A model generated the notes under the pieces. It ran no database searches. It saw only the letters and a list, made by a program, of their open reading frames with translations, and was not told where the DNA came from. Below are positions 1-30,019 of a stretch of DNA of 30,019 nt, piece after piece. How positions within the stretch are numbered: the stretch's first letter is position 1; the number at the start of each line of letters is the position of its first letter. The stretch is taken from IMG/VR virus record IMGVR_UViG_3300013126_000161, positions 1-30,019 of that record. One strand, written 5' to 3'. A program made the position numbers and the translations under genes. The stretch comes from a virus.

Positions 1-2577
1 AATACTCTTTTAATAATTGACCCAAATCAAAATAATCATGTTATAGCGGAAATTAATTTATACGGTGAGTCAGAAGGAGAAGATGAAAGATTGTCCACAA
101 TGCTAACAAATTTAGGTTTAGAACTTTTACCAACAGATGTTAAAATTTTCAAAGATCATGATATTAATGAAGAGAGTATTGATTGGATTTTATTAAACAG
201 AAAGAAGAGAGAGCTTTTAATTGAGCATTCTAATATATTTCCTTATTTAGGTTCATATAAGGCAATCATTAACATATTAAAATATTTCGGGTATTCTAAT
301 ATTAGACTTAAAGAATATTGGCAAAATGTAGATGAAACTACTGCAAATTTCGGTAAATTTAAACAAGTTGATATTGCGCAAATTTTTACAAATAAACCTG
401 ACTATATTCCAAAGGAATTAATTAATTCAAAAATTTGGAATAAAACAAATAAGTTTGGTTTATTTTATGATATATCAATAGAAGATGAAGAAACTGATGA
501 AAGAGGAACACCTTACACAAAAGAAGTTTTTACTTTTACTCATGATGAAATTCTAATAAAAATATATGCTCTTAAGAAAAAATTACAACAAAAATTCTTA
601 CCTATAAATGCAAAAATTGTTGATATTGTAGGAGAAGCTGTTTTGTTTGGCACTTATAACATAGGACACATACCAACATCAAATGTTATAAATTTCATAA
701 ACGAAGAACTTGATTTTTCGTTAACATGTCCTAAAACTAGTGGTTATATTGATGATTTACGTTATCTTGACAGAATGACAGAAACTGACATAACTAATGT
801 AAGTGAATTAGAACTTACTGAAAATGAAATAAGTATTGTAAAAGAACAAAATTGGAAAAAATCAACATATTTTCCAGGAGATAAACATGTTAATATAGGA
901 TTCCCATTAATACTTAATGTTGATTTAGATTTAACATGGGACGAAGCAATAGAAACTTATGATAGAGTAGGAGATGAACAGAATGCATGGAATACATTAG
1001 ACCTTATTGGTAGATGGGGTTTAACAAATTTAACATATGAAATAGAAAGTGCATCTAAAGTGTTTAAATATGTTAAAACATTAACTCTTTTTAACACTCC
1101 TAATTTGGAAATAGGTGTAATATTGCCTTATGTAGATACATACTCTGTTAAAGTAACAATACAAACAGCAACAAATTATTCTCATGTGTTACATAAAAAA
1201 GATTTTGTAAAAGTTGAAATGTTTAATGCTGATCTTATAGGATTCTGTTCTCAGTTGGGTAACATTGCAACATGGGATATGCGTAGAGATAATATTCAAT
1301 CAAACACATCAACAAATACAAATAAAGAAATTTTGTTTGATGAAATGTCAACGACATGGGATTATGCACAAAAACCTAATGATGAAATTGATACAGCCGA
1401 ACTTTCGTACGAGAGTTTTAATTTAATAAATTATAAACAACAAGAGTTAGATAATATACATGACAATGCAAAAATTAAAAATTTATCATGGCGTAACTTT
1501 GATAAATTAACATGGGACGAAGCAAATCATTTAAATTGGGATAGTTTAGGTACAAATATTGCACAATTCGATTTATTTTCAATATTAGACACTAACTCAA
1601 CTAATGAGATACAAATAAATGACGAACCTGTGTATTATATTTCTGAATTAGATAACTTTGTTAACTTTTCCGATGATGAAAAAAATGCAGCAATGATACT
1701 ATTAGTAGGAACACTTAATAATCTTGGTGGTAGTTGGAGTGACTTTATATATTACTATATTACATATTATGAATTAAATGATATTGGTAATAGTGTACTA
1801 AAGTACAATATTAGAGCAATATCTAAGAATTATATTAACATAAAAAAATATACAATTAAGTGTTTAACAACAGGTTTAAATCTTTCACCTAATTATATTA
1901 ATGATATGGGATTATATGGTGACGTGCCATCATCATTTGAGATTTATTTTGCAGGACAAAATCATGCAGATTACACATTATCAATTAATGAAATTTCAGG
2001 TAAATTTATTTATGAACAAGATGTTTTTGTAGAAGATAATGTAATAGAATCTATTATATCATTAAGTGGTGACGTTAATGATTTTGCATACAATTTAAAT
2101 AATTCATCCGATCCAATAATATCATCTTTTACTTATTCTATTCATGAAACTAAATCAGATATTAATTCAAGTACAGTATTTTATAAGATAATTGCAACTT
2201 CTAAAAATTATAGACAAGACGTTAGGTATGAAATTCCAGCAAATTCTTATGATTATATAAAAACAACATCTTACGCAAGGCCTATTGTTAAAAACCCAAC
2301 ATATCAAGATGTTAAAATAATTAAATATAGTAGAGAATTACCACCTTACACAAGAGCATTTTTGACAACAGATAATTGCGTTATACCGGGTAAAAAATAT
2401 TTTAATTGGACTATAAGTAATACATCGGTCGCAAACTTCAAAGATATATATTTAAAGTCCAATATAATATCATTCTTATTTACAGTGAAAGGATCTTATG
2501 ATGTTATTATTGAGATAGAAGACAAGAATGGTAATGCAACAAAAATAATAAAACAAGAATTAATTAAAATAATATAA
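1..2577 (+). CDS. Large tail/baseplate structural protein, 5' end outside the window
   Basis: The reading frame is open from base 1, so the gene begins upstream; the TTG at 91 and the ATG at 100 are internal codons. The N-terminal part seen here (ELLPTDVKIF ... IFPYLGSYKAIINILKYFGY) has the look of phage tail/baseplate proteins of the P2 gpI or T4 wedge type; this is a family-level impression, not a firm match. The middle is tryptophan-rich, with three 8-residue units in tandem (LSWRNFDK, LTWDEANH, LNWDSLGT, about 1480-1550) and related TWDEA/TWDYA motifs at about 938 and 1359. The last 65 residues (PGKKYFNWTIS ... GSYDVIIEIEDKNGNAT) resemble a PKD/Ig-like beta-sandwich. It heads a tightly packed structural block (5-nt gap to the next start), which supports a virion role. 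Confidence 0.6.
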   Translation, partial: NTLLIIDPNQNNHVIAEINLYGESEGEDERLSTMLTNLGLELLPTDVKIFKDHDINEESIDWILLNRKKRELLIEHSNIFPYLGSYKAIINILKYFGYSNIRLKEYWQNVDETTANFGKFKQVDIAQIFTNKPDYIPKELINSKIWNKTNKFGLFYDISIEDEETDERGTPYTKEVFTFTHDEILIKIYALKKKLQQKFLPINAKIVDIVGEAVLFGTYNIGHIPTSNVINFINEELDFSLTCPKTSGYIDDLRYLDRMTETDITNVSELELTENEISIVKEQNWKKSTYFPGDKHVNIGFPLILNVDLDLTWDEAIETYDRVGDEQNAWNTLDLIGRWGLTNLTYEIESASKVFKYVKTLTLFNTPNLEIGVILPYVDTYSVKVTIQTATNYSHVLHKKDFVKVEMFNADLIGFCSQLGNIATWDMRRDNIQSNTSTNTNKEILFDEMSTTWDYAQKPNDEIDTAELSYESFNLINYKQQELDNIHDNAKIKNLSWRNFDKLTWDEANHLNWDSLGTNIAQFDLFSILDTNSTNEIQINDEPVYYISELDNFVNFSDDEKNAAMILLVGTLNNLGGSWSDFIYYYITYYELNDIGNSVLKYNIRAISKNYINIKKYTIKCLTTGLNLSPNYINDMGLYGDVPSSFEIYFAGQNHADYTLSINEISGKFIYEQDVFVEDNVIESIISLSGDVNDFAYNLNNSSDPIISSFTYSIHETKSDINSSTVFYKIIATSKNYRQDVRYEIPANSYDYIKTTSYARPIVKNPTYQDVKIIKYSRELPPYTRAFLTTDNCVIPGKKYFNWTISNTSVANFKDIYLKSNIISFLFTVKGSYDVIIEIEDKNGNATKIIKQELIKII

Positions 2578-2581
2578 CAAA

Positions 2582-2923
2582 ATGATAACATTACAAACAT
2601 TACAAGGAAATGATCCAATATCTTCATCAAGACTAGTGATTACTTCAAATTTTGAAACAATTAAATCATGGATTAACGATTTAGATGCAAATACTAGAAT
2701 TCTCGCAGTAAAGAACAACACAGAATTATCATTATCGGCAGCAACAATAGCATCATTAACAGCCACAAGTATTTCTGCCAAATCAATAGAAGTACCTGCT
2801 GCATCTGTTAAAGGTATTGTTATTCCACAAAAAACAAATATCACGGCTCCTATTAAAGGGTCACTAGGTATGAATGACACCGTTTTACAAGTTTATGATG
2901 GTAGTACTTGGGTTAACGTGTAA
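2582..2923 (+). CDS. Small probable virion protein with beta-repeat
   Basis: This 113-aa protein is not recognised by name. Residues about 50-85 are a low-complexity alternation of Ala/Ser/Thr with Ile/Leu/Val (SLSAATIASLTATSISAKSI), as in beta-solenoid shafts of phage fibres. The C-terminus (LQVYDGSTWVNV) is a short ending common in phage tail and fibre proteins. It sits between two large structural genes with gaps of 4 and 21 nt, so a virion or fibre-attachment role is inferred from context. The ATG at 2582 is preceded by an A-rich leader without a Shine-Dalgarno sequence, as for its neighbours. Confidence 0.55.
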   Translation: MITLQTLQGNDPISSSRLVITSNFETIKSWINDLDANTRILAVKNNTELSLSAATIASLTATSISAKSIEVPAASVKGIVIPQKTNITAPIKGSLGMNDTVLQVYDGSTWVNV

Positions 2924-2944
2924 TAAAACAAATTAAAATTTTAA

Positions 2945-4807
2945 ATGGCTACACCACTTATACAACCTATTAGAACGTCAGGAGGTACTATATATACGTT
3001 TACTTCCGCTATAAGGGATTTACAAAAGACATTTTCGGATGATGATATCAGATTTAGATTTTCTAAATTTGCATTACTTGACTTGCCAGACGTAAAGACT
3101 CCAGGTGACACACTTGATAATTCAATTGTTTGGGATGCGGTAACACCAATAGGTGAACTAATAGACGCAGATAATGATAAGGAGTTTGCTGAGTCATTCC
3201 AAAATTACTTACTTAATCATGAAGAAATGATTCTTGAGTCTGGTACATATGATTCATCAATAAAACAAAGTGTATCCGAAAGATTGTTTTGGAAATGGCT
3301 TGCTAAGATAAATGCAATAAAATATACACCCGCAACATCAGAGTCAAATATTGCTAATAGATACGTTGAACAACCAGAAACTAACGGATATAAAAATGTT
3401 GTTCAATATTTAGGTGACATTGATGTAATGAATAACACCGAAAGATATTCTGAAGTATACATTAACATACCAACAACACATGGAAAAACACCTAATGTGT
3501 TATTTAAAACATTATCAGATGTTAATTATGACACAAGTAAAACTTGGTCAAGTGCAAGCGATTATATATCTGGCAGAACTTTTAGTGATTCTCACCCATA
3601 TAACTTATCTATTAAAGCATATTATGATGATAACACAGAAAATGATTATTTAACAGGATCCTCTTTCGGTAATACATCAAACACAACAAAAACAGTAAAC
3701 GATAAAACATTCAATCAGTCTAATATGGATGGCGCTGTTTTAGATTTTGATACACAAAGCTATTCTAAAATAACACAAAATTCATTAACATCATTAAATC
3801 AATTTGCTGCATCGGAATGGTCATCAGATTTTAATTTCAATGTTGCTCTTTTGTATTATTCTATTAAAAAAGGTACTGAAACAGAAGTTACAAATTTGTA
3901 CGGTATATTAGTATTAGATGATTATAAACAAACGTTAACAGGTGGTTATATACCTAGATATGAAAAAGTAAAACCTAATACAATAACTAAATTAAACGGT
4001 AATTCTTATGCGTTTAAACTAAACATTCGTTTTGATGCATCCGTTTCTAACTTATCTGTTGAAAAAATTATAAATCCTGAGTCTAATTTTGGGATGGATA
4101 TTTTCATAGATGCATCAGCTAAATTGAAAGAAGCGGCTGATATGTTTCTTAACACAAGATTAGAACTTATTGGTGTAAAATCAAAACTTTCTCAATTAGA
4201 GAATTTCATGTATTCAACTGATGATATTAATGAAATTAGATTAAAATTAGATACAATAGATGCGTATTTAATAAATAATCAAATAGCATTACAAAATAAA
4301 GATTCTTTAATTGAATTAGTTAACCAAAATGCTAAAAATATTGCAGATTTAATAAATGGTAATTTGACTGAAAATCTTTCGTATAATTTAGACTTAATTA
4401 AAGCTGGTTCTGGCATAGAAGTAGATCGTTCAATTAAAAACGTAATATCATTACATAACACAGCAACAGGATATAACATGAGTATGAATAATGGAGCAAT
4501 ACAACCATTTGGTGAAAATTTATTATACTTAAATAGAGGTTTAAATTATTTTAGAGAAAAAACATCATATGACTTATCATCTGACTTGATTATCACAATT
4601 GATACAAGTATGAATAAATGGATGAAAGGCGACTCAGTTAAATTTATATTCGACCACTTAACAACAAATAAAGGAATATTCATAAAAACAGAAAATAATA
4701 TAATAGGAAGTTTAACAAGCGAGGATTTTATTTCAGAAATGCCTATTATAGAAATTGTATGTGTAAACGAACATTCATTAAATTTTGACATAAATATATT
4801 AAGATAA
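2945..4807 (+). CDS. Large structural protein, function unknown
   Basis: This 620-aa protein lies in the structural block. Its N-terminus (MATPLIQPIRTSGGTIYTF) leads into a charged segment, then a mixed alpha/beta region rich in Asn, Ser and Thr. Residues about 393-467 are predicted by eye to be a long helix or coiled coil (SAKLKEAADMFLNTRLELIG, then repeated Leu/Ile spacing). A compact C-terminal domain of about 110 residues follows. That layout, a globular head, coiled stem and terminal domain, suits a baseplate-attached trimeric protein, but no family could be named. There is a 4-nt gap to the next gene, which implies co-transcription. Confidence 0.55.
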   Translation: MATPLIQPIRTSGGTIYTFTSAIRDLQKTFSDDDIRFRFSKFALLDLPDVKTPGDTLDNSIVWDAVTPIGELIDADNDKEFAESFQNYLLNHEEMILESGTYDSSIKQSVSERLFWKWLAKINAIKYTPATSESNIANRYVEQPETNGYKNVVQYLGDIDVMNNTERYSEVYINIPTTHGKTPNVLFKTLSDVNYDTSKTWSSASDYISGRTFSDSHPYNLSIKAYYDDNTENDYLTGSSFGNTSNTTKTVNDKTFNQSNMDGAVLDFDTQSYSKITQNSLTSLNQFAASEWSSDFNFNVALLYYSIKKGTETEVTNLYGILVLDDYKQTLTGGYIPRYEKVKPNTITKLNGNSYAFKLNIRFDASVSNLSVEKIINPESNFGMDIFIDASAKLKEAADMFLNTRLELIGVKSKLSQLENFMYSTDDINEIRLKLDTIDAYLINNQIALQNKDSLIELVNQNAKNIADLINGNLTENLSYNLDLIKAGSGIEVDRSIKNVISLHNTATGYNMSMNNGAIQPFGENLLYLNRGLNYFREKTSYDLSSDLIITIDTSMNKWMKGDSVKFIFDHLTTNKGIFIKTENNIIGSLTSEDFISEMPIIEIVCVNEHSLNFDINILR

Positions 4808-4811
4808 TACA

Positions 4812-7800
4812 ATGGCAAACAACTCATTAACAACTTTACTTAATGATTTAATTAAGTATCAGAATAATAGTATTGAAATTTTAAATGCTCTTACCGTTGC
4901 AGCAACAACAACCGATGATTTTGTTACTATAAAAGTAACAGATTCTAATAATGTAGTGCAATCAGTTTCAGTTCCTAGTTTTTCTGATATTAAATCACAA
5001 ATAGAAGTACTTAATAATAACGTTAAAGCATTAGCAGGATTAGGTGATAATTCATCAGCTGTTGCAAAACTAGACGATGGTTCATTTCGTAAAGTATTAA
5101 TGTCTTCTTTTCAAAAAGAAGCATCTGATATTAAAAATCTTGACATCCCTTCAACATTCAATAAAAAAGAAAATTGGTTTTTTGAATCATTTTTAAATCC
5201 TCTTTTATATGTTTCATTTAATTTAACAGAACAAGTTAAGTTTAATACTGAACAAGTTGAAATGGCAAGATATATTCTTAATCTTGATACTTCATTAAAA
5301 ATTAACGCATTTAATAATTATATACTTAATAAAAATATTTCTTTTAATGATTTTAGTAATATATTATCACAAAACGCAATAACATATTACTTGGATAAAG
5401 ATGTCATTAATTTAAGGCCTCGTAATAATAGGTATTGGGGACAGTTCTTAATTAATGAGGTTTTAGTAGAAACAATAAATAATAAAAGAGTGTTCAGTGT
5501 AGTTGTTGATAAACTTACATTATCAGATAACACAACAATAAAAAAAGACACAGTTTCACTTAAACTAAAAGACCAATTAGTGCTTAACACTTCTAGATTT
5601 GAAGTTACTGAAATTAATTCTTCAACTAATAAAGTTACATTAAGAACATTAGAAGGTTTTGCGTCACCCGTTAAAGGAAGTATACTTAACTATTATTCAT
5701 TACAAACATCTGATGTTATAGTTGATGTTAATGTAGGCTTTAATGAGTATGATGTTATTTTCATCAAGCCAATAGATCCTGATTCAAAAATTAAAGCAAG
5801 TAATTGGTCTCCTGGTGTTGGTTTTTATTCTAATAATTTAAATATAACATTACCTAATGGCAAAAAAGCTACATTAGGTACATACTATCAAAATGAAGTA
5901 GTTGATTTTGGATCATATTTATATGCTGCGGTAAAAGATAAAACAATACCTTCTATTTATGCACTAAAACCTGATGTCCCAACTTTGGATGTCACTAATT
6001 TTAATGTCAATCAAATAAATGAACATATCACAAAGGGATCATTTGTATCAGAATTGAATAAATTACAAGTTGATAAAACGAACGCAAGCGCTAAACTTGA
6101 TTCTCTTGATAAATCAATTAATGAATTACGTAATAAAATTCAAACAACACAATATGGCTCTACAAAATTAACTGATTCTGATAAGTTAAATTTAAATAAG
6201 CTTATTAACGAAAGAGAGTCTACTTCAAGTTTGTATAATTCAATAGTGAATGATATTATATCAAAAAGTACCGAAAATTTAGATTATTATAATGCAAAAT
6301 GGAGAGTTCGTGGATTTTTTCCAATCCCAGATGGTAAATACTCAGATAGAACTGGTACACAAGAAATTATACAATTTAAAATACAATATCGCTATTTAAG
6401 TAAAAATGGTGGAGCAAACCCATCACAACAATTACAATATAAAGATGTAAACGGAAATGCTTTAATAGGTTCATTTTCAAATTGGGTTGAAGTTTTATCA
6501 CCATTAAGAAAAAAGATACAAGATCCTGTCACAGGAAATATTATATGGAAAACAGAAGACACTGAAAACCCTGAGTCAATAAATATAAATCAGGTAGATA
6601 TTCCTATTTCTTCAAAAGAAATGGTTGAATTTAGAATTAAATCAATTTCAGAAGCAGGTTGGCCTGCATCTCCACAAGAGTCTAATTGGTCTAATTCGGT
6701 AATAATTCAATTTCCGACAGAGTATGAAACAACACAAAATGTTTCTGATATTGCAGAACAAGCTAAAAAAGATAAAGTAAGAATTGATCTTTTAGGCGAA
6801 TTGAATAAATATAATGTTGAAAAAATAGCAGCTCTTTCAATTAATCAAAATGAAAAGTTCTTTGTTTCTGATAGTAATTCTATCGCATCAGGATTTTTAA
6901 CAGCTGAAAATAACATAATATCTTTATTTGATAAATTAAACCAAATGTCAACCGAGATAGAACAATTAAAAGCTAAATTAAATAATGTAAAAGGATTGTT
7001 ATCAGTTACCATAATTGATGAACTAGGACAAGAGTATAAGGTTGAAAATAATCAAGTTATTAAAATAGATGCACCTGATTATGAAAATGAGGCCCAAAAA
7101 TTAACAAAACCAAAAGGTGCTATAATATCTAAAACATATTTTATTAAGATTTCAAACTCTAATGCATCAGAATTATCATTATATGCCAGATTATTTGGTT
7201 CCGATTCTTCTGCGTTACCTATAACAATAGCTGATGATATTGATTATAATACATTAAGAAAGTATAATGTTGTACCTATTGCATTTTCTAACCCAAATAC
7301 AGTACGTAATATTTCTCCAATAGCATCAAAAATACCGTTTGCATCTGAACAAACAAAAGGACAATTTATATACGCGAGATATACTAGTATTGTTGGAGAT
7401 TCTTTATATGAATCACCAACAATCACAAATGATAGATATTGGCCAGTTGGTACAACGGCTAACTCATTATCAGATAATGTAAATAACTTTATATTTTCTG
7501 GAACAGTTCAAGGTGGTGTACCTAAAAGATTATCTACAAATGACGTAGAAACAAATTTGGATTATAATCAAAATGTTTGGATGCATATATTACACCCTGA
7601 AGTTTTGCTTAACATATCAGGAATTAAAAATTCAAAATTTGCAACACATCAAAAGTCATTAGGTAATGTAAATACTAATGAAAAAATTTGTTTTGCTGAT
7701 AATGATAAATATTTGGTTGGTCCTAATTCAGTTGGTTCTTATTTATTTATTAACACAAAAGATATTAATTTATTAAGAGTTGATGGAAATGAATCTAATT

Positions 7801-8147
7801 CTATTAAAAATGTTACATTCGGCTCTGATGCCGCAATATTAATACCAATCACTTTTCAATACAGAATGACAGACTATAGTGGGGTTGGAACTGATGGTAT
7901 AGGTAATATTGGTGGTAAAATGACAAAAGATGAGTCACTTGAATATTCTAAAACACTTGGTATTGACATATATCATTCATCAATTGATAAATTAAGATTT
8001 TCTTTTGATATAAACATAACCGCAAAATATAAATCTAATTTATTCACAAAAAGTATAGTTCCTGAAAGAACATTTGCAAGTGTTATAGATGATATAAATA
8101 AAACAATTAAAGGTTCGTTAAAGGGAACAACCCCAAATTTGCAATAA
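4812..8147 (+). CDS. Very large structural protein with coiled coil and fibronectin-III-like domain
   Basis: The protein has 1111 aa. Residues about 410-490 form a heptad-rich coiled coil (KLDSLDKSINELRNKIQ). Residues about 490-635 read like a fibronectin type III or related Ig-fold domain, with strands such as WRVRGFF, IIQFKIQYRYL and MVEFRIKSISEAGWPA, ending SNWSNSVIIQFP. A second short coiled coil lies at about 700-728 (LNQMSTEIEQLKAKLNNVKG). Such domains are common in tail and baseplate proteins that touch the cell surface. Neighbours on both sides are large structural genes in the same direction with gaps of 4 and 10 nt. The exact role (baseplate wedge, fibre hinge or fibre) cannot be fixed from the sequence. 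Confidence 0.6.
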   Translation: MANNSLTTLLNDLIKYQNNSIEILNALTVAATTTDDFVTIKVTDSNNVVQSVSVPSFSDIKSQIEVLNNNVKALAGLGDNSSAVAKLDDGSFRKVLMSSFQKEASDIKNLDIPSTFNKKENWFFESFLNPLLYVSFNLTEQVKFNTEQVEMARYILNLDTSLKINAFNNYILNKNISFNDFSNILSQNAITYYLDKDVINLRPRNNRYWGQFLINEVLVETINNKRVFSVVVDKLTLSDNTTIKKDTVSLKLKDQLVLNTSRFEVTEINSSTNKVTLRTLEGFASPVKGSILNYYSLQTSDVIVDVNVGFNEYDVIFIKPIDPDSKIKASNWSPGVGFYSNNLNITLPNGKKATLGTYYQNEVVDFGSYLYAAVKDKTIPSIYALKPDVPTLDVTNFNVNQINEHITKGSFVSELNKLQVDKTNASAKLDSLDKSINELRNKIQTTQYGSTKLTDSDKLNLNKLINERESTSSLYNSIVNDIISKSTENLDYYNAKWRVRGFFPIPDGKYSDRTGTQEIIQFKIQYRYLSKNGGANPSQQLQYKDVNGNALIGSFSNWVEVLSPLRKKIQDPVTGNIIWKTEDTENPESININQVDIPISSKEMVEFRIKSISEAGWPASPQESNWSNSVIIQFPTEYETTQNVSDIAEQAKKDKVRIDLLGELNKYNVEKIAALSINQNEKFFVSDSNSIASGFLTAENNIISLFDKLNQMSTEIEQLKAKLNNVKGLLSVTIIDELGQEYKVENNQVIKIDAPDYENEAQKLTKPKGAIISKTYFIKISNSNASELSLYARLFGSDSSALPITIADDIDYNTLRKYNVVPIAFSNPNTVRNISPIASKIPFASEQTKGQFIYARYTSIVGDSLYESPTITNDRYWPVGTTANSLSDNVNNFIFSGTVQGGVPKRLSTNDVETNLDYNQNVWMHILHPEVLLNISGIKNSKFATHQKSLGNVNTNEKICFADNDKYLVGPNSVGSYLFINTKDINLLRVDGNESNSIKNVTFGSDAAILIPITFQYRMTDYSGVGTDGIGNIGGKMTKDESLEYSKTLGIDIYHSSIDKLRFSFDINITAKYKSNLFTKSIVPERTFASVIDDINKTIKGSLKGTTPNLQ

Positions 8148-8157
8148 AACATAAAGT

Positions 8158-11100
8158 ATGACACAGATTAGTAAAAAATCTTCATTTTCTTTATTAAGAA
8201 CAAATCCAAGACTTACAACAAATGTTAAAATAGTATCAGCAGGAGATAAAGTTTATTTAGATTCTATTAACGCTGATTCTGTTTTGGCTAATTCAAAATA
8301 TAAAAAATTTGATGTAACAGGTGGTATGTATTCATATGACATATACAACTTTTACAATCGAGATGGTAAGTTACCTGTAAATTTAGCTTATAAAGTATTT
8401 GAAAAATTTTCATATGCTACACCAAAAGCACAATATTCAGATCAATATGATTTTGAATATTGTGCTGGTGCTTATACTAAAAATTCTGCATTATATAATG
8501 AGGAATTTGCAATGTTTGCTCCTTTATGGGTAGAAAAGGAAAACTTACCAGAATACTTCATAATACTTAAATTAAATGGTCCAGTCACAATAAATTCAAA
8601 AGATAGTAATACTGAAGATGAATTAAATTTAATTAACGATGATATAATTAATAGTACTAATTTTTTCAAACATTATTTAAAAAATTCTGAATTAGTTAAA
8701 ACAATAAGTCTTAAAGAAAATACATCAATAGGAAAATATATAAGAAATCATGTTAATGATTCTTCTTTTCCAGAAGGATCTATATATGCAACAATAAAAA
8801 AAGATGAGTATAGTTACATAAACGGCATATCTTATAATAGTGGTGGATTTTGTTCAGTTGCTGATAATTTTTATGATGAATTTGTATTACAGGATAAAAT
8901 TATTTTAGAAAAAGACAATAATATTACAAATAAATTTAGTCAACTTGGAGTAGTTCATCCAAATATTTTAAATTTAGAATTTTTATTTGATGTTGATGGT
9001 GAATATGAAATGAACCGTTATATGGGTTTTTATGTCTCAGAGGCACAATTAGATAAATTTACAGTAACAAAGTCATTTTCTAATAAATCATATTCTGATG
9101 GCTCTATTGAAGTTAATTCTTTTCTAAAATATGATAGACTTATTGATGTTAATAATTTAGTCAATAGAATTCCTTATGTAAAAGATCCTAATGATAATTT
9201 TTATTTGATTAATCAATCAGATGCATATGAAAAACGTGGACATTTACATTTAAAAAACATATTTTCAGGCGATGACGACGATAATTCATATGAAATAAAC
9301 TTACCATGGTCTGTAAAATACAATAATGTTTCATATGATAAAATATACATAGGTTCAAATAGCTATGTGACGTTTGGAGGCGGGTCAACTGAATACAGTG
9401 GATTTTCAGCGTCTAATCCTAATCTTCCTACTATTTTCATATCATCGGCTGATAATTCAGTACAAAATGTATTTGCTGATATATCAGATGATGATGGAGA
9501 TAGCATGTTTGTTGTTAGATATGAAGGATATAATAGTACATCATCAAATGGTGATAACTCAAATATCATATGGGAAATTACATTTTATAAAAATAGTTCA
9601 AAAATAGATATTGACATAATTCATAATGAAATGCTTTATGACGGTTATGACGGCATAGGAGGAATGACCGATGGAGTAGGAAATTGGATTTTGCAAAATC
9701 AGCTATTCGTTTCAGATAATGTAAGTTTTAGAGTAAATGAAGATTTATCAATAACTGAATTATTACCAAGAATAAATAAAATAAAAACAAAGAATTCTGT
9801 AATAAATCCTGTAAATTTTTCTAATTATGAGCCATATAGAACAATCTCGGTAAATACCACAAATGAGTTAGGAAAATCATGTTTCGCATTCAAAGTAAAT
9901 TCAAATGTATCAGAAACAACACAAATAAGATTACTTAAAGTTGATATAATAGCAGATGAAATAAATGATGATGATGTAGATTTATTTGGTGTTAGAGGTA
10001 ATGATAATATACCTGCAGGTACAGCATACTACACAACATATTCAACAAAAGGGAATACTTATGATATTGCCAAAGCAATTTCGGCTGCTATAAATAACAT
10101 AGAAATTTTAGCAGGAGAACAAATATTTAGAGCAATATATCAAAATGATATTGTTGTAGTATATGCACAGAATAGTACTTCATATTGGGATAATTTAAAA
10201 TGGTCAATATTTTCAACGGGTGATGTATTTCCATTTACTATATTAAATGATAATGCTAATATAATAGATGTACATGATTATGTATTAACTTATGATTCAT
10301 TTAAAAATGATATAGGTGAAATGGATGTAACTTTATATTTATCTGGTAAATTGGCATCATCTACATTTAAGGGTGGCAGTGACACAAATAATAACAGATT
10401 TATTATATCATCTGCTGATGTTAATCAATTTTTTACTAATAACACATTAGATGAATTATTTGCGAAGGGTTTAACTTATTCAAAGGTAAAATCAGTATCT
10501 TCTTATTTAGATGAACCTTTATATGATGAAAATGGATTAATATATGCATTTAATAATTTTGATAAATTCGCAACATGTGTTTTAGAAGATGACATTAAAA
10601 TAACTTATAACAAAAAGATTATTTTATACAAAAATGCTTTACCTAGTATTGGATATTTTTCATTTTTACCAATCAAAGACTTTGATTTTGATACATTTAA
10701 TTTAGATTACACTAAATGTGAAGACTCAAAAATACCAGAATTATGGGATTTCTGTTTATCTAAAATATCAACACAAAATTTTGATAGTATATTACAACCT
10801 GAATCGTCTAATTACGAAAAATGTAATTTATTAACAGGTTTATTTGAAAATGAATTTTTATCAGCAAAAGGTTTTAGTAAGTTAGTTGATTCTAACTTAA
10901 ACGAAGATTATGATCAGTTACAAGAACTTGCTAAATTAAATCAAACTATATCGGAACATACACAAGATACAATAACAAATAATGAATATGATAGGTTAAA
11001 TGAAAATTATTTAACAACAACCGCATTATTTTCAAAGGTTGTGCCTTTTGTTAATAAATGGGTATCAGATGATCTTTCAACTGATGTTAGAAATAATAAT

Positions 11101-13269
11101 TATAGATTAAATATTGACCAATCCTTTGGACAGTTTAATTTTAGTCCTAGTTTCGATTACACCAAAAGAGACCCACGATTCTTTACACATGAATGGTATT
11201 TATTACAAAAATATCCAACATATTACATAGAACATAAAATTAAAGAAGATTCATATTCATATTTTGAAAATAACATAAATGAATCAAGTTTATATGATGT
11301 TAACTCAGATTATTTTAATGATTATTTCACAAGAAGATATGTTGGTACAACACCAATAAAAACCGATTATAAGTATTCTATTTTTAGTGGCGGTAATACA
11401 CAAAAATTTCCTGAGTGTATATTTAGAGGTGTGAAAGTTAGATTAAAGAAACGAATTGAAAATAGCGACGTAAATTATAATCTTAAAGAAAAGGTAGTAA
11501 TTCCTGACAATACACTTAACGGATATAAATTTTCGGCAGTACTTGCAATGAATGAAGATAATGAATTATCGACATCTATAAAATTCATAAAAAATAATAA
11601 ATTTAAATCTATAACATGTTTAATTAAAGCAAGTCTTGGTGGATTTTTACAAACAGATTTTATAGACAGAAACTTATTATATTCAATTAATCACAAAGTA
11701 ATATCTAATAATAACGTATTATCTTATGATGATAGATTGCTACAAGGACGCATTTATAAAATGGTAAATAATAGTGATGGCACATTCACGGTTTTTGCTA
11801 AAGGATTAAGCTCTTCAAATTTACCAAGTTTTAAATCTGAATTAACATTAAACGAACAATCTTCATATAATGATATAGTATTCGAACATAATGGTACTAC
11901 TATAAGATTTGGCGAAATATCAAAAGTAATAGATAATAATTCGTTTATTTGTTCAGAACTTAAGTGTAATTATAACAACATTGAATATAATATAGTAGGA
12001 TTTGATATTGAAAAGTATTTGGAAGATCCTATAGAATATCTTTACATTGATGGTTTACCTAATATTTTAGCAATGTATGCATTTGTTGCTGCAATAAAAG
12101 ATGATATGAAATATGAAAATGGTGGTTATAACGGATATCATCACATAATAAATGAAATTTCATTTGCAAATATCGCAAACCTTATAAATTTAGGTGATCC
12201 TAAGATACAATACATAGAAATACTTGAAAATGGAACTACTGAAAATGGTAAATTTTTAATTGAGTTAGTTAAACATGATGTTGAATATTCAACAACATAT
12301 TTAGGTAATAATGTAATTGTACCTAACGCCGATGTAAGCGAATTAAACACATTTGATATTATAGGATATGAATTAAAAATTAACGACAGAACTAGTGTTA
12401 AACCTATTTATAGGAATCAGTTTTACTTTAACCCAAAGGTATATGATGTTGTTAGTTTTTGTGATGATAGTGATTTACCTGAATTATATAAAATGAATAC
12501 AAAGTTTTATGTAAATGGGAATAATTTTAGTATTAAAAATTTATTCTTTAACAAAGTAAACACACAAAACAATCAAACTTTATTAAAATTAACAAATTTA
12601 AATCAATACCCTTTAATTGAGCAATATACTTTGAGTAAAAAAGACTTTAATGTGTTTAAATCTAATTGGGATACTAATTACTATAATGAATTTACAACGG
12701 AACGTAAATCAACAGAAATTATAGGAACAAAAGAACAATTGGAACAAAGATCATTCTTTGGTTCTAAATTATTAACATTGCCTAATGATATTACAATTGA
12801 CTACATAAAAGAAAATCCTATTAATAATTTAGATAATAACACAGGTATTAGTTATAATGATACTAAATTCAATGTAACAATGCAACTTAACATAAGTATT
12901 TTATTGCAAAATTATTTTTTAAATATTGAACCTTTTTATAAATTATTTAGTAATTATATTAACACAAATTTTTCATTTGGTAATAATAATTTGGAAGACG
13001 ATATTCGTAGATATATAGAGCTTAATGTTAAAGAAAGATATATAATCAAAGATATAATAGTTTGGAAAAAGTCTTTAACTTCACTTGAAGCAGATCAAGA
13101 ATTATTTAGACTTGATTTAACAACAACCGAAAAAATAAGTGAAGGTTTTAAACAAATTACTAATTTCACAAATGAAAAAATTGACGCATTTAATAATAAG
13201 TTAACATATAATAAACAATTAGATGAATCAGAACAATTTTCACTAACAATAAAGCTTAAAAAAATTTAA
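8158..13269 (+). CDS. Giant structural protein (1703 aa) with nidogen-like domain
   Basis: This is the largest gene in the window. The N-terminus (SSFSLLRTNPRLTTNVKIV) starts a domain that I associate with large structural proteins of T4-like phages of Bacteroidota; this is recall, not a search. Residues about 375-495 carry a beta-sandwich resembling the nidogen-like (NIDO) fold: INLPWSVKYNNVSYDKIYIG, SYVTFGGGS, then VQNVFADISDDDGD, MFVVRYEG and IIWEITFYKNSSKIDIDI. Eukaryotic and bacterial NIDO-type domains are extracellular, so surface contact is plausible. The rest is a long succession of beta-rich segments with no recognisable motif. Its size and position between other large structural genes suggest a peripheral baseplate or fibre protein. 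Confidence 0.6.
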   Translation: MTQISKKSSFSLLRTNPRLTTNVKIVSAGDKVYLDSINADSVLANSKYKKFDVTGGMYSYDIYNFYNRDGKLPVNLAYKVFEKFSYATPKAQYSDQYDFEYCAGAYTKNSALYNEEFAMFAPLWVEKENLPEYFIILKLNGPVTINSKDSNTEDELNLINDDIINSTNFFKHYLKNSELVKTISLKENTSIGKYIRNHVNDSSFPEGSIYATIKKDEYSYINGISYNSGGFCSVADNFYDEFVLQDKIILEKDNNITNKFSQLGVVHPNILNLEFLFDVDGEYEMNRYMGFYVSEAQLDKFTVTKSFSNKSYSDGSIEVNSFLKYDRLIDVNNLVNRIPYVKDPNDNFYLINQSDAYEKRGHLHLKNIFSGDDDDNSYEINLPWSVKYNNVSYDKIYIGSNSYVTFGGGSTEYSGFSASNPNLPTIFISSADNSVQNVFADISDDDGDSMFVVRYEGYNSTSSNGDNSNIIWEITFYKNSSKIDIDIIHNEMLYDGYDGIGGMTDGVGNWILQNQLFVSDNVSFRVNEDLSITELLPRINKIKTKNSVINPVNFSNYEPYRTISVNTTNELGKSCFAFKVNSNVSETTQIRLLKVDIIADEINDDDVDLFGVRGNDNIPAGTAYYTTYSTKGNTYDIAKAISAAINNIEILAGEQIFRAIYQNDIVVVYAQNSTSYWDNLKWSIFSTGDVFPFTILNDNANIIDVHDYVLTYDSFKNDIGEMDVTLYLSGKLASSTFKGGSDTNNNRFIISSADVNQFFTNNTLDELFAKGLTYSKVKSVSSYLDEPLYDENGLIYAFNNFDKFATCVLEDDIKITYNKKIILYKNALPSIGYFSFLPIKDFDFDTFNLDYTKCEDSKIPELWDFCLSKISTQNFDSILQPESSNYEKCNLLTGLFENEFLSAKGFSKLVDSNLNEDYDQLQELAKLNQTISEHTQDTITNNEYDRLNENYLTTTALFSKVVPFVNKWVSDDLSTDVRNNNYRLNIDQSFGQFNFSPSFDYTKRDPRFFTHEWYLLQKYPTYYIEHKIKEDSYSYFENNINESSLYDVNSDYFNDYFTRRYVGTTPIKTDYKYSIFSGGNTQKFPECIFRGVKVRLKKRIENSDVNYNLKEKVVIPDNTLNGYKFSAVLAMNEDNELSTSIKFIKNNKFKSITCLIKASLGGFLQTDFIDRNLLYSINHKVISNNNVLSYDDRLLQGRIYKMVNNSDGTFTVFAKGLSSSNLPSFKSELTLNEQSSYNDIVFEHNGTTIRFGEISKVIDNNSFICSELKCNYNNIEYNIVGFDIEKYLEDPIEYLYIDGLPNILAMYAFVAAIKDDMKYENGGYNGYHHIINEISFANIANLINLGDPKIQYIEILENGTTENGKFLIELVKHDVEYSTTYLGNNVIVPNADVSELNTFDIIGYELKINDRTSVKPIYRNQFYFNPKVYDVVSFCDDSDLPELYKMNTKFYVNGNNFSIKNLFFNKVNTQNNQTLLKLTNLNQYPLIEQYTLSKKDFNVFKSNWDTNYYNEFTTERKSTEIIGTKEQLEQRSFFGSKLLTLPNDITIDYIKENPINNLDNNTGISYNDTKFNVTMQLNISILLQNYFLNIEPFYKLFSNYINTNFSFGNNNLEDDIRRYIELNVKERYIIKDIIVWKKSLTSLEADQELFRLDLTTTEKISEGFKQITNFTNEKIDAFNNKLTYNKQLDESEQFSLTIKLKKI

Positions 13270-13275
13270 CATTAA

Positions 13276-15636
13276 ATGGCAATAATAATTAAAGAAATAA
13301 TTCAAAACGATATAAATTTAATTGAAAAGTTAAATTTTAATTTTGACCAAATCTTATTAGCTGGAGGAGGTCCTAAGGGAGCTACTGGAGCAACGGGTGA
13401 AGGTTTGTCAGGACAACGCGGTAAACGCGGATTGAATTTTTACACAGAGGCTAATATAGGTACATCTAACACACCAGAAAATCCTACATATTTAGGTGAT
13501 CTTGTACTTAAGTCAAATGGCGATGTTTTTATTATTGGATCTACTGGATCTACCTCAGGTGTATCTTCAGGTGTCAATATAAAAGGTGCAACAGGAAATA
13601 CGGGTGCAACAGGTAACACTGGGTATTCTGGTGGTATTGAATTATACCAAGCAGGACCAACTGCTTCATATAATTCATCTACAGGGTTAGGTATTTTATC
13701 AGGTACACCTGGTACAACAGGTTTAAATTATGATAGTATAGGTTTTATGATGCCAACTTCTCAAAAAGTTGGTTATGTTTTTGCACACAAAGAGTTTACA
13801 AAATCAAGCAATGGTAAATTCTTAAATTTAAACAGACATTTAAATGAAGTTGGTGAGTTAGGGACAATTGACACACATAGTACATTTGCTAATTTAACGC
13901 CAAAGACAATAATTGTACAAGATGAGCTAAATATAGTAACAAATAATGGTCTTTCATTTGGTACATATAATCTTAGGTCAAAATATTCATTTCCATTAGA
14001 TGTTTTGCTTAATGTTGGTGGTGGTAATAGTAATCCTAGAATTGCATATCAACCTTCAGCAACGTCTGATTTTATTAATTTTGTAAACTTTGGATTTAGA
14101 CTTAAATCAACTACATCAAGTACAAATTTTGTTGCAGAATACTTAATCAATTCGGAAGCTAATCCTATTACAATTAACGCAGGTGGTGTAAGATCATCTC
14201 TTGATAGTAAAAGAGAACCATCAGATTTAACATTAAGAGGAAATAGAATAATATTTGAATGTTATGATGGCGGAACAGGATATTATGCAACGAGTGGAAA
14301 TTTCATTAATGGCACTTCTAGAACAGAAGCAAATAAAATATTATTTAAATCGCCATCATATTTTGATAAACCTGTATTATTCAGATCATTAACGGGTGCA
14401 ACTGCTGTATCTATAGAATCTAATGCAAGTAACCAAGTAGGTCTACATATAAAATCAATAAATAATGGAATTTCATTATTTGTTGAGGGTGATAGTTTAC
14501 TATATGGCAATGTTAGTATTGCAGGTGGTATATTAACCGCATCTCAATCAAATATATATGATGCACTTGTAGATAATTTGCTGGAAATTGGATCTTATGG
14601 TAATGAAAGCGGCGTATTAATCACAAGCGGTGATATTTCAGCATCTGGTTTTGTTAAATCATCAACATTAAACGTAATAACAGATTCATTATTTGGAGGT
14701 AATGTAATTATAAACGGTACCCTTGGTGTGACAGGACAAAGTACCTTCTCAGGTAACGTTAATATAGCAACAAACAAAAATTTAACAACTGGTCCTATAA
14801 GTGCAACAAATGGTACATTTTCGCAAAATGTTAACATAGCAGGTAGTCTTGGTTTAACAGGCGCAGCTACATTACACAATAATTTATCAGTTGAAGGTAA
14901 TACTAACATTTTAGGAATTACAATATTTGGATCCACAGGTTCAACTGGGTCCGTTACTATTAAAAATGTTTCAGGTGTTGGTAAAATTTTAGTTAATACT
15001 GATACGGACGATGGTAAAGAACTTGTAGTTAACGGGGAAACTTATTTATTTGGTTCTGCTGATAAAACATTAACTTTAAAAAATGTAGCAAATAACACAG
15101 CATTTTACGTTGAACTTGGTAGATCTTATTTTAATAGTAAAGTAGGTATAGGTGCAGACAATACCTCAAGTGACATATTACGTGTTAGTGGAGATACTTC
15201 ATTAGTAGGTAATTTAACAATAACAGGTAGTACAATATTAGAAGATGTAACTATATCAAACGGTAAAGTATTGAATGCAAGTCTATGTAAAGGTAATGGA
15301 AGCGGTGCTTCATCAGTAAGCGGTTATTTACCGGGAATCAAAGCATTTGGTAATTTTTGGACGAGAGAAAGTAATGGTGCATGTACAATAAATAAACAAT
15401 TTGGTATACAATCAGTTTCTAGAACTGCGGCAGGAAGATATTTAGTAACAATAAGTAATGGATTAACTTTATCACAAGGATCTGTTATAATAGCAACAGT
15501 TAATTATAATACCATTGATGGACTATTTGTAAATACTTATCATAATAGCACAAATTCATTTTATATATTAGAGCATACAGATGCTGGTATAGCAAATGAT
15601 TATGGTACAATAAGTTTCATGATTTTAGATCTTTAA
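13276..15636 (+). CDS. Collagen-like tail fibre
   Basis: This 786-aa protein has a fibre architecture. A short N-terminal attachment segment (IQNDINLIEKLNFNFDQILL) is followed by Gly-X-Y triplets from about residue 30 (GGGPKGATGATGEG, GQRGKRG) and again near residues 102-120 (GATGNTGATGNTG), typical of phage collagen-like stalks. From about residue 390 to 660 there are many short beta-repeats of the form 'NVxIxGxLxVTGxxTxxGNV', suggestive of a beta-helical or triple-beta shaft. A distinct C-terminal domain of about 110 residues (from FGNFWTRESNGACTINKQFG) could be the receptor-binding knob. The gap to the preceding gene is 6 nt. Receptor binding is inferred from architecture only. Confidence 0.8.
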   Translation: MAIIIKEIIQNDINLIEKLNFNFDQILLAGGGPKGATGATGEGLSGQRGKRGLNFYTEANIGTSNTPENPTYLGDLVLKSNGDVFIIGSTGSTSGVSSGVNIKGATGNTGATGNTGYSGGIELYQAGPTASYNSSTGLGILSGTPGTTGLNYDSIGFMMPTSQKVGYVFAHKEFTKSSNGKFLNLNRHLNEVGELGTIDTHSTFANLTPKTIIVQDELNIVTNNGLSFGTYNLRSKYSFPLDVLLNVGGGNSNPRIAYQPSATSDFINFVNFGFRLKSTTSSTNFVAEYLINSEANPITINAGGVRSSLDSKREPSDLTLRGNRIIFECYDGGTGYYATSGNFINGTSRTEANKILFKSPSYFDKPVLFRSLTGATAVSIESNASNQVGLHIKSINNGISLFVEGDSLLYGNVSIAGGILTASQSNIYDALVDNLLEIGSYGNESGVLITSGDISASGFVKSSTLNVITDSLFGGNVIINGTLGVTGQSTFSGNVNIATNKNLTTGPISATNGTFSQNVNIAGSLGLTGAATLHNNLSVEGNTNILGITIFGSTGSTGSVTIKNVSGVGKILVNTDTDDGKELVVNGETYLFGSADKTLTLKNVANNTAFYVELGRSYFNSKVGIGADNTSSDILRVSGDTSLVGNLTITGSTILEDVTISNGKVLNASLCKGNGSGASSVSGYLPGIKAFGNFWTRESNGACTINKQFGIQSVSRTAAGRYLVTISNGLTLSQGSVIIATVNYNTIDGLFVNTYHNSTNSFYILEHTDAGIANDYGTISFMILDL

Positions 15637-15650
15637 AAAAATAATACAGA

Positions 15651-17747
15651 ATGTCAAATTCAAAATTCATACAAGTTTCTTCATCAATACTTTTAGAATA
15701 TATTTATTCGGCACAAAATGATTCAATAAACAAGTTTACTGAGTCAAATGTGCCGCTATATAAATATGATAATATTATATTTAACGGTATAAAGAATGAA
15801 ACAAAGGGAACTTATTACACAGGAAGTTCTATCAACAGAACATTTGATACGTATTCAACAAACGAAGTGTCTTTATTAAGATCACAAAACTTAAACCAGA
15901 ATACTTATTTACTTAATGTATCAGATAATAATGAAATGTTATATGATACAATAAAAATACATTTTATAAGCGGTTTTAATTTTGAAAATAATACTGGATT
16001 TATTTTAAATGCAAAATGTTTAAGCACAAAAAATGACATTATAAATTTACTTAATTTTGCAGTAACTAAACAAGACTCGTTTGAGACATTAAATTCTAAT
16101 TCATTTTATTTTGCTGGTAAGTATTATGCATCATATATAGAAGTTAAGTTGTTAAGCTTATATAATCTTATCTATACTTACTATAATACTAATCCTGAAG
16201 TTGTTGCTTTAATTTCACCAAATGGGATTAAAAGAGACCAATACATACAGTTTGATTTTGCATGGATTTCTAGTATTGTAAAAAATGACCAAGTTGAAAT
16301 TGGTACACTTAACAATTCATTTGCATTTGATTTAGAATTAGTAGATAAATATTCAAACATAACGGCTACTATAAGATTAGCCGAAGATACTGGTAATTAT
16401 TTAGAATATGAAGGTTTATATAATGGGAATAATATAGGAGACTTTTTAAATGATATGAATTCATCAGGATTTGATTACATAATGTTACATGATATTATGT
16501 TATATGAATCATCTGAGATTATTGGAAATGATCCTATTTGGAATGTGACACAAGAACTCCAATTAAGTCAATCATCAAACTTTAGCGACGTTGGTACATG
16601 GAGACCAATTATAAAAAATCCTTACACAACAGCATTTAAGGTTGATTATATATTACGATTATTTAATAGACTTGACCAAAGTCAAATTTGGAAAACTGCA
16701 TCAATAATGGTTAGCGGTGATAATGTTGCAAAGTTTGGTATATTCAACACTTCTATTAACTTAAATTCCGTCGCAACACATAAAATTTATAATAAAACAG
16801 TTGTAAAAGAAGTTAAATTAGTTAAACCTATTGATAACACACAATTTACAACAAAACAAATTTTTTCATATCTGAATTCAGATATTGCGCTTTCAATTGA
16901 TTCAAATGATAAAGTAGGTACAATAGTACCTAGTGCAATAACACAAATTCTTATAACAGATAACACAACTAAACTTAAATTTACTTTTTACAAAAAATCA
17001 AATAATACACAAGTACCATTAGGATTTACAAATGAAGATACTTTATATTTAAGCTTTAAATTAAATGATGGCTCAAATTTTAAAATAATTGAAGTTAAGT
17101 TGCTAGATTTTAATAGACATAACGGCGAAATTTTATTTAAGATAAATTCAACTGAAGCAAATAAAATATTACAATCAAGAGTAAGAACATTTGATATTTT
17201 ATGGGAAAATGCTGCTAAAGAATTAACAACTATTGTGACAGGCACATTTTATTCAACACTAGAATGGACAGACCTTAAAAAATATTCTATCATATCAGAT
17301 AGAGACCATAAAATAACAGAAATTGAAACAAATTATAATACGTTATTGAATAATTATAATGTAACAACTGATACATTACACAAAACGATAGATGATAAGG
17401 ATGCTACCATAAATACTCTTAAAAATCAGATAACAGATAAAAATAAGTCTGAAACTGAAAAAATTTCATCTTTACAAACTTTAATAAACACTCTTGAAAA
17501 GGAACTTGTTACAAGTTCGGAAAATTACAAGAAGACAATTGAATCATTACAACATAGACTTAATGTATTAGAAGGTGGTTTTGATTCAAAACCAGGAACA
17601 CCAATAATGCATGATAATAATTACGATATAGTTAATCTTAATTCATCGGTTAAAAATAACAGAAAAGAAGTTGTACACGGGGCTGAAATATTAGAAGAAC
17701 GATATGACCGTAATGCACAAAGAGAACGATATATAGATATACAATAA
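15651..17747 (+). CDS. Structural protein with C-terminal coiled coil
   Basis: This 698-aa protein is in the structural block and not recognised by family. The first 540 or so residues are a beta-rich globular region. Residues about 545-645 form a long coiled coil with regular heptads (KITEIETNYNTLLNNYN, ISSLQTLINTLEKELVTSSE, SLQHRLNVLEGG). A short basic tail (ERYDRNAQRERYIDIQ) follows. The coiled coil suggests a trimeric or dimeric stalk. It lies 14 nt after the collagen-like fibre gene and 12 nt before a tail-tube-fold gene, so a fibre-to-baseplate connector is possible, as inference. Confidence 0.55.
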   Translation: MSNSKFIQVSSSILLEYIYSAQNDSINKFTESNVPLYKYDNIIFNGIKNETKGTYYTGSSINRTFDTYSTNEVSLLRSQNLNQNTYLLNVSDNNEMLYDTIKIHFISGFNFENNTGFILNAKCLSTKNDIINLLNFAVTKQDSFETLNSNSFYFAGKYYASYIEVKLLSLYNLIYTYYNTNPEVVALISPNGIKRDQYIQFDFAWISSIVKNDQVEIGTLNNSFAFDLELVDKYSNITATIRLAEDTGNYLEYEGLYNGNNIGDFLNDMNSSGFDYIMLHDIMLYESSEIIGNDPIWNVTQELQLSQSSNFSDVGTWRPIIKNPYTTAFKVDYILRLFNRLDQSQIWKTASIMVSGDNVAKFGIFNTSINLNSVATHKIYNKTVVKEVKLVKPIDNTQFTTKQIFSYLNSDIALSIDSNDKVGTIVPSAITQILITDNTTKLKFTFYKKSNNTQVPLGFTNEDTLYLSFKLNDGSNFKIIEVKLLDFNRHNGEILFKINSTEANKILQSRVRTFDILWENAAKELTTIVTGTFYSTLEWTDLKKYSIISDRDHKITEIETNYNTLLNNYNVTTDTLHKTIDDKDATINTLKNQITDKNKSETEKISSLQTLINTLEKELVTSSENYKKTIESLQHRLNVLEGGFDSKPGTPIMHDNNYDIVNLNSSVKNNRKEVVHGAEILEERYDRNAQRERYIDIQ

Positions 17748-17759
17748 TTTTAATATTTT

Positions 17760-18350
17760 ATGTTAAGTAACAGAAATGACCTTTTTAGAATAGATTTACC
17801 AATACACTTCATCCCAGAAGATGTATCAAATAAATATAAAGACTATATTAAAAGATTGCCTTTACAAATAACCAGTGCAATTGATTTAGTTAATTATTCA
17901 ATACAATCATTAACAATACCTGCATTTTCATTCGAACCCGTTGAACAGTGGTCATCAGGTTTGGATAATATGAAAACCCCTAAGAAGGGTGGATCTAGAT
18001 TTTATAGGCCTGCGGTAAATGTTAGTGGTTTATCCGAAAGAAAAATCACATTAACATTACAGTTACTTGATGGCTGTATAAATTACTGGATTTTATTAGA
18101 TACATTTTTCAAGTATTATTCACATGAAAATGCTAATCCATTTGTACAAGATATTATTCACACGATATTTGATAGCGAAGGTAATAACTTAATAAAGATA
18201 ATTTATAAGGATTGTGTTTTCACTGGTTTATCGGAACTAACTTCATCATATGCTGAAACAATGCCTGATTTTAAAACATTTACAATTGACTTTACATTTA
18301 ACACATTTGAAACAAAAACAATCGAAGAACTTCAAACATTCATAAAATAA
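17760..18350 (+). CDS. Tail-tube-fold protein (gp19/gp48/gp54-like candidate)
   Basis: The protein has 196 aa. Features suggesting the tail-tube fold are an N-terminal 'FRIDLP' strand, an internal loop with 'IPAFSFEPV', a strand RKITLTLQLLDG followed by an aromatic helix (INYWILLDTFFKYYS), and a C-terminal pair of strands (CVFTGLSELTSSYAETMPDF, then FTIDFTFNTFE). The 'x-F-x-G-L-x-x-L...FTIDFTFNTF' ending is the pattern of T4 gp19-type tube proteins and of the related baseplate tube-initiator proteins gp48 and gp54. Because it lies next to the baseplate/fibre genes and only one copy is seen, a baseplate tube-initiator or hub-associated role is as likely as the main tube. The family assignment is moderate at best. 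Confidence 0.45.
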   Translation: MLSNRNDLFRIDLPIHFIPEDVSNKYKDYIKRLPLQITSAIDLVNYSIQSLTIPAFSFEPVEQWSSGLDNMKTPKKGGSRFYRPAVNVSGLSERKITLTLQLLDGCINYWILLDTFFKYYSHENANPFVQDIIHTIFDSEGNNLIKIIYKDCVFTGLSELTSSYAETMPDFKTFTIDFTFNTFETKTIEELQTFIK

Positions 18351-18363
18351 ACACAAAACGACT

Positions 18364-18999
18364 ATGGGATTTATAAGAGACATTCAAAAAGCAAACGGTT
18401 TAACTCCTGATGGTATCATCGGTAAAAAAACATTACTAAAAATTAAAGAAATAATAGGAAAAACTAATGTAGAATGTGCACATTTCCTTGGTCAGTGTTC
18501 ACATGAAAGTGGTGGATTTTTTGTATTGGAAGAAAATTTAAATTACTCTGCTAAACGATTACTTGAAATTTTTGGTAAATATTTTAATGATAAGAATGTT
18601 ATTTTATACGCAAACAAACCAGAACATATAGCAAATAGAGTATATGCAAATAGAATGGGTAATGGAGATGAACTTAGTGGTGACGGTTGGAAATTCAGAG
18701 GACGTGGTTTAATTCAATTAACAGGTAAAAATAATTATGTTGATTTTGCAAAATATATTAACGATCCTCTTATTTTAGAAAACCCTTCATTAGTTTCAAC
18801 AAAATATGCATTACAAAGTGCAAAATACTTTTTTGATAAAAATAATATTTGGTTATACTGTCAATATATTAATGATGATACTATAATGAAAGTTTCTAAA
18901 CTCATTAATCTTGGATCCATAAAATCAAAACTTATACCACATGGATTAAAGGATAGATCAGCTCAAACTAAAAAATATTATATAAGTTTAAACAAGTGA
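18364..18999 (+). CDS. GH19 endolysin (chitinase-like muramidase)
   Basis: This 211-aa protein is expected to cleave the peptidoglycan glycan backbone at lysis. Residues 1-32 resemble half a peptidoglycan-binding repeat (IQKANGLTPDGIIGKKT). The GH19 catalytic domain follows: FLGQCSHESGGF with candidate catalytic Glu48, then EENLNYSA with candidate second Glu57, then the GNGDELSGDGWKFRGRGLIQ block (about residues 97-116) that is diagnostic of phage and bacterial GH19 lysozymes, and LTGKNNY. No signal peptide or membrane segment is visible, so release would need a holin or similar. Spacing is 13 nt to the gene on each side, as in the rest of the late block. Confidence 0.9.
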   Translation: MGFIRDIQKANGLTPDGIIGKKTLLKIKEIIGKTNVECAHFLGQCSHESGGFFVLEENLNYSAKRLLEIFGKYFNDKNVILYANKPEHIANRVYANRMGNGDELSGDGWKFRGRGLIQLTGKNNYVDFAKYINDPLILENPSLVSTKYALQSAKYFFDKNNIWLYCQYINDDTIMKVSKLINLGSIKSKLIPHGLKDRSAQTKKYYISLNK

Positions 19000-19012
19000 T
19001 AAATACAACAAA

Positions 19013-19381
19013 ATGATTATGAAAAATTATACTGAATATATGAATGAAAAATATTCATATGTTAATGCAATAGAACAAATAAGCGAAGGTTTAAAATCCG
19101 AATTGAATGAAGAAGAACAACAACTCATAGACGAGAAAGTTGACTTATTTGTGAAAGAATACTTAGAAAAGAATAAGGATCTTAATGATCTTTCTAACGA
19201 ATTAACCAACGAAGGATTTATTGGATCTATATTAGGTGGTTTAACAGGATTTGCTTTAGGATCTACTATAGGTAAAGTTGTTGCTAAAACATTAGGCATA
19301 GAAAAGGGTGTATTTTATGATATATTGACTTCTAAATTAGTTGGTGCAAGTATAGGGGCAGCAATGGGAAAAAGCATTTAA
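19013..19381 (+). CDS. Glycine-zipper membrane-type protein with capsid-targeting-like N-terminus
   Basis: Two in-frame starts exist, ATG 19013 and ATG 19019. The second gives MKNYTEYMNE, close to the T4 capsid-targeting peptide MKTYQEFIAE, so I favour 19019. The middle (about residues 20-65) is acidic and helical. The C-terminal 50 residues are a glycine zipper (GFIGSILGGLTGFALGSTIG, then LVGASIGAAMG), a pattern of pore-forming or membrane-inserting segments. A similar C-terminal block (GVEKG-YD-LTSRLV-type) is, in my recall, shared by small proteins of T4-like phages. It could be an internal virion protein that inserts in the membrane on DNA entry, or a lysis-related protein given the adjacent endolysin. 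Neither role is proven. Confidence 0.6.
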   Translation: MIMKNYTEYMNEKYSYVNAIEQISEGLKSELNEEEQQLIDEKVDLFVKEYLEKNKDLNDLSNELTNEGFIGSILGGLTGFALGSTIGKVVAKTLGIEKGVFYDILTSKLVGASIGAAMGKSI

Positions 19382-19428
19382 AGCTCATTCTAGACACTTT
19401 CTTTCATATTAATACAAATTACATACAA

Positions 19429-19486
19429 CGTTAATAAATGTTAAATTTCATTAATCATTAACATGACAATTTAACATTTATTAACG
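19429..19486. repeat. Perfect 19-bp inverted repeat upstream of the resolvase gene
   Basis: The left arm (cgttaataaatgttaaatt, 19429-19447) and the right arm (aatttaacatttattaacg, 19468-19486) are exact reverse complements, separated by a 20-nt loop. The right arm ends 16 nt before the ATG at 19503. In RNA it would form a long AU stem in the leader of the resolvase message. In DNA it could be a binding site for a dimeric protein. There is no T-tract after it, so a classical rho-independent terminator is less likely. It lies at the boundary between the late structural/lysis block and the replication block. Confidence 0.7.
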
Positions 19487-19502
19487 CATACAAAAATTTT
19501 AA

Positions 19503-20117
19503 ATGACAATAATTTCAATAGACTTTAGTATAAATTCGCCTGCGATAATTATTAAAGACACAACAAAAGATTCATATGAAGCATTTTCATTTGTTCCTAA
19601 TTTTAATGATAAATTAAAATCATCGCAGTTGTATAATGAGCTTTCAAAAATAATGAACATAGTTTCTTATACAAAGTATAAACCAACAAAAGACCCTGTG
19701 AAGGATCAAACAATTAAAATGAAAAATGCTGATTATCTGTCAGATGCTATAATGAAAGCTATCATTCCACACATAAAAGAAACACCTGAAATACGAATAG
19801 AAGGTTTTTCATTCGGTTCAAAGGGTAATTCTTTTATTGATATGATTTCTTTTAACACATTTCTTAAAGTAAAAATGATACAACAATGGGGTCATGTTAT
19901 AAAAGTAATATCTCCAAAAACTATTAAAAAATTATTTACAGGAAATGGTAATGCATCAAAATGTGATATGTTAAGATCATTTGTTGATAATTATGATAAT
20001 GAATTAGTTGATATTATTGTAAGTTTAAACATTATCAAGAAAGAAGAATTTAAGATACCAAAACCATTAGATGATTTAATAGATGCATTTGCATTATCTA
20101 AGATAAGTATAAACTAA
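19503..20117 (+). CDS. RuvC-like Holliday-junction resolvase (RNase H fold)
   Basis: This 204-aa protein has the RuvC-type arrangement of acidic residues. Asp7 is in the first strand (IISIDFSINSPAI), Glu100 is in the strand IRIEGFSFGSKGN, and Asp191/Asp194 are in the C-terminal helix (PLDDLIDAFALS). The segment SPKTIKKLFTGNGNASK (137-153) matches the 'P..(I/V)KK..TG.G.A.K' loop of RuvC and related phage nucleases. The length is close to the usual 160-200 aa. It probably resolves branched DNA made by recombination-dependent replication, with gp32, UvsY and UvsW encoded downstream, in place of T4 endonuclease VII. It is preceded by the 19-bp inverted repeat and followed by a small hairpin. Confidence 0.82.
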   Translation: MTIISIDFSINSPAIIIKDTTKDSYEAFSFVPNFNDKLKSSQLYNELSKIMNIVSYTKYKPTKDPVKDQTIKMKNADYLSDAIMKAIIPHIKETPEIRIEGFSFGSKGNSFIDMISFNTFLKVKMIQQWGHVIKVISPKTIKKLFTGNGNASKCDMLRSFVDNYDNELVDIIVSLNIIKKEEFKIPKPLDDLIDAFALSKISIN

Positions 20118-20121
20118 AAAA

Positions 20122-20143
20122 GTTTGTTCCATAAAGAACAAAC
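20122..20143 (+). terminator. Hairpin after the resolvase gene, weak terminator candidate
   Basis: gtttgttc (20122-20129), a 6-nt loop (cataaa), then gaacaaac (20136-20143) form a perfect 8-bp stem 5 nt after the resolvase stop codon. The downstream sequence (aattatt) is only weakly T-rich, so termination is probable by position but not certain. Confidence 0.5.
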
Positions 20144-20153
20144 AATTATTAAG

Positions 20154-20172
20154 TCTCTCTTAAGGGATTCTT
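20154..20172 (+). repeat. 19-nt direct repeat, copy 1
   Basis: tctctcttaagggattctt occurs here and identically at 20200-20218, a centre-to-centre distance of 46 bp. The core tcyCTTAAGrga is a near-palindrome centred on CTTAAG, which suggests a protein-binding site. Confidence 0.75.
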
Positions 20173-20199
20173 AATTACAATCAATATTTAAGTTAAGTT

Positions 20200-20218
20200 T
20201 CTCTCTTAAGGGATTCTT
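20200..20218 (+). repeat. 19-nt direct repeat, copy 2
   Basis: Exact copy of the unit at 20154-20172. A degenerate third unit (tctctcttTAGtact, from about 20252) keeps similar spacing (52 bp) and only the first 8 bases. Confidence 0.75.
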
Positions 20219-20526
20219 TAAACAAATTAAATATTTTTAAAGTAATCTTTTTCTCTCTTTAGTACTAAACCTCAATTTTAATTTGAATACTCAAAATATT
20301 ATACACCATTTAGTATAAAATAGTTTATGTTTTTGTTAACTTTTTTCACTTAAATATGAAAATAATTTTAACTTATTTTAACACAAACTATTACTAATCC
20401 TAAATGTATAATAATTAAATTGATTTTTAACTAAATGAGAAATATTTACAAAAAAACCAAATACATTTAACAATGTATAACAATTATAACATAGTAATTT
20501 TTTAGTATTAACCCCGAGTAAAGATT

Positions 20527-20557
20527 AATTAAAGAACAAATTAAAGAAAAATTAAGA
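20527..20557 (+). promoter_or_regulatory. Candidate gp32 autogenous translational operator (UUAAA repeats)
   Basis: AATTAAAGAA occurs at 20527-20536 and 20539-20548, and a shortened AATTAAGA at 20550-20557, ending 8 nt before the gp32 ATG at 20566. In T4, gp32 represses its own translation by binding an unstructured A/U leader with repeated UUAAA motifs around the ribosome-binding site. The arrangement here is closely parallel. I could not find the upstream pseudoknot of the T4 leader; the only GC-rich patch nearby is ccccgag at about 20512. Confidence 0.55.
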
Positions 20558-20565
20558 GTACAATT

Positions 20566-21507
20566 ATGGAAGAATTAGACATTTTCGCGCTGTCAGTTGA
20601 AGACGTTAAAACAGATGAGGTTGTAAAACCAAAAAATGACACATTTAAACCAAACCCAAAAGACGGGAAAGACGGTGTTTATAGTGCAGTCATTCGCTTT
20701 TTACCAAACATCAAAAATCCTAAAAAATCAATTATTAAGAAATATAATTATTGGTTAGAAAATAACGCTGGAGAAGGATTTTTTGTTGACTGTCCCACAT
20801 CAATTAATGAAAAATCAATCATTAATGAAACATTTTGGAAATTGTTCAAATCAGAATCAGCATTTGATAAAAAACAAGCAGAACGTATTAAACGTAAAGA
20901 AAATAATTACTCATATGTTTATATCGTAAAAGACATTCAAAATCCTAAATTGGATGGCACTGTACAAATTTTCAAATACCCTGCGGCAATTAAAAAACTT
21001 ATCGATGCCCAACTATCACCTGATGAATCAGAAATTGAATTAGGAACTACACCTGTTAATATTTTTGACTTTATTGAAGGAAAAGATTTCAAATTAAAAG
21101 TAACACTAAAAGCCGGTTTCTGGAACTATGATGAATGTAAATTCTTTGAATCAGTTTCACCAATCAAAATTAATAACGTTAAGATGGAACAAAATGCAGC
21201 TTCTCGTGAATTGATTATGGCTCTTTATAAAGATGTTACACCACTTGAAAATAATGAGTACAAACCTTGGACTGCTGAACAAGATAGAAAAGTTAAAGAA
21301 TTTTTATCAGAAGTAACAGGTAAACCTACAAATGATGCAATATCAACAATAAGTGCACCTGCAAAAAAAGTTGATAAAAAAGTTACTCAAGAAACTGTTG
21401 TTACTAACACTCAAGTTGATGAAAGTTCATCTTCAACAGAATCTGCAGGTGAAGATGAAGAAGATATTGACGTTTGGCTTAAACAATTTGAGGTAGGTAA
21501 AGAGTAA
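20566..21507 (+). CDS. Single-stranded DNA-binding protein, T4 gp32-like
   Basis: This 313-aa protein matches T4 gp32 (301 aa) in length and layout. The core starts with YSAVIRFLPNIKNP (about 39-52). It continues with YSYVYIVKDIQNPKLDGTVQ and IFKYPAAIKKLIDA (115-148), then LGTTPVNIFDFIEGKDFKL (159-177) and GFWNYDECKFF (184-194), all in the gp32 order. The C-terminal 35 residues are Ser-rich then acidic (AGEDEEDIDVWLKQF), as in the gp32 tail that recruits partner proteins. The zinc site of T4 gp32 (His-Cys-Cys-Cys) is absent; only Cys76 and Cys191 are present. It has its own leader with operator-like repeats and its own strong terminator, consistent with high, independently controlled expression. 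Confidence 0.92.
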   Translation: MEELDIFALSVEDVKTDEVVKPKNDTFKPNPKDGKDGVYSAVIRFLPNIKNPKKSIIKKYNYWLENNAGEGFFVDCPTSINEKSIINETFWKLFKSESAFDKKQAERIKRKENNYSYVYIVKDIQNPKLDGTVQIFKYPAAIKKLIDAQLSPDESEIELGTTPVNIFDFIEGKDFKLKVTLKAGFWNYDECKFFESVSPIKINNVKMEQNAASRELIMALYKDVTPLENNEYKPWTAEQDRKVKEFLSEVTGKPTNDAISTISAPAKKVDKKVTQETVVTNTQVDESSSSTESAGEDEEDIDVWLKQFEVGKE

Positions 21508-21554
21508 CAATTTACCACCTAAATTTTAATTATTTTAATTACTATGTTTGATTG

Positions 21555-21589
21555 AAAAGGAGATGTGATATTTTCATGTCTCCTTTTTT
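21555..21589 (+). terminator. Rho-independent terminator after gp32
   Basis: aaaaggaga (21555-21563) pairs with tctcctttt (21579-21587), extended by tga/tca beyond a 2-nt internal mismatch, and the sequence ends in a run of six T. It lies 48 nt after the gp32 stop and 13 nt before the primase ATG. Confidence 0.85.
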
Positions 21590-21601
21590 AAAATATTAAA
21601 A

Positions 21602-22660
21602 ATGTTAGAACAAGATAAGCGCGAATTTATAATTGATAAACTACAAGATATTCTCAATGAACGATTTGATTCATCTGAAAAAAGATATATCAAAAAAAGA
21701 CAAATGAGATTACAATTTGCTTGTCCTTATTGCGGTGACTCTCATACAGATTTACATAAGAAACGTGGTAACATATATTTTAAGAACTTAACATTCAATT
21801 GCTATAATGCAGGTTGTAATAAACACACTAATATATTAGGATTATTTAAGGATTTTGGCAAATCGGTTAATAACCTTGATACTTTGTCTGTTTTCTTAGA
21901 TTATATTAAAGAAAATAAAGTTAGCCGTATTGCAAATGTAAATGAAACACATTCATTTTCGCTATTTCGTGATTGGTCAATTGAATTAAGTGAAATAAAA
22001 AAAGCATTAAATTTATTTGAAATAAAAGACTGCTCCAAAATGTCCTCATATATTAAAGGTAGGATGTTACTTCATAAAAGTGAATATTTTTTATCAAATG
22101 AAACAGAAGATAAACTTTTCATTTTTAATTTTTTACCAGGGACAACAAAAGTAATAGGATTACAATTAAGAAATTTTAAATCATCTATTAAATATGAATC
22201 ATTTAATTTAGAAAAATTGAATGAAGTAGTTTATAAACGGGTTGTTGATGTAGACTTAGAAGACTTAGCAGAACTTAATGCATATTCTTTATATTTTAAT
22301 ATTCTTAATTCTGATTTTTCAAAAACACTTACTGTTTTAGAAGGACCGCTTGACTCTTTTTTTATACCAAATTCAATTGCGTTAACAGGACTTAATAAAT
22401 CGCTTGATATTCTTGATGATATTGACTCTGTTAGGTATTTGTTTGATAATGACAAAGAAGGCATTAAAAAAATGGAAGAACTTCTTAGAACGCGTAAATA
22501 TGTTTTTATGTGGAAAAAACTTATCAAAGATTATAAAATTGAAGATAAAATAAAAGACATTAATGATCTTGTTCTTTGGTCATATAAGAATAAATCAGAT
22601 GCATTTTTCAAAATAAATTTATACTTTACAAATAACCCATTAGATATAAGAGATGTCTGA
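21602..22660 (+). CDS. DNA primase, zinc finger plus Toprim domain (T4 gp61-like role)
   Basis: This 352-aa protein makes RNA primers for lagging-strand synthesis. The N-terminal zinc ribbon is visible as C41-P-Y-C44-G-D ... C67-x4-C72 (FACPYCGDSHTD, NCYNAGC), in the position of the primase zinc-binding domain. The Toprim core follows: the glutamate motif TVLEGPLDSF (Glu247) and the DxD motif LFDNDKEG (Asp282, Asp284). The length matches T4 gp61 (342 aa). No helicase domain is fused, so a separate replicative helicase (gp41-like) must be encoded elsewhere. It starts right after the gp32 terminator and its end overlaps the next gene by 8 nt, showing translational coupling. Confidence 0.88.
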   Translation: MLEQDKREFIIDKLQDILNERFDSSEKRYIKKRQMRLQFACPYCGDSHTDLHKKRGNIYFKNLTFNCYNAGCNKHTNILGLFKDFGKSVNNLDTLSVFLDYIKENKVSRIANVNETHSFSLFRDWSIELSEIKKALNLFEIKDCSKMSSYIKGRMLLHKSEYFLSNETEDKLFIFNFLPGTTKVIGLQLRNFKSSIKYESFNLEKLNEVVYKRVVDVDLEDLAELNAYSLYFNILNSDFSKTLTVLEGPLDSFFIPNSIALTGLNKSLDILDDIDSVRYLFDNDKEGIKKMEELLRTRKYVFMWKKLIKDYKIEDKIKDINDLVLWSYKNKSDAFFKINLYFTNNPLDIRDV

Positions 22661-22889
22661 CGAACACATAAAAGATTTAGAAGAATTTTTCAAAAATTTT
22701 GAAGAAAACTCAAAAGAAAAACATAAATTATTACTTGATTTTAATGCTATTTCTACAGAGATAAATACAATAGGTGATATTGAAATTACAATAAAGACAA
22801 AGGAAAAGAAACTTGAAAAGAATGACTCAATAATAAAAGAAGTTTCTTTTAAAAATAAACAATCGGATAACACAACAAATTTATTTTAA
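22653..22889 (+). CDS. Small acidic/helical protein, unknown
   Basis: This 78-aa protein has ATG 22653 overlapping the primase stop by 8 nt, and its stop lies 1 nt before the UvsY start. It is highly charged (MSDEHIKDLEEFFKNFEENS, then Lys/Glu-rich) with no cysteine or membrane segment. The tight coupling to primase and UvsY suggests a role in replication or recombination, but no family is recognised. Confidence 0.6.
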   Translation: MSDEHIKDLEEFFKNFEENSKEKHKLLLDFNAISTEINTIGDIEITIKTKEKKLEKNDSIIKEVSFKNKQSDNTTNLF

Positions 22890-22890
22890 T

Positions 22891-23358
22891 ATGAGTACAG
22901 AAGAAAAAGTTTTAAGCGAAGAAGATAAACTTAAAAAATTAGAAGAAACATTTGATATGGAACGCGCAAAATATTCAAAAAAGATTTCTGCGTTAGTGCC
23001 TATGATTAAAGAATTAAATACTATAGCGGAAGCACAAGTTTTAATGCTATCATATAGACAAATGTTAGTTGATGAATTGCATAAGTTTAGAACAGTTGTT
23101 TATAAACATAAATCAAATGACAGAAATACAAAGAAATTAAGAATTGAATATTATAAAAGAAATTATGATATGAAATTAGATTCAAAGGAAATGACAGAAT
23201 ATATAAATTCTGATATGACTTTAAGAATTCAGAAAATAGATCTTGTTGAAAATCATATTTCATATATTTTAGAAACAATATCAACACTTGATAAAATGGG
23301 CTTTGCGATAAAAAATAAAATTGCAGTAGAAGAAATAAATTATAAAGGAAATATTTAA
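22891..23358 (+). CDS. uvsY: UvsY-like recombination mediator
   Basis: This 155-aa protein resembles T4 UvsY (137 aa), which loads the UvsX recombinase onto gp32-coated ssDNA. Shared features are the basic tyrosine segment (LRIEYYKRNYDMKL, where T4 has a YYSGRGD-type stretch), an acidic mid-segment before LRIQKIDLVENHISYILETI, and the closing block LDKMGFAIKNKI, which aligns with IKSRGFAIKHI of T4 UvsY. The first 45 residues are an extra acidic helix. It lies 2 nt upstream of uvsW; in T4 uvsY and uvsW are also neighbours. The similarity is by eye, supported by gene order. Confidence 0.8.
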   Translation: MSTEEKVLSEEDKLKKLEETFDMERAKYSKKISALVPMIKELNTIAEAQVLMLSYRQMLVDELHKFRTVVYKHKSNDRNTKKLRIEYYKRNYDMKLDSKEMTEYINSDMTLRIQKIDLVENHISYILETISTLDKMGFAIKNKIAVEEINYKGNI

Positions 23359-23360
23359 AA

Positions 23361-24734
23361 ATGCAGTGGGAATTATCAGAAGATACTAAGGTTTTAATTT
23401 TAAGATCTGCTACATCTATTGAAATAGACCAAACTAATATGTACTTTACGAGGGAAGCGGCAAATGCGAAATGGGATCCTCGTGTAAAAAAGGGATATTG
23501 GGATGGCAAAATATCATACTTTAAATCAAACAAATACTTACCATCAGGACTTTGGTATGAATTAATTGAAATGGGAAAGAAATTTGATTTTCCTATTAAG
23601 ATTTCTGGTATTGAAAGAAAGTTTGATTTCGAAGTGGATAAAGAGGAGTTTCAACAATGGGTTGCGACAAAATGGTCAGGCGCAAAAAAAGTACCAAGAC
23701 AATACCAAATAGATGCAGCATTTAACATTATTAAGTATAAATCATCTCTTTCGGAATTAGCAACATCTGCAGGTAAAACATTAATAACTTATATGGTTAT
23801 TGCATATTTGTTAGAACAAAAAAAATCTAAGAAGATATTAATGATTGTTCCTTCTGTTGATTTAGTTGTACAATCATCAGATGACTTCTATCAATATAAT
23901 GAAGAGTCTTTAAAACTTAAATTGGATATACAACAAATTTATGCAGGATCTATTATTAGGTCAGGTTGTCCTATCGTCATAGGTACATTTCAATCATTAG
24001 TTAAGAAAAATGAAGACTATTTTGATATGTTTGATACTGTTATATGTGACGAATCACACAGATGTTCGGCCAGTTCCGTTAAGGCTGTGCTATCAAAATG
24101 TCTAAATGCTGATAGGAAATTTGGTTTAACTGGTACTATTCCTAAACCAAATACCCTTGATTATTTGACTATTATGAGTCAAATGGGTCCAGTTATTACT
24201 TCAATAAAGGCAGATTATTTGCAGAATGAAGGATATATTTCAAAATGCGAAGTAATTTCTTTAGAAATGTCATATGCCGATAATGATGTAAGGGAAGCAT
24301 TTAGTACATTATTTAAACGTTCGTCTGAAGATAGAAAAAAGCTTTTAACATTAGAACAAAATTTTGCAAATTCCGATAATATGCGACTCGAGTTTATTAC
24401 AGATGTTATTTGTAAGTCTGTAAAAAACGCACTTGTTCTGTTTTATCATATAGATTATGGTAATAAGATAATGAACTTATTAAAGAAAAAATCAAATAAG
24501 AAAATTGTTTACATTGATGGTTCTGTTAATAAAAACATAAGAGAATACAATAAAGATGTAATGGAGGACGATAATTATACTGATTATTTAGAATTCTGTG
24601 CAGATGGTGTTAAGTATGAAATACCATACGAGAATAAAGTTAAATTGATGGATGGGAGAATGGTTTCGGCCAAGGACTTACAAGAGGGTGATGATATAGA
24701 TATTGATTATTTAAAGAAAAATATTATTAATTAA
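23361..24734 (+). CDS. uvsW: UvsW-like helicase, N-terminal part, with a foreign C-terminal tail
   Basis: The 457-aa product carries the UvsW N-terminal domain (KWDPRVKKGYWDGKISYF) and SF2 helicase motifs: Walker A ATSAGKT (134-140), DESH (230-233), LTGT (256-259), and the start of RecA domain 2 (ALVLFYHIDYGNKIMNLL, then IDGSVNKNIREYNKDVMEDD, up to about residue 405). The frame then leaves UvsW: residues 406-457 have no counterpart in UvsW and resemble part of a Hint module (KVKLMDGRMVSAKDLQEGDD). Motifs V and VI are found about 1.5 kb downstream (26050-26380). UvsW unwinds branched DNA and R-loops in T4. As encoded here this fragment lacks the arginine-finger motif VI and should be inactive alone unless the halves are rejoined or associate. 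Confidence 0.88.
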   Translation: MQWELSEDTKVLILRSATSIEIDQTNMYFTREAANAKWDPRVKKGYWDGKISYFKSNKYLPSGLWYELIEMGKKFDFPIKISGIERKFDFEVDKEEFQQWVATKWSGAKKVPRQYQIDAAFNIIKYKSSLSELATSAGKTLITYMVIAYLLEQKKSKKILMIVPSVDLVVQSSDDFYQYNEESLKLKLDIQQIYAGSIIRSGCPIVIGTFQSLVKKNEDYFDMFDTVICDESHRCSASSVKAVLSKCLNADRKFGLTGTIPKPNTLDYLTIMSQMGPVITSIKADYLQNEGYISKCEVISLEMSYADNDVREAFSTLFKRSSEDRKKLLTLEQNFANSDNMRLEFITDVICKSVKNALVLFYHIDYGNKIMNLLKKKSNKKIVYIDGSVNKNIREYNKDVMEDDNYTDYLEFCADGVKYEIPYENKVKLMDGRMVSAKDLQEGDDIDIDYLKKNIIN

Positions 24735-24765
24735 CTGGGGTCTCTATTAATAAAATGTAAAATTT

Positions 24766-24780
24766 TTAAAGATATATAAA
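24766..24780 (+). repeat. 15-nt AT-rich element upstream of the HNH ORF
   Basis: TTAAAGATATATAAA lies 12 nt before the ATG at 24793 and occurs identically at 26377-26391, 10 nt before the ATG at 26402. The TATATAAA core recalls the T4-type late -10 element (TATAAATA), so a phage promoter is possible; a translation-leader role is the alternative. Confidence 0.4.
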
Positions 24781-24792
24781 ATAAATAAAATC

Positions 24793-25350
24793 ATGAAAGA
24801 TTTTATTTTAAATTCTTTATTATCAAAACATGTTATTTGTGATGATTACAATTCACTTGATTTATATTTAGATTTATGTACTAATTACAATGAAGTAATT
24901 TCTGATGATGATTATTGTGAGATTCATCATATTTTACCAAGAGTATTTTTTCCTGAATATACAAATGAATCTTGGAATAAAGTTGTATTAAAATATGAAG
25001 ATCATAAGAAGGCACATTCTCTTCTATTTGACTCATTTAATATAAGAACGTACCAAAAACCTTTGTTATTCTTTAGGTATAAAAAATCAAAGAAACAAAT
25101 ATCAAATGCAGCTAGGCGAGGCTGGGTTAATTTAAGAAATGATAAGTCTAAATATGATTTATTTGTAAGTAAACGTTCTGCTCATATGAAAACGTTAACA
25201 TCGGATGAACAACATAGACGTGCAATGTGCAGATGGGATAATTTAACTGAAGATGAAAAAATAAATCTTCGTAATGAGATAGGTATAGCATCAAGATTAT
25301 TTTTATCTAATCCTATTATTCGTAAAAAATGTCAGACAGTCAACAAATAA
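24793..25350 (+). CDS. HNH homing endonuclease, catalytic part
   Basis: The protein has 185 aa. The HNH motif is EIHHILPR (His45/His46), then W-N62-K-V-V-L, then EDH71KKAH75, as in phage homing endonucleases of the HNH/NUMOD group. After about residue 105 it becomes a chain of basic helical repeats (LTSDEQHRRAMCRWDNL, LTEDEKINLRNEIG) typical of NUMOD3-like DNA-binding helices. It stops at 25350, shortly after an A6 run (25324-25329). The downstream ORF continues the same kind of repeat in the -1 frame, so this is probably the front half of one enzyme of about 410 aa. It would cut uninterrupted uvsW alleles if homing is active. Confidence 0.8.
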   Translation: MKDFILNSLLSKHVICDDYNSLDLYLDLCTNYNEVISDDDYCEIHHILPRVFFPEYTNESWNKVVLKYEDHKKAHSLLFDSFNIRTYQKPLLFFRYKKSKKQISNAARRGWVNLRNDKSKYDLFVSKRSAHMKTLTSDEQHRRAMCRWDNLTEDEKINLRNEIGIASRLFLSNPIIRKKCQTVNK

Positions 25351-26012
25351 GATTTAGCGATGTTAAAAATAGGGAAAAAGTATCAATGTGCAATAAGTTA
25401 AGATATGAAAAAATGACACCTGATGAGAGAAAATCTTTTTCAGATAAAATGAGCGTTGTTAATAAAGACCCAAACAAACGTAAATCTGCTGGTGCAGCAA
25501 TTGCAAAAAAATGGGAAGACCCTATTTTTTTGGAGAAAATGAAAAACCGAAAAAATAAAAAATCTACATACGAAGCAATATCACCAAATGGCGACTATCA
25601 TATAGTTGATGGTTTAGATGAATTGTGTAATAAATTTTTACTTAATCTAACACTTGTTAATAAATATAAAGATACCGGTGAACCTATCAAATGTGATACG
25701 AAAAGAAAGGGCGTATCGGATGAATTGTTAAATAGCGTTGGTTGGATTGTTAATACGTTAACCAATCGACATATTATACATAAAACAACTAAACGTAATC
25801 CTACATATAATTTAATATCACCTATTGGTGAAAAGTTTGAATGTATTGGTCTTAAAAACTTATGTTTGACATTTAACTTTAATGGGTATTTTGTTAATAA
25901 ATTTAAAAATACTGGTTCACCAATATCCTGCAATAAATACAAAGACACAACAACGATGCCTGATAATATAAAGAATATGTTAGGTTGGTTAATATACGAA
26001 ATAAAAAATTAA
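25329..26012 (+). CDS. HNH homing endonuclease, DNA-binding part (frame-shifted continuation)
   Basis: The 227-aa frame begins with more NUMOD3-like repeats (MTPDERKSFSDKM, DPNKRKSAGAAIAKKWEDP) that continue those of the preceding ORF. Two copies of an approximately 75-residue domain follow: 'YEAISPNGDYHIVDGLDELC ... VNKYKDTGEPI ... VGWIV' and 'YNLISPIGEKFECIGLKNLC ... VNKFKNTGSPI ... LGWLI', the target-recognition modules seen at the C-termini of phage HNH enzymes. The nominal ATG at 25329 uses the last A of the A6 run; the frame has a stop at 25323. A -1 slip on AAA AAA would join both frames in register. Translation as a separate protein from 25329 is the alternative. Confidence 0.7.
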   Translation: MSDSQQIRFSDVKNREKVSMCNKLRYEKMTPDERKSFSDKMSVVNKDPNKRKSAGAAIAKKWEDPIFLEKMKNRKNKKSTYEAISPNGDYHIVDGLDELCNKFLLNLTLVNKYKDTGEPIKCDTKRKGVSDELLNSVGWIVNTLTNRHIIHKTTKRNPTYNLISPIGEKFECIGLKNLCLTFNFNGYFVNKFKNTGSPISCNKYKDTTTMPDNIKNMLGWLIYEIKN

Positions 26013-26016
26013 TATA

Positions 26017-26085
26017 ATGGCTAAAATTTCAAATTTAAAAAATGTAAAAAAGTACGAGGCGACTATTATGGTCGCCTCGTACTGA
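26017..26085 (+). CDS. 22-codon ORF carrying the uvsW motif V strand
   Basis: ATG 26017 opens a frame ending KKYEATIMVASY then TGA (26083-26085). The last part (ATIMVASY) is what UvsW needs directly before GTMSTG (T4 UvsW has IIIVASYG at this point). It is therefore a piece of uvsW in another frame from the 26099 ORF, not an independent gene by content. Its codons gag, gcg, gtc, gcc, tcg, tac are GC-rich and unlike the A/T-ending codons of the rest of the window. Whether translation starts at 26017 is unknown; the segment may instead be read by splicing or recoding. Confidence 0.5.
   Translation: MAKISNLKNVKKYEATIMVASY
26051..26083 (+). other. 13-bp GC-rich perfect hairpin at the uvsW junction
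   Basis: agtacgaggcgac (26051-26063) and gtcgcctcgtact (26071-26083) are exact reverse complements around a 7-nt loop (tattatg). Eight of 13 pairs are G-C, the strongest hairpin seen in this AT-rich window. The right arm encodes Val-Ala-Ser-Tyr of helicase motif V and ends at the T of the in-frame TGA. No T-tract follows, so it is not a standard terminator. Confidence 0.85.
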
Positions 26086-26098
26086 GGTTGACGGAACG

Positions 26099-26380
26099 AT
26101 GTCAACGGGAGTGTCTATAAATAACATACATAATTTATATTTAATAGAATCATTTAAATCAGATGTTATTATTAGGCAATCTATAGGTAGAGGGTTAAGA
26201 ATGCATAAACTTAAAGATAAACTTTGGATTTTTGATTTTGTCGATGATTTAAGAATTAAAGGATTTAAGAATTATTTGTACAAACATGGAGAAGCGCGTA
26301 GGGTAATATATGATGAACAAAAATTTCCTTACAATATAAAGAAAGTTGATTTAACAAAAATTTACAAGCATAGAACTTAA
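26099..26380 (+). CDS. uvsW: UvsW-like helicase, C-terminal part (motifs V-VI)
   Basis: The 93-aa frame carries the end of motif V and motif VI: (GT)MSTGVSINNIHNLYLIES, then IIRQSIGRGLRMHKLKDKLW with the conserved QxxGRxxR, then DFVDDLR and NYLYKHGEARRVIYDEQKFP, which matches the UvsW C-terminus. The frame is open upstream to 26048, but the residues directly before GTM in this frame (RTEVD) are not those expected; the expected VASY lies 10 nt upstream in another frame. If translated alone, ATG 26099 is the first Met. It would lack ATP-binding motifs and could work only in trans with, or joined to, the N-terminal part. Confidence 0.85.
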   Translation: MSTGVSINNIHNLYLIESFKSDVIIRQSIGRGLRMHKLKDKLWIFDFVDDLRIKGFKNYLYKHGEARRVIYDEQKFPYNIKKVDLTKIYKHRT

Positions 26381-26391
26381 AGATATATAAA
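26377..26391 (+). repeat. Second copy of the 15-nt TTAAAGATATATAAA element
   Basis: Identical to 24766-24780. It overlaps the uvsW stop codon and lies 10 nt before the ATG at 26402. The two copies bracket the HNH ORFs plus the uvsW C-terminal part. Confidence 0.4.
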
Positions 26392-26401
26392 TTAAAATTA
26401 T

Positions 26402-26851
26402 ATGAAAAATATACCTACATTTGAAGAGTTTTTAAATGAATCTTCATTAAAAAATGACCAAGTTTATTTTCAACAAAATACTCTTTGGTATTCATGGTCA
26501 CCCGGGAGTGGTATAACTAAGCAGATTAAAGGAGATCCTGATAAATTTAGAGGATATATCACTGATAAAAAAGATGACTCTAATTTTGATGGTATAGCAG
26601 AAAACATTGTAAAATGGTCAATTGAAAATAAACATCTTAGTCATTTTAAATCTATGTCTAAATTTTTATTTAAAATACCTTGTTGGTGGGGCTATAAATC
26701 AGCACGAGATTTGTCTATATGGGCAGGTGATCTAGATCCTGACTATCAACCTGATTATTTTCTTTGGATGCTAGTTTCTGTAATGGGAAGCGGTAACAGT
26801 ATTATTAATTTCTTTAAAACAAAACAAGAAGCAGTTAATTTTTCTAAATAA
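26402..26851 (+). CDS. Hypothetical protein with capsid-targeting-like N-terminus
   Basis: The 149-aa protein begins MKNIPTFEEFLNE-S, close to the T4 capsid-targeting peptide MKTYQEFIAE-A that is cut by the gp21 prohead protease after L/I-x-E. The rest is not recognised; it is tryptophan- and aromatic-rich (IPCWWGYKSARDLSIWAGDL, YFLWMLVSVMGSG) with no signal peptide. If the peptide works as in T4, the protein would be packaged in the head and injected with the DNA. It follows the uvsW end by 21 nt and the next gene starts 8 nt after it. Confidence 0.65.
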   Translation: MKNIPTFEEFLNESSLKNDQVYFQQNTLWYSWSPGSGITKQIKGDPDKFRGYITDKKDDSNFDGIAENIVKWSIENKHLSHFKSMSKFLFKIPCWWGYKSARDLSIWAGDLDPDYQPDYFLWMLVSVMGSGNSIINFFKTKQEAVNFSK

Positions 26852-26859
26852 TTAAATTA

Positions 26860-28059
26860 ATGTCACAAATAAAAACATTACCAAATTTATATAAAGAAGA
26901 AGGTCGTAAATTTATAATAGATCTTTTTAATGATTATGTTATCGTATCAGAAAAGATATGTGGTACTAGATTTTCTTTTAAGAAACTTGAAGATCTTTCA
27001 TTTGAATTTTATAAAAAAGATGGTAAAATAACACAAATAGACAGACTTTTAAATTCTTCATTCGAAGAACCTATAAATTATATTTTATCTTTATCGGATA
27101 ATCAAAAGTCAGCATTAATTCCTAATTATACATACGGATTTCGTATAATTGAAAAGGAACCCATTTTTGTTACTTATGATAATTTACCAGAAAATTCACT
27201 TATTTTAACAGACGTTAAAAATCCTAATGATAAAATTATTGATGATGTACAAATACTTAATAAAATTGCAAAAAATTTAAGTGTTGAAAAACCTCCAATA
27301 ATTTTTAGCGGTAAATTAGATAATGCACAAAAACAAAACATAACAGCATATCTCGAATTAACAGACGAAGAAATACTCAAAAAATTTAATGATAATTCAT
27401 TTACGCGTTATATAATTTCAGTTCTTAACCCTGAACTTGAATCAACTGCTGCTAAATCATCTATAGATTTACCAATCGATTCTCTTATATTTAAATTTAT
27501 TGATTTAGACAAAAGAACTTCTGTTTTAGCTAAATTAGTAGATCCATCAGTTGCTCAGATAACTGCTGAGTATGCCGAAAAGAAAGAGGTTAAAGATATG
27601 TATGGTATTATATTAAGTGATATTGTTGGATTTGTATTGCAAAAGAATTTGGACCTTTATAAATTAAAAACAATTAACAGTGAAGAAAGGTATTTAGAAT
27701 TGATATGCTACATATTTAATGATTATATTCACAGAAGTAAAAATAAATATGATGGGTTAGATAGTATTTCTATACCAGCAATATCAAAAAAATTTAATAT
27801 AAATTCAAATTTAATATTTTCAGAAAAAACAAAAACTCTTTTAACATCTGAAATAAACAAAGACATTTTTAGAATTTTTATATCTGCATTCTCAAGACTT
27901 AAATATAAAACTAGTGAAACTATTACACAGTTTTTAATTGATAATATTAAAAGATCAAAGGAAAAACTTGAGTTAAGAGTTAATACAACAGATTTACTTG
28001 AATATTCAAGTAGTATGATGACATTCGAAGAATTCATGACTAATAAACAATACACTTAA
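26860..28059 (+). CDS. Ligase-like nucleotidyltransferase, candidate RNA/DNA ligase fold
   Basis: This 399-aa protein has an apparent covalent nucleotidyltransferase motif I, VSEKICGTRFSF (Lys32-x-x-Gly35, the EKxxGxR form), followed by FEFYKKDGKITQIDRLL, a pattern typical of phage ligase-like proteins. A candidate motif IV/V strand is PIDSLIFKFIDLD (about 205-217), where related proteins have EGLIFKF; the usual Glu is replaced by Asp207-Ser208. About 180 further residues are helical and unassigned. The C-terminus reads MMTFEEFMTNK, like the capsid-targeting motif of its neighbours but at the wrong end. The substrate is unknown: RNA repair, DNA nick sealing or a non-ligase adenylylation are possible. 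Confidence 0.6.
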   Translation: MSQIKTLPNLYKEEGRKFIIDLFNDYVIVSEKICGTRFSFKKLEDLSFEFYKKDGKITQIDRLLNSSFEEPINYILSLSDNQKSALIPNYTYGFRIIEKEPIFVTYDNLPENSLILTDVKNPNDKIIDDVQILNKIAKNLSVEKPPIIFSGKLDNAQKQNITAYLELTDEEILKKFNDNSFTRYIISVLNPELESTAAKSSIDLPIDSLIFKFIDLDKRTSVLAKLVDPSVAQITAEYAEKKEVKDMYGIILSDIVGFVLQKNLDLYKLKTINSEERYLELICYIFNDYIHRSKNKYDGLDSISIPAISKKFNINSNLIFSEKTKTLLTSEINKDIFRIFISAFSRLKYKTSETITQFLIDNIKRSKEKLELRVNTTDLLEYSSSMMTFEEFMTNKQYT

Positions 28060-28074
28060 AATAAAAACTACATA

Positions 28075-28707
28075 ATGAATGCTATTTATGAAAAATTACA
28101 AATAAAAAGAAAATGGGGTCAATATGAAGCTCATCATGTAAACTCAACAACACCTGTTAGAGATAAAATGATCCAATGGGTAGGTGAACGCAAAGTAACA
28201 GAGAGCGAACTTAAACAATATTTGAGTTCTGTTCAAGAAGAAAGAGGGAAAAGTCCTGATATGAATTGGTTTACTAGAAATGGAAGATTTTTTGAACAAT
28301 CAACATATCGCGGACAAGATGTTTATGTTTTATCTAAATATGGTAAAAGAGTTCTTGAAGCAATCAAATGCGGTAACTCAGAAAAGAGCAAAAAGAAATT
28401 GAATGAAACCGAAAGAATTGGATTATTTAAAAATGTCTTAAGCGAAGGACTTATACCTAAAGATATATCTTATTATAATGAAATAGACAAAAAATTTCCT
28501 AATGAGGGTCCTTTTACAAAGAAAAGCGATGACTTGCAAGGGACTCTTAATATTGTTTTTAAATGGTGGCCTAAAAATGCATTTACTGATGCATATTTAG
28601 ATTCTTCTTTAAAGAAAGCCGTTACGAAAACAGCAGAAGAATATTTTGAAAAATATGGAGAAATTAATGGTAATGTTATTCTTCAAATGATAACTATATT
28701 AGGATGA
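28075..28707 (+). CDS. Hypothetical protein, possible winged-helix segment
   Basis: The 210-aa protein is not recognised. Residues about 35-95 (KVTESELKQYLSSVQEERGK, NWFTRNGRFFE, VYVLSKYGKRVLEAI) look like a helix-turn-helix or winged-helix unit with a beta hairpin. The C-terminal half contains KKFPNEGPFTKK and NIVFKWWPKNAF. The stop codon overlaps the next ATG (ATGA at 28704-28707), so the two genes are translationally coupled. Clustering with proteins bearing capsid-targeting motifs suggests a virion or host-takeover role, as inference. Confidence 0.6.
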   Translation: MNAIYEKLQIKRKWGQYEAHHVNSTTPVRDKMIQWVGERKVTESELKQYLSSVQEERGKSPDMNWFTRNGRFFEQSTYRGQDVYVLSKYGKRVLEAIKCGNSEKSKKKLNETERIGLFKNVLSEGLIPKDISYYNEIDKKFPNEGPFTKKSDDLQGTLNIVFKWWPKNAFTDAYLDSSLKKAVTKTAEEYFEKYGEINGNVILQMITILG

Positions 28708-28862
28708 AAACATTAAAAACATATGAAGATTTTTTAAATGAAAATTTAAAAGATGATGTTAATTATGTTATTGCAAATAAGTGTGCAAATGCATTAAAAT
28801 ATTATTATGATAATTATCAACACTTCATGCGGCACATAAATGGGTGCATGAATTTGTTTTAA
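28704..28862 (+). CDS. Short CDS with capsid-targeting-like N-terminus, probably truncated by a frameshift
   Basis: The 52-aa frame starts MKTLKTYEDFLNE-N, the closest match in the window to T4 MKTYQEFIAE. It is coupled by an ATGA overlap to the gene before it. After ...ALKYYYDNYQH the sequence turns atypical (FMRHINGCMNLF) and stops. The alternative frame over the same bases reads LHAAHKWVHEFVLMHNE and continues as the 28844 ORF, so both are probably one gene of about 110 aa broken by a single-base indel near 28815-28830. Confidence 0.6.
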   Translation: MKTLKTYEDFLNENLKDDVNYVIANKCANALKYYYDNYQHFMRHINGCMNLF

Positions 28863-29032
28863 TGCACAATGAGTCAGGTCTTTCTCTTGAGAAACAAATG
28901 AAATTGAATCCTAAATTAATAGATGATCTTGAAAAAGAAGCTATGTTAAAAACATCATCGCCCTGGTCTAAAACCAAACAAATAATGAAAGAAAAATTAC
29001 TAAAAGTTTTAAATGGTGAACAAATTAGATGA
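28844..29032 (+). CDS. Continuation of the preceding gene in another frame
   Basis: The frame is open from 28814 and its first usable start is GTG 28844. The product (HEFVLMHNESGLSLEKQMKL, then LIDDLEKEAMLK and KTKQIMKEKLLKVLNGEQIR) is a well-formed helical sequence with no start signal of its own, which argues for a broken gene rather than a new one. It overlaps the next ATG (29013) by 20 nt. Confidence 0.5.
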   Translation: MHEFVLMHNESGLSLEKQMKLNPKLIDDLEKEAMLKTSSPWSKTKQIMKEKLLKVLNGEQIR

Positions 29033-29207
29033 ATCAGAATCAGTTGCAACCGTTCAATCTGTGAACGGTATGGGAGCTATAACTTTACCTGCTGACGGTA
29101 AATTAGGTTCAGGTGATTATCCTACACCTTTAAATAAAAAAAATAATAAGGTGTTTAAAAGATTTAAAGAATTCGCTATAGCATTAAAACATTCAGAAGA
29201 AAAGTAA
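29013..29207 (+). CDS. Small protein with GMG...GSGD motif, unknown function
   Basis: The 64-aa protein has the segment SVNGMGAITLPADGKLGSGD (residues 16-35) followed by YPTPL and a basic helical end (KKNNKVFKRFKEFAIALK). I recall short 'NGMG ... GSGD(V/I)P' segments in small proteins and protein termini of T4-like phages, but cannot name a function. The start overlaps the preceding frame by 20 nt. It is the last gene before the terminator at 29237. Confidence 0.5.
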   Translation: MVNKLDESESVATVQSVNGMGAITLPADGKLGSGDYPTPLNKKNNKVFKRFKEFAIALKHSEEK

Positions 29208-29236
29208 ATTTAACAAAGTTTAACTAAAAATAAATG

Positions 29237-29276
29237 AAAAAATCTTAACTATATTTTTGTAGTTAGGATTTTTTTT
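29237..29276 (+). terminator. Rho-independent terminator merged with the downstream promoter
   Basis: A 15-bp stem is formed by 29237-29251 (ending aatcttaacta) and 29260-29274 (starting tagttaggatt) with one G-U pair, around an 8-nt loop (tatttttg), followed by T residues. It is 30 nt after the stop at 29207. The loop contains the TTTG -33 box of the promoter for the next gene, so termination and initiation signals share the same bases. Confidence 0.75.
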
Positions 29277-29285
29277 GTATATTTG
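29256..29285 (+). promoter_or_regulatory. Bacteroidota-type promoter P1
   Basis: A TTTG box (29256-29259), an 18-nt spacer and TATATTTG (29278-29285) match the Bacteroidota housekeeping consensus TTTG - 17 to 23 nt - TAnnTTTG. The start codon at 29309 is 23 nt downstream. The promoter is nearly identical to P2 at 29662. Confidence 0.85.
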
Positions 29286-29308
29286 TATATCAAAATTAAA
29301 ACATATTC

Positions 29309-29476
29309 ATGACACAAGAAGAACTTATTAAACTTTACGAAACTCGTTTAGAGAAAGTTAAACAAGCACACAATCCAAATAACGCAAGAACAACTTTTAT
29401 AAAAGAACGTTGTGAAGAATTCATTAAATTTGCTGAAGAACAACTTGAAGAAGTTAAATCAGGTAGAAATTGGTAA
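29309..29476 (+). CDS. 55-aa probable early protein
   Basis: ATG 29309 to TAA 29476 encodes a small charged helical protein (MTQEELIKLYETRLEKVKQA, ending EEQLEEVKSGRNW). It is too short for a standard ORF cut-off but has its own strong promoter P1 and a sensible leader. No family is recognised. The arrangement, single small gene with its own host-type promoter, suggests early expression. Confidence 0.7.
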   Translation: MTQEELIKLYETRLEKVKQAHNPNNARTTFIKERCEEFIKFAEEQLEEVKSGRNW

Positions 29477-29562
29477 CATATTTAAAATGGTATCAGAAAA
29501 ATAAAAAAACTAAAAAATTCGTTTTTCGTTAAATGTTGGTTGAAAAACAAAACAATTAAATT

Positions 29563-29613
29563 AAAACGATGTGGGTTTTATAATGCATCAAAACGACGGG
29601 TTGATAAAAGCAT
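29563..29613. repeat. Degenerate tandem repeat in the spacer between two early genes
   Basis: aaaacgatgtgggttttata... (29563-29588) and aaaacgacgggttgataaaa... (29590-29613) share AAAACGA, GGGTT and a GCAT ending, with a third partial aaacgat at 29614. The 237-bp spacer 29477-29713 contains no ORF longer than about 10 codons; P2 occupies its right end. Confidence 0.35.
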
Positions 29614-29661
29614 AAACGATTAACTTTAACTTTATTTAACTAAATATTTTCTTAAATAATT

Positions 29662-29691
29662 TTTGTATTTAGGAAATATTTTGTATATTTG
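29662..29691 (+). promoter_or_regulatory. Bacteroidota-type promoter P2
   Basis: TTTG (29662-29665), an 18-nt spacer and TATATTTG (29684-29691). Aligned without gaps to P1, most bases from the -33 box through the -7 box are identical, including a TTAGGA block inside the spacer. A weaker imperfect stem (aaatattttcttaaata with tatttaggaaatattt) again places the TTTG box in the loop region. The ATG at 29714 is 22 nt downstream. Confidence 0.85.
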
Positions 29692-29713
29692 TATTCAATA
29701 ATTAATCAACAAT

Positions 29714-29932
29714 ATGAAACATATATTTTATCAGATCAAAGTTACTGGACAATATGCATGCTTTCAACAACAAGCATCAATTTCTAGTAAAAATATCTAT
29801 GCAACTTATCCCTCTCAGGAAATAATAAATGCATTTATAGATGTTTGTTGTAATTCGGAAAATATATTTGCCAACTTAGATAAAGACACAGTGAATTTTA
29901 AAGTATTAGAACTTGAATTAATAGAAAACTAA
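29714..29932 (+). CDS. 72-aa hypothetical early protein
   Basis: Starts at ATG 29714 behind promoter P2. The product (MKHIFYQIKVTGQYACFQQQ, two adjacent cysteines in FIDVCCNSENIF, acidic end) is not recognised. No membrane segment or signal peptide is visible. It is probably expressed early and is likely co-transcribed with the partial gene 5 nt downstream. Confidence 0.65.
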   Translation: MKHIFYQIKVTGQYACFQQQASISSKNIYATYPSQEIINAFIDVCCNSENIFANLDKDTVNFKVLELELIEN

Positions 29933-29937
29933 CAACT

Positions 29938-30019
29938 ATGCATAAAATTTTCGTTACAAAAGAAATTGCATATAAACTCAAAGAGAAAGGTTTTAATGAC
30001 GCATCTCTCGCTGTTTATA
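29938..30019 (+). CDS. Partial gene at the right edge, small conserved phage protein type
   Basis: ATG 29938 opens a frame that runs off the window (MHKIFVTKEIAYKLKEKGFN, then DASLAVY). This start resembles a family of small proteins in phages of Bacteroidota of the type 'MKNLFVxYExALxLKEKGF(N/D)E', by recall. Function unknown. It follows the 72-aa gene by 5 nt. Confidence 0.6.
   Translation, partial: MHKIFVTKEIAYKLKEKGFNDASLAVY

Follow-up and report, generated by a model that had tools for sequence, protein, structure and literature searches.

To our knowledge, nearly all work on efficient ribosome bypassing in phages concerns gene 60 of T4, and the link between bypassing and homing endonucleases rests on that locus. 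The stimulatory nascent peptide of the T4 hop is KKYK, and self-protection of the endonuclease allele has already been proposed for the mobA/gene 60 hop. As a comparison set we used the gene-60 loci (genes 39 / mobA-60.1 / 60) of T4, S16, PM2, KARL-1, AB-Navy-v2 and Aes012. In these loci an HNH gene, often broken, splits a conserved phage DNA enzyme, a topoisomerase, and the downstream gene so created carries, close to its start, a short and usually stop-led insert (5 of 6 compared) at a Gly codon, with stem-loops. The hops cover 17-51 nt (50 nt in T4; 17 nt in Aes012, annotated as predicted), and take-off and landing codons stand for the same amino acid in all six.

Two further arrangements are relevant. 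The nrdA-a / mobE / nrdA-b genes of Aeromonas phage Aeh1 result from an HNH insertion that gave both halves extra tails; no second insertion is known there. The split NrdA enzyme is functional (PMC2988022). The uvsW genes of Salmonella S16, Proteus PM2 and Prevotella Lak-B4 also consist of two ORFs, which flank a third that is endonuclease-like; the genes are broken at the DExH box (motif II), and their intein fragments retain Cys1 and His-Asn.

The window analysed here is the complete 30,019-nt record of an uncultured phage (IMGVR_UViG_3300013126_000161), in which the uvsW helicase gene is broken in two by an HNH homing-endonuclease cassette (Table 1). An initial annotation made from the letters alone had described helicase motifs I-IV, then motifs V-VI, with about 1.5 kb holding an HNH endonuclease between them, and profile matches and alignment both support this layout. 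It had proposed aligning the two halves to intact UvsW of relatives, and 15 related phage loci fixed the exon ends in this way. Insert 1 is placed between Thr and Ile, immediately before the motif V strand, with a boundary that is uncertain by 3 nt because ACT is present at both edges. The end of the 5' part, given in the annotation as 24575, had to be moved to the ACT ending at 24581 in '..VMEDDNYT', after which a foreign tail follows.

Table 1. Features of the split uvsW locus (window positions)
Feature	Positions	Strand	Evidence
uvsW 5' part (UvsW-a), motifs I-IV, ends ..DVMEDDNYT	23361..24581	+	Pfam ResIII/UvsW_N; phrog_16 DNA helicase
Foreign 50-aa C-terminal tail of UvsW-a, DYLEFCADGVKYEIPYENKVKLMDGRMVSAKDLQEGDDIDIDYLKKNIIN, stop at 24734	24582..24734	+	Missing from every intact UvsW
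Insert 1, HNH homing cassette, 1,483 nt	24582..26064	+	Alignment with 15 related loci whose uvsW is intact
HNH endonuclease, catalytic N-terminal part	24793..25350	+	phrog_12434 HNH endonuclease, E=2.5e-18
Remainder of HNH gene past frameshift; two 79-aa repeats	25329..26012	+	ORF analysis; repeat match to Aeh1 MobE
Start ORF of UvsW-b, MAKISNLKNVKKYEAT then IMVASY; stop TGA 26083-26085	26017..26085	+	ORF analysis; alignment to relatives
Hairpin 1, 15 bp, insert 1 3' end paired with coding strand of MVASY	26051..26083	+	RNA folding
Insert 2, 10 nt, TGAGGTTGAC, candidate ribosome-bypass gap	26083..26092	+	Alignment to relatives; UvsW profile fit
Hairpin 2, 7 bp, covers landing site and AUG at 26099	26087..26106	+	RNA folding
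uvsW 3' part, motifs V-VI (GTMSTGVSI..QSIGRGLR..)	26093..26380	+	phrog_9690 DNA helicase, E=1.1e-23

UvsW-a is 51-64% identical to the intact UvsW of related loci L006-L013, and the 3' part is 61% identical to that of LR756500. A precise insertion into a gene that is intact in relatives, as found here, characterises a split by a free-standing HNH homing endonuclease. No uninterrupted uvsW, which the annotation had named as counter-evidence, was found elsewhere in the 30-kb record, itself a genome fragment. A second phage with the same split allele was not found either, and viral contigs held no close relatives of exon 1, the HNH gene, exon 2 or the tail taken alone.

The gene order is identical to that of T4 39/mobA/60, where the HNH gene is also in two ORFs. 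Here the HNH gene is frameshifted in an A6 run (25324-25329), and its endonuclease activity is therefore doubtful. The 79-aa repeats correspond to the C-terminal region of Aeh1 MobE. The HNH domain is similar (about 36% identity) to endonucleases of the I-LimII type, which are encoded within group I introns that interrupt phage DNA polymerase genes, whereas the present one is free-standing and without an intron core.

That likeness, together with the strongly structured 3' edge of the insert, is what speaks for removal of the insert by some RNA element, such as a self-splicing intron, that escaped recognition, the least probable of the readings considered here. Searches for group I and II introns and other Rfam families, which the annotation had called for after recognising no such core itself, gave no match at the gathering threshold or at E<=10, the few sub-threshold matches being to unrelated families. 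Moreover, the endonuclease and tail ORFs occupy nearly the whole insert. A new splicing element, one of three outcomes offered, is not supported. Neither an intron nor an active intein was found, and no single splice restores UvsW, because a second, stop-led insert in motif V and a change of frame persist after removal of the 1,483 nt.

This second insert departs from the annotation, which had described one interruption, and motifs V-VI do not resume in a single frame. The motif V strand IMVASY (26065-26082) aligns with the motif V strand in all relatives, and 'ATIMVASY' is part of a small ORF with its own ATG at 26017, four bases past the end of the endonuclease gene, whereas 'GTMSTGVSI..' starts at 26093 in a different frame. 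All 15 intact relatives are continuous across both insertion points, and chance is therefore excluded as the source of the split. Insert 2 opens with an in-frame UGA, 18 nt into the recovered coding sequence. The candidate take-off codon is UAC (26080-26082), directly followed by the stop-led gap as in gene 60; the candidate landing codon is GAC (26090-26092), and reading would resume at GGA 26093.

Against the UvsW profile, an exact 10-nt skip has the highest score (171.0 bits), followed by a +1 shift (162.5 bits) and a restart at AUG 26099 (149.1 bits). Alternative hops between codons for the same amino acid (e.g. GTC to GTT) were rejected, as their products score worse. The two frames are indeed related by +1, and a +1 frameshift at UAC-UGA-G would join them with Glu-Val-Asp inserted in motif V, in a product carrying YEATIMVASYEVDGTMSTG. 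We regard this as very unlikely: re-pairing from UAC to ACU is poor, the aligned relatives have no insertion at this point, and the score stays below that of the exact skip.

Insert 2 lies within two hairpins, so that there are stem-loops 5' and 3' of the gap as in gene 60-type bypass. The pair forms the most stable 60-nt window in the 30-kb record (-34 kcal/mol; mean -5.8, sd 3.3). None of 3,000 synonymous recodings folded as well (z = -3.9, compared with a lowest value of -2.6 among 78 other coding windows), and the codons of the region are far from phage usage (p<5e-5). Intact relatives have no comparable structure, apart from a weaker one in L013. Statistically, the region has thus given up normal codon use to form two strong hairpins. 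The T4 hop region is unremarkable in the same synonymous-folding test (z -1.4), which is therefore no hallmark of hops. The hairpins also bear on the idea of an assembly or amplification artefact around a palindrome. The locus is known from one metagenomic contig, but the insert holds a genuine endonuclease in a coherent layout, and misassembly would hardly yield codon recoding across both hairpins; an artefact is accordingly highly improbable.

Because the arrangement is so like T4 gene 60 (HNH insertion, stop-led insert, hairpins), the 10 nt are a candidate for bypass, and the ribosome may hop over them. Compared with the gene-60 loci, the split enzyme is not a topoisomerase, the gap is 10 nt rather than 17-51, the stop is UGA rather than UAG, and the take-off and landing codons are not cognate. 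KKYE is found 8-11 residues before take-off, within a lysine-rich stretch; the N-terminus of UvsW-b has no profile homology to gp60, and its match to gp60 was not significant.

The foreign tail of UvsW-a was absent from the 20 related records searched. An AlphaFold2 model of it (pLDDT 72) resembles half an intein (HINT) fold, with individual fold E-values of 0.1-5, and in PDB and viral libraries it matched inteins more often than anything else; with Npu DnaE, for instance, the rmsd is 2.2 A over 41 columns. NCBIfam and Pfam intein profiles did not recognise the tail, though they detected the inner halves of control split inteins. With a custom profile of intein inner halves the tail scored 8.4 bits, where true members reach 21-80, and was not outstanding among ORFs of the window, but it ranked 7 of 10,001 against its own shuffles (6 of 10,000 better). 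There is no Cys1 and no TxxH: NYT is joined to DYLEF without block A, and PYEN stands where TxxH is expected. The N-terminal extension of UvsW-b has no His-Asn, and its match to intein C-fragments was not significant.

The degenerate split intein suggested in the annotation thus agrees with the predicted fold of the tail, but not with the curated and custom profiles or with the missing catalytic ends. As an origin, it is possible, if on balance doubtful, that the cassette descends from a 'fractured gene' element of the split-intein type, with an N-fragment at the end of UvsW-a and a C-fragment at the start of UvsW-b, whose catalytic ends were lost later while the inner halves stayed as docking tails. 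The fractured uvsW genes of S16, PM2 and Lak-B4 are a precedent, but the present gene is split before motif V and has no active intein. Such an origin is compatible with bypass. A topoisomerase piece (gp39-like, from a 39/60 locus) was an attractive identification of the tail by eye; by profile, the tails here are not homologous to gp39 or gp60. They are also unlike those of Aeh1 NrdA, which is a different gene. The T4 segment in question is also found in the unsplit topoisomerases of phages 65 and CC2. A copy of GTCGCCTCGTACTGAGG in another viral contig was dismissed as a chance match, that contig having 64% GC.

UvsW is better conserved than the genes around it (63% versus 44-50%). All motifs are intact; among the positions that are invariant in nine relatives, it departs at only 15, a number within the range of intact genes. 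Unique changes are about 1.7 times those of the sister L013; of four outgroups, three gave chi-square values of 6.8 to 9.0 and one a value of 3.5. Neighbouring genes have no such excess when distant outgroups are used. Some relaxation of selection on uvsW is therefore possible.

This mild acceleration, the mismatched codons and the HNH gene already frameshifted are in line with the same insertion without bypass, where translation would end at UGA 26083 and begin anew at AUG 26099, or the gene would be dead, leaving UvsW truncated, in three pieces or non-functional in a decaying locus. The AUG is in frame and 13 nt on, near enough for coupled re-initiation, but half buried in hairpin 2, and its product would lack the motif V strand kept by all relatives. 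Stop and restart would give YEATIMVASY plus MSTGVSINNIHNLYLIESFK; gene loss, YEATIMVASY alone. Decay also leaves unexplained why the region was recoded to form the record's strongest hairpins. IMVASY is perfectly preserved beside insert 2, and elsewhere the roughly 500 codons contain no stop and have lost no motif. We consider gene decay nearly as likely as the 10-nt bypass.

Of the three outcomes offered by the annotation, a helicase working as two polypeptides fits best and has close precedents. The likeliest single reading, put forward tentatively, is that UvsW functions as two chains after the HNH insertion, with the second made by a 10-nt ribosome bypass. Through the insertion immediately ahead of the motif V strand, the helicase was divided into UvsW-a, bearing its foreign tail, and UvsW-b, starting at ATG 26017. 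A fraction of ribosomes at UAC-UGA would disengage, slide 10 nt while hairpin 1 re-forms in their wake, and continue from GGA, so that the native ..IMVASY-GTMSTGVSI.. would be restored exactly, with the tryptic peptide YEATIMVASYGTMSTGVSINNIHNLYLIESFK. The tail may help the two chains to dock, and the 10 nt may persist by protecting the cassette's own allele from its endonuclease. The non-cognate UAC/GAC pair, a tail and N-terminal extension not recognisable as gp39/gp60, the single phage with this allele and the possible relaxation argue against bypass. The full combination, a second phage gene decoded by hopping, with a 10-nt gap, a non-cognate landing, a uvsW homing cassette and a split helicase held by a half-intein docking tail, is distinctly improbable.

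If bypass takes place, uvsW would be a second hopped gene, in a distant phage lineage and with another length and other codons; 'endonuclease plus small stop-led insert' would then be a recurrent mobile design, and the requirements of a hop could be studied in a minimal system. Without such a product, the locus would clearly exemplify the decay of a core helicase that has been invaded.

On the 30,019-base viral contig, the helicase ORF matched the solved structure of T4 UvsW (2oca) with E=8e-41. Relatives were collected by a profile scan of viral contigs, giving 23 loci, and uvsW is uninterrupted in the closest 15 (L006-L020). LR756500, a phage of 462 kb and the nearest relative in the named collection, also has an intact UvsW reading ..LMEVGDKRLLVASFGTFSTGINI... 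Alignment of both halves to the 15 intact loci, a check suggested in the initial annotation, gave the native reading ..VMEDDNYT-IMVASY-GTMSTGVSI.. and fixed the junction at 24581, with resumption at IMVASY (26065) and GTMSTGVSI (26093). The earlier claim that an HNH cassette fractures uvsW is borne out by this alignment and by the HNH gene in the insert; as the sole break it does not hold, since a second insert is present. The element is an HNH-split uvsW plus a stop-led, hairpin-bound insert of 10 nt. The large insert is flanked by ACT, one copy per edge. Because the 10-nt insert begins with an in-frame TGA and shifts the frame, splicing of the large insert alone cannot mend the gene.

Features of the split uvsW gene (window coordinates)
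Feature	Position	Description	Basis
uvsW helicase ORF	start 23361		Pfam ResIII and UvsW_N, PHROG helicases, T4 UvsW structure 2oca
uvsW 5' part, end	last base 24581	..AATTATACT	alignment to intact relatives
Large insert	24582-26064	1,483 nt	alignment to intact relatives
IMVASY segment	26065-26082	ATTATGGTCGCCTCGTAC	alignment to intact relatives
Small insert	26083-26092	10 nt, TGAGGTTGAC	alignment to intact relatives
uvsW 3' part, resumption	from 26093	GGAACGATGTCAACGGG..	alignment to intact relatives
Hairpin 1	26051-26083	15 bp; 5' arm insert DNA, 3' arm MVASY coding sequence	
Hairpin 2	26087-26106		

The 5' product, UvsW-a, gains a tail of 50 aa from the large insert, and the HNH endonuclease gene follows (phrog_12434, E=2.5e-18). 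Its relatives include I-LimII-type intron enzymes and, with a weaker match, the endonucleases adjoining gene 60 in S16 and AB-Navy-v2. The HNH gene is frameshifted at an A6 run (25324-25329), which may reflect degeneration, a sequencing slip or a programmed -1 frameshift. It ends 4 bases upstream of ATG 26017, from which an ORF encodes MAKISNLKNVKKYEAT-IMVASY and then stops. A motif, TAAAGATATATAA, found upstream of the HNH ORF (24767) and of the gene following uvsW (26378), looks like a T4-type late promoter.

The tail was modelled by AlphaFold2 with no alignment given, resulting in a small beta module (pLDDT 72). In Foldseek searches intein halves (Npu DnaE, VidaL, RecA) were most frequent in the PDB lists and intein-bearing proteins were frequent among viral models, all with E 0.1-5. 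The tail was unmatched by sequence profiles that detect inner halves of known split inteins; a custom profile ranked it 7 of 10,001 against shuffles, scoring 8.4 bits. Split inteins do interrupt uvsW at its DExH box in phages S16, PM2 and Lak-B4, which together with the fold matches makes a half-intein turned docking tail possible. In these three genes (Salmonella S16, L051; Proteus PM2, L052; Prevotella Lak-B4, L053) an endonuclease-like ORF lies between the split-intein fragments. In LR756500, the topoisomerase large-subunit gene (L036/L040) has an interruption of ~1.8 kb with an intein-like C-terminus at its end (EDESFILSNGIISHNS), and the gene 5' of uvsW (L002:104-1297) contains an intein with an HNH-like middle.

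No other 60-nt window of the record is as stable as the one with the two hairpins, and hairpin 1 holds the longest perfect stem of the record. In a recoding test the protein and the 10-nt insert were left unchanged while codons were sampled according to the phage's usage; none of 3,000 recoded versions folded as stably, and the codon choice of ATIMVASYGTMSTGVS is far off the phage norm. The synonymous-folding z was -3.9 here, the minimum among 78 other coding windows being -2.6; intact relatives ranged from -3.2 (L013, the sister uvsW) to +1.4. The T4 hop region itself reaches just -1.4, so the signal denotes unusual structure and not hopping per se.

All helicase motifs are kept, and conservation to the same relatives is 63% for UvsW versus 44-50% for neighbour genes. 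The window UvsW differs at 15 positions invariant across nine relatives, a number within the range of intact genes. Its unique changes are ~1.7x those of L013 (chi-square 6.8 to 9.0 for three of the outgroups and 3.5 for the fourth), an excess absent from neighbour genes with distant outgroups. These data are compatible with a split enzyme that still works and also with decay at an early stage.

T4 gene 60 carries near its start a stop-led insert bypassed by about half of the ribosomes (PMC3014915, PMC5009743, PMC11194080). T4 39, mobA, 60.1 and 60 share their order with the window: in both, a broken HNH gene divides a DNA enzyme, and a stop-led insert lies close to the start of the downstream gene. 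Six gene-60 loci were compared, with gaps of 50 (T4), 51 (PM2), 48 (S16), 43 (KARL-1), 42 (AB-Navy-v2) and 17 nt (Aes012, a predicted hop according to its annotation). The candidate hop in the window would run from UAC-UGA over 10 nt to landing GAC, resuming at GGA. Layout and site type (before Gly) are alike, whereas take-off and landing codons code for the same amino acid in all six loci and are UAC and GAC in the window, matching at two of three bases. A title cited in PMC3014915 states that resumption is possible with minimal pairing.

Gene 60 of S16 (L046), PM2 (L043), KARL-1 (L042) and AB-Navy-v2 (L050) is annotated as truncated or as separate ORFs; each has a take-off codon, a gap of 42-51 nt and a same-amino-acid landing codon, and these are apparently unannotated T4-type hops. 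Asp codons stand in place of Gly codons in KARL-1 and Aes012. The string CTATTATG straddles the uvsW insertion point (26062-26070) and occurs also 5' of the hop in gene 60 of T4, PM2 and AB-Navy-v2, perhaps merely due to Ile-Met strands encoded in both genes.

Likeness to UvsW was 171.0 bits for the product of an exact 10-nt skip, 162.5 for a +1 shift and 149.1 for a restart at AUG 26099. The loop of hairpin 1 lies ~12 nt upstream of the take-off codon, which makes this hairpin a possible 'motor', refolding behind the moving ribosome as described for T4.

The T4 hop reportedly protects against nicking by MobA (Bonocora and co-workers, 2011), and split Aeh1 NrdA is said to require its extra tails (Crona and co-workers, 2011). 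The reviews named above (PMC3014915, PMC5009743, PMC11194080) back the outline. The bypass is not filed as proven because one tested feature, matched take-off and landing codons, fails; by analogy, the cassette would work most like the T4 mobA/gene 60 cassette, with a candidate bypass in uvsW.

Follow-up and report, generated by a model that had tools for sequence, protein, structure and literature searches.

The stretch of DNA analysed here (the window) comprises the 30,019 nucleotides of IMG/VR record IMGVR_UViG_3300013126_000161, a fragment of a T4-like virus with a GC content of 27%. It contains a gene for a UvsW-like helicase that is present in separate pieces, with the following features.

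23361–24575, plus strand: N-half of the UvsW-like helicase, native part, residues 1–405, motifs I to IV region, ending with MEDDN
24576–24734, plus strand: C-terminal tail of the N-half, about 50 amino acids, stop codon TAA at 24732–24734
24793–25350, plus strand: HNH homing endonuclease, N-terminal part (phrog_12434 HNH endonuclease, 2.5e-18; 45% identical to the intact enzyme of the related locus L161)
25329–26012, plus strand: C-terminal part of the same homing endonuclease in the -1 frame (37% identity, E 8e-30, to residues 178–319 of the L161 enzyme)
26017–26085, plus strand: leader ORF of 22 codons, MAKISNLKNVKKYEATIMVASY, stop codon UGA at 26083–26085
26051–26083, plus strand: GC-rich hairpin, 13 bp perfect and 15 bp when folded; the VASY codons make up its 3' arm, whose last base is the U of UGA
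26080–26085, plus strand: proposed shift or take-off site UAC-UGA (UAY-UGA in 22 of 23 loci)
26083–26092, plus strand: gap UGAGGUUGAC, 10 nt, which places the C-half in the +1 frame
26087–26106, plus strand: second small hairpin of 7 bp (GUUGACG/UGUCAAC) in the window fold, with its 5' arm inside the gap
26093–26380, plus strand: UvsW C-half frame (GTMSTG..., motifs V and VI; phrog_9690 DNA helicase, 1.1e-23)

The N-half matches PF21241 UvsW_N (3e-8), ResIII (2.4e-22) and phrog_16 DNA helicase (2e-54), and single-sequence searches with the window's own helicase halves retrieved no close relatives. The native end of the N-half was set at N405 by alignment with intact homologues, in about 120 of which the native spacing fits MEDDN-ATIMVASYGTMSTG exactly. 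VASY and GTM are therefore true neighbours in the helicase and the gene is broken twice, once between N405 and A, where the cassette is located, and once between Y and G, at the 10-nt gap. The leader ORF starts 4 nt past the endonuclease stop, its residues from about ATIM onward are the native helicase strand, and VASY, encoded by GTC GCC TCG TAC (26071–26082), is its end. TGA follows directly, and deletion of 26083–26092 (TGAGGTTGAC) joins VASY to GGA ACG ATG TCA ACG GGA, that is, GTMSTG. An initial annotation made from the letters alone had described precisely this arrangement of VASY, TGA and a 10-nt gap whose removal rejoins motif V, and its coordinates proved exact when the sequence was re-read; it had overlooked that the N-half is a separate piece, ending with residue 405 and the tail, and that VASY is part of a 22-codon ORF with a start of its own at 26017. 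The possibility that UGA is read as an amino acid was rejected, because the zero frame meets a second UGA and then continues into unrelated sequence.

The codons that precede the gap form the hairpin. Its perfect 13-bp stem is made up of AGTACGAGGCGAC and GTCGCCTCGTACT (26051–26063 and 26071–26083), and RNA folding predicts 15 bp with a 3-nt loop. The fold of 26040–26115 reaches -34.6 kcal/mol (z = -7.0), a stability attained by none of 200 shuffled sequences. The window holds no other perfect 13-bp stem with a loop of 3–8 nt, and Markov-random windows contained a mean of 0.015 such stems, none of them equally GC-rich. The perfect GC-rich stem pointed out in the initial annotation is thus borne out as the sole example in the window. 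The segment 26051–26110 has a GC content of 53% as compared to 27% for the window, and the codons that form the hairpin are rare in this genome, in which GTC, GCC, TCG, ACG and GTG each account for 3–6% of the codons for their amino acid. The second, small hairpin is absent from the related loci that were looked at.

The initial annotation had also proposed a comparison with related phages, and this yielded 22 further IMG/VR loci with the same anatomy, so that 23 distinct junctions are available in all. A search with a degenerate DNA pattern representing a conserved motif of the C-half retrieved 120 stretches, nearly all of them from UvsW, one of which (L161) has the anatomy of the window, with tail, HNH enzyme, a 22-codon leader ending in VASY, hairpin and a 4-nt gap, TGAC, at the same site. 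A search with the endonuclease added L219, L220, L221, L223 and L224; together with L161, all six endonuclease-associated loci with a C-half in view are interrupted, and UGA was not a search criterion for this set. Patterns of the form TAY-TGA-gap-GT..TG raised the total to 23, and the uniformity of Tyr-UGA is therefore partly ascertained by the search itself, the endonuclease-derived set and a looser pattern (any codon, TAA or TGA, within GCCTC), in which the true uvsW loci were all TAY-TGA, being less biased. A scan of genome contigs for the TGAC form found nothing, and about 8 Mb of fetched sequence, inspected on both strands, contained no convincing hairpin-UGA layout outside uvsW.

The picture established by this comparison is that uvsW falls into two parts immediately ahead of motif V, an N-half extended by a tail of about 50 amino acids and a C-half equipped with a short leader, usually with an HNH homing endonuclease between them. 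In this phage and its 22 relatives, UGA and a short gap moreover interrupt the C-half directly past VASY, the preceding codons forming a conserved hairpin. The leaders comprise 18–26 codons and share a common end in all 23 loci, and the stop, always UGA, directly follows the take-off codon in every one of them. The C-halves fall into 20 clusters with less than 85% identity and diverge down to 32% identity. The endonuclease is missing in six loci, where just 6–141 nt lie between the halves; the interruption thus outlives the enzyme. In L311 (8606–9506) and L319 (7804–8848), the uvsW halves are separated by an unrelated, repetitive gene of structural type, and a repetitive gene of this type is also located between them in L224 (3042–3884).

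The hairpin, too, is a property of the whole family. It is present in all 23 loci and its 3' arm ends within a few nucleotides of the last sense codon. Because MAFFT misaligns the hairpins, pairs were counted on the actual folds and not in a fixed register; 272 of 278 pairs are formed, as opposed to 247 ± 4 after an exchange of arms among the loci, and compensatory changes are numerous. Folding energies at the junction range from -15 to -27 kcal/mol in the split loci, while the mean for 160 intact genes is -7.3 kcal/mol, and intact uvsW genes have no comparable structure at this position.

These findings bear on the trivial explanation that UGA and gap are a disabling mutation in a dead gene or an error of assembly. 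Identical junctions recur in independent samples, the L303 type in five contigs and the L310 type in three, which rules out an assembly error for the recurring junctions (that of the window is represented by one contig). The C-half is under purifying selection as judged from pN/pS values of 0.12–0.25 in four clades, in which synonymous sites are saturated (pS 0.74–0.83). A defect of the window gene could be seen as in line with its endonuclease, whose frameshift at an A6 run may mean that this copy of the cassette is decaying; the selection on the C-half across 23 loci and three gap lengths of one frame make a dead gene or faulty assembly extremely improbable. The endonuclease frames themselves shift near the A6 run at 25324–25329 (region 25321–25350), the L161 homologue being a single ORF, and the break may be due to decay of the gene, to slippage or to a sequencing error in the homopolymer.

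If the C-half is a functional protein, the question arises of how its translation begins. In the window, no ATG, GTG or TTG is found in the C-frame between the preceding stop and GGA at 26093. The same holds for the region before motif V in 11 of the 23 loci, and in 19 of the 23 this region lacks ATG. Where downstream ATG codons exist in the C-frame, they lie 34–79 residues in, beyond motif V, with the exception of the window, where an ATG (MSTG..., 26099) is situated 13 nt past UGA. For the leader, the clade with the best sampling gives a pN/pS of 0.17 over codons 1–12, and the signal is weaker in the smaller clades; judged by these sequence comparisons, the leader is conserved as a protein, both in its start and in its sequence.

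One could imagine that the two are never joined, that is, that ribosomes terminate at UGA and re-initiate, leader peptide and C-half remain separate and three pieces assemble. The ATG of the window would suit this idea, as would the loci with UAU, in which UAUUGA offers an in-frame AUU. No such AUU exists in the loci with UAC, the post-stop ATG is confined to the window, and with almost half of the loci (11/23) devoid of any ATG, GTG or TTG before motif V we regard separate translation as unlikely. A start at MSTG was likewise dismissed as a general solution because the other loci do not have this ATG.

A further argument against separate polypeptides comes from cultivated phages. A tblastn search with the tails led to 58 Vibrio and 19 Dickeya phage records. 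The Vibrio phages K476 and D506 have no endonuclease between the two halves, which share an ATGA overlap, and encode the C-half in a single ORF (MKPTKVVHKEGAILLASYGCLSTG...). A single ORF (MKPTKINKAEDITVLATYGTFSTG...) likewise encodes the C-half of the Dickeya phages LIMEstone1, PP35 and RC-2014, in which an HNH enzyme separates the halves. K476, D506 and LIMEstone1 carry the same tail and an MKPTK leader, and have neither hairpin nor UGA. As leader and C-half form one ORF in these phages, the C-half truly begins with the leader; hairpin, UGA and gap have been added to it and must be crossed if the same protein is to be obtained. The authors of the LIMEstone1 report call the uvsW interruption an intron, and the passages considered here mention neither tail nor leader (PMC3296691).

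The way in which the addition is crossed is constrained by the gaps. Ten loci have a 4-nt gap, TGAC, and ten a 7-nt gap consisting of TGAG and one codon (TAY in four cases, GAC in three, AAC in two and GTC in one); the remaining gaps measure 10 nt (window), 11 nt (L223) and 17 nt (L383). The C-half accordingly is in the +1 frame in 21 of the 23 loci, L223 and L383 being the exceptions. Take-off and landing codons match only in five, namely L297, L303, L333 and L424 (TAY-TGAG-TAY) and L223 (TCG...TCG).

We propose, with a probability of about 0.72, that leader and C-half of this split UvsW, a DNA-repair helicase, are joined by programmed recoding by the ribosome. The estimate refers to ribosomal recoding of either kind and overlaps with that for the bypass discussed below, which differs only in whether the gap is read. 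Recoding of one kind or the other is clearly the most likely explanation for the junctions, and a +1 shift appears somewhat ahead of a hop. The initial annotation had suggested recoding in the neighbourhood of a homing endonuclease, with T4 gene 60 as the precedent. The core of this idea is strongly supported by the 22 additional loci, the covarying hairpin, the invariant UGA, the selected C-half and the uninterrupted controls; its strict form, a 10-nt hop between matched codons, is not supported, given gaps of 4, 7, 10, 11 or 17 nt and matching codons in 5 of 23 loci. The annotation itself had counted the mismatch of TAC and GAC against simple bypassing; it holds for the window and extends to 18 of the 23 loci. 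In view of the varied gaps, the prevalence of the +1 frame and the scarcity of matched codons, a +1 frameshift through the gap is no less likely than a codon-matched hop. Gaps of 4, 7 and 10 nt are whole codons apart in length, which suggests that the gap is read in the +1 frame, giving VASY-D-GT, VASY-Ex-GT or VASY-EVD-GT.

In such a scheme, translation would begin at the leader AUG (26017); the ribosome would unwind the hairpin and then pause once the P site holds UAC with its tRNA-Tyr and the A site holds UGA. By then, the 5' arm of the hairpin would be outside the ribosome, and the 3' arm could re-pair with it on leaving the exit channel. This re-pairing would pull mRNA out, the ribosome would move forward by one nucleotide, and decoding would resume at GAG (GAC in the 4-nt class), producing VASY-EVD-GTMSTG in the case of the window. 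N-half and C-half would then assemble into a working helicase. NNN-UGA-C is a known context for +1 shifts, also without re-pairing, and the 5' stem-loop of T4, which forms as mRNA leaves the exit channel, is considered the motor of forward movement (PMC5009743); by analogy, the position of the hairpin described here fits the T4 gene 60 motor model. Three points speak against a +1 shift: tRNA-Tyr cannot re-pair well after slipping (UAC to ACU, in general UAY to AYU), the shift would insert 1–3 residues in motif V, and plain +1 frameshifting cannot explain L223 and L383.

The latter two loci and the five with matched codons are explained better by a short bypass, a stop hop, in which peptidyl-tRNA-Tyr would leave UAY and land on the codon before GGN, yielding exactly VASY-GTMSTG, while the ribosome slides across UGA and gap without decoding them. 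This would cover all 23 loci, including those with 11- and 17-nt gaps, it is compatible with Tyr codons on both sides in four loci, the stop right after take-off together with the 5' hairpin corresponds to the layout of T4 gene 60, and a hairpin is possible over the L383 gap. A hop, however, needs no frame, yet gaps of 4, 7 and 10 nt keep one, the codons are unmatched in the large majority of loci including the window, and a 4-nt hop hardly differs from a +1 shift. Overall, bypassing of this kind, sliding included, seems possible though doubtful.

Removal of the gap at the level of RNA, by hairpin-guided micro-splicing or as an intron, had been raised as another option in the initial annotation and gained no positive evidence. 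The conserved hairpin at the gap could mark a cleavage site; on the other hand, searches of Rfam found no group I or II intron or catalytic RNA core, cassette boundary and gap are at separate places, such that a single splice cannot restore the gene, and the gaps vary and share no splice signal beyond UGA. Moreover, we know of no bacterial machinery that removes 4–17 nt of mRNA. We consider this option very improbable. A P1-like pairing noticed by eye at about 24566–24590 had hinted at a group I intron, an idea that was discarded since Rfam gave no match and one splice cannot mend two breaks.

The tail, which is present on all 18 N-halves visible in split loci, invites a comparison with inteins. 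It had no match among Pfam and PDB profiles. An alignment by hhalign with the intein N-fragment (IntN) from the motif II split of L161 gave 95.2% (E 2.6e-8) and covers only the last third of IntN. The tail looks like the block-B end of IntN and is devoid of Cys1 and block A; going by this resemblance, it may have been left behind by a split intein. In an AlphaFold model of the N-half (pLDDT 80), which was not counted as evidence, strands are predicted in the tail. A split intein acting at the junction studied here was rejected, because in the absence of Cys1 and block A and of a C-intein in the leader protein splicing cannot occur. The motif II split itself (DEC^H; L161, 9158–10600, also in L134 and L098) is a second break of uvsW, so that this gene is in three pieces in L161. 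It harbours a complete split intein, confirmed by Pfam, and a free-standing endonuclease of another type.

Among the systems described in open PMC papers, the nearest is bypassing in T4 gene 60/mobA. In both cases, a gene is split by an HNH homing endonuclease, and the downstream piece carries an interruption near its start (after 46 codons in T4, 18–26 here), with a stop directly after the take-off codon and an upstream stem-loop as the proposed forward motor (PMC5009743; PMC3014915). For the 50-nt interruption in T4, a protective function against the endonuclease has been proposed (PMC5009743; PMC3014915). By analogy, an interruption with recoded codons at a putative endonuclease target in motif V might shield the carrier genome from its own enzyme, a role that is borrowed from T4 and has to be weighed against the loci that keep the interruption without endonuclease. 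Unlike T4 gene 60, the gene affected is uvsW, the gap measures 4–17 instead of 50 nt and mostly entails the +1 frame, codons are unmatched in most loci and the hairpin abuts the take-off codon. A take-off stem-loop of the T4 type, with take-off codon and stop, is not seen in the window fold and is possible in L383 only, matched take-off and landing codons are lacking in the window, and leaders of this length leave no room for a T4-type nascent-peptide signal, which acts from about 25–30 residues upstream.

With +1 frameshifting at NNN-UGA, as in release factor 2 and antizyme, the junctions share a sense codon followed by UGA in a UGA-C or UGA-G context and a downstream ORF predominantly in +1 (PMC5009743). 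They differ in that the stimulator would be a 5' hairpin and not an internal Shine-Dalgarno sequence or a 3' pseudoknot, in that P-site re-pairing in +1 as for release factor 2 is not available to the Tyr anticodon, and in that a mobile-element scar would be crossed, with no known regulatory role. Two ORFs for one enzyme with an HNH endonuclease between them also occur in Aeh1 nrdA/mobE and LIMEstone1 uvsW/I-LimI, the latter with the same tail and leader; the split uvsW genes of LIMEstone1 and the Vibrio phages, unlike the family of the window, need no recoding. Genes fractured by split inteins likewise have a free-standing endonuclease between their halves and an IntN whose end is related to the tail, and differ from the loci studied here by possessing Cys1, block A and a C-intein.

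To our knowledge, T4 gene 60 was for decades the sole established phage case of ribosomes crossing an inserted gap. Whether other genes of T4-like phages are bypassed has been posed as an open question in a review (PMC3014915). Tentatively, and with less conviction than for recoding as such, the loci could be a second natural family of phage ribosome bypassing, in which a 5' hairpin at UAY-UGA drives ribosomes over 4–17 undecoded nucleotides as the immunity part of a mobile, uvsW-splitting homing-endonuclease cassette. They provide a natural series at one site, with 23 loci, gaps of 4–17 nt, codons that match in some loci and not in others, and cultivated phages as uninterrupted controls. This series permits a direct test of the role of a hairpin that refolds behind the ribosome, and the loci would offer a second case of a homing endonuclease travelling with a recoding site.

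Some minor observations concern the surroundings of these genes. In L222 (3204–4004), an ORF after the uvsW N-half ends with KKVEMNGTLTTGVSVNFIYRI, a scrap of uvsW motif V on an unrelated protein, and adjoins an endonuclease of the same family as that of the window. The window itself contains a perfect inverted repeat of 19 bp, its arms 20 nt apart, in an intergenic position (19429–19486) and a repeated element, AAAGATATATAAA, at 24765–24785 and 26378–26396, just 5' of the endonuclease and of the ORF that follows uvsW; this element is perhaps a late promoter.
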